A stretch of 64,000 nucleotides of DNA from Pseudomonadota bacterium (GTDB lineage Bacteria; Pseudomonadota; Gammaproteobacteria; Burkholderiales; Burkholderiaceae_C), in the NCBI GenBank assembly GCA_021819435.1, contig JAKARB010000009.1, forward strand, positions 1 to 64,000. The letters run 5' to 3'. Of the stretch, positions 1 through 64,000 are shown one piece after another (within the stretch, counting starts at the first letter, position 1; each line of letters begins with the position of its first letter). Below the pieces are notes generated by a model. The model had not been told where the DNA came from and made no database searches. It saw only the letters and a list, made by a program, of their open reading frames with translations. Position numbers and translations under genes: made by a program.

Positions 1-180
1 AACTCCCGCCGACGCGTGCGCTTCGTCGACGTTCCCAATCCAAGGCTGCTCTGCTTCATGGGCTCAATGGTCTTAGGCAATCAGGTCGGGGCCAAGCACA
101 TGTCTGAGCGGTTTATGCAGACCTTCCCTTACCGGAGGGGCAAGGTGTTGCACTTCAGATTTGAGACCGCCGGCTCATAG
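1..180 (+). CDS. C-terminal fragment of an unidentified protein (cut by window edge)
   Basis: The first frame is open from base 1 to a TAG at 178-180, giving the last 59 residues of a protein whose start lies outside the window. The tail is basic and moderately hydrophobic (it contains NPRLLCFMGSMVLGNQVGA) and ends in HFRFETAGS. I do not recognise the family. It points towards the pilin gene, which is on the opposite strand, so the two are convergent. That this is a real gene is inferred only from an unbroken frame ending just before a terminator-like repeat. Confidence 0.4.
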   Translation, partial: NSRRRVRFVDVPNPRLLCFMGSMVLGNQVGAKHMSERFMQTFPYRRGKVLHFRFETAGS

Positions 181-302
181 CACGCCTGGATCAGTGCCCG
201 TGTTGCGGCCGCGTAGGTGAAAACTACTTTTGTGGCAAAGTAGGATTAGCAATCATGTGTACCGAAATTAGCTTACCGATGACACAAGGGCACCACGTTC
301 CA

Positions 303-336
303 AAATAGAGACGCCCCTCACGAGACATCTCTATTT
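303..336 (-). terminator. Terminator-like inverted repeat downstream of pilA
   Basis: The 9-base arms AAATAGAGA (303-311) and TCTCTATTT (328-336) are perfectly complementary around a 16-base loop. Read on the minus strand the second arm runs into TTTTGG. It lies 18 bases past the pilin stop codon, between convergent genes, so it could end transcription of pilA. The loop is long and the stem AT-rich, so this is a moderate call. Bases 181-302 hold nothing else I can support. Confidence 0.45.
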
Positions 337-353
337 CACTCATGCGCCCGCTA

Positions 354-857
354 TCAGGTACGGCAAGCTGCAGGCACGTATTTTCCCGCCAGGGTGCCCG
401 CAGCAGCATTAGTATTGGCATTCGTGCTGCCCGCAGCCTTGCACACCCATGTCACCGAGCCCGTCGTGGGAGGGGTAGAGCCCGTAGTAGTCCCAGACAG
501 ATTACCACCAGCAGCCGCTGTACCGTCCAGAGGGGTCAGCACAAGCGAATTGGAGCCTGCCGGTGCAACTGCCGTGGTGTATAGGATGGTGATTGCACCA
601 GTTGTCGGGCTGATCGCAACAGAGGTGACGTTGGGCGTCGCATTTGGAGCGGTCCAACCAGAATTAAATGGCGCACCATTTGCTGCGTTCTCTGCGACCG
701 CAATCTTTGCCGAATCTGCCAGGGACAAACCATCGGTCACCTTGGCGCGAATTGTGTAGTCCTGATAAGCCGGCAACGCCACAGCCGCCAAAATACCAAT
801 GATCGCCACGACGATCATCAGTTCGATCAGGGTGAAACCTTGTTGAACTCGCTTCAT
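354..857 (-). CDS. pilA: Type IV major pilin (PilA)
   Basis: 167-residue prepilin, the structural subunit of type IV pili used for twitching, adhesion and DNA uptake. The N-terminus is textbook: a short basic leader MKRVQQG, then the prepilin peptidase cut site G/F before [20 protein letters not shown], with Glu5 of the mature protein in place for methylated-Phe assembly. The rest is a Thr/Ala/Gly-rich head with a C-terminal cysteine pair (WVCK and PAACRT) able to form the D-region disulfide. The start is backed by a GAGGAG ribosome site a few bases upstream. A sigma-54-type promoter lies about 90 bases upstream. Base composition is visibly less GC-rich than in the genes to the right, as is usual for variable pilins. 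Confidence 0.96.
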
Positions 858-942
858 GTTGAACTCCTCGGCCGCACAGGCCCACTGGTCAAAACTCTTT
901 GCAGTCAGCGACCGACACTTGCCGACCGCACGTCAGACACCG

Positions 943-959
943 TGCAGCCAGCGTGCCAG
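943..959 (-). promoter_or_regulatory. Sigma-54 (-24/-12) promoter for pilA
   Basis: On the minus strand the site reads CTGGCACGCTGGCTGCA. GG and GC are separated by exactly ten bases, matching the sigma-54 pattern TGGCAC-N5-TTGC except C for T in the -12 element. Transcription would start near 932, leaving a leader of about 75 bases before the pilin ATG. PilA is RpoN/PilR controlled in many proteobacteria, so the position fits. The rest of the 314-base gap 858-1171 shows no gene. Its only other visible element is the palindrome at 1084-1098. Confidence 0.7.
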
Positions 960-1083
960 CTTTCAGCCCCTGAAAAACCGTGATTTCTTGCGCGATTTCC
1001 CGCAGCCCACTAGGTGCAACGAACGCACTTGGTCGGATGTGTTTCAGGAAGTCAGCCCAAAAACGTCACCCAGAGGTCTGAGC

Positions 1084-1098
1084 TGACCATTTTGGTCA
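1084..1098. promoter_or_regulatory. Palindrome upstream of ccdAB, possible operator
   Basis: TGACCA-TTT-TGGTCA is a perfect 6-base inverted repeat, 74 bases before the ccdA start. CcdA-CcdB complexes repress their own promoter by binding DNA there, so an operator role is plausible, but nothing else ties this palindrome to CcdA. A clear -35/-10 pair was not found beside it. Confidence 0.3.
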
Positions 1099-1171
1099 CC
1101 TCGCGAAGGCTTGCCCTTCACCTTCAAGCACACCCCCGCTAACATTTGCGCATACAACATGGAGACACATC

Positions 1172-1423
1172 ATGCGCATGACGGCTGTTGATCAACCCGC
1201 ATCCACCCGCAAGGCCACCAACGTCTCGCTGGGCGCCAACCTGCTGGCTGAAGCCAAGGCGTTGCGCATCAACGTTTCCCAAGCAGCAGAAGCGGGTCTG
1301 AGCCAGGCGGTGGCGGCCAAGCGCGCCGAGCTGTGGTTGCAGGCCAACCTCGAAGCGCTTGAAAGCTCCAACGCTCACGTGGAACGCAACGGCCTGCCGC
1401 TCGCTCGGCACAGGCAGTTCTGA
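1172..1423 (+). CDS. ccdA: CcdA-family antitoxin
   Basis: 83-residue protein with the two-part CcdA layout: an N-terminal ribbon-helix-helix-like segment (ATNVSLGANLLAEAKALRIN) that would dimerise and bind DNA, and a C-terminal acidic/aromatic tail (AELWLQANLEALESSN, ending NGLPLARHRQF) that in the family wraps the CcdB toxin. GGAG at 1161-1164 sits 7 bases before this ATG. A second ATG two codons later is possible. The stop codon overlaps the ATG of ccdB by one base (TGATG), implying translational coupling. Together they form a type II toxin-antitoxin pair acting on DNA gyrase; here it is chromosomal rather than plasmid-borne as far as the window shows. Confidence 0.88.
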   Translation: MRMTAVDQPASTRKATNVSLGANLLAEAKALRINVSQAAEAGLSQAVAAKRAELWLQANLEALESSNAHVERNGLPLARHRQF

Positions 1424-1722
1424 TGGCGAGGTTTTCGGTCTACGCCAATCCGGAGGGGGCGGGCTACCTGATGGATGTGCAGGCCAACCTGCTCAGCCAA
1501 CTCAACACGCGGGTGGTGGTGCCGTTGATGCCGTCTACGGCTGCCCCAAAACCTGCGCAGGCACTGAACCCGGTGTTCGACATCGAGGGCACGCCTCACG
1601 TGCTGGTCACGCAATTCATGGCCGCTGTGCCCTGCAGCCTGCTCAAGACCCAGGTTTTCAGCGCCCAGGACCGGGCCCGCGAAGTGGTGGCTGCGCTCGA
1701 TTGCCTGTTCCAGGGGGTTTGA
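1423..1722 (+). CDS. ccdB: CcdB-family gyrase toxin
   Basis: 99 residues, close to the 101 of F-plasmid CcdB, starting MARFSVYANPEG as is typical. The family poisons DNA gyrase by trapping the GyrA-DNA cleavage complex, and the last three residues (Trp-Gly-Ile in F CcdB) are essential for that. Here the C-terminus reads LDCLFQGV, so Gly is kept but the tryptophan position is Gln. Many chromosomal CcdB copies differ here, and some have lost toxicity. The gene is coupled to ccdA by a one-base overlap. It ends one base before the convergent nucleotidyltransferase gene, with no room for a terminator. Confidence 0.88.
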   Translation: MARFSVYANPEGAGYLMDVQANLLSQLNTRVVVPLMPSTAAPKPAQALNPVFDIEGTPHVLVTQFMAAVPCSLLKTQVFSAQDRAREVVAALDCLFQGV

Positions 1723-2244
1723 TCAGCCCTGTGTCGACAACCACGCCAACAGCCGATCCTGCTGGCCAGCCCCGACCGGCAACGCACGAACCAATGCAGC
1801 CAAGGTCTCGGCATTCACAATGCCGTGCTTCAAGGCTTCGCGCACGAACACCCAGTCCTTGTCGCGCCCCGCAGCCAGCTTGGCCGCACACAAATCGGAC
1901 GGATCCAGGCACAGCCCCACCTTCAGATCGGTGTTCTGGTTCTGCAAGCGAACCAGGCGCCCTTGCCACCCTTCAGGCAGCACAGCAGTTTCCGGCCCAA
2001 CGCCTTGCGCGTAGTAGCCAAAACGTTCGTGAAATGGCGAGCCTTCGCCGATGGCACCATCGATCAAATCCGCCAGTTCAGGCATGTTGGCCGGATAAAT
2101 GTCAGCTTCCATCGACACCGTCAGCGAATCCGGAGGGTTGGGCACCGCGCCCAGGATCGACTGGCTGCCCACCACGACCACCTCGTAATCGTTGGTGATG
2201 GCCGACGCAGCCCGAATCAGGTGCTCCAGCTCATGCCTTTGCAT
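1723..2244 (-). CDS. Nucleotidyltransferase-fold protein (DUF6036/AbiEii-like)
   Basis: 173 residues. An early VVVVGSQSILG segment followed by SMEADIYPAN matches the Gly-Ser ... Asp-x-Asp layout of minimal nucleotidyltransferases used as toxins (AbiEii/MenT type, or DUF6036). The acidic pair is E-A-D rather than the usual D-x-D, so activity is uncertain. A later conserved-looking block (DPSDLCAAKLAAGRDKDWVFVREAL) resembles the helical part of DUF6036 proteins. The gene starts inside the last 14 bases of the upstream small gene, the coupling expected of a toxin-antitoxin-like pair. The family assignment is from motif memory. The toxin role is inference. Confidence 0.65.
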   Translation of the reverse strand: MQRHELEHLIRAASAITNDYEVVVVGSQSILGAVPNPPDSLTVSMEADIYPANMPELADLIDGAIGEGSPFHERFGYYAQGVGPETAVLPEGWQGRLVRLQNQNTDLKVGLCLDPSDLCAAKLAAGRDKDWVFVREALKHGIVNAETLAALVRALPVGAGQQDRLLAWLSTQG

Positions 2245-2563
2245 GGGGGCTCCGCCATTGCTTGATGATCGCGAACCGTTCTTGCGAGGTCAGCAGGCAA
2301 GCAAGAGGCGAGCTCTGGCGCAGTTGGGCTGCGCGCTCGGTTTCTTCCAAGGCCGCTGAGAGGGCCCCCTGCCCACCATCGGAATCGAGCAAGCGCTGCC
2401 ACTCATCCAGCGCTGGGGCGGTGCGGGCAGAGGAAGCCTCGCGCCAGCGAGCCAGGATTGAGCGCGCGCGCTCCAACAGCGCCGGCTCACGCTCAAGCTT
2501 TTCCACGGCCAGCCTGTGGATGGCCAAGCTGCGGCGGTCAAGGTCTGAGTGCTGCAAAGGCAT
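2231..2563 (-). CDS. Small helical protein paired with the nucleotidyltransferase, unknown function
   Basis: 110 residues, predicted mostly helical and charged (SLAIHRLAVEKLEREPALLE, SILARWREA), with no signal peptide or membrane segment. It overlaps the downstream nucleotidyltransferase gene by 14 bases, so the two are made together. By position it would be the antitoxin or partner. I do not recognise a DNA-binding motif in it. A weak AGGT precedes the ATG by about 13 bases. Confidence 0.6.
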   Translation of the reverse strand: MPLQHSDLDRRSLAIHRLAVEKLEREPALLERARSILARWREASSARTAPALDEWQRLLDSDGGQGALSAALEETERAAQLRQSSPLACLLTSQERFAIIKQWRSPHAKA

Positions 2564-2611
2564 GGGGGAACAAGCTACCTCAAGAAAGGCAAAAGCGTCA
2601 ATCCGAATGCG

Positions 2612-3028
2612 CTACGCCACCGCAAACGGATTGAACACCTCCATGCCAAACGCCTTGAAATCAGCCACATTCCTGCTCGCCACGGTCAAGCCGTGCACTT
2701 GCGCCGTGGCAGCGATCATGGCGTCTTCGTAGAGTGTGTCGGACTTCCTGTGCATCAGCCGCGCCCATGCCCGGAACGCCTCGGCATCCATCGGCAGCAC
2801 GTTGTAGGCAGCCGCCAGCAAGCCCAGCCAGCTTTCGATTTCTGTCGCCTTGCCCGGATCCTGCTCGCGTGTCAGCTCGATGCCCGCTTGCACTTCGCCC
2901 AGGGTCACCGCAGACAGGTACAGCTTGGCTTCGTCAATCGATTCCAACCAGGCCACCACGCCACCATGCGGACGTGGTTTGCGGAGTTCAGACACCACAT
3001 TCGTGTCCAGCAAGTAGCCAGCCGTCAC
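2612..3028 (-). CDS. vapC: VapC-type PIN-domain toxin ribonuclease
   Basis: 138 residues with the PIN-domain acidic set in place: D8 in LLDTNVVSEL, E45 in TLGEVQAG, D102 in LYEDAMIAATA and D123 near the end (ASRNVADF). Such proteins are Mg2+-dependent RNases that stop translation when the antitoxin is lost. The LLDTNVVSELR start resembles the FitB/VapC branch. The start codon is GTG, overlapping the antitoxin stop as GTGA, so translation is coupled. Length is normal for the family and the active site looks complete, so it should be functional. Confidence 0.92.
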   Translation of the reverse strand: MTAGYLLDTNVVSELRKPRPHGGVVAWLESIDEAKLYLSAVTLGEVQAGIELTREQDPGKATEIESWLGLLAAAYNVLPMDAEAFRAWARLMHRKSDTLYEDAMIAATAQVHGLTVASRNVADFKAFGMEVFNPFAVA

Positions 3029-3282
3029 AGCAGAGGCTCCACCTTGCGACGCTTGCCCTGCCCCCGTGGCGGCACGAGCTCATTCGCGCGAGCATGTTCG
3101 GAGAGGAGCAGTTGTTTGAGCGAAGGTCGGGCAGCCGCCTGCAAGCGGCGCCATTCCTGCACCGGCACCAGCACGGCAGCTTCGGTGCCTCGCCGGGTCA
3201 CCATTTGCGGCCCTTCGATCAGGCATGCGTCCAGGAACTCGCTGAACCGTGCTTTCGCATCTTGAACTGGCCATGTGTGCAT
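3025..3282 (-). CDS. Phd/YefM-type antitoxin
   Basis: Antitoxin partner of the VapC just downstream. The sequence from MHTWPVQDAKARFSEFLDAC is the classic Phd/YefM N-terminal DNA-binding motif (x-W-x-V-x-x-A-K-x-x-F), followed by GPQMVTRRGTEAAVLVPVQE. An ATG eight codons further upstream (3306) is also in frame, but that codon lies inside a palindrome that looks like the operator. The extra residues also do not fit the family, so I place the start at 3282 (85 residues). The basic C-terminus (GQGKRRKVEPLL) would contact the toxin. It overlaps the vapC start by four bases. Confidence 0.88.
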   Translation of the reverse strand: MHTWPVQDAKARFSEFLDACLIEGPQMVTRRGTEAAVLVPVQEWRRLQAAARPSLKQLLLSEHARANELVPPRGQGKRRKVEPLL

Positions 3283-3296
3283 TGCAGACCCAAAAT

Positions 3297-3316
3297 AACT
3301 AGTCATCTGACTAGTT
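3297..3316. promoter_or_regulatory. Operator palindrome of the phd/vapC operon
   Basis: AACTAGTCA-TC-TGACTAGTT is a perfect 9-base inverted repeat with a two-base centre. It sits just upstream of the chosen antitoxin start and touches the -10 element of the predicted promoter. Phd-type antitoxins repress their own operon by binding such palindromes, so this is very likely the autoregulatory site. Confidence 0.75.
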
Positions 3317-3341
3317 TTACATGGCGCAAGTAAACAGTCAA
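3314..3341 (-). promoter_or_regulatory. Sigma-70-type promoter of phd/vapC
   Basis: On the minus strand a -35 TTGACT (3336-3341) and a -10 TAAAAC (3314-3319) are separated by 16 bases. The -10 overlaps the operator palindrome, so binding of the antitoxin complex would block RNA polymerase. The -10 match is modest. Confidence 0.55.
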
Positions 3342-3369
3342 CCCGCCCCCGGTAACCCTGGCCCCCGAC

Positions 3370-4182
3370 TCACTCTTCCGCCGGCGCATGAAACCGCAAC
3401 CCCTCCCGCAAAGGCTCGATTCGATGCCGGCTGTCCAGCGCCCTGACCTGCGAGAGCACCGCCGGCACCTCGCCGGGCTTGGGGTGGGTGATGAACACAC
3501 TCACTTCGCCATCGAGCTGTGCCAGCTCCCGCGCCAGCGTCTGCGGCGACAGGTGCCCGCTGATGTCCGCCAGGTGCGCCTCTTCGTTGCCAAAGGCGGT
3601 TTCGATCACCAGCTGCGCGATGCGCTTGCCCTGCAGGGCCTGCCACAAGGCCGGGTTGGGCCCCGTGTCACCCGTGAACACCCACCAGCCCTGCGGCGTT
3701 TCGATGCCGAAGCCGACCGCAGGCACGGTGTGCGCTGCGGGCAGCACGTGCACCAGCCGGTCGCCCAGGCCACCGCGCGCGGGAAAACGCAGCGCCTCGC
3801 CCACTTTGAACTCATGGAACACCAGCACCGGGTGCTGGGCGCTGGGCAAGCGCGTGAAGTCGGGCCAGATCACGCCGTTGAAAATGTGGTCGCGCAGGGC
3901 GGCCAACGTTTCGGGCAGGGCGTGGACGTGGATGGGGCGCAGCGCACTCAAACCGCCGCCGCCCATGCGCAGCTTGATGACCGTGTCGGCCAGCAGCGGG
4001 ATGCTGAGCACGTGGTCGAGGTGGCTGTGTGTGATGAGGATGTGGTCGATGCGGGCGAGTTCGTCCAGGCGCAGCTCGCCCACGCCGCTGCCGGCGTCGA
4101 TGAGGATGTCGTCGTCGAGCAGGAAGGACGTGGTGTGGCAGCGCGCCGCGATGGAGCCGAAGCAGCCGAGGACGCGGATCAT
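3370..4182 (-). CDS. Metallo-beta-lactamase-fold hydrolase, class II cyclic-nucleotide phosphodiesterase-like
   Basis: 270 residues. The zinc-binding signature THSHLDH (residues 51-57) is followed by further ligands in LPAAHTVPAVG, VFTGDTGPNP and VFITHPKPG, the layout of class II 3',5'-cyclic-nucleotide phosphodiesterases and related MBL-fold enzymes. The N-terminus MIRVLGCFGSIA and LIDAGSGVGEL also fit that branch. It is the last gene of a run with kinase, phosphatase and FHA genes, suggesting it tunes a nucleotide or phospho-signal in the same circuit. The actual substrate is not readable from sequence. No signal peptide is seen, so it should be cytoplasmic. Confidence 0.8.
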   Translation of the reverse strand: MIRVLGCFGSIAARCHTTSFLLDDDILIDAGSGVGELRLDELARIDHILITHSHLDHVLSIPLLADTVIKLRMGGGGLSALRPIHVHALPETLAALRDHIFNGVIWPDFTRLPSAQHPVLVFHEFKVGEALRFPARGGLGDRLVHVLPAAHTVPAVGFGIETPQGWWVFTGDTGPNPALWQALQGKRIAQLVIETAFGNEEAHLADISGHLSPQTLARELAQLDGEVSVFITHPKPGEVPAVLSQVRALDSRHRIEPLREGLRFHAPAEE

Positions 4183-4213
4183 GTTGGTGGCTCGCCTGGT
4201 TGAGCCGCTTCGT

Positions 4214-4939
4214 TCAGGCCTGAACGAACTGCATCTGGGTGCCGGCCAGCTCGATCACGTCGCCGCTCTTGAGGTGCACCGGGTCGGCCGCCACGGGCGA
4301 GCCATTGACCATCGGGCGGGCCGAGCCTTCGACGTGCGCGAACACGTAGCCACCTGGCCGCTTGGTGATGGACGCCACCTGCACGCCGGGCTTGCCCACC
4401 GTGGTGACCACCTTGGTCAGGGCGACCTCGCGGCCCGCCGCAGCGCCGTTGAGCACCTTGATGGAGGCCGGGCTCTGGCTGGGCAGGCTGCCAAACCCGC
4501 TGGGGCCCTGGGCAACGGCGGCGGCAAAAGCCCCGGGCGTCGAGGCGGCAGGCATGCCAGACGGCGCACCGGCGGCGGGCGCCTGGGCGCCCAGCGCGGT
4601 CGGCAAGGGGGTGCCGGGCCGCATGATCATGGTCTTTTCGTAGTCGGTGCCTTCGTCCGCCAGGAACTTGATCTTGTACTTGCCGATCTCGACCGTGTCG
4701 TTGTGTTGCAGCAGTTGCTTCTTGACGGCCTTGCCGTTGATGTAAGTGCCGTTGGTGCTGTTGAGGTCTTCGATGAAGACGCTGCCGCTGACCAGTTGCA
4801 GAACGGCATGTTCGCCACTGACCGCCAGGTTGTCGATCACGATGTCGTTGTATGGGCGACGACCGAGGGTGGTGCGGTCCTTCGTGACCTGGACTTCCTT
4901 GATCACCACGCCATCGAGTGAGACGACCAGTTTTCCCAT
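4214..4939 (-). CDS. FHA-domain protein (two FHA modules)
   Basis: 241 residues. The first forkhead-associated domain (about 20-95) has every signature element: GRRPYND (26-32), SGEH (41-44) and NSTNGTYING (60-69), which bind phosphothreonine. A Pro/Ala-rich linker (about 105-155) leads to a second, degenerate FHA-like module (about 160-241: TTVGKPGVQVASITKR, PMVNGSPVAADPVHLKSGDV) that lacks the SxxH arginine/serine set. EKTMIMRP just after domain one holds a threonine that the neighbouring kinase could phosphorylate. The gene lies between the PP2C phosphatase and the phosphodiesterase with short gaps, so it is probably the readout or adaptor of the kinase. Confidence 0.92.
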   Translation of the reverse strand: MGKLVVSLDGVVIKEVQVTKDRTTLGRRPYNDIVIDNLAVSGEHAVLQLVSGSVFIEDLNSTNGTYINGKAVKKQLLQHNDTVEIGKYKIKFLADEGTDYEKTMIMRPGTPLPTALGAQAPAAGAPSGMPAASTPGAFAAAVAQGPSGFGSLPSQSPASIKVLNGAAAGREVALTKVVTTVGKPGVQVASITKRPGGYVFAHVEGSARPMVNGSPVAADPVHLKSGDVIELAGTQMQFVQA

Positions 4940-4981
4940 GCGGAACCTCTACGTTATGGATCTTGATGTGTGTGGAGACGT

Positions 4982-5782
4982 TCAGCCCAGGCCAGCGAGG
5001 CGCTTGAAAGGCCACCAGGATCTGGGCGCGGGTTCAGCAACTCCCTGGGCGCGCACCAGAACGACCGCAATATTATCCCGCCCGCCCGCCTCGTTGGCGG
5101 CCGCGACCAGGGCGGCGCCCATCTCAGGGAGGTTTTGGTGCTGGGCCATGACTTCGGCGATCTGGTGGTCTCGGAGCATGTCGGACAGGCCGTCCGAGCA
5201 CATCAGGTAGACGTCGCCAGACTGGATTTCGTGCTGGTGGGTTTCGAGCTGGGCCATGTCCTCGACGCCCAGGGCCCGGGTGACGAGGTTCTTGTTGGCC
5301 GCGAACTGCGCCTGTTCGGGCGTGAGCATGCCAGCGTCGATCTGCTCTTGCAGTAACGAATGGTCTTTGGTGACCTGCTGCAACACCCCGGCGCGCAGGC
5401 GGTAGCCACGCGAATCGCCGATGTGGCCCAGCAGGAGCCGGCCGGAGCGGAAGACCCCAACCACCAGGGTGGTGCCCATGCCCGCGTACATCGGGTTGGA
5501 GTTGGCCGCGCCGAAGATGGCCCGATTGGCGTTGTCGACGCAGATGTCCATGGCGCGGCGCACATCGCCGTCGCTGGCCTGGGGGGCGGCTTCGTTCAGC
5601 CAGCGACCAAGCTCGGCGCTGATGAACTCACAGGCCATGCCGCTGGCGACTTCGCCTGCCGCGTAGCCGCCCATGCCATCGGCCAGCACAGCCAGCGCGC
5701 ACGACGGGTCGATGGCGACGCTGTCCTCGTTGTTGCTGCGGACGCGACCGGTGTCGGTCTGACTGTAGAACTCGAACTCCAT
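4982..5782 (-). CDS. PP2C-family Ser/Thr protein phosphatase
   Basis: 266 residues with the full PP2C (Stp1/PrpC) motif series: TGRVRSNNEDS, LADGMGGYAAGEVAS (metal-binding Asp35), GDSRGYRLRAG, MCSDGLSDML and GGRDNIAVVLV. It is a Mn2+/Mg2+-dependent soluble phosphatase that removes phosphate from Ser/Thr. It lies 46 bases downstream of the kinase gene and upstream of the FHA gene, so it is most likely the kinase's counter-enzyme. Length is typical and no residue of the metal core seems missing. Confidence 0.95.
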   Translation of the reverse strand: MEFEFYSQTDTGRVRSNNEDSVAIDPSCALAVLADGMGGYAAGEVASGMACEFISAELGRWLNEAAPQASDGDVRRAMDICVDNANRAIFGAANSNPMYAGMGTTLVVGVFRSGRLLLGHIGDSRGYRLRAGVLQQVTKDHSLLQEQIDAGMLTPEQAQFAANKNLVTRALGVEDMAQLETHQHEIQSGDVYLMCSDGLSDMLRDHQIAEVMAQHQNLPEMGAALVAAANEAGGRDNIAVVLVRAQGVAEPAPRSWWPFKRLAGLG

Positions 5783-5828
5783 GGGGAAATTGTCGCCGGG
5801 TTATCGGGGTGCGGGCACAGGGATGTCG

Positions 5829-7631
5829 TCAGGCCAGCGGGATGTCGACACCGGGCAAGCCGGCGTCAGGCAGCATCTTCAGGACCGCACGCAAGTCTTC
5901 GGCCATCTGCTCGCCTGAGCTGTAGCGGGTGGCAGGGTGTTTCTGGAGCGCCAGCGCCACCACGTCGCCGAGGGCCACCGGCAGTTCAGGGCGAAGGTCG
6001 CAGACGTTGGGCGGGGTTTCGCGGGCGATGGCTCGCATCAGGGCGCCCAGCGAGTCGGCCTCGCAGGGCAGCCGACCGGTGAGCAGTTGGAAGAGGGTCA
6101 CACCCAGCGAGTACAGGTCGGTGCGGCCGTCGACGTGCTGGCCGGAGAGCTGCTCTGGCGACATGTAAGTGGGCGTGCCGAGGACCACGCCGGTGCGCGT
6201 GCGAGAGGCATCGGCCAAGCGGGCCACGCCGAAATCCATCACCTTGACGCCCTCGCGGGGCATGTCGAGCATGATGTTTTCTGGCTTGATGTCGCGGTGC
6301 GTGACGCCTCGGGTGTGGGCGTAGGCCAGGGCATCGGCCACCCGGGCCACGGCGCGCAGCACCACAGGCAGCGGCAGCAGGCGGGCTGGTTGCGTGTGCT
6401 GGCCGAGGTCGGCGCCATCGACCAGCTCCATCGCGATCCAGGCCAGGCCTTCGGTTTCGCCTGAGTCCAAGATCTGGACGATGTCGGGGTGCTGCAAGCG
6501 GCCGGCCATGTCAGCTTCGCGCAGGAAGCGGTTGCGCGCATCGGCCAGGTCGTCGCCCGTGAACTCGCGCGACAGCGCCATGGTCTTGATGGCAACGTGC
6601 TGGCCGTTGGCCGGGTCGTGGGCCAGGTAGACGGCCCCCATCGCGCCTTGCCCCAGTTGCTTGTCGAGCACGTATTTGCCCAGCATGGACAAGCCACCGT
6701 GCGCTGCGGGCCGCGCCTCGACCGAGCCCCACGATTCAACGGCACGCACCTGGGCCTTGTCACGCGCTCGGCTCAGGCGTTGGCGCACATCGCGCCAGGC
6801 TGGGTCGATGTCGGCCATGTGCTCGTAAACGTCGCGCGCTGCGTCAAAGCGTTGTTCGGCTTCGAAGGCTGCGGCGACCAGTTCGCAGGTTTCGAGGGTG
6901 GCGACCTTCAGGCCCTCGGGCGGCAGGTGGCCGCGCAAGGCCTCCCAGGCCTGGTCGACAGGGCCGTCGCCGAGGGTCAACAGGGCACGCTGGATGCGGT
7001 CGTCGCTGGGGTCGGACGGGTGTGCGGCGAGGCCGTGGTGATCGGAGCGTCCAGGGGAATTGGGGGAATTGGGGGAATTGGGGGAATTGGGGGAATTGGG
7101 GGAATTGGGGGAATTGGAGAAATCAGCCAGCAGCTCTACCGGGAGGGTGCTCAGGGGCGCGGTGATGGAGGCTGGCGCGGTCACGTCGTCGAACCAGGTG
7201 TCCAAGGGCGGGCGGCCACTGGGCCGGCCTGGGTCGGACGGCAGGTTGATTGACAGCGTGGGCGCACGCGGCGGGGTGGGCGCCGGCATGGACGCGATCG
7301 GCACCACCTCGGGCGTCGTCGACAAAGGCACCGGGCCGGAGCGCTGGAAGCGCGGATGGAAGGCCACCGGGCTGGTGTCGGCGAAACGCGAAGGGGGTCG
7401 GTTGTCGTCGCGCGAGTCGACGAAATCCTGCAAGGCTTGGCGCTTGCGCCGCTGCAGTTCGGCGGCGCTTTCCGCCAAAGGCGAGGTGTCAGAAAAATCG
7501 GCCCACTGGGTGCTGCGGGCGCCGCCGGCCGACCGATCCGGGCCACTGCTGCCGCGACGGCGCGTGAACCACCAGCCTGCGCCCATGACGCAGGCCGCCA
7601 GCAGGAGGATCCATCCGGCCACCGGCGACAT
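5829..7631 (-). CDS. Membrane-anchored Ser/Thr protein kinase (Hanks type)
   Basis: 600 residues. One N-terminal membrane segment (GWILLLAACVMGAGWW) is followed by about 290 residues of low-complexity Pro/Ser-rich and helical sequence, then a complete kinase domain from about residue 316: the ATP loop GQGAMGAVYLA, VAIKTM (catalytic Lys), HRDIKPENIML (about 445), DFGVARL and GTPTYMSPEQL. This order is inverted compared with PknB-type kinases, where the membrane segment follows the kinase domain. The linker carries seven Asn-Ser-Pro units encoded by a 9-bp tandem repeat (7054-7115). It starts 12 bases after the TerC gene ends and leads the phosphatase-FHA-phosphodiesterase genes. Confidence 0.95.
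   Translation of the reverse strand: MSPVAGWILLLAACVMGAGWWFTRRRGSSGPDRSAGGARSTQWADFSDTSPLAESAAELQRRKRQALQDFVDSRDDNRPPSRFADTSPVAFHPRFQRSGPVPLSTTPEVVPIASMPAPTPPRAPTLSINLPSDPGRPSGRPPLDTWFDDVTAPASITAPLSTLPVELLADFSNSPNSPNSPNSPNSPNSPNSPGRSDHHGLAAHPSDPSDDRIQRALLTLGDGPVDQAWEALRGHLPPEGLKVATLETCELVAAAFEAEQRFDAARDVYEHMADIDPAWRDVRQRLSRARDKAQVRAVESWGSVEARPAAHGGLSMLGKYVLDKQLGQGAMGAVYLAHDPANGQHVAIKTMALSREFTGDDLADARNRFLREADMAGRLQHPDIVQILDSGETEGLAWIAMELVDGADLGQHTQPARLLPLPVVLRAVARVADALAYAHTRGVTHRDIKPENIMLDMPREGVKVMDFGVARLADASRTRTGVVLGTPTYMSPEQLSGQHVDGRTDLYSLGVTLFQLLTGRLPCEADSLGALMRAIARETPPNVCDLRPELPVALGDVVALALQKHPATRYSSGEQMAEDLRAVLKMLPDAGLPGVDIPLA
7054..7115. repeat. 9-bp tandem repeat (seven units) inside the kinase gene
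   Basis: GGGGGAATT is repeated seven times (the first unit is one base short of perfect), encoding (Asn-Ser-Pro)7 on the minus strand at about residues 172-193 of the kinase linker. Because the unit is a multiple of three, copy-number slippage would lengthen or shorten the linker without a frameshift. Confidence 0.95.
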
Positions 7632-7643
7632 CGGGCCTCCGCC

Positions 7644-8342
7644 TCAGTTGGCCTCGGGGGCGCGAGCCGCCAGGGCCTTGCCCACCGCCACGACCAGCAG
7701 GGCGCAAACCCCGCCAGCCAGGTAACGCAGGGATTCGACCTGGGGCAGGAAGCCCTGGATGGCCGGATCGCCCACCGCGAGCGTGCCGGCGATCCAGCCC
7801 AGCAGGGCGCCGCCAGCAACGATGATGACCGGGAAACGGTCCATGAGCTTGAGCACGATGCTGCTGCCCCAGACGATGATGGGGATGCTCACCAGCAACC
7901 CGAAGATGACCAGCGGCATCTGGTGGCCTTCGTGGCCGGCCGTCTGCGCCGCCCCGGCGATGCCGATGACGTTGTCCACGCTCATGACGAAATCGGCCAG
8001 GATGATGGTCTTGATCGCACCCAGCAGCTTGTCGCTGGCCTTGAGGTCGCCGTGCTCGTCGTCTTCGGGCACGAGCAGCTTGACACCGATCCAGATCAGC
8101 AGCGCCGCGCCCACCAGCTTCAGGTAGGGCAGCGCCAGCAAGGACATGGCAAAGAAGATCAGCACCACGCGCAGCGCGATGGCCCCCGCCGTGCCCCATA
8201 GGATGCCCTTGCTGCGCAACTCGGGCGGCAGGTTGCGGCACGCCATCGCGATCACGATGGCGTTGTCGCCACCCAGCAGGATGTCGATCATGATGATCTG
8301 GCCAACAGCGAGCCAGAACTCGGGGGTCAGGAATGCTTCCAT
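7644..8342 (-). CDS. TerC-family integral membrane protein
   Basis: 232 residues with about seven hydrophobic helices and the two TerC signatures containing membrane-embedded acidic residues: ILLGGDNAIVIAMAC near the N-terminus and FVMSVDNVIGIAG mid-protein. A hydrophilic loop PEDDEHGD lies between. Family members (TerC, YkoY, YjbE, MeeF/MeeY) export or handle Mn2+ and support metallation of secreted enzymes, and others go with tellurite resistance. The substrate cannot be assigned here. The ribosome site is weak (CCGGAC) and a strong stem-loop stands immediately upstream. The gene is co-directional with sucCD and the kinase cluster. Confidence 0.88.
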   Translation of the reverse strand: MEAFLTPEFWLAVGQIIMIDILLGGDNAIVIAMACRNLPPELRSKGILWGTAGAIALRVVLIFFAMSLLALPYLKLVGAALLIWIGVKLLVPEDDEHGDLKASDKLLGAIKTIILADFVMSVDNVIGIAGAAQTAGHEGHQMPLVIFGLLVSIPIIVWGSSIVLKLMDRFPVIIVAGGALLGWIAGTLAVGDPAIQGFLPQVESLRYLAGGVCALLVVAVGKALAARAPEAN

Positions 8343-8349
8343 GTCCGGG

Positions 8350-8380
8350 AAAAAGAATCAGCCCCTGAGTGTAGGGGCTG
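8350..8380 (-). terminator. Rho-independent terminator between sucD and the terC-like gene
   Basis: On the minus strand CAGCCCCT-ACACTC-AGGGGCTG (8-bp stem, 8359-8380) runs straight into ATTCTTTTT (8350-8358). This is a strong intrinsic terminator for sucCD, but it ends only 7 bases before the TerC start codon, leaving no room for a separate promoter and start region downstream of it. A second perfect 8-bp hairpin, CCGTGTGC...GCACACGG (8443-8464), lies between it and the sucD stop. Together they could form an attenuator-type leader for the TerC gene. Confidence 0.8.
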
Positions 8381-8488
8381 AGGAGGTGACCCGACGGGCC
8401 TTTCGGTGGGCTTCGATGAGCCTTCGAGGGCTTCGTGCACCACCGTGTGCTCGCTGGCACACGGGTGTTCACTCACCACTCACAGGCA

Positions 8489-9382
8489 TCAGAGGAGGGA
8501 CTTCAGGATGCGGCCCATTTCAGACGGGTTGCGGGTGACCTTGAAGCCGCACTCTTCCATGATGGCGAGCTTGGCATCGGCCGTGTCGGCGCCACCGGAG
8601 ATCAGCGCGCCGGCGTGGCCCATGCGCTTGCCCGGGGGTGCGGTGACACCAGCGATGAAGCCGACGATGGGCTTCTTCATGTTGGCCTTGCACCATTGCG
8701 CGGCTTCGGCTTCGTCGGGGCCACCGATCTCGCCGATCATGATCACGGCGTCGGTTTCCGGGTCATCGTTGAAAGCCTTCATCACGTCGATGTGCTTCAA
8801 GCCATTGATCGGGTCACCGCCGATGCCCACGGCGCTGGACTGGCCCAGGCCGAGTTCGGTCAGTTGCGCCACGGCTTCGTAAGTCAGCGTGCCGGAGCGG
8901 CTGACCACGCCGATGCGGCCCTTCTTGTGGATGTGGCCGGGCATGATGCCGATCTTGATCTCTTCGGGCGTGATCAGGCCAGGGCAGTTGGGGCCGAGCA
9001 GCAGGGTCTTCTTGCCACCAGCGGCTTCCTTGGCCTTCATCTTGTTGCGCACGTTCAGCATGTCGCGCACGGGGATGCCTTCGGTGATGGCGATGACCAG
9101 GTCCAGGTCGGCCTCGACGGCTTCCCAGATGGCGTCAGCGGCGCCAGCGGGCGGCACGTAGATGACCGAAACCGTGGCGCCGGTCTGCTGCGAGGCTTCC
9201 TTGACCGAGGCGTAGATGGGGATGTCCGAGAACTTCTCGCCCGCCTTCTTGGGGTTCACGCCGGCGACGAACGCGTTCTTGCCGTTGGCGTAGGCCTGGC
9301 AACCCAGGGTGTGGAACTGACCGGTCTTGCCCGTGATGCCTTGGGTGATGACCTTGGTGTCTTTGTTGATGTAGATGCTCAT
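8489..9382 (-). CDS. sucD: Succinyl-CoA synthetase alpha subunit
   Basis: 297 residues starting [19 protein letters not shown], the usual start of SucD, with GAGGAT upstream. It carries the CoA-binding Rossmann part ([21 protein letters not shown]) and the phospho-histidine loop near the C-terminus ([13 protein letters not shown]). With SucC it makes succinate plus ATP/GTP from succinyl-CoA in the TCA cycle, in the cytoplasm. The open frame extends about 70 codons further upstream, but those residues are a shadow of the sucC end. It lies 23 bases after sucC and is followed by a terminator. Confidence 0.97.
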
Positions 9383-9405
9383 GACGAATCCTCTGGGTGC
9401 GGTGC

Positions 9406-10566
9406 TCAGGCCACGGCGGCGACAACTTTGGTCGCGGCTTCGGCCATGGTGTCGGCGGAGATGATGGGCAGGCCGGATTCGGCCAGCATCTTCTTGCCCA
9501 GGTCTTCGTTGGTGCCCTTCATGCGCACGACCAGCGGCACTTGCAGGTTCACTGCCTTGCAGGCGGTGATGACACCGTCGGCGATGGTGTCGCACTTCAT
9601 GATGCCGCCAAAGATGTTGACCAGGATGGCCTTCACCTTGGGGCTCTTGAGCATGATCTTGAAAGCTTCGGTGACCTTCTCGGCCGTGGCGCCACCGCCG
9701 ACGTCCAGGAAGTTGGCGGGCTCGCCGCCGAAGAGCTTGATGGTGTCCATCGTGGCCATGGCCAGGCCGGCGCCATTGACCAGGCAGCCGATGTTGCCAT
9801 CGAGCTGGATGTAGGCCAGGTCGAACTTCGAGGCTTCGATTTCGGCGGGGTCTTCTTCGTCCAGGTCGCGCAGCGCCACGATCTCGGGGTGGCGGAACAG
9901 GGCGTTGGCGTCAAAGTTGAACTTGGCGTCCAGGGCCATGACCTTGCCCTTGGAATCACGGTTCAGGGGGTTGATCTCGACCAGAGAGGCGTCCGTCTCC
10001 ATGTAGCACTGGTAGAGCTTCTTGAGGATGTCCACCGTTTGCGCGGTGGAGTCGGCCGGCATGCCGATGCCGTCGGCGACTTCCTTGGCCTGTGCGTCGG
10101 TCAGGCCGGCGATCGGGTCGACGAAGACCTTGATGATCTTCTCGGGCGTGCTGTGCGCGACTTCTTCGATGTCCATGCCGCCTTCGCTGGAGGCGATGAT
10201 GGCGACCTTCTGGGTGCCGCGGTCGGTGACCACGGACACGTAGTATTCCTTCTGGATGTCAGCGCCATCTTCGATGTAGAGGCGGTTGACTTTCTGGCCC
10301 TCGGGGCCGGTCTGGTGGGTCTTGAGCTGCATGCCCAGGATCTGGCCTGCCAGCTTCTTCACGTCGTCCAGGCTCTTGGCGACCTTGACGCCGCCGCCCT
10401 TGCCACGGCCACCGGCGTGGATCTGGGCCTTGACGACCCAGACAGGGCCGCCGAGTTTCTCAGCCGCTGCGACGGCTTCTTCTACGGTAAACGCCGGAAT
10501 GCCTCTTGGGACCGGCACACCAAAACGGCTCAGGATCTCTTTGCCTTGGTACTCATGAATCTTCAT
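9406..10566 (-). CDS. sucC: Succinyl-CoA synthetase beta subunit (ADP-forming)
   Basis: 386 residues (E. coli SucC has 388), starting [20 protein letters not shown]. The ATP-grasp nucleotide site ([19 protein letters not shown]) and the C-terminal phosphohistidine-receiving domain ([19 protein letters not shown]) are both present. A GAGAT sequence precedes the ATG. It forms the TCA-cycle enzyme with sucD directly downstream. The 187 bases up to recX hold no gene and presumably contain the promoter; a TATGCT at 10686-10691 (minus) is a possible -10. Confidence 0.97.
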
Positions 10567-10753
10567 GGGGATCTCGCGATGTGGGTGATGCGTTCGGGTC
10601 GAACATGACAGAACCCGCCACCGCCGATCGGGCAGAGGCGGGTGCAAGCGCGCAGCCGTTTGGGCCAGGTTGCACTGCGTCGGGCAGCATAGCACCGCCA
10701 CCCCTGGGTTTCTCACCGACGACCCGGGCGCGAAACTCGGGTTTGCACGGAAT

Positions 10754-11332
10754 TCAGCTCGGCGATTCGTCGTCGAGGTCCGAATCGGGATCGGGCCCAC
10801 CTTCGCCGCGAACCACGCGTCGAACAACGTCCCCCGCGAAGCCTCGGGCAAGGAGGAAGCGCGCCTGACGTGCTTGCTCTTGCGGCGCAGGGGCGACCTC
10901 TCCAAAACGCCGAGCCCAAAGCTGGTGGGCACGTTGGAGTTCGGTGTCACGCAGGCCGTTCACCACGGCTTCGGCCACATGGCTGGGCAACTGGTGCTGC
11001 GCCAGCTCCGCCTTGATGCGGGCGCTGCCAAAGCGGGCCGCCTTGCGGTGCACAACGGAATCCGCGAAGCGCTCGAGGCAAAGGAAACGGTTGGCAGCCA
11101 TTTCGTCGAGCACCGCTTCAAGCTGCTCGGCCGATTCGGCGTGCGGGGCGAGCTTGCGGCGCAACTCCACCCGGGAATGCTCACGCATGGATAGCAGCTT
11201 GAGCGCCCGCCCCTTCAGCGAAAGCATGGGCTTGCCACGCTGCGACCGCTGAGCCGGCTCTCGCGCCCTGGGCGTGTCAGGCGAAAAGTCGTCTTCGTCT
11301 GCCATGGGTGCCAGCAGGCCTGAGCCGATCAT
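10754..11332 (-). CDS. recX: RecX regulatory protein
   Basis: 192 residues from the first ATG; an ATG at 11305 ([10 protein letters not shown]) is an equally plausible start. It consists of the three-helix repeats typical of Rec[23 protein letters not shown], then [24 protein letters not shown] and [15 protein letters not shown]. RecX binds inside the RecA filament groove and limits its extension. It begins 3 bases after the recA stop, so the two are co-transcribed and share SOS control. A long acidic tail ([17 protein letters not shown]) is not part of the core. Confidence 0.93.
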
Positions 11333-11335
11333 GGA

Positions 11336-12394
11336 TCAGGCGGCCTTGTCGTCGTACTCGTCGTTGGCGGCAGAGGCCGGACGCTGGGCAACGCCCAAGG
11401 AGTCGCGGATCTTGTTTTCGATCTCGCGAGCAAGGTCGGGGTTCTCGCGCAGGAACTCGCGGGCATTGTCTTTGCCTTGGCCGATCTTCTCGCCGTTGTA
11501 TGCATACCAGGCACCGGACTTGTCAACCACCTTGGCGGTGACGCCCAGGTCGATGACTTCGCCTTCGCGGCTGATGCCTTCGCCGTAGAGGATGTCGAAT
11601 TCAGCGGTCTTGAAGGGGGGCGAAACCTTGTTCTTGACCACCTTGACCTTGGTTTCGTTGCCGATGACCTCGTCGCCCTTCTTGATGGAGCCGGTGCGGC
11701 GGATGTCCAGGCGCACGGAGGCATAGAACTTCAGCGCGTTGCCTCCCGTGGTGGTTTCGGGCGAGCCGAACATCACACCGATCTTCATGCGGATCTGGTT
11801 GATGAAGATGACGGTGCAGTTGGTCTTCTTGATGGTGGCGGTGAGCTTGCGCAGGGCCTGGCTCATCAAGCGGGCCTGGAGGCCAGGCAGGGCATCACCC
11901 ATTTCGCCTTCGAGTTCGGCCTTGGGGGTCAAGGCGGCCACCGAGTCGATGATGATGAGATCGACCGAGCCGGAACGCACCAGGGCGTCGACGATTTCGA
12001 GGGCCTGCTCACCCGTGTCGGGCTGGGAGATCAGCAGGTCTTGCAGGTTGACGCCGAGCTTCTGAGCGTACTGCGCGTCGAGCGCATGTTCGGCGTCGAT
12101 GAAGGCGCAGACGCCACCGAGCTTTTGCATTTCGGAGACGACTTGCAGGGTCAACGTGGTCTTGCCGGAAGACTCAGGACCGTAGATCTCGATGACGCGA
12201 CCGCGCGGCAGACCGCCGACGCCCAAGGCAATGTCCAGGCCCAGCGAGCCGGTGGAAACGACCTGGATGTCTTCGACGGCCTCGCCTTCACCGAGGCGCA
12301 TGATGGATCCCTTGCCGAATTGCTTTTCGATCTGGGCGAGGGCGGCCTGGAGGGCCTTGGCCTTTTCGGTGCTGAGGGTCGACTTGGGTTCCAT
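11336..12394 (-). CDS. recA: Recombinase RecA
   Basis: 352 residues. Walker [10 protein letters not shown], the [23 protein letters not shown] Walker B region (L1 nearby at [22 protein letters not shown]) and the C-terminal acidic tail are all intact. It drives homologous recombination and triggers LexA self-cleavage in the SOS response. The frame is open 12 codons further upstream, but GGAGAGA lies just before the ATG at 12394 and [15 protein letters not shown] is the normal family start. A LexA-type box and -10 sit 48-76 bases upstream. recX follows directly. Confidence 0.98.
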
Positions 12395-12441
12395 GGGGCT
12401 CTCTCCGGCGTGGTGCCTGTGTGATGACATTGAATGAGGAG

Positions 12442-12447
12442 ATTATG
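12442..12447 (-). promoter_or_regulatory. -10 element of the recA promoter
   Basis: CATAAT on the minus strand, 48 bases before the recA ATG. A weak -35 (TGTACA, 16 bases upstream) falls inside the LexA-type box, so LexA bound there would block polymerase. Confidence 0.55.
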
Positions 12448-12454
12448 GCAAAGA

Positions 12455-12470
12455 CTGGATGTTTGTACAG
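12455..12470 (-). promoter_or_regulatory. LexA (SOS) box upstream of recA
   Basis: Minus strand CTGTACAAACATCCAG fits CTGT-N8-ACAG, the enterobacterial/betaproteobacterial LexA site, with one mismatch (CCAG for ACAG). The flanks continue the dyad (A before, T after). It lies over the spacer of the predicted recA promoter, the expected place for SOS repression of recA-recX. Confidence 0.8.
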
Positions 12471-12579
12471 TACCTGATTTGCAAATTTTCTTCCCTCTGA
12501 TTCGTGCCCCCGGATTCACGAACCTGCGCAAGAAACGACACTTGCTGCACTGCAACAAAAATCATCTAGACTGGGCTGC

Positions 12580-13752
12580 ATGACAGCAGTCCGCCCTCGC
12601 GCCAAGTCGCGCCCTCCCTCTCCCGCCCGCCCCCGGCTCAACCTCGCCCTGCAAGGTGGCGGCTCCCACGGGGCCTTCACGTGGGGCGTGCTGGACCGGT
12701 TGCTCGAAGACGATGGCGTCGACATCGCAGGCATCTCAGGCACCAGCGCGGGAGCGCTCAACGGCGCGGTGGCGCTGTCGGGCTATGTGGATGGCCACGA
12801 AGCCGGGGGGCCGCAGCAGGCGCGCCGCCAGGCTCAGCAGGCCTTGCATGATTTCTGGCGCGACGTGAGCCGCCACGGCTCGCTGTTCAGCCCCTTGAGC
12901 AACCCGTTCAGCAACCCCTTCGGCACACAAGGGCTCGACGCACTGCTCAGCCCCTTCGGGCTGGGCACCAATGCACTGATGCAATGGGGCAACCTGCTGA
13001 CCCGCTCGTTCAGCCCCTATGAGTTCAACCCGCTGAACCTCAACCCTCTGAAAGACGTGCTGACCGAGCATGTGCGGGTCGAGTCACTGCACGAGGGCTG
13101 CGCCCAATGCGACATCCCCCTGTTCGTGACGGCCACCTCGGTGCGCACCGGGCAAGCTCGGGTCTTCAGCGCCGAAGAGCTCAGCATCGACGCCTTGCTG
13201 GCCTCCGCCTGCCTGCCCTTCCTGTTCCAGGCCGTGCACATTGACGGTGAGCCCTTCTGGGACGGCGGCTACACCGGCAACCCGGCGCTGTACCCGCTGA
13301 TCTACCGCACGGAGCACAACGACATCCTGCTGGTGAGGCTGAACCCGCTTGAACGCCCAGGCACCCCGACGCGCAGCGTGGAAATCATGGATCGGCTCAG
13401 TGAAATCACTTTCAACGCCAGCCTGATCGGCGAGATGCGGGCCATCGCCTTCGTGAGCCGCCTGCTGCGCGAAAACAAGCTGGACCCGGGGCGCTACAAG
13501 CACATGCACATGCACATGGTCTCCGACGACAAGGGCATGAATGGCTTCGGCCCCTCGACCAAGTTCAACACGGAGTGGGTGTTCCTGGAGCAGTTGCGTG
13601 ACCTGGGGCGCGCCGCTGCGGATCGCTGGCTGAAGGCGCATCGCGACGACGTGGGCGTGCGCAGCAGCCTGCACATCGACGAGGTTTTCTTGGGGCGCGC
13701 CCCCGGCAGGCTTGATCCACCACAAGGGCGCCTGGGCCCCTCGACAGCATGA
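12580..13752 (+). CDS. Patatin-like phospholipase
   Basis: 390 residues. It has the patatin catalytic dyad: nucleophile Ser56 in GISGTSAGAL and Asp228 in FWDGGYTGNP. The oxyanion loop is LQGGGSHGAF, with His where the family usually has Arg/Lys. It is predicted to be a cytoplasmic or membrane-peripheral lipid acyl hydrolase; the natural lipid is unknown. No signal peptide is present, only a basic Pro/Arg-rich N-terminus. It is divergent from recA with about 185 bases between start codons. The small YdcH gene follows 48 bases later. Confidence 0.9.
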   Translation: MTAVRPRAKSRPPSPARPRLNLALQGGGSHGAFTWGVLDRLLEDDGVDIAGISGTSAGALNGAVALSGYVDGHEAGGPQQARRQAQQALHDFWRDVSRHGSLFSPLSNPFSNPFGTQGLDALLSPFGLGTNALMQWGNLLTRSFSPYEFNPLNLNPLKDVLTEHVRVESLHEGCAQCDIPLFVTATSVRTGQARVFSAEELSIDALLASACLPFLFQAVHIDGEPFWDGGYTGNPALYPLIYRTEHNDILLVRLNPLERPGTPTRSVEIMDRLSEITFNASLIGEMRAIAFVSRLLRENKLDPGRYKHMHMHMVSDDKGMNGFGPSTKFNTEWVFLEQLRDLGRAAADRWLKAHRDDVGVRSSLHIDEVFLGRAPGRLDPPQGRLGPSTA

Positions 13753-13800
13753 TGAAGTCCAGCAAAACCGCTGAGCCCATCGTCAGACCGAGAGGAACCC

Positions 13801-14037
13801 ATGATCCAAGAACACCATCCGCTGGCCCTGGATTTTCCTGAACTGAAAGATCGCATTCACGCACTCAAGACCGGCAATTCGCACTTCGCGCGGCTGGCGC
13901 GCGAGTACGAGGAGCTCGACAAGGCCATCGTGCGGCTGGAAACCGGCGTCGAGCACGCTTCTTCGGCAGACCTTGAGGGCAAGAAGCAGCGTCGGGTGAG
14001 CCTCAAGGATGAGCTTTACGCCCTGCTGAAAGCGTGA
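13801..14037 (+). CDS. YdcH-family (DUF465) small protein
   Basis: 78 residues, all-helical: HHPLALDFPELKDRIHALK, then SHFARLAREYEELDKAIVRLE, ending KQRRVSLKDELYALLKA. This is the recognisable DUF465/YdcH pattern, a short coiled-coil protein of unknown role that is widespread in proteobacteria. An AGAGGAA lies ahead of the ATG. Confidence 0.9.
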   Translation: MIQEHHPLALDFPELKDRIHALKTGNSHFARLAREYEELDKAIVRLETGVEHASSADLEGKKQRRVSLKDELYALLKA

Positions 14038-14101
14038 TCGCAGGGGCCCCGGCCCCTCGGTGGCCCAAAGGAGCCAGACCGCAGCCAACTAAAATGGCGG
14101 G

Positions 14102-16915
14102 ATGACGTCCCCCGCCCAGCCTGCCGCTTCCACGCCTGCCGCTTCCTCCACCGTGCCCCCCATGCGCCTGTCCGGCCTGGAGCCGGTGCTCATCGGCGAG
14201 GGCACGTTGTTCGTCAACGTGGGCGAGCGAACCAACGTCACGGGCTCCAAGGCCTTTGCGCGCATGATCCTCGAAGGCCGCTTCGAGGACGCGCTGTCGG
14301 TGGCGCGCCAGCAGGTCGAGAACGGCGCCCAGGTCATCGACATCAACATGGACGAGGCCATGCTCGACAGCAAGGCCGCCATGGTGCGCTTCCTGAACCT
14401 GATCGCTGGCGAGCCGGAGATCGCGCGCGTGCCGATCATGATCGACTCTTCGAAGTGGGAGGTGATCGAGGCGGGCCTGAAGTGCATCCAGGGCAAGGGC
14501 ATCGTCAACTCGATTTCGCTGAAAGAAGGCGTCGAGAAATTCGTCGAGCAGGCCAGGCTGATCAAGCGCTATGGCGCCGCCGCCGTGGTGATGGCCTTCG
14601 ACGAAGCGGGCCAGGCAGACACTTATCAGCGCAAGGTCGAGATCTGCGAGCGCGCCTACCGCATCCTGGTCGATGAGGTGGGCTTCGCGCCCGAAGACAT
14701 CATCTTCGACCCGAACATCTTCGCCATCGCCACCGGCATCGAAGAGCACGACAACTACGCGGTCGACTTCATCGAGGCCACGCGCTGGATCAAGCAGAAC
14801 CTGCCGGGCGCCAAGGTGTCGGGCGGCGTCTCGAACGTGTCATTCAGCTTCCGCGGCAACGAGCCGGTGCGCGAGGCCATCCACACCGTGTTCCTCTACC
14901 ACGCCATCCAGGCGGGCATGGACATGGGCATCGTCAACGCCGGCATGGTCGGGGTGTACGACGACCTCGACGCCCACCTGCGCGAGCTGGTCGAAGACAT
15001 CGTGCTCAACCGCCAGCCGGTGTTCAAGGATGGCGAAGACACGAGCCTGACGCCAACCGAGCGCCTGCTGGCGATCGCCGAGCAGGTCAAGGGCGCGGCA
15101 AAGGACGACACCGCCAAGCTGGCCTGGCGCGGCACGGCCGATGAGCCCGCGCCGGTCGAGCAGCGCCTGAGCCATGCGCTGGTGCACGGCATCACCGACT
15201 TCATCACGGCCGACACCGAAGAGTGCTATCAAAAGATCAAGGCCTCGGGCGGCCGCCCGCTGCACGTGATCGAAGGCCCGCTGATGGCCGGCATGAACAC
15301 CGTGGGCGACCTGTTCGGCGCGGGCAAGATGTTCCTGCCGCAGGTGGTGAAGTCGGCCCGGGTGATGAAGCAGGCCGTGGCTCACCTGGTGCCCTACATC
15401 GAAGAAGAAAAGCGCCAGCTCGAGCTCGCCGGGGGCGACGTGAAGGCCAAGGGCAAGATCGTGATCGCCACGGTCAAGGGCGATGTGCACGACATCGGCA
15501 AGAACATCGTCACGGTGGTCCTGCAATGCAACAACTTCGAGGTGGTCAACATGGGCGTGATGGTCCCGTGCAAGGACATCCTCGACAAGGCCAAGGAAGT
15601 GGGCGCGGACATCATCGGCCTGTCCGGCCTGATCACGCCGAGCCTGGAAGAGATGCAGTACGTCGCCGCCGAGATGGAGCGCGACCCGTACTTCGCCGAA
15701 CGCAAGACCCCACTGCTGATCGGTGGCGCCACGTGCAGCCGCGTGCACACGGCGGTGAAGATCGCGCCGAACTTCAGCGGCCCGGTGGTGTACGTGCCCG
15801 ACGCCTCGCGCGCGGTGGGCGTGTGCTCCGAGCTGCTGAGCACCGAGCGCCAGGCAGCCTACATCGCTGAGCTGAACGCCGACTACGAGAAGGTGCGCCA
15901 GTTGCACGCCAACAAGAAGGCCACGCCGATGGTCTCGCTGGCCGAAGCCCGCGCCAACAAGGCCGTGGTGGACTTCGACACCCACACGCCCGACGCCCCG
16001 AAGTTCATCGGCCGGCGCGTGTTCAAGAACTACGACCTGGGAGAACTCGCGGCTTACATCGACTGGGCGCCCTTCTTCCAGACCTGGGACTTGCACGGCG
16101 CCTTTCCCGCGATCCTGGACGACGCCGTGGTCGGCGATGAGGCCAAGAAGGTCTACGCCGACGCCCAAGCCATGCTCAAGAAAATCATCGAAGGCCGCTG
16201 GCTGACGGCGCACGGCGTGATCGGCCTGTACCCCGCCAACACGGTGGACGATGACGCCATCGTGCTGTACACCGATGAATCGCGCGCCACCGAGCTGATG
16301 CGCTGGCACCCGCTGCGCATGCAGACGGAGCGGCCGGTGGTGGACGGCGTCAAACGTCCCAACCGCTCGCTGGCCGACTTCGTGGCCCCCCGCCCCGACG
16401 CTGGCGGCAAGAAGGACTACGTCGGCATGTTCGCCGTGACCGCCGGCCTGAACATCGAGAAGAAGGAAGCCGAGTTCATGGCCCGCCATGACGACTACTC
16501 GGCCATCATGCTCAAAGCCCTGGCCGACCGCCTGGCCGAGGCCTTCGCCGAGCGCATGCACGAGCGCGTGCGCAAGGAATTCTGGGGCTACGCCGAGGCC
16601 GAACAGCTCGACAACGCCCAGCTCATCAAAGAGCAGTACCGCGGCATCCGCCCGGCCCCGGGCTACCCGGCCTGCCCCGACCACACCGTCAAGCGCGACA
16701 TGTTCAAGGTGCTCGATGCCCACGAGGTCCACATGCACCTGACCGAGAGCCTGGCGATGATGCCGGCGGCCAGCGTGAGCGGCTTCTACCTGGCGCATCC
16801 GCAGGCGGCCTACTTCAACGTGGGCAAGGTCGGAGGCGATCAGGTGGAGGACTGGGCCCAACGCACAGGGTTGAGCTTGAACGAGGCGGAAAGGGCCCTG
16901 GCGCCTCTCCTCTGA
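14102..16915 (+). CDS. metH: Cobalamin-dependent methionine synthase, split form (folate + B12 + activation modules)
   Basis: 937 residues, about 300 shorter than one-piece MetH because the N-terminal homocysteine-binding barrel is absent. Present are the methyltetrahydrofolate-binding domain (from about residue 35: [16 protein letters not shown]), the cobalamin cap and B12 domains with base-off ligand His463 in GDVHDIGKN, and the C-terminal SAM-binding activation domain ([13 protein letters not shown] at about 850). In many betaproteobacteria the homocysteine module is a separate protein, so a partner gene is expected outside this window. The protein transfers the methyl group from methyl-THF via cobalamin to homocysteine. 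The start is uncertain: an ATG at 14162 is possible and neither has a clear ribosome site. Confidence 0.95.
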
Positions 16916-16997
16916 TTTCGCCGTCCGTGACGGATTGCGCGACATCTGCCGCAACTTGATCCAATGGTTTCATTGGCTTACGTTTGAAGCACAACCG

Positions 16998-17018
16998 CAC
17001 CCCCTGTTCGAGGGGGTG
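16998..17018. terminator. GC-rich hairpin downstream of metH
   Basis: CACCCCCT-GTTCG-AGGGGGTG is a perfect 8-bp stem, 80 bases past the metH stop and 44 bases before the next gene. Neither strand follows it with a T-run, so if it terminates it is not a classical intrinsic terminator. Confidence 0.4.
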
Positions 17019-17061
17019 GCTGGCACATTGCAATCGCTTTGTGGTCAGTCGCGGTTGAGTC

Positions 17062-18843
17062 ATGTTTCCCCTTGCTCCCTGTCGTATCTCTCGCATGCGA
17101 AGGGCATTCGCCCACGCAGGTTTTCTGGTCATCGCCACCATCATTGCCGGGCTGGCAGCTTGTGGCGGTGGAGGGGGCGGCAGTGGAGGCCCATCCCAAT
17201 CGCCCCCAGCACCCGTCTCGACGCAGCCTCAAGCGGCACCGCGCAGCGATGACGAGGCGCACCGCTTCCTCGTTCAAGCCACGTTCGGCCCACGCGCCGA
17301 AGACATCGCCCGGGTTCGCGAGATCGGTTACGCGCGCTGGATCGACGAGCAGTTCGCCAGCCCGGTGATGAGCAGCCACCTGTCGATGGTGGATGCGTCG
17401 GCGGCCTACAAGGCCCGCGTCGCCACCAACAGCGACATGATCTACAGCTGGTGGACGCACGCGGTCGAAGACGACGCCGCCCAGTTGCGCCACAAAACGG
17501 CTTTCGCGCTGTCGCAGATCTTCGTGGTGTCGACACTGCCTTTCGACGAAAGCCGCACGGTGGCCAGCTACCTCGACATGCTCACGGCCAAGGCGGATGG
17601 CAGCTATCGCGACCTTCTCGAAGGGGTCGCGCTGCACCCGGCGATGGGCCAATACCTGTCTCACCTCGCCAACCGCAAGGAAGACGGCCACGGGCGGGTG
17701 CCTGACGAGAACTTCGCCCGGGAGGTGATGCAGCTGTTCTCCATCGGACTGTACGAGCTCGATGACGCAGGCAAACCCAAGGTGCTCAATGGCCAACAGG
17801 TCGAAACCTACACCGCCAGCGACATCAAGGGATTGGCGCGGGTGTTCACCGGCTTCAGCTGGCAGTGGCCCAGCACAAAATCGGGGCTGGACTGGTGGAA
17901 GTGCTTCTGGCGCTCAGCCGAATGCAAAGAGTCCAACCAGCGGGTGATGCCCATGTCGGCCTACGCGGGCGAGCACTCTCAAACGGAGAAAAACTTCCTC
18001 GGTGTGACCGTGCCCGCGCAGGCCAGTGCCGATCCGAAGGCCAGCCTGAAGGTGGCGCTGGACCGGCTCGCCAACCACCCAAACACGGCCCCGTTCATCA
18101 GCCGGCAGCTCATTCAAAGGTTGGTCACCAGCAACCCGAGCGATCAGTACGTCACCGACGTCACGCGGGTGTTCAGAAGTTCAGGTGGCAACCTGAAATC
18201 GGTGGTCAAGGAGATCCTGATGCACCCCGAGGCCCGCAATCCGGAGACGGCACTCGGATCGGCCGCCAGCTTCGGCAAGGTGCGTGAACCCATCTTGCGG
18301 TTGGCCCACCTTCTGCGCGCCATTCCCCACACGAGCGTGCAATACGCCAGCAACGGACCCAACCGCTTCTACCTGGCCACAGATTCCAGCGACCCGGGCA
18401 GCCAGCTTGGTCAAACGCCCATGCGTGCGCCCTCGGTCTTCAACTTCTACAGACCCGGCTATCGTCCGCCGCAAACCCTGATCGCCGATCAAGGCTTGGT
18501 GGCGCCGGAAATGCAGATCACCACCGAGGCCTCCGTGCTGGGCTACGCCAATTTCGTGGCGCAGATCCTGGAAAGCGGCTGGGGAGAATGGAACAGCTCG
18601 CTCAACCGCGCGGACATCGCGTTCGATTTCAGCATCTGGACTCACTTGGCCACCAACCCCTCGGCGCTGATTGACGAACTGGCCACGCGCCTGACCGGCC
18701 GAGCGCTGGCCGAGCCCGCGCGCGCGCCAGCGATCACGGCCTTGAGCGCAATGCCTTCGGCCTCTTCTTATCAAAAACGCCAGCGCATCCAGGCAGCCAT
18801 CCTCATGGTTGCCGTCTCGCCTGATTTTTCTGTCCAGCAATGA
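17062..18843 (+). CDS. DUF1800-family lipoprotein
   Basis: 593 residues. From the second ATG (17095) the N-terminus is a lipoprotein signal with lipobox LAAC followed by a glycine run, so that start is at least as likely. The body carries the DUF1800 pattern: AHRFLVQATFGPR, REIGYARWIDEQF, VTNSDMIYSWWTHAV-like, LRHKTAFALSQIFVVS, FAREVMQLFSIGLYEL, PSVFNFYRPGYRPP. The function of DUF1800 is not established. It is nearly always paired with a DUF1501 protein, as here, where the stop overlaps the next frame. It is predicted to be exported and membrane-anchored. Confidence 0.88.
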   Translation: MFPLAPCRISRMRRAFAHAGFLVIATIIAGLAACGGGGGGSGGPSQSPPAPVSTQPQAAPRSDDEAHRFLVQATFGPRAEDIARVREIGYARWIDEQFASPVMSSHLSMVDASAAYKARVATNSDMIYSWWTHAVEDDAAQLRHKTAFALSQIFVVSTLPFDESRTVASYLDMLTAKADGSYRDLLEGVALHPAMGQYLSHLANRKEDGHGRVPDENFAREVMQLFSIGLYELDDAGKPKVLNGQQVETYTASDIKGLARVFTGFSWQWPSTKSGLDWWKCFWRSAECKESNQRVMPMSAYAGEHSQTEKNFLGVTVPAQASADPKASLKVALDRLANHPNTAPFISRQLIQRLVTSNPSDQYVTDVTRVFRSSGGNLKSVVKEILMHPEARNPETALGSAASFGKVREPILRLAHLLRAIPHTSVQYASNGPNRFYLATDSSDPGSQLGQTPMRAPSVFNFYRPGYRPPQTLIADQGLVAPEMQITTEASVLGYANFVAQILESGWGEWNSSLNRADIAFDFSIWTHLATNPSALIDELATRLTGRALAEPARAPAITALSAMPSASSYQKRQRIQAAILMVAVSPDFSVQQ

Positions 18844-18857
18844 GTGAGGCGGGAAAC

Positions 18858-20450
18858 ATGAACCACCCATCCACGTCGCGTCGCCGATTCCTCAAACAGG
18901 CCGCGTCGTTTTCGGCACTCGGGGCAGCCGTGCCTTTCGGTCTCAACATGGGGGCCATCACCCGCGCAGCAGCGCAAAGCAGTGGCGGCTACAAGGCGCT
19001 GGTCTGCGTGTTCTTGTCGGGCGGCAACGATGCGTTCAACACGGTGTTGGCAACCGACAGCACATCGTGGAGCCATTATCTGAAACATCGCCGCCCCACC
19101 GATGGCTCCACCTCGATCGCCCTGATGGAGGCCGGCACCGCCCCCGACAGCTCAGCGGCGGCCGGCACCCCACAACGGCAAGGTGGCGTGCTGCCGATCG
19201 CGCACGCCAACCGCAGCGTGCACATTGGCCGCAGCTTTGCCCTGCATCCCTCGCTGACCAGGTTGCAACAGCTCTACGCCAACGGCAACGCGGCTGTGGT
19301 GGCCAACGTCGGGCCGCTGACCCGGCCCACCAGCAAAGCAGACTGGGGCAACGCCACCGCCAGCAAGCCCAAGAAGCTGTTTTCTCACAACGACCAGCAA
19401 TCCACCTGGCAGTGCTTCGAACCGGAAGGTGCCCTGGTGGGCTGGGGCGGCCGGATGGCCGATCAACTGATGTCGCGCAATGGCGCAGGACGCAACGCCG
19501 ACGAAGCCCGGATCATCCAGCGCATGTTCACCTGCATGACGCCAATGGGCTCGGCGGTCTGGCTGGCCGGGCAATCGGTGCAACCCTATCAGAGCAGCGC
19601 CACCGCCGTGTCCATGCTGGGCAGTTCATCGCGCGTGTATGGCAGCACGGCATTGCACGCTGCCATGCTCAACATCATGTCGCAGCAGACCCTGGCATCG
19701 CAATCCAACATCCTGGTGTCCGCGCACCAGGATGTGGTCAAGCGTGCGCAACAGGCCAGCGAACTGATGGGAACCAGGCTCTCGCCACTCGGCACGGCGC
19801 CCTGGAGCACCAGCGGTGCCACCAACGCCTACAACGATCCGCTGCTCAAGTACACGAGCCCGAACGACGGCACCCTGAAGACCAACAGCCTGGCCATGCA
19901 ACTGCAAATGGTGGCCCGACTGATCGAAACCAGCCGAGGCACTTCGCTGGGCATGAATCGCCAGTTCTTCATGGTCAACCTTGGAGGCTTCGACACCCAC
20001 GATGCGCAAATGGCCAACCAGGCGGAACAACTCGCCATGCTGGACCATGCGCTCGGCTACTTCGACCAGGTGCTGCGCAACATGCCCAGCGGCGACCTGA
20101 GCTCGGAGGTCACGACCTTCACGGCGTCCGAGTTCGGCCGCACCTTCACCAGCAATGGCGACGGCACCGACCATGGTTGGGGCTCGCACCATTTCGTCAT
20201 GGGTGCTGGCGTGCGCGGCACGGACGTGTACGGCACCTTCCCCACTTACAGCTCAGCCGATTCGCAAGGCGTGTTCAGCAGCCCCGACCAGATCCAGAAC
20301 GGGATCCTGATCCCCACCACCTCGGTGGACCACTTCGCCTACACGCTGGGGCGATGGATGGATGTGGGGCACACCGATCTGATGGGCTTCCTGCCCAACC
20401 TGGGCCAGTTCAGCAGTTCGGGCTACGACTTGGGATTCATGCGGACCTGA
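18858..20450 (+). CDS. DUF1501-family Tat-exported protein
   Basis: 530 residues. Twin-arginine signal [20 protein letters not shown] is followed by a sulfatase/alkaline-phosphatase-like fold: [42 protein letters not shown] and [25 protein letters not shown] and GTDHGW look like metal-binding motifs. GAGGCGGG supports the start at 18858 (an earlier ATG at 18840 overlaps the DUF1800 stop). It is co-transcribed with the DUF1800 gene and the pair probably works together outside the cytoplasmic membrane, but the substrate is unknown. Confidence 0.9.
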
Positions 20451-20521
20451 GGCGTCTGCGGACAACCCGACACCGAGAGATGCAGCCTGGCGGGGCGCCT
20501 GCCCCAGGTATCCTCCCGGGC

Positions 20522-21076
20522 ATGCGCATCCTCGGCATCGACCCCGGTCTGCAGACCACTGGCTTTGGCATCATCGAAACCGATGGCCCTCGTCTGCATT
20601 ACGTCGCCAGCGGCACCATCAAGACCCGCGAGGCCGCGCAGGGTGACCTGCCCACCCGCCTGAAGATCATCTACGAGGGCGTGCGCGAGGTCGTGACGCG
20701 TTATGAGCCGCAAGAGGCCTCGGTCGAAATCGTCTTCGTGAACGTCAACCCGCAATCCACGTTGTTGCTGGGGCAGGCACGTGGCGCGGCCATCGCGGGG
20801 CTGTTGTCGCTGACGACCTCGCCCCAGGTGAGCGAATACACCGCGCTGCAGATGAAGAAAGCCGTCACAGGCCACGGCCATGCCGCCAAGGCGCAAATAC
20901 GACACATGGTGATGCGTTTGCTCGAACTGCCGCGCGAGCCCAACAATGATGCGTCGGACGCCCTGGGACTGGCCATCTGCCATGCACATGCGGGGAGCTT
21001 GATGGCGCAAGTTGCCAAAACAACCTCGCTGAACCGTCGCACGCATGCACAAATCAAAGGCGGCCGCGTTTATTGA
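20522..21076 (+). CDS. ruvC: Holliday junction resolvase RuvC
   Basis: 184 residues beginning [18 protein letters not shown]. The acidic catalytic residues are visible in GIDPG (Asp7), [15 protein letters not shown] (Glu) and the C-terminal [14 protein letters not shown] (Asp pair). It is an endonuclease that cuts four-way junctions with RuvAB; those genes are not in the window. The frame is open far upstream, but the only sensible start is this ATG. The tail after residue 165 ([21 protein letters not shown]) is a normal family variation. Confidence 0.97.
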
Positions 21077-21148
21077 CCCCTTTGGTTCCCTTTTTGTCCC
21101 CGTTGTTCCCCCCTTGAATTGGGGAGTTCGGTCAACATTGGGTTGCCG

Positions 21149-21168
21149 TTAGTGACCAAAGTCACTAA
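21149..21168. promoter_or_regulatory. Perfect palindrome between ruvC and the PEP-CTERM gene
   Basis: TTAGTGAC-CAAA-GTCACTAA is a perfect 8-base inverted repeat, 63 bases before the PEP-CTERM start. Two GTCAAC copies (21131, 21172) flank it. No T-run follows, so a protein-binding operator is more likely than a terminator. The regulator is unknown. Confidence 0.5.
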
Positions 21169-21231
21169 TGTGTCAACTGAGGTGACTTTCAAGCACCAAA
21201 CCACCAAACCGCGATTCAAGCAGGATACAAC

Positions 21232-21798
21232 ATGAAACAACTCCGCAAAGCAGCCCTCGCAGCAGCCGTGGCACTCGGTGCCCAGGCCTCTGCTTTCGCC
21301 TCGATCATCATCACCGAACCCGGTGCCGACGGTTTCAACATCGAAACCCTGGCTTTCAACGGCTCCAGCTACGACATCACCAAGCTGACCTTTGATTTCT
21401 CCGGCACCACCACCACCGACGGCAGCCACATCGTCATCGACGGCTCGCCCTTCACCATCACCGCCCCTGCAGGCGGCACCGCCACCTTCTTCGGCAGCGG
21501 CTCGGTGTTTGGCTTCAATTTCACCAGCTTCAACACCTTTGACACCTTCAAGTTCAAGTGGGATCCGGACTCGGCCATCAGCGGCTCGTACGGCGCCACT
21601 GGCCTGGACTTCATCGGCGCGACCATCACCGCTGTGACCAGCAACGGCACCTACAAGGGCACCTTCGCCCGCGTGGGCTCCACGCTCGACGTGTCCGCCA
21701 CGCTGTCGCCTGTGCCTGAAGCCGACGCCTTCGCGCTGACCCTGGCTGGCATGGCCGCCGTGGGTGGCCTCGCCATGCGTCGCAGCCGCAAGGCCTGA
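21232..21798 (+). CDS. PEP-CTERM sorting-domain protein
   Basis: 188 residues. An N-terminal signal peptide (MKQLRKAALAAAVALGAQASAFA) is followed by a Thr/Phe/Gly-rich beta-strand body with almost no charge, then the C-terminal sorting signal VPEADAFALTLAGMAAVGGL and a basic end MRRSRKA. That tripartite tail is recognised by exosortase (EpsH/XrtA), linking the protein to exopolysaccharide or surface deposition. AGGAT is 6 bases upstream of the ATG. No exosortase gene is in the window. The body itself has no recognisable function. Confidence 0.9.
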   Translation: MKQLRKAALAAAVALGAQASAFASIIITEPGADGFNIETLAFNGSSYDITKLTFDFSGTTTTDGSHIVIDGSPFTITAPAGGTATFFGSGSVFGFNFTSFNTFDTFKFKWDPDSAISGSYGATGLDFIGATITAVTSNGTYKGTFARVGSTLDVSATLSPVPEADAFALTLAGMAAVGGLAMRRSRKA

Positions 21799-21858
21799 TC
21801 GCCCAAGCAGTGCCCGGATGAGCCGCTCAGGCCATCCGCGTGCTCTGTCAGGCATCCC

Positions 21859-21887
21859 AAAAAGACCAGCTTCGGCTGGTCTTTTTT
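21859..21887. terminator. Bidirectional intrinsic terminator
   Basis: AAAAAGACCAGC-TTCG-GCTGGTCTTTTTT: a 12-bp stem with a UUCG tetraloop and A/T runs on both sides. It sits between the convergent PEP-CTERM and carbonic anhydrase genes and serves both. The last T overlaps the carbonic anhydrase stop codon. Confidence 0.95.
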
Positions 21888-23029
21888 CATTGGCCGTCCT
21901 TGATGAGGCGGTCACCGATGGGCTGCACTGGCCGTGCGTTCATCGGGTGCAGGCGCGAGAAGATCGAGATCTGCTGGGCAGAGACGCCCACCGGCTTCTT
22001 CATCACCATCCACAGCACACCCTCGGTGCAAGGCGGCGTGGTCAGGGACCCCATGTAAGTCACGTAGCGGCGGTCTTCGGGCAGCAGTTGCTGCAGGTCG
22101 ATGCCTTGCAGGCCGGCCTGTTCGGTGTTCTTTTCCAGCGGCAGGTTGTTCCACACCTGCTGGACGATGGGGTGGCTCTTGCCCTCTTCGATCAACACGG
22201 CGATGACGGCCAGCTTGCCTTCCAGGTCTTTGTGCACCAGGTGCACGACCATGTCGAACTGGCGACCATTGAGGCGCTCTTCGCTGGGGCGATGGAAATG
22301 GAACTGCACCAGTTCGTAGCGGCGGCCGTTGACCATGATGCGGTTGCCCGGCTCGACGTTGACCTGCACGGTGTGGCCGTTGTCGATGACGCGGAAGGCC
22401 GAGAGCTTGTATTCGAACTGGATTGGGTCGAGCTCGACCGGGATGCCATCGCGGATGTCAATGGGGCTCTGGCGCTGTCCCAGGCCACATTGTTTGAACT
22501 CGGGGTTCAGCTCGTGCCAGTGGGCGGGGCCATTCGGGCCCTCGTATTCCCAATGCCCGCCAGCGTGTGGCTTGGCCATGGCCTCCGCTGATTTCGCCAC
22601 CTGGCGGGAGGCGCCACCCTTCGTGCCTCCCTTCGTTTGCAGGCGCACGACAGGAGCGGGGGCGCGGTTGGCTCGCACCTCGCTGATCTTGTGCTCGATC
22701 ATGTCCCGCAGCTCGCCCATCGAGACGGGCTGCCGAGGCTCTGCGCCTTGCTCGGCCCGGGATTCGGTCTTGCTTTCAGGCTTGGCTTCGGTTTTGTCTT
22801 CGGCTTTGTTGTCGGCCTTCACTTCGGCCTTGGCAACGGTCTTGCGCTCGCCTTTGCCTTTGGCCAGATCCGGCTTGATGTTGATCTCGACCTTGCTGTC
22901 GCTGGCGGCTTCAGCCTTGGCTTCGACCTTGCCTTCCGCCTTGTGCCCCGGCTCAGAGGCCGAAGCAGGGCTGACAGCCAGGCTCCCGGCCAGGCCAGCG
23001 ACAAGCAAAAGGGACAGGGGCAGTTTCAT
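21887..23029 (-). CDS. Alpha-class carbonic anhydrase with charged N-terminal extension
   Basis: 380 residues. GGAGAT supports the start at MKLPLSLLLVAGL (an ATG six codons upstream is poorer). A signal peptide is followed by about 120 residues of Lys/Glu/Ala-rich low-complexity sequence (KAEGKVEAKAEAASDSKVE...), then a complete alpha-CA domain: HWEYEGPNGPAHW, QSPIDI, the zinc histidines in VQFHFHRPSEE and VVHLVHKDL, and GSLTTPPCTEGVLW. It is predicted periplasmic and interconverts CO2 and bicarbonate. The charged extension is not part of the enzyme fold. It may tether or space the domain from the cell surface. Confidence 0.95.
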   Translation of the reverse strand: MKLPLSLLLVAGLAGSLAVSPASASEPGHKAEGKVEAKAEAASDSKVEINIKPDLAKGKGERKTVAKAEVKADNKAEDKTEAKPESKTESRAEQGAEPRQPVSMGELRDMIEHKISEVRANRAPAPVVRLQTKGGTKGGASRQVAKSAEAMAKPHAGGHWEYEGPNGPAHWHELNPEFKQCGLGQRQSPIDIRDGIPVELDPIQFEYKLSAFRVIDNGHTVQVNVEPGNRIMVNGRRYELVQFHFHRPSEERLNGRQFDMVVHLVHKDLEGKLAVIAVLIEEGKSHPIVQQVWNNLPLEKNTEQAGLQGIDLQQLLPEDRRYVTYMGSLTTPPCTEGVLWMVMKKPVGVSAQQISIFSRLHPMNARPVQPIGDRLIKDGQ

Positions 23030-23177
23030 GGTTGATCTCCGCATCACATCACCTCATCGGCCACGATGCGAAAAACTTGACCCTGCTCGAACGCATGGAC
23101 GAGCCTTGCGCGCTTGGGAAACGCCGCGGGCCCTGTCGACCCTGCGATTGATTTGGCAGGGCCGATGAAAAAAGTGT

Positions 23178-23634
23178 GAAGACAGCCGATAGGCCGGATT
23201 CTGTGCAGCGACGCGCCTTGCGGCGTCGTCGCCGTGACCGCCATTCCTCTGGGCCGCCTGTCGCCAAGACGGCTCGATGCCACCTACCCGCACACTCCCC
23301 GAGCCAGGTCAACGTGTGCCTATTTGGTGTTGCTGCGCGTAGAGATTGCCCGTTTCACCTCGGTCGGGCTTTGCCCGACCGAGGTGCAGCTCAGTTCGCG
23401 CTTGCGCGCGAGCCCCTGCTTTCGCATGGGCCGTCGGCTTGCGCCGACGCTTCGCTGAGCACCCCGACCGGACCCGGCCGAACTCGTCTCTGTTGCTCTG
23501 ATCCTCACCTCACGGTGGAGAGGTGTTACCTCCTACGCCGCTCTGTGCAGTCCGGACCTTCCTCCAGTGCGGCCTTTCGGCCCGACGCTTGCGCGTCGCC
23601 TCGCGGTTGCACCAGCGGCGGTCTGGCTGACTTC
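23178..23634 (-). ncRNA. rnpB: RNase P RNA, bacterial type A
   Basis: On the minus strand the conserved core is unmistakable: GAGGAAGGTCCGGAC near the 5' end, AGAGCAACAGAGA, CACCAAATAGGC, GGTAGG...AGAGGAATG and the 3' ACAGAATCCGGCCTATCGG. The ends pair as GAAGTCAGCC with GGCTGTCTTC (helix P1), fixing the boundaries to within a few bases. It is the catalytic RNA that trims tRNA 5' ends. At about 457 bases it is longer than the roughly 380 of E. coli; part of the extra is a perfect 14-bp hairpin (23356-23386). Six T residues (minus, 23168-23173) just past the 3' end form the terminator tail. Confidence 0.96.
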
Positions 23635-23643
23635 ACAGCCTGC

Positions 23644-23673
23644 ATTATCGCCGCTGCAACCAGGCCCAGGCAA
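23644..23673 (-). promoter_or_regulatory. Promoter of rnpB
   Basis: Minus strand -10 GATAAT (23644-23649) and -35 TTGCCT (23668-23673) are 18 bases apart and would start transcription right at the predicted RNase P RNA 5' end. The promoter lies within the last codons of the upstream exporter gene. Confidence 0.6.
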
Positions 23674-24844
23674 ACAGGCCCACCAGCATCAGCAGCAACG
23701 AGGCAACAGCCAGGCTGACCGCGCCATGCATCACCAGCGGGGCGATGACGCCGGCCACGAAACCGTTGGAGGCGCTGCCCACGAAGGCCTGCATGGAGGC
23801 CGCCATGCCCCGGCGCGCCGGGTCGATGTCGAGCACCATCAGCGTGACGACCGGGGTCATCATCGCCCAGCCCAGCGCGTACATCCCGATGGGGAACAGC
23901 GCCCAGCTCACGTGGGCCTGGAAGAACACGTTGGCCAGCAGGTTGAGCACCGACACCACCAGCATCACCGTGAAGCCGATGCGGATCTGGCGCGTGGGCT
24001 CGATGGTGCCCGCCAACCGACCGCTGATCCAGGCGCCACCCATGATGCCGCCGATGGTGCAGATGAAAAACCAGAAGAACTGCGTGGGCTCCAGGTCCAG
24101 GATCTCGCCCAGGAAGGTGGGCGCCGACAGCACGTACAGGAACATGCCGTTGAAGGGCACGCCGCTGGCCAGCGCCAGCAGCAAGAAGCGCGAATTGGTG
24201 CCCAGGCGCCAGTAACCGCGCATGAGGTGCTTGAGCTCGAAAGGCTGGCGCTGCGAGTCGTGCAGCGACTCGGGCAGCAACCAGGCGTTGGCAGCCAGCA
24301 GCACCACGCCCACGGCGGTGAGGAACCAGAACACCGCGTGCCAGCCTGCGTGCACGAACAAGAAGCCGCCGACGATGGGCGCCACCGCCGGTGCCACGCC
24401 GAAGAACAGCGTCACCTGAGACATCACGCGCTGAGCCTGGGCCGGCGGGTAGATGTCGCGGATCACGGCGCGCGAGACCACGATCCCTGCCCCGGTCGAC
24501 AAGCCCTGCAGCGCGCGAAAGAACACCAGTTGCCCGATGGTTTGCGACAGCGCACAGCCCGCCGAGGCGATGGTGAACACGGCGATGCCCGTGAGCACCA
24601 CCGGTCTGCGCCCCAGGCTGTCCGACAGCGAGCCGTGGAACAGGCTCATGAAGGCGAAGGCGAACAGGTAGGCCGAGAGCGTCTGCTGGATCTGGATGGG
24701 CGTGGCCTGGAGGTCCACCGCGATGCCCGAGAAAGCGGGCAAGTAGGTGTCGATGGCGAAGGGTCCGAGCATGCCCAGCGCCGCGAGCAACACGGACAGC
24801 GTCCAACGCGGCCCCCTCCAGAGCTGATCGGCTTGCGGGTGCAT
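23645..24844 (-). CDS. Bcr/CflA-type MFS drug exporter
   Basis: 399 residues with about twelve hydrophobic helices. Signatures of the Bcr/CflA family are AIDTYLPAFSGIAVDL in helix 1, GSLSDSLGRRPVVLTGIAVF (motif A) and ALQGLSTGAGIVVSRAVIRD (motif C region). It is a proton-driven exporter of small drugs or metabolites in the inner membrane. The start codon lies 3 bases after the dsbD stop, so the two genes are co-transcribed. The rnpB promoter is embedded in its 3' end. Confidence 0.92.
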   Translation of the reverse strand: MHPQADQLWRGPRWTLSVLLAALGMLGPFAIDTYLPAFSGIAVDLQATPIQIQQTLSAYLFAFAFMSLFHGSLSDSLGRRPVVLTGIAVFTIASAGCALSQTIGQLVFFRALQGLSTGAGIVVSRAVIRDIYPPAQAQRVMSQVTLFFGVAPAVAPIVGGFLFVHAGWHAVFWFLTAVGVVLLAANAWLLPESLHDSQRQPFELKHLMRGYWRLGTNSRFLLLALASGVPFNGMFLYVLSAPTFLGEILDLEPTQFFWFFICTIGGIMGGAWISGRLAGTIEPTRQIRIGFTVMLVVSVLNLLANVFFQAHVSWALFPIGMYALGWAMMTPVVTLMVLDIDPARRGMAASMQAFVGSASNGFVAGVIAPLVMHGAVSLAVASLLLMLVGLFAWAWLQRR

Positions 24845-24847
24845 GGT

Positions 24848-26551
24848 TCAGAGCCCCGCTTTCTGGAGGCTCTGCAAGAAGGCCTGTGCGTTCTGGAAAC
24901 CGATGACGCGCGCGCCCGCCTGCTCTTCGCCCTGAGCGTTGAAGAACAGGATGCCGGGCGGGCCGAACAGGCCGAAGCGCTGCATCAGGGCGCGGTCGTC
25001 GGCCGAGTTGAGGGTCACGTCGGCCTGCAGCAGCACCGCGCCCTTCAGGCGCGACTGCACCAGGGCGTCGGTGAAGGTGTCGCGCTCCATCTCGATGCAG
25101 GAGACACACCAGTCGGCGTAGAAGTCGAGCATCACGGCGCGGCCATCGGCGCGCGCCTGGGCGACGGCCGCATCGAGCTCTGCCAGCGAGTGCACGCGTT
25201 TGAAGGGCAGCACACTGCGGTGCGCCGAGGCAGGCGCTTCCATGCCCAACACCTGCGTCTGGAGGTAGGGCCAGGCGGGGCGCGCCACGTACACGGCCAT
25301 GCCCAGCATCAGCACGCCGAACAGGGCCTTGACCGCCGTCATCCAGGCGCCGGCACGCGGCAACAGGCTGCCCGCCGACACACCCACCAGCAGCAGGGGC
25401 AGGCTCATGCCCCAGGCCATGGCATAGAGTGCGCCGCCACCGAGCACCACGTCGCGGGTCTGGCTGATGTAGAGCAGCGCCCCGGCCAAGGGCGCCGACA
25501 CGCAGGGGCTGACGATGAGCGCCGACACCACGCCCATCGCGAACACGCTGACGAAGCGGCCTCCCGGCAGGCGGTTGCTGCCCTCGCCCAACCAGCTCTG
25601 CACCGCCACCGGCAGGCGCAGCTCGTAGAGCCCGAACATGGACAGCGCCAGCAGCACCATCAGCGCCGCGAAGGCGAGCACCACCCAGGGGTGTTGCAGG
25701 TAGGCGGCCAGGCCCTGGCCGAGCAGCCCAGCCGCCACGCCCAGGCCCGTGTAGACGAGGGCCATGCCTTGCGAATAAGCCAGCGCGAGCAAGAAGCCCC
25801 GGCCTCGGCTCACGCGCTCTTTCTGGCCGACGATGATCGACGACAGGATGGGCACCATGGGCAGCACGCAGGGCGTCAGCGACAGCAGCACCCCGGCGAG
25901 GAAGAACACGCCAACGACTGTCCACAAGTGGCCGGAGTCGAGGGCCTGGCGGATGCGGTCGGCGCCAGCGGCGTCGGCCAGCGTGGGGCTGCCGAGCGCA
26001 CCGTTCAGGGTGTCATTCACCGCGCCGGAAGAGACGCGCCCGGAAGCACCCGCCGGTGCCCCGCCTGCCACGCCCCCTGCCATCGGTTCGAGGGCGGTGA
26101 TCGCCCCGGCGTCATCGGTCACCAGGCGGTAGCGGCGGGTCTGTGGCGGATAGCACAGGCCAGCGTCGGCACACCCCTGGTAGCCGATTGACAGCACGGC
26201 TTCGCCCCGGAGGCCGGCTGGCAGGCTCAGGCCACCGACGACATCGGCGTGGTAGACCTCGAGCTCCTTGTCGAAGGTCGGGTCGTACTTGGTCTCACCA
26301 GGGGGCAGGTTCCAGGTCAGCGCCTGCTCTTCGGCGCCAGCGGACCGCAGCGAAGCCTTCATCTGCTCCCGGTAGAGGTAGACACCGCGCGCCAGCGTGA
26401 AGCGCACCTCGATCGAACGCGGCCCCGAGGCCTGCACCTCGGCCTGGAAGGCCTGGTCGGGCGGCAGGAAGGTCTGGGCGCTCGCGGGTGAGCCAAACAG
26501 GCACATCGCGGCCAGCAGCATCGCCAGCAACCAGCCTGCGGCAGCGCGCAT
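24848..26551 (-). CDS. dsbD: Thiol:disulfide interchange protein DsbD
   Basis: 567 residues. A signal peptide ([20 protein letters not shown]) is followed by the periplasmic alpha domain with its redox cysteines ([11 protein letters not shown]), eight membrane helices holding the second cysteine pair (TPCVLPMVP and [11 protein letters not shown]), and a C-terminal thioredoxin domain with [14 protein letters not shown]. It passes reducing power from cytoplasmic thioredoxin to periplasmic DsbC/DsbG and cytochrome c maturation. The frame is open 58 codons further upstream, but only this ATG gives a signal peptide. It leads a two-gene unit with the exporter. Confidence 0.95.
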
Positions 26552-26737
26552 GGCAGGCCACCCCGGGCAACCAGATCTGATCCTGCTCAAGCCGGCCGTC
26601 ATGGCTCCGGCGTCGTTCTTGATGTTCCTCGGCGTCATCCGGCTATTCTGACCCGGCGCGGCGTATCCTTGCTGGTTCGAGCTCAATCTCGCGCTCACCA
26701 CCCGCTCCACGCCTTTGCATCGCACCGGAATTCACCC

Positions 26738-27652
<915 letters not shown>

Positions 27653-27680
27653 GGACCACATCGCTTCCGCATCCACCCGC

Positions 27681-28520
27681 ATGAAGCACCGCCACACCGA
27701 CGCCGCCAACTCCCCCTGGCCGATGTTGATCGCGCTGGTCGCCAGCGTGCCGGCCTTCTACGACTCGATGATGCCCACGCCCGCCACTTGGGCGACGTGG
27801 ATGTACCTGGTCAGCGGGGTGGTGGTGCTGGCTTCGGCCTGGCGGGTGCAGCGCAGGCTGCGCGACCGAGCGCAAGAGCCCAGCCGTGGACACTGGGGCG
27901 AGCGCCCCATGCAGCTCAAGCTGGACTGGTTTTTGGGAGCCGCCTTGCTGGCCAACGCCGTGCTGCCGCAGAGCAACGAGTCGGAGCCCGCGCTGATCTG
28001 GCGGCTGGTCATCGCGGTGTTGATGCTCTACCGGCTGCTCAAGATCAGCCAGCCGCACTTCACCGAAACCGGCCTGGCGCGCCTGCTGGCCATGGGCGCG
28101 GCCGTGCTGGCGCTGTGCGGCATCGGCTTCTTCTGGCTCGATCCGGAGGTCAAGACACTGCACGATGGCTTGTGGCTGGCCTTCTCGACTGCGGCCACCG
28201 TGGGCTATGGCGACATGGTGCCGAGCTCCACGGCCTCGCGCATCTTCTCGGTGTTCGTGGTGCTGCTGGGCTACGGCATCCTGTCGCTGGTCACGGCCTC
28301 GGTGGCGGCGATGTTCGTCGGCTCGCAAGAGCGCAAGGTCGAGCGCGAGATCCTGGGCGACATGCATCGCGAGATGCGCGAGCTGCGCCAGGAGATCGAC
28401 CAACTGCGGCAGGAGGTGCGGGCCAGCCGGCAGCAGCTCGAGGGCGCCATGGCCTCGACACCCTCCACCCGCCCCGCACCCGAAGCCGGGCAGGCACCGC
28501 CCACCCCGCGCCCCGAGTGA
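27681..28520 (+). CDS. Potassium channel with TVGYGD filter
   Basis: 279 residues. Four or five hydrophobic helices precede the selectivity filter TVGYGD (173-178), followed by the inner helix (SVFVVLLGYGILSLVTASVAAMF) and a cytoplasmic coiled coil (EREILGDMHREMRELRQEID). There is no RCK/TrkA domain, and the first helices lack an obvious arginine-rich voltage sensor. It is predicted to be an inner-membrane K+ channel. It starts 28 bases after cysK on the same strand. Confidence 0.88.
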   Translation: MKHRHTDAANSPWPMLIALVASVPAFYDSMMPTPATWATWMYLVSGVVVLASAWRVQRRLRDRAQEPSRGHWGERPMQLKLDWFLGAALLANAVLPQSNESEPALIWRLVIAVLMLYRLLKISQPHFTETGLARLLAMGAAVLALCGIGFFWLDPEVKTLHDGLWLAFSTAATVGYGDMVPSSTASRIFSVFVVLLGYGILSLVTASVAAMFVGSQERKVEREILGDMHREMRELRQEIDQLRQEVRASRQQLEGAMASTPSTRPAPEAGQAPPTPRPE

Positions 28521-28534
28521 AGCTCCCCCGTTGA

Positions 28535-29572
28535 TCAGCGCATCTTCCAGCGCAGCGTCTCGCCCCCACGCAGCGGCTTGATCACGGTTTCTCCGAAGGG
28601 CAGCTCCTCGGGCACCACCCAGTCTTCGCGCGCCAGGGTGACGGTGTCGGTGTTGCGCGGCAGGCCGTAGTAATCGGGGCCGTTGAAGCTGGCGAAGGCT
28701 TCGAGCTTGTCGAGCGCGCCGGCCGACTCGAAGGCCTCAGCGTAGAGCTCCAGCGCGCAAGGCGCGGTGTAGCAGCCCGCGCAGCCCGAGGCGTGTTCCT
28801 TGAGGTGCGAGGCGTGCGGCGCGCTGTCGGTGCCCAGGAAGAACTTCGGCGAGCCGCTGGTGGCGACCTTCACCAGCGCCAGCCGGTGTTCTTCGCGCTT
28901 CAAGATGGGCAGGCAGTAGTAATGCGGGCGCACGCCGCCCATGAAGATGGCGTTGCGGTTGTAGAGCAGGTGCTGCGGCGTGATGGTGGCGCCGACGAAG
29001 CGGTCGGCCTCGCTCACGTACTGCGCGGCTTCCTTGGTGGTGATGTGCTCGAAGGCAACCTTCAGCTCGGGGAAATCGCGGCGCAACGGGATCAACTTGT
29101 CGTCGATGAAGGCCTTCTCGCGGTCGAAGACATCGACCTCGCTGTCGGTGACCTCGCCGTGCACGCAAAACACCAGGCCCTCGCGCTGCATGGCTTCGAG
29201 CACCTTGTGCGTCTTGCGCAGGTCGGTCACGCCGGCGTCGCTGTTGGTGGTGGCGCCAGCGGGGTAGAGCTTGAAGGCGACCACGCCCGCGTCCTTGGCG
29301 CGCTTGACCTCGTCCACCGGCGTGTTGTCGGTGAGGTAGAGCACCATCAGCGGCTCGAATTTCACGCCGGCTGGCACGGCGGCGCGGATGCGGTCGCGGT
29401 AGGCCACGGCCTGCTCGGCGGTGGTCACGGGCGGGCGCAGGTTGGGCATGACGATGGCCCGCGCGAACTGCTGGGCGGTGGCCGGCACCACCGAGGCCAT
29501 GGCGGCGCCGTCGCGCAGGTGCAGGTGCCAGTCGTCGGGGCGGGTCAGGGTGAGGTGGGTGGGGGGCGTCAT
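28535..29572 (-). CDS. pyrC: Dihydroorotase (class II)
   Basis: 345 residues. Zinc ligands are H16 and H18 in [10 protein letters not shown], the carbamylated lysine in [32 protein letters not shown] and catalytic Asp in GTDSAPH. It closes carbamoyl-aspartate to dihydroorotate in pyrimidine synthesis. The open frame continues about 67 codons upstream, but [16 protein letters not shown] is the normal start. It converges on the K+ channel gene with a 14-base gap. Confidence 0.96.
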
Positions 29573-29637
29573 GGTTGGAGAAGATCGGCTAGGGGCTGAA
29601 AGCTGGGGGCGATGGGGCGATGGCCCACCAAAAGGCC

Positions 29638-29675
29638 GCGAAAAGCTTTCGGAGCCTCGAAAGCTCGATTTTCGC
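29638..29675. repeat. Strong stem-loop between the ABC exporter and pyrC
   Basis: GCGAAAA-GCTTTCG (29638-29651) pairs with CGAAAGC (29658-29664) and, after a 4-base bulge, TTTTCGC (29669-29675). It lies in the 197-base gap 29573-29769, which has no gene. It could be the terminator of the upstream ABC exporter on the minus strand, although no long T-run follows. Confidence 0.55.
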
Positions 29676-29769
29676 CGCAACCGAGCCCGCCACCGCACAT
29701 GGACGCTGCCAAACACCTGGTGCGTGAACCTGCTGCGGGCGCCGGGCACTTGCGGCAGCGCCGGGGCTT

Positions 29770-31662
29770 TCACCGCTGAACCGGTGCGACCTCATCCGAA
29801 GCCTGCTGCAGCCGCCACATGCTGGCATACCGCCCATTGGCCGCGAGCAGCACCGGGTGGGTGCCGCGCTCGACGATGCGCCCGCCTTCCATCACCAGGA
29901 TCTCGTGCGCGTGCACGATGGTCGACAGGCGGTGCGCGATCACCAGCACCGTCTTGCCCTCGCCCACCGCGGCCAGCTCGGCCTGGATGGCGCGCTCGTT
30001 GGCAGAGTCCAGCGCCGACGTGGCTTCGTCGAAGACGAGGATGGGCGGGTCCTTCAGCAGCGTGCGGGCGATGGCCACACGCTGCTTTTCGCCACCCGAC
30101 AGCTTGAGCCCACGCTCGCCCACGATGGTGTCGTAGCCTTTGGGCATGGCCGAGATGAAGCCATGGATGTGCGCTGCCTGCGCGGCCTGGACCACCTCGT
30201 CATGGGTGGCCTCGGGCCGCCCGTAGGCGATGTTGTAGGCCACCGTGTCGTTGAACAGCACCGTGTCCTGCGGCACGATGCCGATGGCGCGGCGCAGGCT
30301 GTCCTGCGTGATGCTGGTGATGTCGTGGCCGTTGATGGTGATGCGCCCACCCTGCACGTCGTAGAAGCGATAAAGCAGGCGCGCCAGCGTCGACTTGCCC
30401 GAGCCCGAAGGGCCAACCACGGCCACCGTCTTGCCGGCCGGGATCTCGAAACTCACGTCGTGCAGGATGGGCTGCTCGGGGTCGTAGGCGAACTCGACGT
30501 GATCGAAGCGCACCGATGGCGGCTGCAACAGCGACTGTGACTGCACTGGTGACTGCGCGCGCTGCGACGTAGGCAAGGCCTTGAGCAGCAACGGCCGCGC
30601 GTCGGGCGCATCAGCCACCTCGCGTTCGCGCTCCAGCAGCGTGAACATCTTGTCGAGGTCGGTGAGCGACTGCTTGATCTCGCGGTAGATCACGCCCAGG
30701 AAGTTCAACGGGATGTAGAGCTGGATCATGAAGGCGTTGACCATGACCAGATCCCCCACGCTCATGCGGCCATCGACCACGCCTTGCGTGGCGCGCCAGA
30801 GCATGGCGATCAGGCCGATGGCGATGATGGTCTGCTGCCCCGCGTTGAGCAGCGACAGCGTGTGCTGGGATTTCAGCGTGGCACGCCGCAGGCGTTCGAG
30901 CGATTCGTCGTAGCGGCGCGTCTCGAAGGCCTCGTTGTTGAAGTATTTGACCGTCTCGTAGTTCAGCAGCGAGTCGATGGCGCGCGTGTGGGCCTTGGAG
31001 TCGAGCTCGTTCATTTCGCGCCTGAAACGCGTGCGCCACTGCGTCAGCGTCACCGTGAAGGCGACGTAGAAAACCAGCGCGATCAGCGTGATCCACGCGA
31101 AAACCACGTCGAACTTGATGGCCAGCAGCGACAGCACGAGCGTGACCTCGATGAGCGTCGGGATGATGCTGTAGAGCGAGTACGAGATCAGCGAATGCAC
31201 GGCGCGCGTGCCGCGCTCGATGTCGCGGGTCATGCCGCCGGTCTGGCGTTCGAGGTGGAAGCGCAGGCTCATGGCGTGCAGGTGACCGAACACCTGCAGC
31301 GAGATGCTGCGCGCCGCGCCTTCGGTGGCCTTGGCGAAGACCAGTTCGCGCAGTTCGGCGAACACCGAGGTGGACAGGCGCAACAAGCCGTAGGCGAGCA
31401 GCAGGCCCACGGGCACGGCCAGCAAGGCCTCGGCGCTGCCGGGCTTGGGCGCCAGCTTGTCGACCAGCTCTTTCAACAGCACGGGCACGCCAACGTTGGC
31501 GAGCTTGGCCCCCACCATGAAGGCCAGCGCGGCCATCACGCGCCACTTGTAGGCCCACAGGTAGGGCCACAGGCGCGCGAGTGTGTCGCGGTCGGTGCGC
31601 GGTGATGGGGGTGAGCCGGCGGTGACGGGTGCGGGGCCTGGGGCCTGTGCGAATCGGCGCAT
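29770..31662 (-). CDS. ABC exporter, ATM1/HMT1 type (fused permease-ATPase)
   Basis: 630 residues. The six-helix export domain (about 40-330) contains [20 protein letters not shown], the hallmark of ATM1/HMT1 exporters of glutathione or metal-thiol compounds. The ATPase domain has [20 protein letters not shown] (Walker A), [20 protein letters not shown] and [12 protein letters not shown], then the H-loop VIAHRLSTI. It works as a homodimer in the inner membrane. The substrate is inferred only from the family. Confidence 0.93.
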
Positions 31663-31713
31663 TCTGGAACAATGTCGATCAGTTCGTTCGAATGTGCATT
31701 GTCACCGCTTGCC

Positions 31714-32136
31714 ATGACCACAGCCCAGCCACCCCGCTCCCTGATGACCCCGCCCGACCTGCACCCTGAGATGGAGTTGGTCATGCGCGTCATGCCCCTG
31801 CCCAAGGACGCCAACGGCAATGGCGACATCTTCGGCGGCTGGATCATGGCCCAGGTCGACCTGGCCGGTTGCGTGCTGCCGGCGCGCATCTCGCGCGGGC
31901 GCGTGGCCACCATCGCCGTCAACGAATTCGTCTTCCGCAACGCGGTCTCGGTGGGCGACTTGCTGAGCTTCTACGCCCGCGTCGAGAAGGTGGGCCGCAC
32001 ATCCATCACCGTGCACGTCGAAGTGTGGGCCGAGCGCCGCCCCTCCGACCCGATGCTGGTGAAGGTCACCGAGGCCAATGTCACCTACGTGGCCATCGAC
32101 CGCGACGGCCGCCCGCGCCCGGCTCAGCCGGCTTGA
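31714..32136 (+). CDS. Acyl-CoA thioesterase (YciA-like hotdog fold)
   Basis: 140 residues from this ATG; an ATG at 31672 would add 14 residues but would leave only 9 bases to the divergent ABC gene. NGNGDIFGGWIMAQVDLAG carries the catalytic Asp and hotdog helix of YciA/BACH-type thioesterases, followed by VAVNEFVFRNAVSVGDLLSF-like strands. It hydrolyses acyl-CoA to free acid and CoA. The 3' end overlaps the convergent TetR gene by 13 bases. Confidence 0.9.
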   Translation: MTTAQPPRSLMTPPDLHPEMELVMRVMPLPKDANGNGDIFGGWIMAQVDLAGCVLPARISRGRVATIAVNEFVFRNAVSVGDLLSFYARVEKVGRTSITVHVEVWAERRPSDPMLVKVTEANVTYVAIDRDGRPRPAQPA

Positions 32137-32789
32137 CGCGGCTGCCGGGCCAGGGTGCCGAGCACCAGGGTTTCGAACAGCAGCCTGGCCTCGGCGATGC
32201 ATTCAGCCTTGTGTTCGGCCTTGCGTGCGCCACCTTGTTCGGCCTGCTCGACGTGCCGAACGCACGCGGCAAACGACTGCGCCACGATCACGCGCACCGG
32301 CAGGCGCAGCGCGTCTGCCCCCAGGTGACCCAGCAGCGGTGAGGACACGAGGGCGTCCAGCAGGTCGCCTTCGAGCTGCTGGACGGTGGCCCGCGCATCG
32401 TCACGAGCCTGAGAAGGCGGCCCATGCAGCACCCGAAACGACACCGCGAAGGCCTCCGGGTTCGCCACCGCGAAGTCGAGCAGCCAGCTCATGACGACTT
32501 CGGTGAAGCGGTTCGGGTCACCCGCACGGGCCCGGGCCTCGTTGATGCCCGTGCGCAAGGCCGCGCAGAATTCGTCGACGACACCGCGCAGCAACTCCTC
32601 CATGCTGTCGAAGTGCCGGTAGAAGGTGTTGTGGTTGAGTTGCGCTTCGCGCGCCACCTCGCGCAAGGACAGGGCCTGCGTGGCGTCCGCCCGGGCGCTC
32701 AGCCTCAGGGCGGCATCCATCAGCAGGCGCTTGCCGTGGGCCATGCCGCGCGGCGGGCTGCCTGAAGGAGGAGGGACTGCACTCGACAT
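32124..32789 (-). CDS. TetR-family transcriptional regulator
   Basis: 221 residues. An N-terminal TetR helix-turn-helix, LSLREVAREAQLNHNTFYRHFDSMEEL (about 42-68), is followed by an all-helical ligand-binding part. The N-H-N-T-F-Y-R-H-F form resembles FabR-like regulators of lipid genes. It is upstream of, and co-directional with, the serine hydrolase pair only in the sense of strand; its target is unknown. The gene tail overlaps the thioesterase gene. Confidence 0.88.
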   Translation of the reverse strand: MSSAVPPPSGSPPRGMAHGKRLLMDAALRLSARADATQALSLREVAREAQLNHNTFYRHFDSMEELLRGVVDEFCAALRTGINEARARAGDPNRFTEVVMSWLLDFAVANPEAFAVSFRVLHGPPSQARDDARATVQQLEGDLLDALVSSPLLGHLGADALRLPVRVIVAQSFAACVRHVEQAEQGGARKAEHKAECIAEARLLFETLVLGTLARQPRQAG

Positions 32790-32822
32790 GCTCAGAGCAT
32801 AGCGCGGGCAGGTCCGCTCAGC

Positions 32823-34010
32823 TCATCGCCTGTCAAGCCGATCGGCGATCGCGCGGCTGAACACCGCGAATTCCTCGGCGTGCGCGCCCGGCGTGTCGAA
32901 GTCGTCGCTGATGCGCACAACCACGGTGTTCTGCTGGGGCAGCACGTGGATGCCCTGGCCGTAGACGCCGAGCGCCTGGAAGTCACCTCGGTCACCGGCG
33001 AGCGGCCACCACGTGTAGGCGAAGCCGTGCAGGTTCAGCACCTCGCCGGCGCGCACCACCTGTGAAGGCGTCCAGCTCGCCGGGTCGGTGAATGTGGTCG
33101 ATCGCTTCACCCAGTCGGCGTTCACGATCTGTTTGCCTTGCCAGGCCCCGCCCTGCGCCATCATCTGCCCGAAGGTGGCGTAGCTGCGCGCCGTCGCGTA
33201 CAGGCAGCACAGGCTGAAGCCTTCCTTCTTGCGATCGACCAGCAGCTGGGCATCGTCGGTCATGCCCAGGGGCTGCCACAGGCGGGTCTGCAGGTAGCTG
33301 GCGATGGGCTGGCCGGTGGCGGCCTCCAGCGCCAGCGAGATGGCTTGCGACGTGATGCTCGCGTACTGGTAGCGCGTGCCCGGCTGGGCTTCTCGCGTGA
33401 GCGCGGGGTCGGTCGTCTTCTCGACGAGATCGGCTCCGCCCAGCCCGAAGAACAGCTTGTCAACGATGACATCGCCGAACAGCGTCACGCGGTCGGCCTC
33501 TTCGTTGTACTTGATGCCCGAGGCCATGAGCAGGGCCTGTTTGAAGGTCACGCCAGCGAAGCCGTTGGCCGCCAGGCGAGGCTCGTACTGGTCCATCGTG
33601 TCGTCGATGGAGCGGATGCGGCCTTCCTGCACGGCGATGCCCACCAGCACCGACAGCACCTGCTTCATCATCGACCAGGACTGGTTCTTGGTGCTGGCCG
33701 TGGTCGGCCACTTGTAGCGCTCATGGACGATCTTGCCGTCCTTCAGCACGATGAGGGCCTTGACCTTGCCGTCGACAATGAAGTCGCCAAAGGTGCGCGG
33801 GGTGCCGTTGAACTCATACGAGACGCCGTCAAGCGGCACCGGCGCGGGCGCCGAGGCCAAGGGCTGCGCCTGCGTGGATTTCGCGATCGTTGCCTTGCCC
33901 AGCAGCAGCTCGGGCTTTTGCAAGGCCGGCGGAATGCCTTGCGCCATCAAGGGCACGGCCGTGGCGAGGCACAGCAGGGAAAGCAGGGCGAGTCGAGCGG
34001 GTGTTTTCAT
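32823..34010 (-). CDS. Serine hydrolase of the beta-lactamase/EstB-NylB family
   Basis: 395 residues. The signal peptide is MKTPARLALLSLLCLATAVP. The nucleophile motif S-x-x-K is S113-MM-K116 within NQSWSMMKQVLS, and the partner tyrosine motif is RYQYASITSQ. This is the class C-like esterase/6-aminohexanoate-oligomer hydrolase fold rather than a true beta-lactamase, since no KTG box is obvious. It is predicted periplasmic. It is coupled by a 4-base ATGA overlap to the SMP-30-like gene upstream, so the two probably act in one extracytoplasmic degradation step. Confidence 0.85.
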   Translation of the reverse strand: MKTPARLALLSLLCLATAVPLMAQGIPPALQKPELLLGKATIAKSTQAQPLASAPAPVPLDGVSYEFNGTPRTFGDFIVDGKVKALIVLKDGKIVHERYKWPTTASTKNQSWSMMKQVLSVLVGIAVQEGRIRSIDDTMDQYEPRLAANGFAGVTFKQALLMASGIKYNEEADRVTLFGDVIVDKLFFGLGGADLVEKTTDPALTREAQPGTRYQYASITSQAISLALEAATGQPIASYLQTRLWQPLGMTDDAQLLVDRKKEGFSLCCLYATARSYATFGQMMAQGGAWQGKQIVNADWVKRSTTFTDPASWTPSQVVRAGEVLNLHGFAYTWWPLAGDRGDFQALGVYGQGIHVLPQQNTVVVRISDDFDTPGAHAEEFAVFSRAIADRLDRR

Positions 34011-35098
34011 CGTGCGGCCTCCGGGGTGCGGGTTGAAACAGGGGTGTCGATGGTTGGGTAGAACAAGGGCAGGCCTTCTTCGCCCACCTCCAGCTTGAGG
34101 ATCGCGAAGTGGGCAGGATCCTGCGTGAACAGGGCGTGGTTGGTGACCAGCAGGTGGGTGCCACGGAAGGCCGCTGACGCGGGCGCGTCCATCGGGATCT
34201 CCAACTGCTTTTGCACGGCCGCGCTGGGGTAGCTGGCGAGCACCGCGCCGGTATCCGGGTCCATCACCTGCAGCTGGTTGAGCAAGGGCTGCGAGCACGG
34301 CAGGTAGAGGCGGCCGCTGCGCCCGATGGTCAGTCCGTCGCCGATGCAGGCGGTGCCCACGGTGCTGCGCTCGCCGGCGCTGCCATCCTCGTTGACGGGG
34401 ATGCGGTAGACGACACCGCGCAGGAACTGCGACAGCCGCGTCGACAGCGTGTACATGACGTTGAGGCGGCCCTGGGCGTCGAACTGCATGCCGTTGAGGC
34501 TGTAGATGGAGGCGAGGTCGGCGCCCTGGTACCAGATGCGGGCCCGGCCACCGCCGGGCGGTACCTTCCAGATGGTGGCCTGGTTGAGGTCGCTGACGTA
34601 GAGGTTGCCCTGGGCGTCAAAGGTGGGCCAGTTCGGCCAGGCGGGGCGATCCAGCAGGCCGGGCTCGCAGGGGCGGCGGCCGCTCAGGCACAGGGGCAGG
34701 TCCGCGAAGGTCGCGTAGACCTCTTGCGCGCCGGTGCGGGGGTCCAGCCGGATGGCCCGGGCGCCGTGGTAGTCCAATGCATAGACGCGCCCCTGGCCGT
34801 CTAGCGCGATGCCGTTGATGGCGTGGATGGCCTTCTCGGAGTGCCCCATCACCTCGTAGGTGTGCAGCAGGGTGCCATCGGCGGCGTGGTGCCAGATCAC
34901 GGCTTTGCTGCGGGCTTTGTTCGAGCCGCTCCAGACACTGCCGTCACGCGGGTCGATCGCGATGCCCTCGGGCTGACCAGGCGCCGGGATCTTCGCGAAG
35001 GTGCTCACCGTGCCGGGCGTGGCGGCGATGTCACCGGCGTGGCAGCAGGCGCTGGCGAGCACCATGGCCAGGGCGGCCAGCAAGAAGGGCTTGCGCAT
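34007..35098 (-). CDS. Exported SMP-30/NHL-type beta-propeller protein
   Basis: 363 residues. A signal peptide ending near SACCHAG is followed by repeated propeller strands: PEGIAIDPRDGSVW, INGIALDGQGRVYALD, PTFDAQGNLYVSDLNQATIWKV, LNGMQFDAQGRLNVMY. This is the pattern of SMP-30/gluconolactonase and NHL proteins, which are lactonases or binding proteins. The GGAGG ribosome site is strong. A perfect palindrome in the promoter region suggests repressor control of this gene and the hydrolase behind it. The natural substrate is not apparent. Confidence 0.8.
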   Translation of the reverse strand: MRKPFLLAALAMVLASACCHAGDIAATPGTVSTFAKIPAPGQPEGIAIDPRDGSVWSGSNKARSKAVIWHHAADGTLLHTYEVMGHSEKAIHAINGIALDGQGRVYALDYHGARAIRLDPRTGAQEVYATFADLPLCLSGRRPCEPGLLDRPAWPNWPTFDAQGNLYVSDLNQATIWKVPPGGGRARIWYQGADLASIYSLNGMQFDAQGRLNVMYTLSTRLSQFLRGVVYRIPVNEDGSAGERSTVGTACIGDGLTIGRSGRLYLPCSQPLLNQLQVMDPDTGAVLASYPSAAVQKQLEIPMDAPASAAFRGTHLLVTNHALFTQDPAHFAILKLEVGEEGLPLFYPTIDTPVSTRTPEAAR

Positions 35099-35121
35099 TT
35101 TTCCTCCGGATGTATCAAAAG

Positions 35122-35137
35122 GTATCCACCTGGATAC
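35122..35137. promoter_or_regulatory. Operator-like palindrome upstream of the SMP-30/hydrolase genes
   Basis: GTATCCA-CC-TGGATAC is a perfect 7-base inverted repeat, 24 bases upstream of the SMP-30-like ATG, within an AT-rich stretch (ACAAAATAA to its left on the minus strand) that likely holds the promoter. It is a TetR/LacI-sized site; the nearby TetR regulator is one candidate. Confidence 0.6.
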
Positions 35138-35263
35138 TTATTTTGTCCGTACCGCGCATGGCGCCCATACGGATTGTCCCTTGGGGACTCCTGGCAGCCT
35201 GCATCGATCCCAGGCACAGGCGGAGCGCCCGGCTGAGGCCCGGCTTCATGAGAGGATCACGCC

Positions 35264-35995
35264 ATGCAACTCGTCACCGCCACCTCTCCCGCCGACCTCC
35301 CCGCCCGCCTGGATGAATGTGGCTGGGCCTTGATCAGCCCCGCACCGCTGGCGGAGTGGATCGGGGCGACGGCGAGCGAGCTCGACGAACTGCACGCCAG
35401 CTGGGCAGACCTGCCCCCCGATCGGCACCTCAAGGACGGCGGCCGATATCGCTTCCGCCGCCACGGCTGCTTCGTGCTGGACACCGCCAGCGGAGAACTA
35501 ACGCAGACACCGCACCGCGCCCACTGGCAGCCTGTTGAATACAACGCCTTGCATGGCGGCATCGAGCGTTGGTTCGAGCCCATCGAACCCGCCGTCGTCG
35601 GCCACCGCGCATGGGGCAACCTGCTTCGCCAACTGGGTCAGGCGCTTGCGCAACGCGGCGGGGTGCCCACCTGGTACATCGAGGCGCACCAGTTCCGCGT
35701 GGACACGGCCGGCGGCATCGGCCGGCCCACGCCTGAAGGCGCCCATCGCGATGGTGTGGACTTCGTGGCCGTGCTCATGCTGGAGCGCCACACCATCAAG
35801 GGCGGCGAAACCCGCGTGTTCGAAGCCGACGGCCCGCAAGGCGTGCGCTTCACCCTGACCGAGCCCTGGAGCGCCTTGCTGCTCGACGACACACGCGTCA
35901 TCCACGAGTCGACACCCATCCAGCCTTTGGGCGAGCATGGCTGGCGCGACACCTTGGTGTTGACGTTCCGCCGGGGCGGCTTCCAAGGGCCTTGA
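35264..35995 (+). CDS. 2-oxoglutarate/Fe(II) dioxygenase family protein
   Basis: 243 residues. The iron triad is readable as H161 and D163 (EGAHRDGVDFVAVLML) with H214 (DTRVIHESTP), and R228 (HGWRDTLVLTFRR) would hold 2-oxoglutarate. The GRPTPEGAHRDG and KGGETRVF layout matches the PF10014-type '2OG-Fe dioxygenase' family, which includes free amino-acid hydroxylases such as isoleucine dioxygenase. The substrate here is unknown. It stands alone between oppositely oriented genes. Confidence 0.85.
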   Translation: MQLVTATSPADLPARLDECGWALISPAPLAEWIGATASELDELHASWADLPPDRHLKDGGRYRFRRHGCFVLDTASGELTQTPHRAHWQPVEYNALHGGIERWFEPIEPAVVGHRAWGNLLRQLGQALAQRGGVPTWYIEAHQFRVDTAGGIGRPTPEGAHRDGVDFVAVLMLERHTIKGGETRVFEADGPQGVRFTLTEPWSALLLDDTRVIHESTPIQPLGEHGWRDTLVLTFRRGGFQGP

Positions 35996-36049
35996 AGGCC
36001 CGGTGAAAGCCGGCTGCGCTCACCGGCATCGAACACACATGCCCTTGGC

Positions 36050-36826
36050 TCACATGCCCTTGAAATCAGGCTTGCGCTTTTCCATCACCGCGCTGATGGC
36101 TTCCTTGGCTGCGGGGCCTCGCAGCAGCGCACCGAAGAGCTTGAGTTCCTCGTCCATGATGGCTTTCAGGCCCACCTGGCCCATCTTCATGACGGCCTTG
36201 GTGGCGCGCAGCGCGGCCATCGGCTTGGCGGCCAACTTGGTGGCCTGACCCTGCGCATAGGCATTGACCTCTTGCGGCGGCAGGATGCGGTTGACGATGC
36301 CCATCTCCACGGCCTCCTCGGCGTAGAAGGCCTCGCCCAGCATCAGCTTCTCGGCGGCACGCGGGTAACCCACCAGCGCGGGCAGCAGCAGCGCAGAACC
36401 GGCCTCCGGGCACAGGCCCAGGTTCACGAAGGGCAGGCTGAAGGCGGCGTTGTCGCCCGCGTAGACCAGGTCGCAGTGCAGCAGCAGCGTGGTGCCGATG
36501 CCCACCGCCGGCCCGGCCACGGCCGCGACCAGCGGCTTGGGAAAGGTGCGCAAGACGTTGAGGAAGCGCACCACCGGTGCGGGCTCGGCGTCCGCTGCCA
36601 TGTTCGGCGGGTTGTCGAGGAAGTCAGCCAGGTCGTTGCCAGCGGTGAAACAGCTCACATCGCCCTGGATCACGGCGACGCGCACGGCATCGTCCTCGGC
36701 GGCCTGCTCAAGCTCCTGCGCCAGGCGGGTGTACATGCCCGTGGTGATGGCGTTCTTCTTGTCGAGCCGGTTGAAGGTCAGGGTCAGGATGCCGCCTTCG
36801 CGGTGGGCCAGGATGTCGTTGGACAT
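36050..36826 (-). CDS. Enoyl-CoA hydratase/isomerase family protein
   Basis: 258 residues from MSNDILAHREGGIL with GAGGAGA upstream. The crotonase fold motifs are CFTAGNDLADFLDNPP and AAVAGPAVGIGTTLLLHCDL, whose backbone NH groups hold the acyl-CoA thioester. LGLCPEAGSALLLP carries a Glu at the usual catalytic site. It could hydrate or isomerise enoyl-CoA. It is the last of three minus-strand genes after the two alpha/beta hydrolases (71-base gap). Confidence 0.88.
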   Translation of the reverse strand: MSNDILAHREGGILTLTFNRLDKKNAITTGMYTRLAQELEQAAEDDAVRVAVIQGDVSCFTAGNDLADFLDNPPNMAADAEPAPVVRFLNVLRTFPKPLVAAVAGPAVGIGTTLLLHCDLVYAGDNAAFSLPFVNLGLCPEAGSALLLPALVGYPRAAEKLMLGEAFYAEEAVEMGIVNRILPPQEVNAYAQGQATKLAAKPMAALRATKAVMKMGQVGLKAIMDEELKLFGALLRGPAAKEAISAVMEKRKPDFKGM

Positions 36827-36897
36827 GGTTGTCTCCTCGTGGTGATGGCGGGAATGAAAGTCGGGAATGAAAGACGAGAACGTCAGGGTGAAAGGGC

Positions 36898-37749
36898 TCA
36901 GGCTTCGAGCCAGCGCAGCACTTGGGGCCACAACGCCGAAGCGGGGGATTGGAACAACCCGAAGTGCCCCAAGCGCTTGAACCCATGGGCTTCGGGGTAG
37001 AGGTGTTCGAAGCGCACCTGCGCACCCGCATAAAGGCGATAAAGCGCGCGGATGCCCTGCGGGCTCAGCAGCTCGTCGTCTTCCATCAGCACGACGGTGA
37101 TGGGATGGCGGATCGCGGCGTAACGCGCGCGCAGCGCCGCCCCCTCCGAACCGAGGTAGTCAGGGTGCAGGCACCAGCGGCGCCACTGCCACATGGCTGC
37201 TGCCGGCAGGTCACCCACCGCACCCAGGCGTTTGCCCGGGAAGTAGCCGGCCAGCGCGATGCCCACGGGTGCGAGCACCCACCACAGCAGCGGCGCCTTG
37301 CGGCGCACAACCGGCGAGTTCATGCGCCAGTAGCCGTTGCCGCTGGCCACCGTCAGCACGCGCTCGAAGCACTCGGGCCGGTCGAGCCAGCCAAAAAGTT
37401 GCCCACCCAGGCTGTGGCCCAAGAAGGTGCGCGGTGCGTCGGGCCAGCGCTGGCACAGGGCATCGGCCGCAGCGGGCAGGTCTTGCGTGGCCCAATCGGT
37501 GATGCTGGCCCGAAAGCCTCGCAGGCTGCGCGGCGCCGAATCCCCCACGCCGCGCCAGTCGAAGGTCAGCACAGCCACGCCCTGCCCTGCCAGCCAGCTC
37601 GCGAAGGCCGTGTAGAAGCGCTGCGGCACGCCCATGGCCGCGGCGATCAGCACCGCCCGGCGCACCTCGCCCGCAGGCACGTAGGCTCGTGCGGCCAGCT
37701 CGTGACCGTCATGGGTGCGCAGGGTGATGGGCTCGAAGGATGTGTTCAC
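36898..37749 (-). CDS. Alpha/beta hydrolase, copy 1
   Basis: 283 residues. Nucleophile S113 sits in FLGHSLGGQLFG; VLTFDWRGVGDSAP precedes it, and a late EAHGFKRLGHFGLF supplies the histidine. This is the COG4757-like predicted hydrolase family. It is the same length as, and clearly a paralog of, the next gene upstream, with shared landmarks such as FDWRG, the GYxxGxRxxAVGDLP loop and W-x-R/K-W. The substrate is unknown; the neighbouring enoyl-CoA hydratase hints at fatty-acid or ester metabolism. Confidence 0.85.
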   Translation of the reverse strand: MNTSFEPITLRTHDGHELAARAYVPAGEVRRAVLIAAAMGVPQRFYTAFASWLAGQGVAVLTFDWRGVGDSAPRSLRGFRASITDWATQDLPAAADALCQRWPDAPRTFLGHSLGGQLFGWLDRPECFERVLTVASGNGYWRMNSPVVRRKAPLLWWVLAPVGIALAGYFPGKRLGAVGDLPAAAMWQWRRWCLHPDYLGSEGAALRARYAAIRHPITVVLMEDDELLSPQGIRALYRLYAGAQVRFEHLYPEAHGFKRLGHFGLFQSPASALWPQVLRWLEA

Positions 37750-37809
37750 AGGTGTGGACCCCGGTGGCTTGGCATGGACGAGGTGTGAGCCGAACAGGCC
37801 AGCGCCCGT

Positions 37810-38661
37810 TCAGGCCAGGCCCAGCCAGGGCAGGCTGTGGCGCCAACCCTGCGGGCCGGTGCGGCCATGGAAGAAGTTGAAATGCCCCACGCTGCGGGCG
37901 CCCACATCTTGCGGACGCAGGGTGAGGTAGTTCACGCGAGTGCCGCTGTAGGCCTGGTGCACGGCGCGGATGCCCGCCGGGCTGGCCATGTTGTCGTCGG
38001 TGAACAGCACTGCGGTGATCGGCAGCTTCACCTCGGCGTAGGCCTGGCGGATGTGCTCGCCTTCGCTGAGCACGAACTTCGGCGAGGCGCACCAGCGCTT
38101 CCATTGCGCGACGATGCCGCGCGGCAGGTCGCCCACGGCGTTGATGCGCTGCCCGGCGTAATAGCCATGGCGGGCCACGCTCAGGGGCACGATCACGTGC
38201 CAGAAGGCGCCGATGACGTAGCGCAGGGGCTTGGCCAGGTGGGTGACGTAGCCGCTGCCGCTGCCCAGGGTGACGACGTGGTCGATGAGGGGGTGCTGGG
38301 GCATGGCGCCGAACAGGATGCCGCCCATGCTGTGGCCGAACCAACTGATGGGCAAGCCGGGATGACGTTGGGCGACGAGGTCCATCATGGCTGGTGCGTC
38401 TTGCAGCGCCCAGTCGATGAGTTTGGCGCGGTAGTGGCGCAGGTTGTCAGGGGCGGATTCGCCCATGCCGCGCCAGTCGAAGGTGTAGACGATGGCGCCT
38501 TGCTGGGCCAGCCAGGTGGCGTAGCGGGCGTAGAAGCTTTGTGGCACGCCGAGGGCGCACGCGATGATGACGGCGCGCTTCTTCGGTGCTTCGCCTTGCG
38601 GTTTGAAGCAGCGGGCGGCGAGGTTGTGGCCGTCAGCGGTGAGGACGCGGAACGATTCCAT
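37810..38661 (-). CDS. Alpha/beta hydrolase, copy 2 (paralog of copy 1)
   Basis: 283 residues from MESFRVLTADGHNLAARCFK. The nucleophile is S111 in WFGHSMGGILFG, preceded by VYTFDWRGMGESAP; GARSVGHFNFFHG provides the His. The open frame runs about 80 codons further upstream, but those codons cross the intergenic repeat and are not family-like. It lies 60 bases ahead of copy 1 in the same direction, the product of a tandem duplication that has diverged well. Confidence 0.85.
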   Translation of the reverse strand: MESFRVLTADGHNLAARCFKPQGEAPKKRAVIIACALGVPQSFYARYATWLAQQGAIVYTFDWRGMGESAPDNLRHYRAKLIDWALQDAPAMMDLVAQRHPGLPISWFGHSMGGILFGAMPQHPLIDHVVTLGSGSGYVTHLAKPLRYVIGAFWHVIVPLSVARHGYYAGQRINAVGDLPRGIVAQWKRWCASPKFVLSEGEHIRQAYAEVKLPITAVLFTDDNMASPAGIRAVHQAYSGTRVNYLTLRPQDVGARSVGHFNFFHGRTGPQGWRHSLPWLGLA

Positions 38662-38842
38662 CGTGAGGGGGTGGACTGGTTGTGGGGATTCTGCCTGGGG
38701 GCTGGTCTCGGGTATCGGTCTCTTCTGTTCTCTGGTCTCGTGGGTTGGGGCGATTTTTCGGGGGAGCGCGAGGCGGGGCTGCGGCGGTGTGTGAGTGGGC
38801 ACCAGGGTGGTGGTCCCGCTTTCAGCGGGACTCCCCTGTGGG

Positions 38843-38980
38843 GCTCGCGGCGAGGTGGGGCCTTCGAACTCGCTGCGCGCCCTTTGGGCGCTCCGCTCAA
38901 ACAACTCAGGCCAGTCAGATGACGAAGCATGCTTCGCATGCCCACCTCACCACTCTGCTCCTCGGCACCACCCAGGCGCC
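38843..38980. repeat. 138-bp inverted repeat, left arm
   Basis: This arm is the reverse complement of 39256-39393, with 9 mismatches over 138 positions and no gaps by eye. It lies in a 941-base stretch without genes between the hydrolase start (38661) and the thiolase stop (39603). Just left of it is a perfect 8-bp hairpin GTCCCGCT-TTC-AGCGGGAC (38813-38831). Confidence 0.92.
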
Positions 38981-39255
38981 CACTCACACACCGCCTCCGC
39001 CCTTTGCCGCCTCGCTCGTGGCATGCCACGTTGGCGATCTTGCGCAGGCGTATTCGTCACTCACATGCTGGATCTGCTTCCAGGTCGCATTGCATCGCGT
39101 CGTGCCGGGCCGGGCCGTGACCTGATGAGAGTTTGTGTTCGTTGAACAAGCCAGCAATCTTTCGAAGCTTTCGATTTGGCACCATCAACCAGCCTGGCGC
39201 TACCCTCTTCGCACACGGAAAGCGGGGCACAAGGGGCGAAGCCGGCATCGGCTCG
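38981..39255. other. Spacer between the inverted-repeat arms, no gene seen
   Basis: 275 bases of unique sequence separate the two 138-bp arms. Open frames across it are short and depend on the repeat arms for most of their length, with no recognisable domain. No transposase, tRNA or terminator was found. An AT-rich patch around 39125-39180 is the only compositional change. Confidence 0.5.
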
Positions 39256-39393
39256 GGCGCCTCGCGGGTGCCGAGGAGCGCAGCGGCGAGGTGGGCATGC
39301 GAAGCATGCTTCGTCATCTGACTGGCCTGAGTTGTTTGAGCGGAGCGCCCGCAGGGCGCGCAGCGAGTTCGAAGGCCCCACCTCGCCGCGAGC
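39256..39393. repeat. 138-bp inverted repeat, right arm
   Basis: Reverse-complement partner of 38843-38980. The central about 100 bases (GAGGTGGGCATGCGAAGC to CACCTCGCCGCGAGC) are almost identical. It contains its own short palindrome GCATGCGAAGCATGC. From here to 39540 the sequence is gene-free and becomes A/C-rich (39500-39540). Confidence 0.92.
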
Positions 39394-39543
39394 ACCACAG
39401 GGAAGTCACGCCAAGGGCGTGACCACCCGCGTGGCGCCCGAGCCGATGCCGGCGCAGCCCGCCCCGCGCTGCCACGACAAAGCGCTCCACGCACCGCAAG
39501 CACCAAAACCAAACAAAGACAAAACCGAACAACCAAACCCACC

Positions 39544-39576
39544 GAAGAAAAAGCCCGCACAAAGGCGGGCTTCTTC
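39544..39576 (-). terminator. Intrinsic terminator of the beta-oxidation operon
   Basis: On the minus strand AAGCCCGC-CTTTGT-GCGGGCTT (39551-39572) is followed by TTTTTCTTC. It lies 31 bases past the thiolase stop codon, so it ends the four-gene operon. Confidence 0.9.
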
Positions 39577-39602
39577 ATTCGTCAAGCGCGAAGCTCAGCC
39601 CA

Positions 39603-40826
39603 TCAAAGGCTGTCGACACGCTCGAAGATGCCGGCAGCGCCCTGACCAGTGCCGATGCACATCGTCACCATGCCGTACTTGCCGCCGGTGCGGCGCAGGC
39701 CATGCACCACGGTGGCGGCGCGGATGGCACCGGTCGCGCCCAGCGGGTGACCCAGCGCGATCGCGCCGCCCATCGGGTTCACCTTGGCGCGGTCCAGCAC
39801 ATGGCCCTTGCTGTCGAGGTCCTTCAGCACAGCCAGAGACTGAGCGGCGAAAGCTTCGTTCAGCTCCACCCAGTCCATGTCCGAAGCCTTCAGGCCAGCG
39901 TAGGCCAGCGCCTTCGGGATGGCTTCGATCGGGCCGATGCCCATGATCTCGGGCGGCACACCCTTGACGGCGAAGGCCACGAACTTGGCCAGCGGCTTCA
40001 GGCCGTACTTCTCGCAAGCTTCCTTCGAAGCCAGGATCAGGCAGCCAGCGCCGTCGGACGTCTGCGACGAATTACCGGCGGTGACCGAACCCTTGGCGGC
40101 GAACACCGGGCGCAGCTTGGCCAGGCCTTCCAGCGAGGTGTCGGGGCGGGCGCCTTCGTCACGGGTGATGGTCTTCTTGGTGATCGTCACTTCACCCGTT
40201 TCCAGGTTCGGCGTGCGCACTTCGATTTCGATCGGCGTGGTCTCGGCGTCGAAGAAGCCAGCTTCCTGGGCAGCGATGGCGCGGCGGTGCGATTCCACGG
40301 CGAAAGCATCTTGCTCTTCGCGGGTGACGCCCCACTGCTCGGCCACCTTCTCAGCGGTCATGCCCATGCCGTAGGCGATGCCGACGTTCTCGTCGAGGTT
40401 CACCACGGCGGGGTTGAACGAAGGCTTGGAGCCGCCCATGGGCACCATGGACATCGACTCCACGCCACCGGCGATCATGACCTCGGCTTCACCGACGCGG
40501 ATGCGGTCGGCGGCCATCGACACGGCGGTGATGCCAGCCGCGCAGAAGCGGTTGACGGTGGCGCCGGCCACGGTCTTGGGCAGGCCCGACAGCAGCGCGG
40601 CGATCTTGGCCACGTTCATGCCTTGTTCGCCCTCGGGCATCGCGCAGCCGACGATGGCGTCTTCGATGGCGGCCGGATCCAGCGTGGGAACCTGCTTGAG
40701 GGCGTTCTTGATGGTGGCGACCAGCAGGTCGTCAGGGCGGGTGTTCTTGAACACGCCACGGCCAGACTTGCCGATCGGGGTGCGGGTGGCGGCAACGACG
40801 TAAACGTCGCGGAGTTGCTTAGACAT
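39603..40826 (-). CDS. Acetyl-CoA acyltransferase (thiolase, FadA-like)
   Basis: 407 residues. The acyl-accepting cysteine is C95 in VNRFCAAGITAV; the catalytic His lies in ALGHPLGATGA and the second Cys in MVTMCIGTGQG. It cleaves 3-ketoacyl-CoA in the last step of beta-oxidation. It starts 18 bases after the hydroxyacyl-CoA dehydrogenase gene, and a terminator follows it. Length and motifs are complete. Confidence 0.95.
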   Translation of the reverse strand: MSKQLRDVYVVAATRTPIGKSGRGVFKNTRPDDLLVATIKNALKQVPTLDPAAIEDAIVGCAMPEGEQGMNVAKIAALLSGLPKTVAGATVNRFCAAGITAVSMAADRIRVGEAEVMIAGGVESMSMVPMGGSKPSFNPAVVNLDENVGIAYGMGMTAEKVAEQWGVTREEQDAFAVESHRRAIAAQEAGFFDAETTPIEIEVRTPNLETGEVTITKKTITRDEGARPDTSLEGLAKLRPVFAAKGSVTAGNSSQTSDGAGCLILASKEACEKYGLKPLAKFVAFAVKGVPPEIMGIGPIEAIPKALAYAGLKASDMDWVELNEAFAAQSLAVLKDLDSKGHVLDRAKVNPMGGAIALGHPLGATGAIRAATVVHGLRRTGGKYGMVTMCIGTGQGAAGIFERVDSL

Positions 40827-40844
40827 GTGTTTGTCTCCGATCGA

Positions 40845-43244
40845 TCAGTTGCGGACAGGCTTGCCGGTCGACAGCATGCCCATGATGCGCTCTTGCGTCT
40901 TGGGGTTGTCCAGCAGCGTGCAGAAGTGCTTGCGCTCCAGGGCGTGCAGGTATTCCTCGGTCACCAGGGTGCCGGCATCGACGTCGCCGCCGGTCAGCAC
41001 ATCGGCGATGCAGGAGCTGATGTAGTAGTCGTGCTGCGAGATGAACCCGCCGTCACGCATGTTGATCAGCGAGGTCTGCAGCGTGGCCTTCACGTTGCGG
41101 CCAGCCACGGCGAACGGCTTCTTGGCCGGGGCGCGGTAGCCAGACTCGTACATGGCCTTGACCTGGGAGATGGCCACGTGCAGGACTTCGTCCTTGTTGG
41201 GCACGATCACGTCGCCTTCGAGCAGGTAGCCGAACTTGCGGGCTTCGATGGCGGAGGTCGCCACCTTGGCCATGGCCGCGGCCTGGAAGCCTTCCTTGAT
41301 GAAGCCCATCAGCTCGGCGCCAGCCATGCCGGACACACCCTTGGCGGCTTCAACCTGCTCGGCAGTGCGGCGGGCCAGGTAAGCCAGGCCACCGCCGCCG
41401 GGGATCAGGCCCACGCCGACTTCAACCAAGCCCACGTAGCTTTCCATCGCAGCCACGCGCTTGGCGGCGTGCACAGCCAGTTCGCAACCACCGCCCAGGG
41501 CCAGGCCGTGCATCGCGGCAACGGTCGGCACGTTGGAGTAGCGCAGCGACAGCATGAAGTCCTGCAGTTGCTTCTCGAACGGGGCGATGGCCTTGCCGCC
41601 GCCAGCCATGAAGGCGGGCATCATGGACTGCAGGTCGGCGCCAGCCGAGAACGGACCGTCTTGCGACCAGATCACCAGGCCCTTGTAGCCGGCTTCGGCC
41701 AGCTCCAGGCCCTTGGTCAGGCCGGCGGTCACTTCGGCCGAGATGGTGTGCATCTTCGACTTGATCGAAGCGATCACCACCTCGCCGTCCAGCGTCCACA
41801 GGCGGATGGCGGCATCTTCGTGCAGGGTCTTGCCAGCGGTCGCGGCCGATTCGGCGCCCGAGCCCAGCACGTCTTCGCGGAAGTACTGGCGCTTGTAGAC
41901 GGCCAGATCGCGCTGCGGCACGTAGGTCTTCTTGGCGGGGCTCCACGAGCCTTGCGGCGTGTGCACGCCATCGCGGCCGTCGAACACCCAGGCGGGCAGC
42001 GGCGCGTTGCAGATGGCCTTGCCGGCGTCGATGTCGGCCTTCACCCACTCAGCCACTTGCTTCCAGCCAGCTTCCTGCCAGATCTCGAAGGGGCCTTGCT
42101 TCATGCCATAGCCCCAGCGCATGGCCAGGTCCAGGTCGCGGCAGGTGTCGGCGATGCCTTCAACCGTGACGGCGGCGTAGTGGAAGGCATTGCGCAGCAT
42201 CGCCCAGATGAACTGGGCCTGCGGGTTGCTCGACTCACGCAGCAGCTTGACGCGCTCGGCAGCGGGCTTCTTGAGGATGTCGGTGACTTCCTTGTCGGCC
42301 TTGTTGCCAGCCGGCACGTACTCGCCGCTCTTCACGTCGAACTGCAGGATGGCCTTGCCGTCCTTCTTGTAGAAACCAGCCTTGGTCTTCTGACCAAAGT
42401 GGCCCTTCTCGATCAGGGCGGTCACGTCGGCCGGCGTGGCAAATGCAGCGTGGAACGGGTCGTTGGTGCAACCGGTCTGCAGGGTCTTGATGACGTGGGC
42501 CATCGTGTCGATGCCGACCACGTCGCAGGTGCGGTAGGTGCCCGACGAAGCGCGGCCCATCTTCTTGCCGGTCAGGTCGTCGACGATGTCATAGCCCAGG
42601 CCGAAGTTCTTCACCTCGATCATGGTCAGCAGCAGGCCAGCCACGCCAACGCGGTTGGCGATGAAGTTCGGGCTGTCTTCGCAGCGCACGACGCCCTTGC
42701 CCACGGCGGTGGTCACGAAGGCTTCAAGCTGGTCGACCACGGTGGCGTCGGTGTACGTGGTCGGGATCAGCTCGACCAGGTACATGTAGCGCGGCGGGTT
42801 GAAGAAGTGGATGCCCAGGAAGCGCGAACGCAGCTGCTCGGGCAGCACGTTGGCCATGGCCGTGATGGACAGGCCCGAGGTGTTGGTGGCCAGGATGGCC
42901 TTGTCGTTCACGAACGGGGCGATCTTCTTGTAGAGATCTTCCTTCCAGTCCAGGCGCTCGGCGATGGCTTCGATGATGAGGTCGCAGCCGCGCAGCTCCT
43001 CGAGGTGCTCTTCGTAGTTGGCCTGCTGGATCAGGGCCGCGTCTTCGGTCACGCCCAGCGGAGAAGGCTTCAGCTTCTTGAGGTTATCGACGGCCTTGGT
43101 GACGATGCCGTTCTTCGGGCCTTCCTTGGCCGGCAGGTCGAACAGCACGACCGGCACCTTGCAGTTGACCATGTGGGCGGCGATCTGGGCACCCATCACG
43201 CCGGCGCCCAGCACGGCCACCTTGCGCACGTTGAATTGACTCAT
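40845..43244 (-). CDS. 3-hydroxyacyl-CoA dehydrogenase / enoyl-CoA hydratase fusion
   Basis: 799 residues. An N-terminal NAD-binding domain (KVAVLGAGVMGAQIAAHMVN) and dehydrogenase C-domain (about 1-400) are followed by a crotonase domain (about 480-680: GLVIWSQDGPFSAGADLQSM, GLALGGGCELAVHA). This dehydrogenase-first order is that of FadN-type proteins, the reverse of FadB. It performs hydration and oxidation of enoyl-CoA in fatty-acid breakdown. GAGGAGA precedes the ATG. Confidence 0.94.
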   Translation of the reverse strand: MSQFNVRKVAVLGAGVMGAQIAAHMVNCKVPVVLFDLPAKEGPKNGIVTKAVDNLKKLKPSPLGVTEDAALIQQANYEEHLEELRGCDLIIEAIAERLDWKEDLYKKIAPFVNDKAILATNTSGLSITAMANVLPEQLRSRFLGIHFFNPPRYMYLVELIPTTYTDATVVDQLEAFVTTAVGKGVVRCEDSPNFIANRVGVAGLLLTMIEVKNFGLGYDIVDDLTGKKMGRASSGTYRTCDVVGIDTMAHVIKTLQTGCTNDPFHAAFATPADVTALIEKGHFGQKTKAGFYKKDGKAILQFDVKSGEYVPAGNKADKEVTDILKKPAAERVKLLRESSNPQAQFIWAMLRNAFHYAAVTVEGIADTCRDLDLAMRWGYGMKQGPFEIWQEAGWKQVAEWVKADIDAGKAICNAPLPAWVFDGRDGVHTPQGSWSPAKKTYVPQRDLAVYKRQYFREDVLGSGAESAATAGKTLHEDAAIRLWTLDGEVVIASIKSKMHTISAEVTAGLTKGLELAEAGYKGLVIWSQDGPFSAGADLQSMMPAFMAGGGKAIAPFEKQLQDFMLSLRYSNVPTVAAMHGLALGGGCELAVHAAKRVAAMESYVGLVEVGVGLIPGGGGLAYLARRTAEQVEAAKGVSGMAGAELMGFIKEGFQAAAMAKVATSAIEARKFGYLLEGDVIVPNKDEVLHVAISQVKAMYESGYRAPAKKPFAVAGRNVKATLQTSLINMRDGGFISQHDYYISSCIADVLTGGDVDAGTLVTEEYLHALERKHFCTLLDNPKTQERIMGMLSTGKPVRN

Positions 43245-43349
43245 GTTCTCTCCTCGAGGAACTCAGTGAATGGAGATGGAAGTTGGGAGGCCCCGCGAGG
43301 CGCCTCCCCGGATCAGCCAGTTGCTGTCAGTCGAACGATGTCGATCAGA

Positions 43350-45140
43350 TCAGAACAGGGCTTCGTCCATTTCCATCAGGGGCTTCAGACCAGCCTTGGC
43401 GGTGATCATCAGGGTTTCGACCTCGGGCACCAGCTTGGCGAAGTAGAAGCGGGCGGTGGCCAGCTTGGCGATGTAGAACTTGTCGCCGGAGCCTTGCTTT
43501 TCCAGGGCGATCTTGGCCATGCGGGCGAAGAAATAAGCGTAGACCATGTGGCCGACCACGCGCAGGTAGTCGACGGCGGCGGCCCCCACTTCGTCGGGGT
43601 TCTGCATGCCCTTCATGCCGATTTCCATCGTGAAGGCCTGCACCTTCTGACCCAGTTCGGCCAGGGGCTTGGTGAACTCCTGCATGGCTTCGTTGTCGGC
43701 GTTTTCCTTCACGAAGCGGCCGATCTTCTTGCCGAAGGCGGTCAGCTTGGCGCCGCCGTCACCCAGCACCTTGCGGCCCAGCAGGTCCAGCGACTGCACG
43801 GTGTTCGTGCCTTCGTAGATCATGTTGATGCGGGCGTCGCGCACGAACTGCTCCATGCCCCACTCGTGGATGAAGCCGTGGCCGCCATACACCTGCTGTG
43901 CGTGGCGGGTGGCTTCCCAGGCGTTGTCGGTGATGAAGGCCTTGACGATCGGGGTCAGCAGGGCAACGGTGTCGTCGGACTCCTTGCGAACGGCCTCGTC
44001 GGGGTGGTTGTGCGACTTGTCGAGCTCGACGGCGGTGTAGTACACCAGGGCGCGGGCGCCTTCGGCGTAGGCACGGGCGATCAGCAGCATCTTGCGCACA
44101 TCGGGGTGCACGATGATCGGGTCGGCGGCCAGGTCAGGGCGCTTGGCACCCGAGAGCGAGCGCATCTGCACGCGGTCCTTGGCGTAGTTGACGGCGTTTT
44201 CGTAAGCCACTTGGGTCAGGCCCAGCGACTGGTTGCCCACGCCCAGGCGGGCGCCGTTCATCATCACGAACATGGCGGGCAGACCGCGGTGAGGCTGGCC
44301 CACCAGGGTGCCGACGGCGTCTTCCAGCACCATCTGGCAGGTGGCGTTGCCGTGGATGCCCATCTTGTGCTCGAGGCCGCCACAGTAGATGCCGTTGCGC
44401 TTGCCCAGCGAGCCATCGGCGTTGACCAGGAACTTGGGCACGGCGAACAGCGAGATGCCCTTCGAACCGGCGGGGGCGTCCGGCAGGCGGGCCAGCACCA
44501 AGTGGACGATGTTATCGGCCATGTCGTGCTCACCGGCCGAGATGAAGATCTTGGCGCCGGTGATCTTGTAGGTGCCGTCGCCTTGCGGTTCGGCCTTGGT
44601 GCGCAGCAGGCCCAGGTCGGTGCCGCAGTGCGGCTCGGTCAGACACATGGTGCCGGTCCACTCGCCCGAGGTCAGCTTGGGCAGGTACATGGCCTTCTGC
44701 TCGGGCGTGCCGTGCACTTCCAGGCAGGCGTGGGCGCCGTGGCTCAGGCCGGGGTACATGGTCCAGGCCTGGTTGGCCGAGTTCATCATTTCGTAGACGG
44801 CCTGGTTGACCAGCTGGGGCATGCCCTGGCCACCGTACTCGGGGTCGGCCGACAGACCGGACCAGCCGTTTTCGGTGTACTGCTTGTAGGCTTCCTTGAA
44901 GCCATCGGGCGTCTTGACTTCGTGGGTTTCCTTGTTCAGCACGCAGCCTTGCACGTCGCCGACCAGGTTCAGCGGAGCGATGACCTTGGATGCGAACTTG
45001 CCGCCTTCTTCCAGCACGGCGTTGACGGTGTCGGCGTCCAGATCGGCATAGGCCGGGATCTGCTTGAGTTCATCGACAGCGCCGAGCAGCTCGTGAATCA
45101 CGAATTGCATGTCGCGCAGCGGGGGGGTGTAAGAAGGCAT
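43350..45140 (-). CDS. Acyl-CoA dehydrogenase (long form, with C-terminal extension)
   Basis: 596 residues. Flavin and substrate motifs are MCLTEPHCGTDLG and the catalytic-region YEGTNTVQSLDLLGRKVL. The last about 130 residues (AFTMEIGMKGMQN to the end) form the extra C-terminal domain of the FadE/'acyl-CoA dehydrogenase C-terminal' subfamily. It introduces the first double bond in acyl-CoA. It is the second gene of the operon, 57 bases after the TetR gene and 105 bases before the dehydrogenase-hydratase. Confidence 0.94.
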   Translation of the reverse strand: MPSYTPPLRDMQFVIHELLGAVDELKQIPAYADLDADTVNAVLEEGGKFASKVIAPLNLVGDVQGCVLNKETHEVKTPDGFKEAYKQYTENGWSGLSADPEYGGQGMPQLVNQAVYEMMNSANQAWTMYPGLSHGAHACLEVHGTPEQKAMYLPKLTSGEWTGTMCLTEPHCGTDLGLLRTKAEPQGDGTYKITGAKIFISAGEHDMADNIVHLVLARLPDAPAGSKGISLFAVPKFLVNADGSLGKRNGIYCGGLEHKMGIHGNATCQMVLEDAVGTLVGQPHRGLPAMFVMMNGARLGVGNQSLGLTQVAYENAVNYAKDRVQMRSLSGAKRPDLAADPIIVHPDVRKMLLIARAYAEGARALVYYTAVELDKSHNHPDEAVRKESDDTVALLTPIVKAFITDNAWEATRHAQQVYGGHGFIHEWGMEQFVRDARINMIYEGTNTVQSLDLLGRKVLGDGGAKLTAFGKKIGRFVKENADNEAMQEFTKPLAELGQKVQAFTMEIGMKGMQNPDEVGAAAVDYLRVVGHMVYAYFFARMAKIALEKQGSGDKFYIAKLATARFYFAKLVPEVETLMITAKAGLKPLMEMDEALF

Positions 45141-45197
45141 CGTGATCTCCTCGGTAAAAATGCAGTTGAACTGGCGGGGTAGTGACTGTGGGAAAGG

Positions 45198-45905
45198 TCA
45201 ATCAGCGGCCACACCCGTGGGTGCAACCTGTCCAGGCGACGAAGCCGTGCCCAGCGTGTAGTGCTGGATCAAGCGCTCGAACGCCGTGCGGGCCCGATCC
45301 ACCGCCCCCGCCGAGCGCAGGAAGCGCGCGTCGTGGTGCAGCGAAAGGATCAGGCCGTGGATTTCAAAGAGCATCTGCATGGGATCGGTGTCCGCACGCA
45401 GCTGGCCCATGTCGACGGCCATGCGGATGGCGCGGCCCAGCGCGCCATGCCACAGCAGGACCATGCCGGCCAGCGCGTCGCGCACCGGCCCCGGGCGGTC
45501 ATCGAACTCCACCGCGCCGCTGATGTAGATGCAGCCGGAGTCGATTTCAGTGGCCACCTTGGCCACCCAGTTGTCAAAGAGCGCGCGCAGGCGCGGCAGG
45601 CCGCGCGGCTGCTGGATGGCGGGGCGGAAGACTTCTTCCTCGAACCGCTCATGGTATTCGCGGATGACGGAAATCTGAAGTTCCTCCCGCGAGCCGAAGT
45701 GGGCGAACACGCCCGACTTGCTCATGCCGGTGACCTCGGCCAGCGCCCCGATCGACAGACCCTCGATGCCCATTTGCGAGGCCAGGTTCAGCGCGGCCTC
45801 GAGGATGGTGGCGCGGGTCTGCTGGCCCTTGTGCGCGCCGCGCCCACGCTCGCGCACCACCTCGGCGGCGGTCGGCTTGGCGTCTTGGGGCAGCACATCT
45901 GACAA
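45198..45905 (-). CDS. TetR-family regulator heading the beta-oxidation operon
   Basis: 235 residues. The HTH, LSIGALAEVTGMSKSGVFAHFGSREELQ (about 50-77), is typical of TetR, with a C-terminal helical ligand pocket. It is the first gene of an operon for acyl-CoA breakdown, so it most likely senses an acyl-CoA and represses its own operon. An ACGA-N4-TCGT site lies 20 bases upstream of its start codon. This arrangement recalls PsrA/FadR-type fatty-acid control in beta- and gammaproteobacteria, but the ligand is inferred. Confidence 0.9.
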   Translation of the reverse strand: MSDVLPQDAKPTAAEVVRERGRGAHKGQQTRATILEAALNLASQMGIEGLSIGALAEVTGMSKSGVFAHFGSREELQISVIREYHERFEEEVFRPAIQQPRGLPRLRALFDNWVAKVATEIDSGCIYISGAVEFDDRPGPVRDALAGMVLLWHGALGRAIRMAVDMGQLRADTDPMQMLFEIHGLILSLHHDARFLRSAGAVDRARTAFERLIQHYTLGTASSPGQVAPTGVAAD

Positions 45906-45925
45906 GGGCGTTCCTTCCGAATAAA

Positions 45926-45937
45926 ACGAACGGTCGT
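45926..45937. promoter_or_regulatory. Operator-like site of the beta-oxidation operon
   Basis: ACGAACGGTCGT is a 12-bp dyad (ACGA-N4-TCGT) within an AT-rich stretch just upstream of the TetR start. It is the natural candidate for autoregulation of the operon. The dyad does not extend much beyond these 12 bases. Confidence 0.5.
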
Positions 45938-46097
45938 GCTATTTTGCAGAAATCCAGCCGCTTGTGTAGCGGGTTGAACGATTTTTTTTGCGCGACTCTG
46001 TCACGAAGGCGTCAAACCGACGCGCCACGCCTTGCCCGTCAGGCTCATGACGGCTTCGTGACGTGCGTCAGCCGCCACGGCGAAAAGCATGGAATGC

Positions 46098-46127
46098 TTG
46101 AGCGCGGCACGGAATCTGCTCTATTCT
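46098..46127 (+). promoter_or_regulatory. Possible promoter of the HNH nuclease gene
   Basis: TTGAGC (46098-46103) and TATTCT (46122-46127) are 18 bases apart, about 28 bases before the start codon. Both elements match the sigma-70 consensus at 4 of 6 positions. Nothing else is seen in the 249 bases between the divergent TetR and HNH genes except the operator and a T8 run near 45983. Confidence 0.4.
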
Positions 46128-46154
46128 TGTGCAGTCACACCTCGTGGAGATCCG

Positions 46155-46721
46155 ATGGACGTGCTGCAGCTTGACGTGTCAGGCCGTCCGCAGGCCTGGC
46201 TGTCGGCCAGGGAAGCGGCGATCCTGTATGCCTGTGACAGCGTCGCCTGGACGCTGGGCGACCCTTTCATGGTCCTGCGCGGAGGCATCCAGCGCCTCAC
46301 GGGGCTGCAGTCGCGCCTGGAGCTGCACCCCATCGTCGCGGTGCACGGCGCCATCCCCAGCCGCGCGTGGCGCCAAAGCCCGGCGCTGTCCAACACCAAG
46401 CTTTTCGCGCGCGACCGCCAGGTCTGCGCCTATTGCGGCCACCGCTTTGCTTTCGACGACCTCACGCGCGAGCACATCCAGCCCGTCTCACGCGGCGGCG
46501 TCGACTCCTGGATGAACTGCATCACCGCTTGCCGCAGCTGCAACGGCCGCAAGGGCAACCGCACGCTGTCCGAGCTGGGCTGGTCGATGTACTACCTGCC
46601 TTACGTGCCCAGCCTGCACGAGGACATGATCCTGCGCGGGCGGCGCATCGTGGCCGATCAGATGGAGTTCTTGCTTGCCAGCGTGCCGGCGCACAGCCGG
46701 CTGCGGCAAGAGTTGAGCTGA
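46155..46721 (+). CDS. HNH endonuclease family protein
   Basis: 188 residues from MDVLQLDVSGRPQAWLS with GGAGA upstream (the frame is open earlier, but without a ribosome site). Two zinc knuckles, CAYCGHRF and CRSCNGRKGNR, bracket the HNH core LTREHIQPVSRGGVDSWMNC. Proteins of this 'RNA/DNA-guided-free' HNH type are widespread single-gene nucleases of unclear role in proteobacteria. It is not next to phage or restriction genes. It converges on phoD with a 5-base gap. Confidence 0.88.
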   Translation: MDVLQLDVSGRPQAWLSAREAAILYACDSVAWTLGDPFMVLRGGIQRLTGLQSRLELHPIVAVHGAIPSRAWRQSPALSNTKLFARDRQVCAYCGHRFAFDDLTREHIQPVSRGGVDSWMNCITACRSCNGRKGNRTLSELGWSMYYLPYVPSLHEDMILRGRRIVADQMEFLLASVPAHSRLRQELS

Positions 46722-46726
46722 AGAGC

Positions 46727-48319
46727 TCACGCCTTGCGCAGGCCAGGCTTGCCCCGCTCGATGACGAAAGTCGCCTGCGTGCGCAGCTTCGACTGCGGCT
46801 GCACTGGGTGAGGCGTGCCACGGAACACGCAGCGCACTTCCCGCGGCGTCACGTCGAGCAGCACGTGGCCGCGCTGGTCGCTGCGCATGTGCAGCACATC
46901 GGGGTTGCCCTCGCGGACCCAGGCGTTGGCGACCTCGCTCATGCCCTTGCTGGTGATCGACGTGGCGACCACCTCGCTGGCGATGACGGGCGAGGCGCGG
47001 TCGAACGGGTCGAGCCGCAGGTTGGCCGCGACGTGCCGGTGCACATCGCCCCCCAGGAAGACAACATCCTGCACACGCGGCTGGGCGATGGCCTGCATCA
47101 TGCGCGCCCGCGCCATTGGGAAGGCGTCCCAGCCTTCGGCGTAGGTCAGCGGCCCCATCGGCGAGCGAATCAGCCAGGGCGCGATCTGCGTGGTCTGCAC
47201 CACAAAGCGCCAGTTCGCGTCGCTGCCAGCCAGCCCAGCCGCCAGCCAGTCTTCCTGCTGATGGCCGAGGAAGGTCCGCTGATCTGACTTGATGGCCTCG
47301 CAGCGCCACAGCAGCTTGCCGTGCATGAGGGCCCGCGGCCATTCGGTGCAAAGCGCGGCATCGCGGTACTGGCGGGTGTCAAGCGTCCAGAGGTCAGCGA
47401 GCCGGCCCCAGCGGTAGCGGCCTTGCATGGGCATGCTGGCCTCGAAGGGGACGCGGCGCGGCGACACCGGCATGTGCTCGAAATAGGCCTTGTAGGCGGC
47501 CGCACGCGCAGCGAGGAAGGCTCGCTGGTCATCGACACCCGGTGCGGTGTCGCCGGTGTAGTCGGGCATCACCTCGTGGTCGTCCCAGACCATCAGCCAA
47601 GGGTGGGCTGCATGCGAAGCCCGAAGGTCGTCGTCGAGCTTGTAGTTGGCGTGGTGGATTCGGTAGTCGGCCAGGGTGCGGCCGGCCGGGTTCGGGTCCA
47701 TCTCGTGTGCATGACTGCGCACCCGAATGTGGCCGGGCGTGTCGGTCGTGTAGATGTAGTCACCCACGAACAGAACCAGGTCGACATCGCTGGCGGCGAT
47801 CTCGCGATGCGCGGTGAAGTAGCCGTGTTCGTAGTGCTGACAGGAAGCCAGTGCCATGCGCAGTTGTTGCACCGGCTCCGCCGGATCGGGCGCAGTGCGG
47901 GTGCGCCCAACTGGGCTGCGATGGCCACCCGCCTCGAAGCGATAGTGGTAGGTGCGGCCAGACGCGAGGCCTTCTACCAGCACATGGACGCTGTGCGCCA
48001 CGGCGGGCTCGGCAACGATCACCCCCTGGCGCACGACCTGGGTGAAGCGGGCGTCGGTGGCAATTTCCCAGCGCACGGGCACCGATGCCTGGGGCATGCC
48101 GCCATCGGCCTGCAACGGCATAGGCGCAAGGCGGGTCCACAGCACCACGGAGTCGCTTTGCGGCTCGCCACTGGCCACCCCCAAGGGGAAAGGGTCGCCT
48201 GACGAAGCCCAGGCTGCGTCGTGTGGCGACTGTGCCCGCGCGCCGGTAGGGAACACCTGTTGCCAAGCCATGACGGCGGCAATGCGGCTCAAGCGGAGAA
48301 ATAGATCGCGGCGTTGCAT
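46727..48319 (-). CDS. phoD: Alkaline phosphatase D (PhoD-type phosphodiesterase/phosphatase)
   Basis: 530 residues. The N-terminus MQRRDLFLRLSRIAAVMAW is Tat-signal-like (RR-D-L-F). Metal-site motifs of PhoD follow: ASCQHYEHGYF, VLFVGDYIYT, LMVWDDHEVMPDY and VFLGGDVHRHVAANL. It is predicted to be exported and to release phosphate from phosphate esters using Fe/Ca. The longer open frame upstream is spurious. The window shows no Pho box that I could recognise. Confidence 0.92.
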   Translation of the reverse strand: MQRRDLFLRLSRIAAVMAWQQVFPTGARAQSPHDAAWASSGDPFPLGVASGEPQSDSVVLWTRLAPMPLQADGGMPQASVPVRWEIATDARFTQVVRQGVIVAEPAVAHSVHVLVEGLASGRTYHYRFEAGGHRSPVGRTRTAPDPAEPVQQLRMALASCQHYEHGYFTAHREIAASDVDLVLFVGDYIYTTDTPGHIRVRSHAHEMDPNPAGRTLADYRIHHANYKLDDDLRASHAAHPWLMVWDDHEVMPDYTGDTAPGVDDQRAFLAARAAAYKAYFEHMPVSPRRVPFEASMPMQGRYRWGRLADLWTLDTRQYRDAALCTEWPRALMHGKLLWRCEAIKSDQRTFLGHQQEDWLAAGLAGSDANWRFVVQTTQIAPWLIRSPMGPLTYAEGWDAFPMARARMMQAIAQPRVQDVVFLGGDVHRHVAANLRLDPFDRASPVIASEVVATSITSKGMSEVANAWVREGNPDVLHMRSDQRGHVLLDVTPREVRCVFRGTPHPVQPQSKLRTQATFVIERGKPGLRKA

Positions 48320-48440
48320 CGAGGCGCCGATTATGCGCGCGCGCCAAGGCACATCGCGCCCGGCCCGGTCGCTTGGGGGCACAATGGTTTCAAGACACCC
48401 GGTGCCACACTCCGTGCACTTGGCACCCCAGGAGACAGCC

Positions 48441-49166
48441 ATGCCCACGCGACCCACCAGCAGCCCAGACCCCTCCGGTGCGAAGGCCCCCGGCAATCCC
48501 TTCTCGGGCCTGGGCAGCGGCTTCGATTTCTTCCAGGACTGGCTCAAGGCCGCCGGCAGCGCACTGCCCAATCTGCAAGGCTCGACAGCACAGGCCGGCG
48601 CCCTGCCCGCCTGGAGCATGCCGACCCTCGACCCACAAGAGCTCGACAAGCGCATCGAGGATCTGCGCACCGTCCAGTTCTGGCTGGAACAGAACGCCCG
48701 CATGATCGCCATGACCATCCAGGGCCTGGAGGTCCAGAAGATGACGCTCAGCACCTTGCAGGGCATGAACGTGTCGATGGATGCTGTGCGGGACGCCCTG
48801 CGCGCGCGCGCGGGCAGCGCCACGACATCGGCCCCGGCCGCCCCTGCGCCCGAAGAACCGAAAGCACCGCCCGCCACTCCGGCACCCGAGGCGAACGCCG
48901 CATCTCCTGCGGCCACGGCTCAGCAGGCCGACCTGATCAACCCCATGCGCTGGTGGGACACGCTGACCCAGCAATTCACCCACCTGGCCTCGCAGACCGC
49001 CCAGACCGCCCAGTCCATGGGCGAAACGATGATGGGTGAAAAAGCTGGCAAGGGCGCGAGCCCGGCAGGCAAGCGGCAAGCAGCGCGCAAAGTCGCCCCC
49101 ACCACGGGACGCAAGACCGCATCCAAGCCCCGCGCCAGCAAGGCCAGCGGCTCGGACGCGGGCTGA
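48441..49166 (+). CDS. phaM: PhaM-type polyhydroxybutyrate granule regulatory protein
   Basis: 241 residues; GGAGA precedes the ATG. The N-terminal part (NPFSGLGSGFDFFQDWLKAAG, then PTLDPQELDKRIEDLRTVQFWLEQNARM and QGLEVQKMTLSTLQGMN) matches PhaM, which activates PHB synthase and attaches granules to the nucleoid. An Ala/Pro-rich linker leads to a Lys/Arg/Ala tail (GKRQAARKVAPTTGRKTASK) like histone H1, the DNA-binding end. No phaC is in the window. It is divergent from phoD and followed 19 bases later by the FIST gene. Confidence 0.9.
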   Translation: MPTRPTSSPDPSGAKAPGNPFSGLGSGFDFFQDWLKAAGSALPNLQGSTAQAGALPAWSMPTLDPQELDKRIEDLRTVQFWLEQNARMIAMTIQGLEVQKMTLSTLQGMNVSMDAVRDALRARAGSATTSAPAAPAPEEPKAPPATPAPEANAASPAATAQQADLINPMRWWDTLTQQFTHLASQTAQTAQSMGETMMGEKAGKGASPAGKRQAARKVAPTTGRKTASKPRASKASGSDAG

Positions 49167-49185
49167 GCCGGGACGGAGTCATCGC

Positions 49186-50463
49186 GTGCCTCACTCACCC
49201 TCATCCTCGTCGGCCACGCCAGCGAAATCGCCGTCATCGCTTAGCTTCCTGCACGCCCATGCCACCCACCCGCTGCCCGAACTGGCTGTGGAAATCGCCT
49301 GGGCCCAACTGAGCGCACAAGGCGTCGAGGACCTGGGGGCCACGCTGGGTTGGTGTTACCTGACGGATGAACTGGCCCATGGCGCCGAACAGGTGTTGCA
49401 GGCCCTGCGCGAACGCCTGCCCGATGTGAGCTGGGTGGGCGCCGTGGGCGTCGGCGTGCTCGCCACCGGCATCGAGTACATGGATGAGCCTGCGCTGGCG
49501 ATGATGGTGTGCAACCTACCTCTGGCGGATTTCAGGCTGTTCCATGGCCGCCGACCGCTGCCCGCCCTCCCCGCAGGCATCCAGCAGAGTGCGGGTTGGC
49601 GCGCCCACACAGCGCAAGTGCACGCGGACGCCAACAGCCCCGAGCTGGCCGAACTGATCGGCGAACTGGCCTCGCGCACCGACACGGGTTACCTGTTCGG
49701 CGGGCTCAGCGCCGGCCGCCATGGCAGCCCGCACCTGGCCTGGTCTCCCGAGGAGGCTTCGCGCCCCGAGGGCATGGCGCAGGGCGTGTGGCACGGTGGC
49801 CTCTCGGGGGTGGCGCTCTCGGAGCGGGTGCACCTGGTGTCGCGCGTCAGCCAGGGCTGCACGCCCGTGGGTCCGAGCCGCGAAGTGACGCGCGCCGAGC
49901 GCAACGTGGTCTACGAACTCGATGGCCTCCCCGCCCTCTCTTGCCTGCTGAAAGACCTGGGCATGGCCGCCACCATCGCGACCGAAGGCTGGCAACGCGA
50001 GGCCCTGCCCAAGGTGCGCGCCACCCTCGCCGGGCTGACGGATGCCGGCAGCGACGTGCTCGAACACGGCAGGCACTTTGGCGCCGACACGCGTGTTCGC
50101 CACCTCATCGGGCTGGACCCGGCCCGACAAGGCGTGGCGCTGGCCGACCAAGTGGAAACGGGCATGCAACTGGCCTTCTGCCAGCGCCATCGGCAAGCGG
50201 CGCGTCAGGACCTGGTGCGCATCTGCGCCGAGGTGCGCGAAGAGTTCGATCCGGACGAGCACCCAGGGCGCGAAGCCGTGGGCGCCATCTACATCAGCTG
50301 CGCCGGGCGCGGGGGCGCCCACTTTGGTGGGCTGAATGCGGAGATGGAGCTGATCTCGCACGCCTTGGGCGACCTGCCCATCGTGGGGTTCTTCGCGGGC
50401 GGCGAGGTGGCCCGTCACCACCTGTATGGCTACACCGGGGTGCTGACGGTGTTTGGGCGCTGA
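49186..50463 (+). CDS. FIST-domain sensor protein
   Basis: 425 residues starting at GTG (GGAG 7 bases upstream). The FIST_N part (about 70-260) includes GAVGVGVLATGIEYMDEPALAMMV and GYLFGGLSAGRHG. The FIST_C part (about 270-420) includes HLIGLDPARQGVALADQVETGMQLAFCQR, AIYISCAGRGGAHFGG and LPIVGFFAGGEVARHHLYGYTGVL. FIST proteins are proposed small-ligand sensors, often fused to signalling domains; this one stands alone without a transmitter. Its stop codon lies within a perfect 16-bp hairpin. Confidence 0.9.
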   Translation: MPHSPSSSSATPAKSPSSLSFLHAHATHPLPELAVEIAWAQLSAQGVEDLGATLGWCYLTDELAHGAEQVLQALRERLPDVSWVGAVGVGVLATGIEYMDEPALAMMVCNLPLADFRLFHGRRPLPALPAGIQQSAGWRAHTAQVHADANSPELAELIGELASRTDTGYLFGGLSAGRHGSPHLAWSPEEASRPEGMAQGVWHGGLSGVALSERVHLVSRVSQGCTPVGPSREVTRAERNVVYELDGLPALSCLLKDLGMAATIATEGWQREALPKVRATLAGLTDAGSDVLEHGRHFGADTRVRHLIGLDPARQGVALADQVETGMQLAFCQRHRQAARQDLVRICAEVREEFDPDEHPGREAVGAIYISCAGRGGAHFGGLNAEMELISHALGDLPIVGFFAGGEVARHHLYGYTGVLTVFGR

Positions 50464-50487
50464 AGGCCCCATCAGCGCCCAAACACC
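50448..50487. terminator. Perfect 16-bp hairpin over the FIST stop codon
   Basis: GGTGTTTGGGCGCTGA (50448-50463) and TCAGCGCCCAAACACC (50472-50487) are perfectly complementary around an 8-base loop. The first arm is the final coding sequence including TGA. No T-run follows on either strand; a weaker CCCC-ACCGAA-GGGG-ATTTT comes 13 bases later (50500-50518). It may stabilise or end the mRNA. Confidence 0.6.
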
Positions 50488-50578
50488 CCCAAAAGAAGGC
50501 CCCACCGAAGGGGATTTTCAGCACACACCCTCATCTCCACACTGGCATCCGCCGTCTTCCGCCCGCCAGGAGCTCGCC

Positions 50579-51061
50579 GTGATCGCCCGACCCACTCGCC
50601 GCACAGGCCCCATTCCCTTCGCCCCTTTTCCGCCGCTGGGTGAGCGCCCCCAGGTCGCCGCGCATCGCGACCCACGTGAGCCTCGCACACGTTCTCGCTG
50701 GCTGCCCGCGCAGCAGGCGGAGCACCAGTCGTTGAGCCGCGTGCAGCCTCAGCAATTGCTTCATCACGCCTCCCGCAACATCGCCCACCAAACGCCCCAC
50801 AGCGCCCAGTTCGCGGACGCCAAGTTCACGGGCGCCGAGGCACCTTCCACTCCGGCGATGCACCCCACCCCACCTCGCAGCACGCCGGGCCGGGGCTGCC
50901 ATGCCACCTACCACGGGCAGGGCACGCTCAGTGTCCTGTCGTCGGTGACGGGCCATCACTACCGCTTCGAGGGCCGAGGCTGCACGCTGAGCATCGACCC
51001 CCGCGACCGCCTGGTGCTGGGTCGGCTCAACGAACTGAGCATCCACAGCGCTTCGGTTTGA
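50579..51061 (+). CDS. Unrecognised protein with a small conserved-looking C-terminal domain
   Basis: 160 residues from GTG 50579, chosen because AGGAG lies 6 bases upstream; the frame is open earlier. About 110 residues of Pro/Arg/His-rich, disordered-looking sequence come first. The last 50 residues (ATYHGQGTLSVLSSVTGHHY then RFEGRGCTLSIDPRDRLVLG) are strand-rich. They resemble the short YxG...V.G..TG..Y.F...G....VD.RD pattern I associate with small phage and bacterial proteins of unknown function. No signal peptide or membrane helix is visible. It is downstream of the FIST gene and convergent with gntR. Confidence 0.6.
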   Translation: MIARPTRRTGPIPFAPFPPLGERPQVAAHRDPREPRTRSRWLPAQQAEHQSLSRVQPQQLLHHASRNIAHQTPHSAQFADAKFTGAEAPSTPAMHPTPPRSTPGRGCHATYHGQGTLSVLSSVTGHHYRFEGRGCTLSIDPRDRLVLGRLNELSIHSASV

Positions 51062-51103
51062 AGGCGGCGAAGCCACCCTCCCCGATCAGCTCACCCCGTC
51101 GGA

Positions 51104-51817
51104 TCAGGCCTGCCCAGCGGCCAACCGCTGCCGCGCCTGATACAGCATGTCGAGGGTGATGTGCCGCACCTCGAGTTTGCTCTGCTCGACGTGAGCGCGC
51201 AGCAGGCGCTGCGCTTCATCGGTTCGCCGCCGGGTGATCGCGCGAACGATGCGGGCGTGTTCGTCGTAGGTGGCGTCAATGCGCGCGGGCTTGATGAAGT
51301 CCAGGCGGCGGATGATGCGGATGCGCTCGGTGATGTCAGCGTGCACGCGCGTCATCTCGCTGTTGCCAATGGCCCGCACGAGCGTGGCGTGGAACTCCTC
51401 GTCCATCTGCCCCACTGGCAGCGGGTGATTCACCCGGTCTTCGGCCGGGATCAGCCATGACTCAGCCAGCTCTCGCAGGGCAGGTCGTTCCTCGGCTTCG
51501 CACAACCGGGCCACGGCATGGTTCTCGATCAACATCCGCAGGTCATAGAGCTGATCGAAGGCCTCGAAGTTCAGGGGCGCGACCTGCCAGCCACTTTTGG
51601 GGAAGACGAGCAGGAAGCCCTCGCGCTGCAAGCGTTGCAAGGCTTGGCGCAAGGGGGTGCGGCTGACCTGCACGCGCTGGGTGAGTTCGGCCTCCGAGAA
51701 ACGGTCACCCGGCAGCAAATGGAAGTCGAAGATCAGCTGCTTGATCTGGGCGTAGGCACGCTCGGCGAGCGTGGCGGCAGGCAGATCGGTGGGAGGAGGA
51801 ACCGAAACCAGGGTCAT
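51104..51817 (-). CDS. GntR-family (FCD subfamily) transcriptional regulator
   Basis: 237 residues from MTLVSVPPPTDLPAATLAER; the in-frame ATG 20 codons earlier overlaps the preceding gene. The N-terminal winged helix reads DRFSEAELTQRVQVSRTPLRQALQRLQREGFL, followed by an all-helical FCD domain with metal/ligand residues (DLRMLIENHAVARLCE, DEEFHATLVRAIGN, YDEHARIVRAI). It is the last gene of the twelve-gene nitrogen-compound cluster and is its likely repressor. Candidate operator repeats lie at 62959-62983, in front of the first gene. Confidence 0.92.
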   Translation of the reverse strand: MTLVSVPPPTDLPAATLAERAYAQIKQLIFDFHLLPGDRFSEAELTQRVQVSRTPLRQALQRLQREGFLLVFPKSGWQVAPLNFEAFDQLYDLRMLIENHAVARLCEAEERPALRELAESWLIPAEDRVNHPLPVGQMDEEFHATLVRAIGNSEMTRVHADITERIRIIRRLDFIKPARIDATYDEHARIVRAITRRRTDEAQRLLRAHVEQSKLEVRHITLDMLYQARQRLAAGQA

Positions 51818-51839
51818 GGCGTTACAGAGCGGCGCGACA

Positions 51840-52265
51840 TCAACGCGGAGGGGAGCCAGGTGGCGCGCCCGCGTCAAGGGGCACCATGCTCACGTGAGCA
51901 GACACGATTTTCCACCCCGTCGGCATGCGCACCCAGGTCTGGGTCTGGAAACCATGCAAGGGGGTATCACTGCGCCGGAACTCGCACATGGCGACCGCCA
52001 TGTCGGTACCGAAGGTGGTGATGCGCACATCGTGCAGCGCACGGGTGAAATCGGGCGACGGCACGCTGGCTCGGTAGGCCATCAGGGCAGCGTGGCCCTT
52101 TTGCGTGTCGGCGATGCCGTAGCGGGTGACGGCGTCGTGCTGCCAGAAGTAGCCGTTGAGCGCGTTCGCGTCATTGCTCATGAGCGCGGCTTCGTAATCG
52201 AGAAAAAGCGCGGTCAGCTCGGCGACGACTTCGGGGCGGTTGACCTGATCAGGCGGCAGGGTCAT
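51840..52265 (-). CDS. hpxZ: HpxZ/AtzH-like protein (DUF3225, SnoaL-type fold)
   Basis: 141 residues. NRPEVVAELTALFLDYEAALMSNDANALNGYFWQHDAV and RYGIADTQKGHAALMAYR are the pattern of HpxZ of oxalurate catabolism and AtzH of the cyanurate pathway, small cone-shaped (NTF2-like) proteins of the same family. Their biochemical role is to assist amidase-type steps on ureido compounds. Here no HpxX/AtzG or HpxY/AtzE amidase is adjacent, so the partner is missing from the window. It lies between the amide hydrolase and gntR with gaps of 15 and 22 bases. Confidence 0.85.
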   Translation of the reverse strand: MTLPPDQVNRPEVVAELTALFLDYEAALMSNDANALNGYFWQHDAVTRYGIADTQKGHAALMAYRASVPSPDFTRALHDVRITTFGTDMAVAMCEFRRSDTPLHGFQTQTWVRMPTGWKIVSAHVSMVPLDAGAPPGSPPR

Positions 52266-52280
52266 GCAAGCAATCTTTCA

Positions 52281-52973
52281 TCAACATGAGGCTGTGGCTG
52301 GAACAGGTGCCAGCAGCGGCAGCAACGCAGAGCTGGGTGCCGTCCAACCCACGATGCCGCCTTGCGCTCGGATCATCGCCAGCGTGGCGGCCTTGAAATC
52401 GGGGAAGTAGCTCTCGGTGCCATCCTCCACCAGCAGGCAGTCGTAGCCGCGGTCGTTGGCCTCGCGCATGGTGGTCTGCACACACACCTCGGTGGTCACG
52501 CCCATGATGATCAAGTGGGTGATGCCACGCGCCTGCAGCAACTCCTGAAGGTGGGTGTGGTGGAAGGAGCCTTTGCCAGGCTTGTCGATGACGGGCTCGC
52601 CGGGCAGCGGCGCCAGCTCGGGGATGATGCCGTGGCCCGGTTCACCCTGGATGAGGATGCGGCCCATGGGGCCCATGTCGCCGATGCGCAGGCTGGGCGA
52701 GCCGCGCAGGCGCTTGGCCGGCGGGCAGTCAGACAGGTCGGGCGCGTGGCCTTCGCGGGTGTGGATGACGAGCCCCCCCACGGCGCGCCAGGCGTCCATC
52801 ACGCTGCGCACGGTGGGGATGATGGCGCGCAGGAGGTTCACGTCGTTGCCCAGCGAAGCGCCGAAACCGCCGGGTTCAACGAAGTCGCGCTGCATGTCGA
52901 TGACGATGAGCGCGGTGTGGGCGACATCGAACTCGAATTCGAAGGGCTGGGCCTGGATGGTGAGGGTGCTCAT
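52281..52973 (-). CDS. Isochorismatase-fold cysteine amidohydrolase (copy A)
   Basis: 230 residues. The catalytic triad of the family is readable as D26 (IVIDMQRDF), K134 ([10 protein letters not shown]) and C164 ([17 protein letters not shown]). The overall pattern is that of biuret and related ureido amidohydrolases, including [15 protein letters not shown] and [28 protein letters not shown]. It differs from copy B in the substrate-proximal segments ([14 protein letters not shown] for [13 protein letters not shown]). It could therefore act on a related but distinct substrate such as triuret or another N-carbamoyl amide. It follows the BMP-type ATPase gene by 8 bases. Confidence 0.88.
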
Positions 52974-52981
52974 GCGGCCTC

Positions 52982-54592
52982 CTAGTGTGTGCCGTGCTCG
53001 GGCGAGCCATGGTGGTGGCCGCCCATGAAGCTGCCCAGCACGTGGCGGTCGGCGTCGCGAGCGTCGCAGCCGTGCACGACTTGGCCTTCGCTCATCACGA
53101 CGATGCGGTCGGCGAGCTTGAGCAGCTCATCGAGGTCTTCGCTGATGAGCAGCACGGCGCCACCGGCGTTGCGCACGGCCATGATGCGGGCGTGGATCTC
53201 GGCCACGGCGGCGAAATCGAGGCCGAAGACGGGGTTGGCCACGAGCAGCACGTCGACCCGACCATCGAGCTCGCGAGCGAGCACGGCGCGCTGCACGTTG
53301 CCGCCGGATAGCGAGCGGATGGGGGCGTTCTCGCCCTGGGTCTTGATGCCGTAGGTGGCGATGAGTTCACGCGCCTGCTGACGCAGCACGCCACCGCGCA
53401 GCCAGCCGCCGCGCGCGGCCGGAGCCTGGTCGAAGCGGCGTAGGCCGATGTTCATGGCCACGCTGAGGTCGCCCACGCTGGCGTTGCGCAAGGGCTCTTC
53501 GGGCAGGCTGCGCACGTTCAGGCGCTGGTTCTGAGCGCGGGTGGCGCGGTAGGCCTCGCCCGCCACGAAGACCTGACCACCGGCGCGATCGCGCTGGCCG
53601 ACCAGGGCTTCCATCAACTCGCGCTGGCCGTTGCCCGAGACGCCCGCCACGCCGACGATCTCGCCGGACTTCACGCTCAGGCTGAAGTCGCGCACAGCGC
53701 GTTCGCCCCGATCGCCATCGACGCTGAGCGCATCGATGCGCAGGCGTTCGGCGGCATCGGCCGGTTGCGGCGTGCGTTCGAGTTCCTGGCCGAGCGTGCC
53801 CATGGCGCTGCTGGCGTTGGCCGACTCAGCTTGCCCCATCATCTCCGCGCCCAGCATGCGCGGCGTGGTGTCGGCCACGCGGTGGCTGCCCATGAGCTTG
53901 CCCCGGCGCAGCACGCTGACGTCGTCAGACACCTCCATCACCTCGCGGAACTTGTGAGAGATCATGATGACGCTGACATCGCCGGCATGCGCCCGGTCGC
54001 GCAGGGCGCCGAGCACCTCGTCGGCTTCCTGCGGCGTGAGCACCGAGGTGGGCTCGTCAAGGATCAGCAGGCGGGGCTTGAGGTAGAGCTGCTTGAGGAT
54101 TTCGAGCTTCTGCTTTTCGCCGGCGGAGAGGTCGACCGGGCGGGCATCGAGGTCGAGCCGGAAGGGCGTGGTCGACATGAAGGCTTCGAGTTCGGCGCGC
54201 ACCTGCTTCCAGGGGATGACGGCGGGCAAGGCGCCCTTGGCCAGCAGCAGGTTTTCGGCCACGGTCATGCCGGGCACCACGGTGAAATGCTGGTAGACCA
54301 TGCCGATGCCCAGCTCGCGCGCAACCACGGGTGAGGTGATCGCATGCTCGCGGCCGTCGATGAGCACGGCGCCTTCGTCGGGCAGGTGGTAGCCGACGAT
54401 GGCCTTGACCAGCGTGGACTTGCCCGCGCCGTTCTCGCCGAGCAGGGCGTGCAAGGTGCCAGGGCGCACCTCGATGTCGACGTGATCGAGCGCGGTGAAG
54501 GCGCCGAATCGCTTGGTGAGCTGGTAGGTGCTCAGGGCCAGCGCGCCGGTCTTCGGCTGTGGCTGCAAGGTCGGGTCGAGCGGGGCGGTCAT
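52982..54592 (-). CDS. BMP-type (nucleoside-like) ABC importer ATPase, tandem domains
   Basis: 536 residues with two ABC domains. Domain one is complete: [35 protein letters not shown] and [11 protein letters not shown]. Domain two has a degenerate Walker A ([16 protein letters not shown]), [16 protein letters not shown], and [12 protein letters not shown] for the Walker B region, as is usual in sugar/nucleoside importers of this class. It ends in a His-rich tail ([13 protein letters not shown]). It belongs with the two permeases at 59652-61741 and the BMP binding protein at 61752, although seven genes lie between. It powers import of a nucleobase-like or small N-compound. Confidence 0.92.
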
Positions 54593-54624
54593 GTTGGGGT
54601 CCTGTTCGCTCAGTTCATGGGATG

Positions 54625-55440
54625 TCAGGCCGCCATCTCACGGCGGAAGACTTCGAGCGTGCGTGCTTTCACGCGCACGAATTCGGGGTCGGACATGGTT
54701 TCAGGCACGCGCGGGCGCGGCAGGGTGAAGGGCACGATTTCGGCGATGCGGGTGGGCCGGCGCGTCAGCAGCAGGATTTCGTCGGCGAGGAAGACGGCGT
54801 CTTCGAGGTCGTGCGAGACGATGACCATGGTGGTGCCGGTGGCGAGGTGGGCCTCTTGCAGCTTTTCGCGGATGAAGAGGGTCATCTCGAAGTCGAGCGC
54901 CGAGAAGGGCTCGTCGAGGAACATGACTTCGGGGCGGGGTGCGAGCGCGCGCATGATGCAGACGGTCTGCTGCTGGCCACCCGAGAGCTCATAGGGGTAG
55001 CGGGCGAGGTCGAAGCGGATCTCGAAGAGTTTGATCAGCTCTTCAACGCGGGCCTGCACATCGGCTTCTTTCATGCCATGGCGGCGCAGGGGGTAGGCGA
55101 TGTTGTCGCGGGACGTGATCCAGGGGAACAGGGCGTCGCGGTAGTTCTGGAAGACGTAGCCGATCTTGGTTTCCTTCAGCGTCTTGCCGTCGAACAGGAT
55201 CTCGCCTTTGTCCAGGGGGATGAGGCCGGCGATCATGTTCATCAGCGTGGACTTGCCGCAGCCGTTGGGGCCGAAGATGGAGACGATCTTGCTGCGTGGG
55301 AGGTCGAGGTTGAAGTCGGTGTAGAGCGGTTTGCCGGCGAAGGACTTGCACAGGCCGCGGACGGTGACGTGGGGGCGGGGGTTGGTCGCCTCTTGATGAG
55401 GGGCCATCGGTTCATCTTTCATCAGGACGGCGGCGTTCAT
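54625..55440 (-). CDS. NitT/TauT-type ABC importer ATPase
   Basis: 271 residues, single ABC domain: GPNGCGKSTLMNMIAGLIPL, YELSGGQQQTVCIMRALA, VMFLDEPFSALD and IVSHDLEDAVFLADEI. This is the NitT/TauT/SsuB branch that drives uptake of nitrate, taurine, thiamine-precursor or small organic amides. It is separated from its permease gene by 481 bases of repeat-rich sequence. It has its own ribosome site (AAAGGACC). Confidence 0.92.
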   Translation of the reverse strand: MNAAVLMKDEPMAPHQEATNPRPHVTVRGLCKSFAGKPLYTDFNLDLPRSKIVSIFGPNGCGKSTLMNMIAGLIPLDKGEILFDGKTLKETKIGYVFQNYRDALFPWITSRDNIAYPLRRHGMKEADVQARVEELIKLFEIRFDLARYPYELSGGQQQTVCIMRALAPRPEVMFLDEPFSALDFEMTLFIREKLQEAHLATGTTMVIVSHDLEDAVFLADEILLLTRRPTRIAEIVPFTLPRPRVPETMSDPEFVRVKARTLEVFRREMAA

Positions 55441-55641
55441 GGGGTGGTCCTTTTGAAGGAAGATGTTGGTGGGTTGGAGGTTGCTGTTTGGTTGGAGATT
55501 GCGCGGTGAAACCGAAGCGGGCAGTGGGGTACACGGCTCCGCTCATGTCCTCCGCCCAGGCTGCGCCCGGTCTCCCCCTTTACTTCGCTGCGCCATGCCC
55601 CCCACGGCCCGCTTCTTTCACCGCGCTGGTGGTGGGAAGAA

Positions 55642-55677
55642 GGAGATTGGTTGCGGCGTTTGCCGCAACCAATCTCC
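55642..55677. repeat. Perfect 16-bp hairpin with GTTT loop
   Basis: GGAGATTGGTTGCGGC and GCCGCAACCAATCTCC pair over all 16 bases around a four-base loop. This is one of the strongest stem-loops in the window and lies in the middle of the repeat block. No T-run follows, so it is not an ordinary terminator. Confidence 0.92.
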
Positions 55678-55796
55678 CAGCCTTCGCGAAGCGAAGGCAC
55701 TGCCAGAGCGTCGCGCAACATCGGTGCGTCGGTGGCAGGCGTAGCGAAGTAAAGGAGGAGACCAGGCGCAGCCTGGGCGGAGGAGAGAGCCCCGAC

Positions 55797-55821
55797 ACAA
55801 ACAGTCCAGTGGACTGTTTGT
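55797..55821. repeat. Nearly continuous 25-bp palindrome
   Basis: Arms ACAAACAGTCCA and TGGACTGTTTGT surround a single G. As DNA this is a protein-binding-size operator. As RNA it would need to open for a loop. A further perfect 8-bp hairpin, GCCCGAGG-CCACTG-CCTCGGGC, follows at 55833-55854. Confidence 0.9.
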
Positions 55822-55921
55822 GCGTGGCGAGCGCCCGAGGCCACTGCCTCGGGCATGAGCGGAGCCTGCCACCGACGCGCTGATGCCTGCACAGTGATGG
55901 CATACCTGAGCGCAGCCCCAC

Positions 55922-56701
55922 TCATGCTTTGCCACTCCAATGAACCAACCGCTTCTCAATCAGCAAGAACACCAGGTTGAGCACATAGCCCAGCGCCCCA
56001 GTGATCAAGATCGACGTGTACATGTCCTTCACGTTGAAGACCTGCTGCGCATCGATGATGCGATGCCCCAGCCCCGTCTCCGACCCGATGAACATCTCGG
56101 CCACGATGACGATCACCAACGACATCGACACCCCCGTGCGCAAGCCCACGAAGGTCTGCGCCAGGCTCTCCATGAGCATCACATCCTTGAACACGTGCCA
56201 GCGCGACACGCCCATGATTTGCGCGGCCATCACGCGGGTCTTCTTGGCGTTCATCACACCATAGGCGCTGTTGAACAGCACCAGCAGCACGGCCGCGAAA
56301 GCGGCGATGGCGATCTTGTTGGCGTCGGTGATGCCGAAGATCAGCAAGAACAGCGGGATCAGCGCCGAAGAAGGCGTGGAGCGAAAGAAGTCGATGAGGA
56401 ACTCGACGCTGCGGTAGGCATTGACCGAGCTGCCCAGCATCACCCCCAACGGCACGCCGATGGCCACGGCGATGCCGAAGGCCGAGAGCGTGCGCACCAG
56501 GGTCGACATGAAGTCTTCTCGGATGGCACCACTGACCACCACCTCCCACAGGTGCGCCAGCGTCTCGCCGGGCGGCGGCAGCAGAACGGGCTTGACCCAC
56601 TGCGCAGAGATCACCAGTTGCCAGATGCCGAACAGCAGGAGCGGCCCCATCAAGGGCATCAGCCTGGCGTCGAACAATCGGTCCAGTGGCTTGGGGATCA
56701 T
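55922..56701 (-). CDS. NitT/TauT-type ABC importer permease
   Basis: 259 residues with about six hydrophobic helices and the BPD_transp EAA loop around AQIMGVSRWHVFKDVMLMESL, the contact with the ATPase. LLPPPGETLAHLWEV at the N-terminus is typical of SsuC/TauC-like permeases. It is preceded by the binding-protein gene (26-base gap) and followed by the repeat block before its ATPase. Confidence 0.92.
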   Translation of the reverse strand: MIPKPLDRLFDARLMPLMGPLLLFGIWQLVISAQWVKPVLLPPPGETLAHLWEVVVSGAIREDFMSTLVRTLSAFGIAVAIGVPLGVMLGSSVNAYRSVEFLIDFFRSTPSSALIPLFLLIFGITDANKIAIAAFAAVLLVLFNSAYGVMNAKKTRVMAAQIMGVSRWHVFKDVMLMESLAQTFVGLRTGVSMSLVIVIVAEMFIGSETGLGHRIIDAQQVFNVKDMYTSILITGALGYVLNLVFLLIEKRLVHWSGKA

Positions 56702-56727
56702 GGGGTCTCCGTGCGCGGTGAGCGGCC

Positions 56728-57705
56728 TCAGCCGACGTAGATCAGCGGCTTGACGGGCACCGCGCGCGAAAAAATCTTGCGCTCGGTGAAGATGTCGAAG
56801 AACTTCTGGAAGTAGCCCAAGTCGGAGGCGGTGAACTCGTTGTAGAGCGTGAAGCCCGCCAGCGGCACCTCCTGCACCAGCGAGGGCTCGATGGCCGTGA
56901 AGCCGTCGATGTGCTTGCGCACCTCGGCCGGGTTCTTGCGCACGAAGTCCACGGCCTTCGCGTACGTGGCGATGTACTTCTTCGCATCCGCTGGCCGCTC
57001 TTTCAGGAAGGCGGTCGTGACGCTGGCAGAGCCACCGAACCAGGGCGCATCGGGTGCACCCAGCACGTATTTGCTGATGACGCCGTTCTCCAGCACACGC
57101 GTGAGCCCCTTGAGGCGGCCCGCCGTGCCTGTGGGCTCCAATGTGTAAACAGCATCGAGCTGATCAGCGGCCAGCGCAGGCACGTGTTGGCCGATGGGCA
57201 GCTCGGTGACTTTGGGGTCGACGATGCCGTTCTTCTCCAGGATGATCTTGGCCAGTGTGACGTTCTGGATGCCGGGGCCAGACGCCACGCGCTTGCCCTT
57301 GAGTTCGGCGATCGACTTGATCGGGCTTTCTTTGGGCACCACGAACTGGTCGAGCACCAGCTTGTGGTTGGAAGGGTTGGAGCAGATGATCTTGAACAGG
57401 CCAGGCGAGGTGATCTCGGCCAAGGCCAACACCGCCGAGGCCGTGCCGTTGGCCGAGCCGTGGATGCGCCCGGCGATCATGGCTTCGGCCACCTGCTGCG
57501 CGCTGGCGAACTTCACGCCTTCGACATTCAGGCCCGCCTCTTTGAAGAAGCCGCGCTCCAGCGCGGTGTAAAGCGGCAAGCCCGATGCGATGGGCCAGTA
57601 ACCGATGAGGATCTTGCCGTCCTGCGCATGCGCGGAGGGCAAGCCGGCGCCCAATGCAAGGGCTGCGGCGGAGGTCTGGATGAACTGGCGACGTGAGGTG
57701 CTCAT
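56728..57705 (-). CDS. NitT/TauT-type ABC substrate-binding protein
   Basis: 325 residues. The Tat-like signal is MSTSRRQFIQTSAAALALGA. The mature part (ILIGYWPIASGLPLYTALER, KGKRVASGPGIQNVTLAKII, VTELPIGQHVPALAADQLDA) follows the NMT1/SsuA-like periplasmic binding fold. It would capture the substrate outside the membrane for the permease and ATPase behind it. The substrate is unknown; its position between biuret-hydrolase-like and permease genes suggests a small amide. Confidence 0.9.
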   Translation of the reverse strand: MSTSRRQFIQTSAAALALGAGLPSAHAQDGKILIGYWPIASGLPLYTALERGFFKEAGLNVEGVKFASAQQVAEAMIAGRIHGSANGTASAVLALAEITSPGLFKIICSNPSNHKLVLDQFVVPKESPIKSIAELKGKRVASGPGIQNVTLAKIILEKNGIVDPKVTELPIGQHVPALAADQLDAVYTLEPTGTAGRLKGLTRVLENGVISKYVLGAPDAPWFGGSASVTTAFLKERPADAKKYIATYAKAVDFVRKNPAEVRKHIDGFTAIEPSLVQEVPLAGFTLYNEFTASDLGYFQKFFDIFTERKIFSRAVPVKPLIYVG

Positions 57706-57785
57706 GGGTTCTGCCTTGGAACGACGAAGGAGATCACCGGATGGGACAACGATGGAACGAACAAACAAGCGAGCCGGCCCCGGTC

Positions 57786-58526
57786 TCAGGCAACGCGGCT
57801 GACCGCGACCGACTGAGCCACCGTGGGCCATGCCTGCATCACATGCATCACGGCCTTGGAATCGGTGAAGGCGCCGAACACGCCGCCTTGCATCTTGATC
57901 ATCGAGAAGGCGGCGGCGTGGTTGCCAGGGTCGGTCGCACCGGTGCAATCGGTCAGCATCACGCACTCGAAGCCCCGGTCGTTGGCGTCGCGCATGGTGG
58001 TGTGCACGCACACGTCGGTGGTGATGCCGGTCAGGATCACGTTCTGGATGCCCTTGGTGTGCAGGATCAACTCCAGGTCGGTCGCGTAGAAGGAGCCCTT
58101 GCCGGGTTTGTCGACGATGGGCTCGCCATCGATCGGGTAGAGCTCGGGGATGATGTCCCAGCCCGGCTCGCCGCGCACCAGGATGCGGCCGCACGGCCCC
58201 ATGTCGCCGATGCCGACGCCGTTGGTGCCGATCTGGCGGGAGCGCCAGCGCTTGTTGGCGGGCAGGTCGCTCAGGTCGGGTCGATGACCCTCGCGGGTGT
58301 GGATGACGAGCATGCCGACGCGGCGCGCCTCGGCCAGCAAGGCCTTGATGGGTTCGATGGGCGCGCGCGTGGCGCTGATGTCGTAGCCCATCTTGTCGAC
58401 GTAGCCGCCCTTGCCGCAGAAGTCGGTCTGCATGTCGATGATGATCAGCGCCGTGTTGGCGGGGCGGAAATCGCCGTTGTAGGGCCACTGGTAGGGCTGG
58501 GCGTCGACGTGGGTGAGAGAGCTCAT
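57786..58526 (-). CDS. Biuret hydrolase-like cysteine amidohydrolase (copy B)
   Basis: 246 residues. The triad is D31 (IIIDMQTDF), K143 ([17 protein letters not shown]) and C173 ([17 protein letters not shown]). Landmarks match what I recall of characterised biuret hydrolase (BiuH): [10 protein letters not shown] at the start, [52 protein letters not shown] and [11 protein letters not shown]. It would split biuret to allophanate and ammonia in the cytoplasm. It overlaps the formamidase stop by four bases, so the two are translated together. No allophanate hydrolase is in the window. Confidence 0.88.
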
Positions 58527-59572
58527 GCGGCGTCCTTCAGGTGGGATGGGTGATCGGATGCGGCCAGCAGATTGGGCTCGCTGCCCCTGAACAGCCGGGT
58601 GGGCGGCGCGAAGCCGCAGGCACCGCCGTCGGTGTGGACGACCTCGTCCTCCCAGGGCAGGCGGGCGCGGCCGGCCACCATGTCTTGCATGAAGGTGTAG
58701 GGGCAGTCTTGTGCGCCGCCTTTCACCGCCACGTAGCCCCGGTGGAAGAACTGGTGGATGTTGTTCTCCACGCCCCAGTGCACGCGGGCTTCGCGGACCA
58801 GGTCGGCGCGCACCTCGGCGCACACGATTTCATCGGGGCGGCCACCGCCTTGGGCCATCACGGTGCCATCGAAGTTGCACACCATGGCCTCGCCCATGGA
58901 GTCGAAAGTGCCGTCGCTGCCACACAGGCAGACGCTGGCAGTGACCATCAGGTTTTGGAAGGCATTGGCCTGGTTGGTGATGGACCATGCGTGACGAATG
59001 GGCGCCGTGTAGCCGGCGGTTCGGATCATCAGCTCGGCGCCCTGGTAGGCGCACTCGCGCGCCATCTCGGGGAACATGCCGTCGTGGCAGATGATGAGCG
59101 CGAGCTTCACCCCCTTGGGGCCGGTGATGACGGGGATGCCCATGTTGCCCGGCTCCCAGGGCTCGACCGGCACCCAGGGGTGGTACTTGCGGTAGTAGAG
59201 CTTGAGCTCACCCTGGTCATCGATGATGAGACCGGTGTTGTACGGGTTGCCATGCACGTTCTTCTCCATGATGGAGAAGCAGCCCCAGATCTGGTGCTGC
59301 ACACACGCCGCCTTGAACGCCGCCACCTCGGGGCCATCGAGCGTGACCATGAGCTCATCGGCCGTGCTCATGCTCAAGCCGTGCAGCGAGTACTCGGGAA
59401 ACACCACCAGGTCCATGCCCGGGTAGCTGCGGCGGGCCTTGCCCACCATGTCCACAATGCGCTGGGTCTGCGCGGCCAACTGCGCCGTCGTCTCGACCAC
59501 CGGCAGTTGAAGTTGCACCAGGCCCATCACCATGCCCGAAGGCGTCTTGTTCAGGCCACCGAGTCCACTCAT
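58523..59572 (-). CDS. amiF: Formamidase / aliphatic amidase, nitrilase superfamily
   Basis: 349 residues. The nitrilase triad is E60 ([10 protein letters not shown]), K129 ([14 protein letters not shown]) and C162 ([16 protein letters not shown]). [22 protein letters not shown]-like [14 protein letters not shown] and [21 protein letters not shown] match AmiF formamidases, which make formate and ammonia. A simple-amide substrate is thus likely, although paralogous amidases are hard to tell apart. It is the fourth gene of the cluster in transcription order. Confidence 0.88.
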
Positions 59573-59651
59573 CGTCAGGCTCCTTTCAAGTCCTCACACA
59601 GGCCGGACACCGCCAATCATCAGCAGGCGATGCCACGCAACAAGCACCTCG

Positions 59652-60578
59652 TCAGCGCGACACACCCAGCTCCATCGGCGCGCCTTGCAGCGAACGCTTG
59701 GGGCTGCAGGTCCAGACCAGGATGAGCAAGGTCAGCGCATAAGGCATGGCGTTGAAGAGGTGGTAGCCCCAGCCGATGCCAACCGACTGCAAGGCCGGGC
59801 CCAAGGCGCCCGCGCCCCCAAACAACAAGGCCGCGCCCAGGCAGGCCAGCGGCCGCCAGCGCGCGAAGATGACGAGCGCCACAGCGATCAGGCCCTGTCC
59901 CGACGACAGGCCCTCATTCCAGCTGCCGGGGTAGTACAAAGAAAGCGAAGCCCCACCGATGCCAGCCAGGAAGCCGCCCGCCGTGGTCGCCCAGATGCGC
60001 ACGCCATTGACCGAGTAGCCCAGAGCGCGAGCCGCATCGCTGCTGTCGCCCGCCATGCGCACGATCAGTCCCCAGCGCGTGTTGGCGAAGGCCCAGGCCA
60101 TGAAGGCCGCAAGCGCCACGCCGATGGGGAACAGCGCGTTGATGCGCAGCGCCGCCTGCACCTGCGAGGAATCGCTCCAGGCACCCCACTCCAGCGCCGG
60201 CAGTTGCGCGGCCTGCGGCTGGATCAAGGGCTTGCCCAGGTAAAAGGCCAGCCCCGCGCCCAACAGCATCAAGGCGATGCCAGTGGCGATGTCATTGACC
60301 CGTGGCAGCGAACACAGCAAGCCATGCAGCATGGCCAGCAAGGCCCCCGCGAAGGCCGCCGCCAACACGCCCAGCCAGGCCGATCCCGTGAGGTAACTGC
60401 CCGCGAAGCCCGTCATGGCCGAGAGCACCAGCACGCCCTCCAGCCCCAGGTTGATGCGGCCGGATTTTTCAGTGAGGCACTCGCCCAGGCTCACGAAAAG
60501 GAAGGGCGTACCCACGCGGATCGCGCCGCCCAGCACAGCCAGGGCCACGTCCGCCCACAGATTCGGATCGACGCTCAT
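59652..60578 (-). CDS. BMP-type ABC importer permease 2
   Basis: 308 residues, about eight hydrophobic helices. FVSLGECLTEKSGRINLGLEGVLVL and VNDIATGIALMLLGAGLAFYLG are typical of the second permease of nucleoside/BMP importers (NupQ/YufQ). It overlaps permease 1 by four bases and forms the membrane channel with it. Confidence 0.92.
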   Translation of the reverse strand: MSVDPNLWADVALAVLGGAIRVGTPFLFVSLGECLTEKSGRINLGLEGVLVLSAMTGFAGSYLTGSAWLGVLAAAFAGALLAMLHGLLCSLPRVNDIATGIALMLLGAGLAFYLGKPLIQPQAAQLPALEWGAWSDSSQVQAALRINALFPIGVALAAFMAWAFANTRWGLIVRMAGDSSDAARALGYSVNGVRIWATTAGGFLAGIGGASLSLYYPGSWNEGLSSGQGLIAVALVIFARWRPLACLGAALLFGGAGALGPALQSVGIGWGYHLFNAMPYALTLLILVWTCSPKRSLQGAPMELGVSR

Positions 60579-61741
60579 GCGGCCTCCTTGTTTTGGCGAA
60601 TGGCCCGGATGGCCTCGCGCTGCAAGCGCTGCCGGCTCGTTTCATGCCCTGGCGTGGCGGGTGACATCGCCGCGCGCGCCTGCAACCAGCCGCCCAGGCG
60701 GCCACGCCAAGCCTCGGCCGCCAGGATCAGCACGAAGGCGAAGCCCTGCAACACCAGCACCGATGCATCAGGCAGATCGAGCCGGCGCTGCAACAGGCTG
60801 CCCGCCGCCCCGAAGCCGCCGAACAGCACCGCCACCGGCACGATGGCCCAGGGGTTGTGCCGGGCCACGAAGGACACCAGGATGCCCGTGTAGCCCAGCC
60901 CCACGATGAGCGACGCGTTGGCCGAGGTGTGCACCGCCGCCACCTCGATGCCACCAGCCAGCCCGGCCCCCGCGCCACCCAGCGCACAGGCCGTGATGAT
61001 GAGGCGATGGCTGGGCAGCCCCACCAGCCGCGCCGCCCGCGCGTTGCCGCCCACCACGCGGGTGGCGAAGCCATGCGTGGTGCCATGCAACCACAGCCCT
61101 GCCGCCACACAGGCCACCACGCCGATCACCAGCCCCCAATGCACGTCGTAGCCCGGGATCAGGCCCATCAGCACACTCTCGGGCAGCGGCTGGGTGGATG
61201 GCTTGTTGAGGCTAGACGGGTCGCGCATGGGCCCCTCCACCAGGTGCTTGAACAGACCGATGGCCAGGTAGCTCAGCAGCAACGAACTGATGGTTTCGTT
61301 CACCCCGCGGTATTGGCGCAGGACACCCGCCAGAGCGATCCAGGCCGCGCCGGCCAGCGCCGAGGCCATCAGCACCATCACCGTGCCAGCCATGCCGCCC
61401 GGCACGCCCATCAAGTAGGGCAGGCCCGCGCAAGCAAGGCCGCCCAGCACCAACGCGCCCTCGCCGCCGATCACCATCAGCCCGGCTCGCTGCGGCAAGG
61501 CCACGCACAGCGCGGTCAGCATCAAGGGCGCGGCGCGCTGCAGCGTGTTCTGCCACGAGAAGGCATCGCCGAAGGCACCCTTGAAGAGCAGCACCCACGC
61601 CTCCACCGGCGATGCCCCGCCCAGCCAGACAAAACCACCGAACAGCAGCAGGCTGCCGGCCAGCGCGAGCACGGGCAACAGCACGTTGTCGAACAAGGTG
61701 ACCCAGGGCGATGAGGCGGCAGAGGCCGCGGGTGCAGACAT
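60575..61741 (-). CDS. BMP-type ABC importer permease 1
   Basis: 388 residues from MSAPAASAASSPWVTL; the in-frame ATG ten codons earlier overlaps the upstream gene end. About eight to nine hydrophobic helices with LQRAAPLMLTALCVALPQRAGLMVIGGEGALVLGG and GVNETISSLLLSYLAIGLFKHLVEGP, the pattern of NupP/YufP permeases. Partner of permease 2. Confidence 0.92.
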   Translation of the reverse strand: MSAPAASAASSPWVTLFDNVLLPVLALAGSLLLFGGFVWLGGASPVEAWVLLFKGAFGDAFSWQNTLQRAAPLMLTALCVALPQRAGLMVIGGEGALVLGGLACAGLPYLMGVPGGMAGTVMVLMASALAGAAWIALAGVLRQYRGVNETISSLLLSYLAIGLFKHLVEGPMRDPSSLNKPSTQPLPESVLMGLIPGYDVHWGLVIGVVACVAAGLWLHGTTHGFATRVVGGNARAARLVGLPSHRLIITACALGGAGAGLAGGIEVAAVHTSANASLIVGLGYTGILVSFVARHNPWAIVPVAVLFGGFGAAGSLLQRRLDLPDASVLVLQGFAFVLILAAEAWRGRLGGWLQARAAMSPATPGHETSRQRLQREAIRAIRQNKEAA

Positions 61742-61751
61742 GGTGGTGTCC

Positions 61752-62885
61752 TCAGATCTTGCCGATGACACCTTCGACCAGGTAGTTCATGCCTTCCAAA
61801 GCCACGTCCGTCTGCTTCATGACGGTGCCCTTGGGGATGATGACCTTGCCGGTGTTGTCCTTGAGCTCGCCTTTGAAGATCTCGAACTGGTCCTTCAGCA
61901 TGGCAGCCTTGATGGCATCGGCCTGCTTGCGTGCGCCCTCGGGCACCATGGCGCCATAAGGCGAGGTCTTCACATAGCCTTCCTTCAAGCCACCGCGCAT
62001 GAAGTTGGGATGCGGCTTGCCGGTCTGCGCGGCCTCCAGGATCTGCTTGTAAGGCGTGACCCAGTTCCACTCGGCGCCGGTCAAGTAGGCGTTGGGCGCC
62101 AGCTTGGCCTGCGAGGCGTGGTAGCCGCAGACGAACTTGCCGCGTCGAGCCGCCGTCTCGACGATCACCTTCGGCCCGTCGACGTGCATGGTGAACACAT
62201 CGACACCCTGGTCGGCCAGGCTGTTGGTGGCCTCAGCCTCCTTCACAGGCATCGACCAGTCACCCGTGAAGATGACCGAGCAGGTGATGGCCGGGTTGAC
62301 CGACCTCGCGCCCAGCGTGAAGGCGTTGATGTTGCGCAGCACCTGGGGGATCGGCTTGGCCGCGACGAAGCCAATCTTCTTGGACTTCGTCATGTGGCCG
62401 GCGATCACGCCGTTGAGGTACTGGCACTCGTCGATGTAGCCGAAGAAACTGCCCACGTTCTTGGGGTGCTTGGCCGCGTCCCACAGCCCGCCGCAGTGCG
62501 AGAAGCGCACATCGGGGTTCTTCTTGGCGACTTCGAGGATGTGCGGGTTGAAGTAGCCGAACGAGGTCGGGAACAGCAGCGTGGCGCCGTCCTGCGAGAT
62601 CATGCCCTGCATGGTCTTCTGCACGGCCTGTGTTTCGGGCACGTTCTCCTCGCCAACGATCTTCACGCCGGGCAGGCCCTTGAGGGCCATCGCGGCCTCG
62701 TAATGCGACTGGTTGTAGCCAAAGTCGTCCTTAGGACCGACGTAGATCATGCCGATGGTGATCGGCTTCTGGGCAAGTGCCAGCGGCCCCCAACCACCGA
62801 GGGCCAGGCCAGCGCCGCCGGCCCCCACCCCCTTGATCCAGTCACGACGATTCCAGTTCGAACGATTGCCTTGGCCCACGGTCAT
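61752..62885 (-). CDS. BMP-family ABC substrate-binding protein
   Basis: 377 residues; AAGGAGA precedes the ATG at 62885. The Tat-like signal is NRRDWIKGVGAGGAGLALGG. The mature domain (ITIGMIYVGPKDDFGYNQSH, LLFPTSFGYFNPHILEVAKK, DVFTMHVDGPKVIVETAARRGKF) is of the BMP/PnrA type, which binds nucleosides, bases or related small ring compounds. It is the first gene of the twelve-gene cluster and so likely the most expressed. Confidence 0.92.
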   Translation of the reverse strand: MTVGQGNRSNWNRRDWIKGVGAGGAGLALGGWGPLALAQKPITIGMIYVGPKDDFGYNQSHYEAAMALKGLPGVKIVGEENVPETQAVQKTMQGMISQDGATLLFPTSFGYFNPHILEVAKKNPDVRFSHCGGLWDAAKHPKNVGSFFGYIDECQYLNGVIAGHMTKSKKIGFVAAKPIPQVLRNINAFTLGARSVNPAITCSVIFTGDWSMPVKEAEATNSLADQGVDVFTMHVDGPKVIVETAARRGKFVCGYHASQAKLAPNAYLTGAEWNWVTPYKQILEAAQTGKPHPNFMRGGLKEGYVKTSPYGAMVPEGARKQADAIKAAMLKDQFEIFKGELKDNTGKVIIPKGTVMKQTDVALEGMNYLVEGVIGKI

Positions 62886-62958
62886 GCGCTTCTCCTTGCA
62901 CCAGTCAGTTGCGGACGTCACCCCGACTGCACCGGCGCGAGGCACGCGACGCTCAGTC

Positions 62959-62983
62959 TTGGTGTACTGACTGGTATACAAGC
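62959..62983. promoter_or_regulatory. Likely GntR operator: two TGGTrTAC repeats
   Basis: TGGTGTAC (62961-62968) and TGGTATAC (62973-62980) are direct repeats 12 bases apart, within a loose dyad CTTGGTGTAC...GTATACAAG. FCD-type GntR proteins such as NanR bind repeated GGTATA, which these resemble. An outer perfect 8-bp inverted repeat, AGGCACGC (62941-62948) and GCGTGCCT (62990-62997), encloses the site. It is 74 bases upstream of the first cluster gene. Confidence 0.6.
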
Positions 62984-63119
62984 ACAAGGCGTGCCTGATT
63001 TGCTGTCGAGCGATGCCTGGCGGTCAGACCTGGGTGATCAGCTTCGCAGCAAACCGATGCCAGGCGCAAACCAGGCGCAAAGGCCTGACGGGCAAAAGAA
63101 GCGCAGGGAGAAAAGCGCG

Positions 63120-63153
63120 AAAAAGCGAACCAGCCCGGCGGAGTCAGCCGGGC
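63120..63153 (-). terminator. Possible terminator of the rightmost gene
   Basis: On the minus strand GCCCGGC-TGACTCC-GCCGGGC (63133-63153) is followed, after 8 bases, by TTTTT (63120-63124). It lies 15 bases past the stop of the gene at 63168. The spacing to the T-run is a little long. The remaining gap to 62997 shows nothing else. Confidence 0.5.
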
Positions 63154-63167
63154 GTGGCGCGAATGGA

Positions 63168-63896
63168 TCAGCGAGCGGGCGATGCCGTCCCGTTCGGGTT
63201 GGCGCCCACAGGCAAGACGAGCTTGCCGCTTTCGGCCAGGGCCTGGGTGGCCGCACGAGAAGCGGCCTCGACGCGAGCCATGGTGTCGCCCAGCCGGGCC
63301 TCGCGGCGGCTGGCGTCGGGTTCGGCGTCGGCAAGCAGGCGCATGAGCAGGGCACGCGCGTCTGAAGCGGACATGTCACCCTGCCCCACACGCACAGGCA
63401 GGTCGGTGACGAGCGCGGAAGCCAGGGCCTGACGCAACGCCGGATCGCTCCCGGCGTTCAGCCCTTCCCAGCGTTCGAGCTGCTTGTTGAAGCGCAGGAA
63501 ATGCACCATGCGCGAGAGTTCGCGCTCGGCATTGGCATGCTGGTTGGCGACGCCTTGCAGCATCATCCATTCCATGGGGGAGACATAGTCTGGGCGCGAG
63601 CGCACCAGTCCTTCGGAGGCCACACCCGCTGATTGGTCGATGGCCATCGCGGCCGTGTTCAGTTCGGCCTTCAAGGCAGCCAGCTCGGTCGAACCATCGC
63701 CCGTGCCAGCAGAAGGCGGGGCAAAGGTGACGGGCGCCGCTCCAGTGAGGCTCACAGGGGATTGAGCGGGGGTCGGCGGGACATCTTCAGCGCGCCACAA
63801 GGCACCGATCAGCAAGGCCACCACCGCACCACCTGCGAGGCGCCACTTCATCCGTCCAGGCGCAGACAGCCGCACGGTGGAGAGGGTTTGGGACAT
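63168..63896 (-). CDS. Unrecognised membrane-anchored protein
   Basis: 242 residues from MSQTLSTVRLSAPGRMKWRL, with AGGAG upstream (an ATG 12 codons earlier is less likely). One hydrophobic segment (LAGGAVVALLIGALW) follows the basic start, so it is either an N-terminal anchor or a signal. A Pro-rich stretch then leads to a helical domain (ELAALKAELNTAAMAIDQSA, ANAERELSRMVHFLRFNKQLERWE). There are no known motifs. It seems unrelated to the nitrogen-compound cluster, being separated by a terminator-like hairpin. The last 104 bases of the window hold nothing I can support. Confidence 0.75.
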   Translation of the reverse strand: MSQTLSTVRLSAPGRMKWRLAGGAVVALLIGALWRAEDVPPTPAQSPVSLTGAAPVTFAPPSAGTGDGSTELAALKAELNTAAMAIDQSAGVASEGLVRSRPDYVSPMEWMMLQGVANQHANAERELSRMVHFLRFNKQLERWEGLNAGSDPALRQALASALVTDLPVRVGQGDMSASDARALLMRLLADAEPDASRREARLGDTMARVEAASRAATQALAESGKLVLPVGANPNGTASPAR

Positions 63897-64000
63897 GGGG
63901 ATGCTCCTGAGCCCGGGTCCGGCCCGAGGCATGCACCACTGTGCACCCTGGGCGCGGACTTGGGCTCTGCGACAAACCCGAATCCGCCCGGAGGCAGACC

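Follow-up and report, generated by a model that had tools for sequence, protein, structure and literature searches.

Which compounds are taken up and degraded by the products of a twelve-gene cluster of a freshwater bacterium, and does the cluster encode a new pathway, as the earlier note on this DNA had suggested from the lack of an allophanate hydrolase and of an AtzE/HpxY amidase? In the window (the whole stretch of 64,000 nucleotides that was analysed), twelve intact open reading frames, all on the minus strand, run from 62885 to 51104 (Table 1), as had been described. The gaps between the twelve genes are, in order, 10, -4, 79, -4, 80, 26, 481, 32, 8, 15 and 22 bp, taking BiuH as starting at the ATG at 58526; the short spacing that had been reported holds throughout except for the NitT permease and NitT ATPase genes, which lie 481 bp apart, the sole gap above 80 bp in the cluster. 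Pfam and NCBIfam matches agree with the families named in the earlier note, namely a BMP importer (Bmp substrate-binding protein, two BPD_transp_2 permeases and a double ABC ATPase), a second importer of the NitT/TauT type (NMT1, BPD_transp_1 and an ABC ATPase), two Isochorismatase-domain proteins, a formamidase-like CN_hydrolase, an AtzH-like (HpxZ/AtzH-like) protein and a GntR-FCD protein. Curated cut-offs are passed for BiuH and formamidase (scores in Table 1) and for HpxZ (139 against 135 bits).

Table 1. Predicted genes and other features of the cluster, in order of transcription.
Feature	Position	Strand	Match or remark
Candidate operator TTGTATACCA	62972..62981	-	~87 bp upstream of first gene
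BMP-family (PnrA-like) substrate-binding protein, first gene	61752..62885	-	Pfam Bmp 143 bits; closest solved protein AtzT 6pi5, 223 bits
BMP importer permease 1	60575..61741	-	Pfam BPD_transp_2 89.5 bits; ATG start
BMP importer permease 2	59652..60578	-	Pfam BPD_transp_2 113 bits
Formamidase-like nitrilase-superfamily enzyme (AmiF), accessory	58523..59572	-	NCBIfam formamidase 554 bits (cut-off 406); 5g3o 369, 2dyu 324 bits
BiuH, predicted biuret hydrolase	57786..58526	-	NCBIfam BiuH 411 bits (cut-off 370); 6azo 384 bits; start codon at 58526
NitT/TauT-type substrate-binding protein, accessory	56728..57705	-	Pfam NMT1 61 bits (scanned from 57711); ATG at 57705
NitT/TauT-type permease	55922..56701	-	Pfam BPD_transp_1 66 bits
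Giant intergenic hairpin inside cluster	55548..55784	-	47-nt arms, 94% complementary
NitT/TauT-type ATPase	54625..55440	-	Pfam ABC_tran 112 bits
BMP importer ATPase, two ABC domains	52982..54592	-	Pfam ABC_tran, 2 stretches, 152 bits
TrtA, predicted triuret hydrolase	52281..52973	-	6xix 312 bits; signature residues
TrtB candidate, AtzH-family, predicted 1-carboxybiuret decarboxylase	51840..52265	-	Pfam AtzH-like 143.5 bits
GntR-FCD regulator, predicted to control cluster	51104..51817	-	Pfam FCD 70, GntR 60 bits

The isochorismatase-fold pair is predicted to consist of one TrtA and one BiuH. Indeed, (i) the TrtA protein of the window retains F35, N41, E160, Y187, Q202 and I205 together with the triad D24/K129/C162, with Ser at position 134, a change (A134S) reported as not deleterious (PMC7948467), and (ii) the BiuH protein has the residues of crystallised BiuH at all 14 compared positions (Tyr, Tyr53, D173, Thr, Q215 and V218 among them). 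Both signatures are exact, save for the neutral TrtA position 134. Counting duplicates, 180 of 181 sequences of the TrtA class keep the 13-position TrtA signature; the single departure, L046, is a paralogue. Since one hydrolase carries the TrtA signature and the other that of BiuH, the substrates would be triuret and then biuret, and the cluster is very probably a triuret/biuret nitrogen-acquisition system of a known kind. The earlier proposal, that a small poly-urea is imported and deaminated step by step, is thereby upheld and narrowed to these two compounds, both of which reach soils with urea fertilizer, triuret arising also from uric acid oxidation (PMC7948467).

In a survey of TrtA+BiuH loci (93 unique ones, each flanked by 6 kb or more in both directions), all four BMP gene types occur in every locus, AtzH-family genes in 78 and GntR genes in 75, and the cluster is found repeatedly across the family and order of the window. 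All twelve genes recur as a cluster in Aquabacterium parvum B6 (L084). The co-location of these genes is therefore not due to chance; the core genes co-occur widely, and the rare co-occurrence on which the earlier note would have given up its reading was not found. The BMP importer belongs to the core of the cluster. The formamidase (47 of the 93 loci) and the NitT/TauT importer (46) are accessories; no association between them was seen (both in 12/93 loci, at a narrower limit), so that a role of the NitT importer as a formamide importer was rejected. The formamidase has no role in the triuret route, a point against the main reading. It is improbable that the importers and the formamidase set the diet, with another ureide or amide (formamide, formylurea, an oxidised purine product) as the real substrate and with triuret and biuret as intermediates or side substrates. 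AtzT, the closest solved relative of the BMP protein, bound the purine guanine (PMC6834077), formamidase is present in about half of the loci and TrtA acts weakly on formylurea (PMC7948467, Table 2); however, the specificity residues of TrtA and BiuH are conserved in the window, published TrtA favours triuret more than 300-fold over all other tested substrates (PMC7948467, Table 2) and 46/93 loci lack a formamidase.

No match to AtzE or AtzF was found in the window by tblastn. However, an AtzF is encoded on another contig (C19; 791 bits, cut-off 511), adjoining a urea carboxylase (1879 bits), so that the genome holds the allophanate hydrolase of a complete triuret pathway, and a new pathway deduced from the absence of AtzF was rejected. 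At strict limits, each of six genomes of the window's genus has a single AtzF and a single urea carboxylase; four of the six have TrtA (G309 and G033 have none). The two genes are adjacent in five genomes (that of the window, G368, G241, G309 and G033); in the sixth (G159), AtzF lies inside the triuret cluster, ~1.4 Mb from the urea carboxylase. Given this single AtzF per genome, the triuret and urea pathways seem to share one enzyme, a reading of gene counts in six genomes, four with TrtA. Between the AtzF found beside urea carboxylase and that of the triuret cluster, sequence identity is only 49%. In same-genus relatives the cluster's own AtzF lies between trtA and trtB, and since two further Aquabacterium loci (L085 and L086) also retain AtzF after trtA, its absence looks like a loss in the species group of the window. 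Alternatively, allophanate formed from biuret could decay to urea, as it can in the Rhizobium pathway (PMC6219798), instead of reaching the AtzF of the urea operon, and the urea could be used by the urea carboxylase present in the genome or by urease. We consider this unlikely: the product of urea carboxylase is once more allophanate, for which AtzF would be needed anyway, and all six genomes have one AtzF each. The apparently shared allophanate hydrolase illustrates why a pathway step should not be called missing when its gene merely lies outside a window.

As for AtzE, a copy hidden elsewhere in the genome was rejected, because none of the four amidase genes recovered with the AtzF search (AtzF itself, GatA and two others) reaches the AtzE cut-off. 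An AtzH-family gene is present without AtzE in 33 of the 93 TrtA+BiuH loci (one of them, L099, ends within the AtzH-family gene) and in all five loci of the genus that is very likely that of the characterised TrtA; AtzE is therefore not needed on the biuret route, and the reading of either absence as a sign of a new pathway is not supported.

A carboxybiuret decarboxylase named TrtB has reportedly been described for relatives in 2020. In the window, the AtzH-family gene stands directly after trtA, and its product is most likely this enzyme. The link between TrtB and the AtzH family comes from synteny, since no text examined names the protein family of TrtB. In the five loci of the genus very likely to be Herbaspirillum, whose TrtA is 92-98% identical to crystallised Herbaspirillum TrtA, the order is AtzF-NitSMA-BMP-BiuH-BMPa-TrtA-AtzH family-GntR, and no cupin match was found in these five loci. 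A cupin gene follows trtA in Rhizobium and in three other loci (4/93, with a single Rhizobium query), and the cupin was rejected as a universal TrtB on both grounds. In eight of the 93 loci, AtzE, the AtzH family and the cupin are all lacking nearby, so that a dedicated carboxybiuret enzyme appears dispensable; four ways of handling carboxybiuret are present among the loci, namely AtzE+AtzH, the AtzH family alone, a cupin, or none. Carboxybiuret decays spontaneously with a half-life of ~20 min (PMC7948467). With these loci and this decay in mind, the AtzH-family protein might not act on carboxybiuret at all, which would decay unaided; it could instead decarboxylate 1,3-dicarboxyurea as AtzH does, or be a leftover. 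It belongs to the AtzH/HpxZ (DUF3225) fold family, passes the HpxZ model and conserves the equivalents of Tyr22 and Arg46. This explanation has a small probability: neither the window nor the set of tested amidases includes an AtzE that would produce dicarboxyurea, the family is retained without AtzE in a third of the TrtA+BiuH loci, and position 66 is Val, not the Arg of all 92 AtzE-linked members.

Position 66 is Arg in 92/92 members beside AtzE and non-Arg in 37/37 members of BiuH clusters without AtzE. Arg66 is kept in 8 of 46 AtzE-less members, all in loci without BiuH (four with weak amidase matches below the limit used, and one, L235, near a TrtA relative), and a general rule that members without AtzE lack Arg66 was accordingly rejected. 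The change is well supported in the tree for two contrasts only, and the published Arg66 mutants are not among the impaired ones, so that Arg66 is not shown to be essential there. Position 66 is a candidate marker for dicarboxyurea (Arg) versus carboxybiuret (non-Arg) enzymes, a split that we have not seen in print; the eight AtzE-less members with Arg66, the small number of supported contrasts and the mutants speak against it. A broader reading can be put forward tentatively, at rather less than even confidence: the AtzH family would comprise two decarboxylases marked by position 66, with Arg66 in 1,3-dicarboxyurea enzymes working with AtzE and its loss (to Val, Thr, Ser, Leu, Cys, Gly, Gln or Ala) in 1-carboxybiuret enzymes feeding BiuH; the switch would have arisen several times, and in the genus of the window the triuret and urea operons would share a single allophanate hydrolase, retained in one or the other. 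If true, gene context and one residue would predict the direction of carboxybiuret flow, and should position 66 determine or indicate the substrate, proteins that one model names "oxalurate catabolism protein HpxZ" could be divided between two pathways.

The chemistry of TrtA, BiuH and AtzF has been demonstrated in relatives (literature); for this genome, all gene assignments, the equation of TrtB with the AtzH family, the sharing of AtzF, the importer substrates and the operator are predictions from sequence. In brief, the BMP importer would take up ureides or related products of purine breakdown; TrtA would convert triuret to 1-carboxybiuret and ammonia; TrtB, the AtzH-family protein next to TrtA, would speed the loss of CO2 that yields biuret; BiuH would convert biuret to allophanate and ammonia; and the single allophanate hydrolase beside the urea carboxylase would release ammonia and CO2. 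The formamidase and NitT/TauT importer may extend the range of substrates to formamide or another small amide. The bacterium would hold the known triuret/biuret gene set minus its last enzyme, seemingly borrowed from the urea pathway.

Several known systems resemble the cluster. The Herbaspirillum triuret cluster (TrtA, BiuH, AtzF; PMC7948467) has the same hydrolases, and the five genomes very likely from Herbaspirillum share with the window the BMP and NitT importers, the AtzH-family gene after trtA and GntR; in contrast, the window has a formamidase but no AtzF within the cluster, and its genes are arranged differently, the NitT genes standing between biuH and the BMP ATPase gene. The TrtA-BiuH-BMP association is also found in floodplain ammonia oxidisers (trtA, trtB, biuH, atzF, bmpA-nupABC; PMC12625717), for which a putative trtB was reported, whereas the window adds a formamidase and the NitT importer and lacks a local atzF; the string 'formamid' is absent from the main text of that paper. 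Among 46 TrtA genomes screened for AMO, a marker of ammonia oxidisers, two are positive, L178, whose locus has AtzE+AtzH, and G548 (7% contamination). The Rhizobium leguminosarum pRLN5 cluster (L164) has the BMP importer, formamidase, BiuH, BMP ATPase and TrtA in the order of the window, but differs by an AtzD (cyanuric acid hydrolase) between BiuH and the BMP ATPase, a cupin after TrtA and no AtzH-family match. Finally, the Pseudomonas sp. ADP atzDGEHF operon (PMC6219798) has the AtzH family and allophanate chemistry in common with the window, in which, by contrast, biuret would be an intermediate and not a dead end. No AtzD match was found within the window, which sets the cluster apart from the cyanuric acid pathway, and, unlike the AtzE-linked members, its AtzH-family protein has no AtzE encoded with it in the window and no Arg66 in the pocket.

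Furthermore, TTGTATACCA, which lies upstream of the first gene, is the probable site through which the GntR protein controls the cluster, an element present in 11 of 20 TrtB-clade loci, 1 of 52 AtzE-type loci and 1 of 38 others. Comparison with Rfam gave one sub-threshold match, at chance level. The intergenic hairpin belongs to a low-copy repeat family in the genus.

The minus strand of the window carries twelve complete genes, which encode, in order, a BMP substrate-binding protein, two permeases, a formamidase-like enzyme, a biuret hydrolase (BiuH), a NitT/TauT binding protein, a NitT/TauT permease and ATPase, a BMP ATPase, a triuret hydrolase (TrtA), an AtzH-family protein and a GntR regulator. 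The twelve co-directional genes described in the earlier note are thus borne out; its short gaps hold for spacings of at most 80 bp or 4-bp overlaps, but not for the sole exception, the 481 bp that separate the NitT permease gene from the NitT ATPase gene. Comparison with named relatives puts the window within Aquabacterium or close to it: TrtA shares 89% identity with A. parvum B6 and 93% with a Burkholderiales MAG, both of which have the identical twelve genes in identical order. The substrate class proposed in that note, a small poly-urea compound, was right, as the hydrolases carry TrtA and BiuH residues. Set against the residues that the JBC 2020 paper (PMC7948467) lists as distinguishing the two enzymes, (i) F35, N41, E160, Y187, I205 and Q202 of TrtA are all matched by the window protein, (ii) its position 134 is Ser, as in the BiuH consensus, A134S in TrtA being reported there as without deleterious effect, and (iii) the window BiuH has the BiuH-type residue at all positions compared. 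The 13-position TrtA signature is present in 180 of 181 TrtA-class sequences of the loci (duplicates counted), the exception being a different TrtA/BiuH-class paralogue (L046) with changed substrate residues (K132Y, Q202E).

Coordinates of the features discussed
Feature	Sequence	Position	Strand	Remark
Twelve-gene cluster	window	62885 to 51104	minus	
trtA	window	52281-52973	minus	best match crystallised triuret hydrolase 6xix, 312 bits
biuH	window	57786-58526	minus	best match BiuH, 384 bits
Giant hairpin	window	55548-55784		within the 481-bp gap
TrtA/BiuH-class paralogue	L046	9403-10086		same-genus genome lacking TrtA; urea carboxylase and AtzF nearby
Cupin gene after trtA	L164, Rhizobium leguminosarum	10656-11009		
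AtzH-family gene with Arg66	L235	739-4656		AtzE and BiuH absent; TrtA relative nearby, as is an AtzF on the opposite strand
TrtA relative and neighbours	L165, Escherichia coli plasmid NZ_CP041299.1	10001-17211		about 61% identity, full TrtA signature
AtzF-BMP-formamidase-BiuH-BMPa-TrtA-GntR cluster	L166, Enterobacter hormaechei IncR plasmid NZ_CP058178.1	1799-11422		

The cluster is real and conserved, and largely of a known kind. Two genome draws from the window's family and order gave matches in 114/399 genomes at E 1e-40, BiuH included, and in 50/399 at E 1e-75. The 165 loci, window included, were reduced to 154 unique TrtA loci by removing 10 duplicates and L046, and to 116 by setting aside 38 in which one flank was shorter than 6 kb; BiuH (at least 60% identity) is present in 93. 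The neighbourhood check of co-occurrence was positive, the four BMP gene types being found in 93/93 of these loci, and the formamidase (47/93) and the NitT importer (46/93) each in about half. The AtzH family occurs in 78, GntR in 75, the amidase AtzE, which makes 1,3-dicarboxyurea, in 48 and the allophanate hydrolase AtzF in 43; cupin and AtzD, searched with single Rhizobium queries and with the source locus counted in, occur in 4/93 each. The AtzH family is found without AtzE in 33/93, including L099, where the contig ends within the gene, and 8/93 have none of AtzE, AtzH family and cupin. All twelve gene types occur in five loci (the window, L044, L084, L093 and L119), L093 and L119 having AtzF in addition. 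Since the named loci are mostly from Burkholderiales and retention was limited to the best 80 matches, these frequencies are not valid for bacteria at large. AtzE and an AtzH-family gene occur in 10 of the 23 TrtA loci without BiuH, which fits a triuret route bypassing biuret. A second TrtA arrangement (L070, L077, L079, L081), whose BMP importer is distantly related (about 25-39% identity), also contains AtzE and AtzH and, on the opposite strand, a divergent BiuH/RutB-like hydrolase.

The lineage-specific twist of the cluster is the loss of its own AtzF. The main novelty argument of the earlier note, the absence of allophanate hydrolase and of AtzE/HpxY from the window, fails: the window's genome encodes a single allophanate hydrolase above the cut-off (791 bits versus 511) on another contig. 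Its neighbours there are a urea carboxylase (1879 bits), a cytosine deaminase and two urea amidolyase associated proteins. In each of six genomes of the genus, exactly one allophanate hydrolase was found at E ≤ 1e-100 and exactly one urea carboxylase at E ≤ 1e-200; the two genes adjoin in 5/6, two of which (G309, G033) lack TrtA. The only AtzF of the genome G159 is part of its triuret cluster (L045), where it is flanked by trtA and trtB, and about 1.4 Mb separate it from urea carboxylase. AtzF also follows trtA in two further Aquabacterium loci (L085, L086); the cluster copy is absent from the loci of G368, G241, A. parvum B6 and the window, where 15 bp separate trtA from trtB. Because the AtzF enzymes of the window's genome and G159 share 49% identity, either of two distinct genes was lost, rather than one relocated. 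We infer that a single AtzF serves both the triuret and urea pathways.

In PMC6219798, AtzH is assigned the decarboxylation of 1,3-dicarboxyurea, the product of AtzE. The published mentions of TrtB (1-carboxybiuret decarboxylase) examined do not state, in the text available, its protein family. In 5/5 loci from a genus that is very likely Herbaspirillum, judging by the 92-98% identity of its TrtA to the crystallised Herbaspirillum enzyme, an AtzH-family gene immediately follows trtA, and neither AtzE nor a cupin match is found; TrtB therefore very likely belongs to the AtzH family, as judged from gene context. A cupin gene immediately follows trtA in Rhizobium (L164), L118, L148 and L152, and is possibly an unrelated carboxybiuret decarboxylase; Burkholderiales often have an AtzH-family gene there.

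Furthermore, the AtzH family adds a testable sequence marker. Counting identical proteins once and excluding short or interrupted ones, Arg66 is found in 62/62 AtzH-family proteins of TrtA loci with AtzE nearby and in 0/36 of those that lack AtzE and are flanked by 2 kb or more on either side; three more members, located at contig ends, carry V, T and R. Position 66 alone separates the groups perfectly, followed by positions 71 (0.96), 53 (0.94), 49 (0.93) and 72 (0.91). A second draw, in which 398 genomes of the phylum were searched for the AtzH family, added 40 loci and brought the totals to 92/92 with AtzE and Arg, 38 with neither, and eight with Arg and no AtzE, all eight in loci without BiuH and four near weak amidase matches. 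The rule is broken for TrtA loci at large by L235. Where BiuH is matched, Arg66 is found in 54/54 loci with AtzE (including L070, L077, L079 and L081, which have only the divergent BiuH-like gene) and another residue in 37/37 without; ten additional loci contain seven AtzH-family genes, and 7/7 agree.

Five changes of Arg66 are seen on the best tree, for which column 66 and the column on each side of it were left out. Examples are the Variovorax loci L114, L116 and L140, grouped with L076, which have Leu and no AtzE, and L071, elsewhere on the tree, which has Gln. Only two well-supported independent contrasts were obtained from this short alignment, too few for significance: 2/2 agree within BiuH loci, and 1.4/2 on average over all loci, with none opposing. 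Two decarboxylases marked by position 66 would be a tentative reading, somewhat short of an even chance and slightly less probable because of L235. A simple mechanism is opposed by PMC6219798, where the Ala and Lys variants of AtzH Arg66 lie outside the five reported impaired. Position 66 may therefore be dispensable for dicarboxyurea turnover; it may act in carboxybiuret exclusion, preference tuning or partner contact. The pattern was not found in the AtzH/DUF3225 literature searched, mostly outside subscription journals and in part only.

The formamidase position of the window is shared with the Rhizobium and Enterobacter plasmid clusters; a word search of literature naming biuret hydrolase, triuret or BiuH did not find the word formamidase. 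The sequence TTGTATACCA, a candidate GntR-binding site, lies some 87 bp ahead of the first gene and recurs ahead of the cluster in 11/20 TrtB-clade, 1/52 AtzE-type and 1/38 other loci.

TrtA is matched on plasmids by 77 Escherichia and 13 Klebsiella among 245 records. The E. coli relative, a single Escherichia context, adjoins DUF2877, FdrA, DUF1116, carbamate kinase and cytosine permease, which could form a phosphorolytic, ATP-yielding route for a triuret product. The Enterobacter cluster, in which no AtzH-family match was found, has IS1 transposase genes on its flanks, and the plasmid is mobilizable. The giant hairpin of the window has 47-nt arms that are 94% complementary (271-nt stretch, -194.6 kcal/mol, z -15.7) and belongs to a low-copy inverted-repeat family of the genus, with matches inside the triuret clusters of four genomes from that genus, including G159, which has no NitT genes there.
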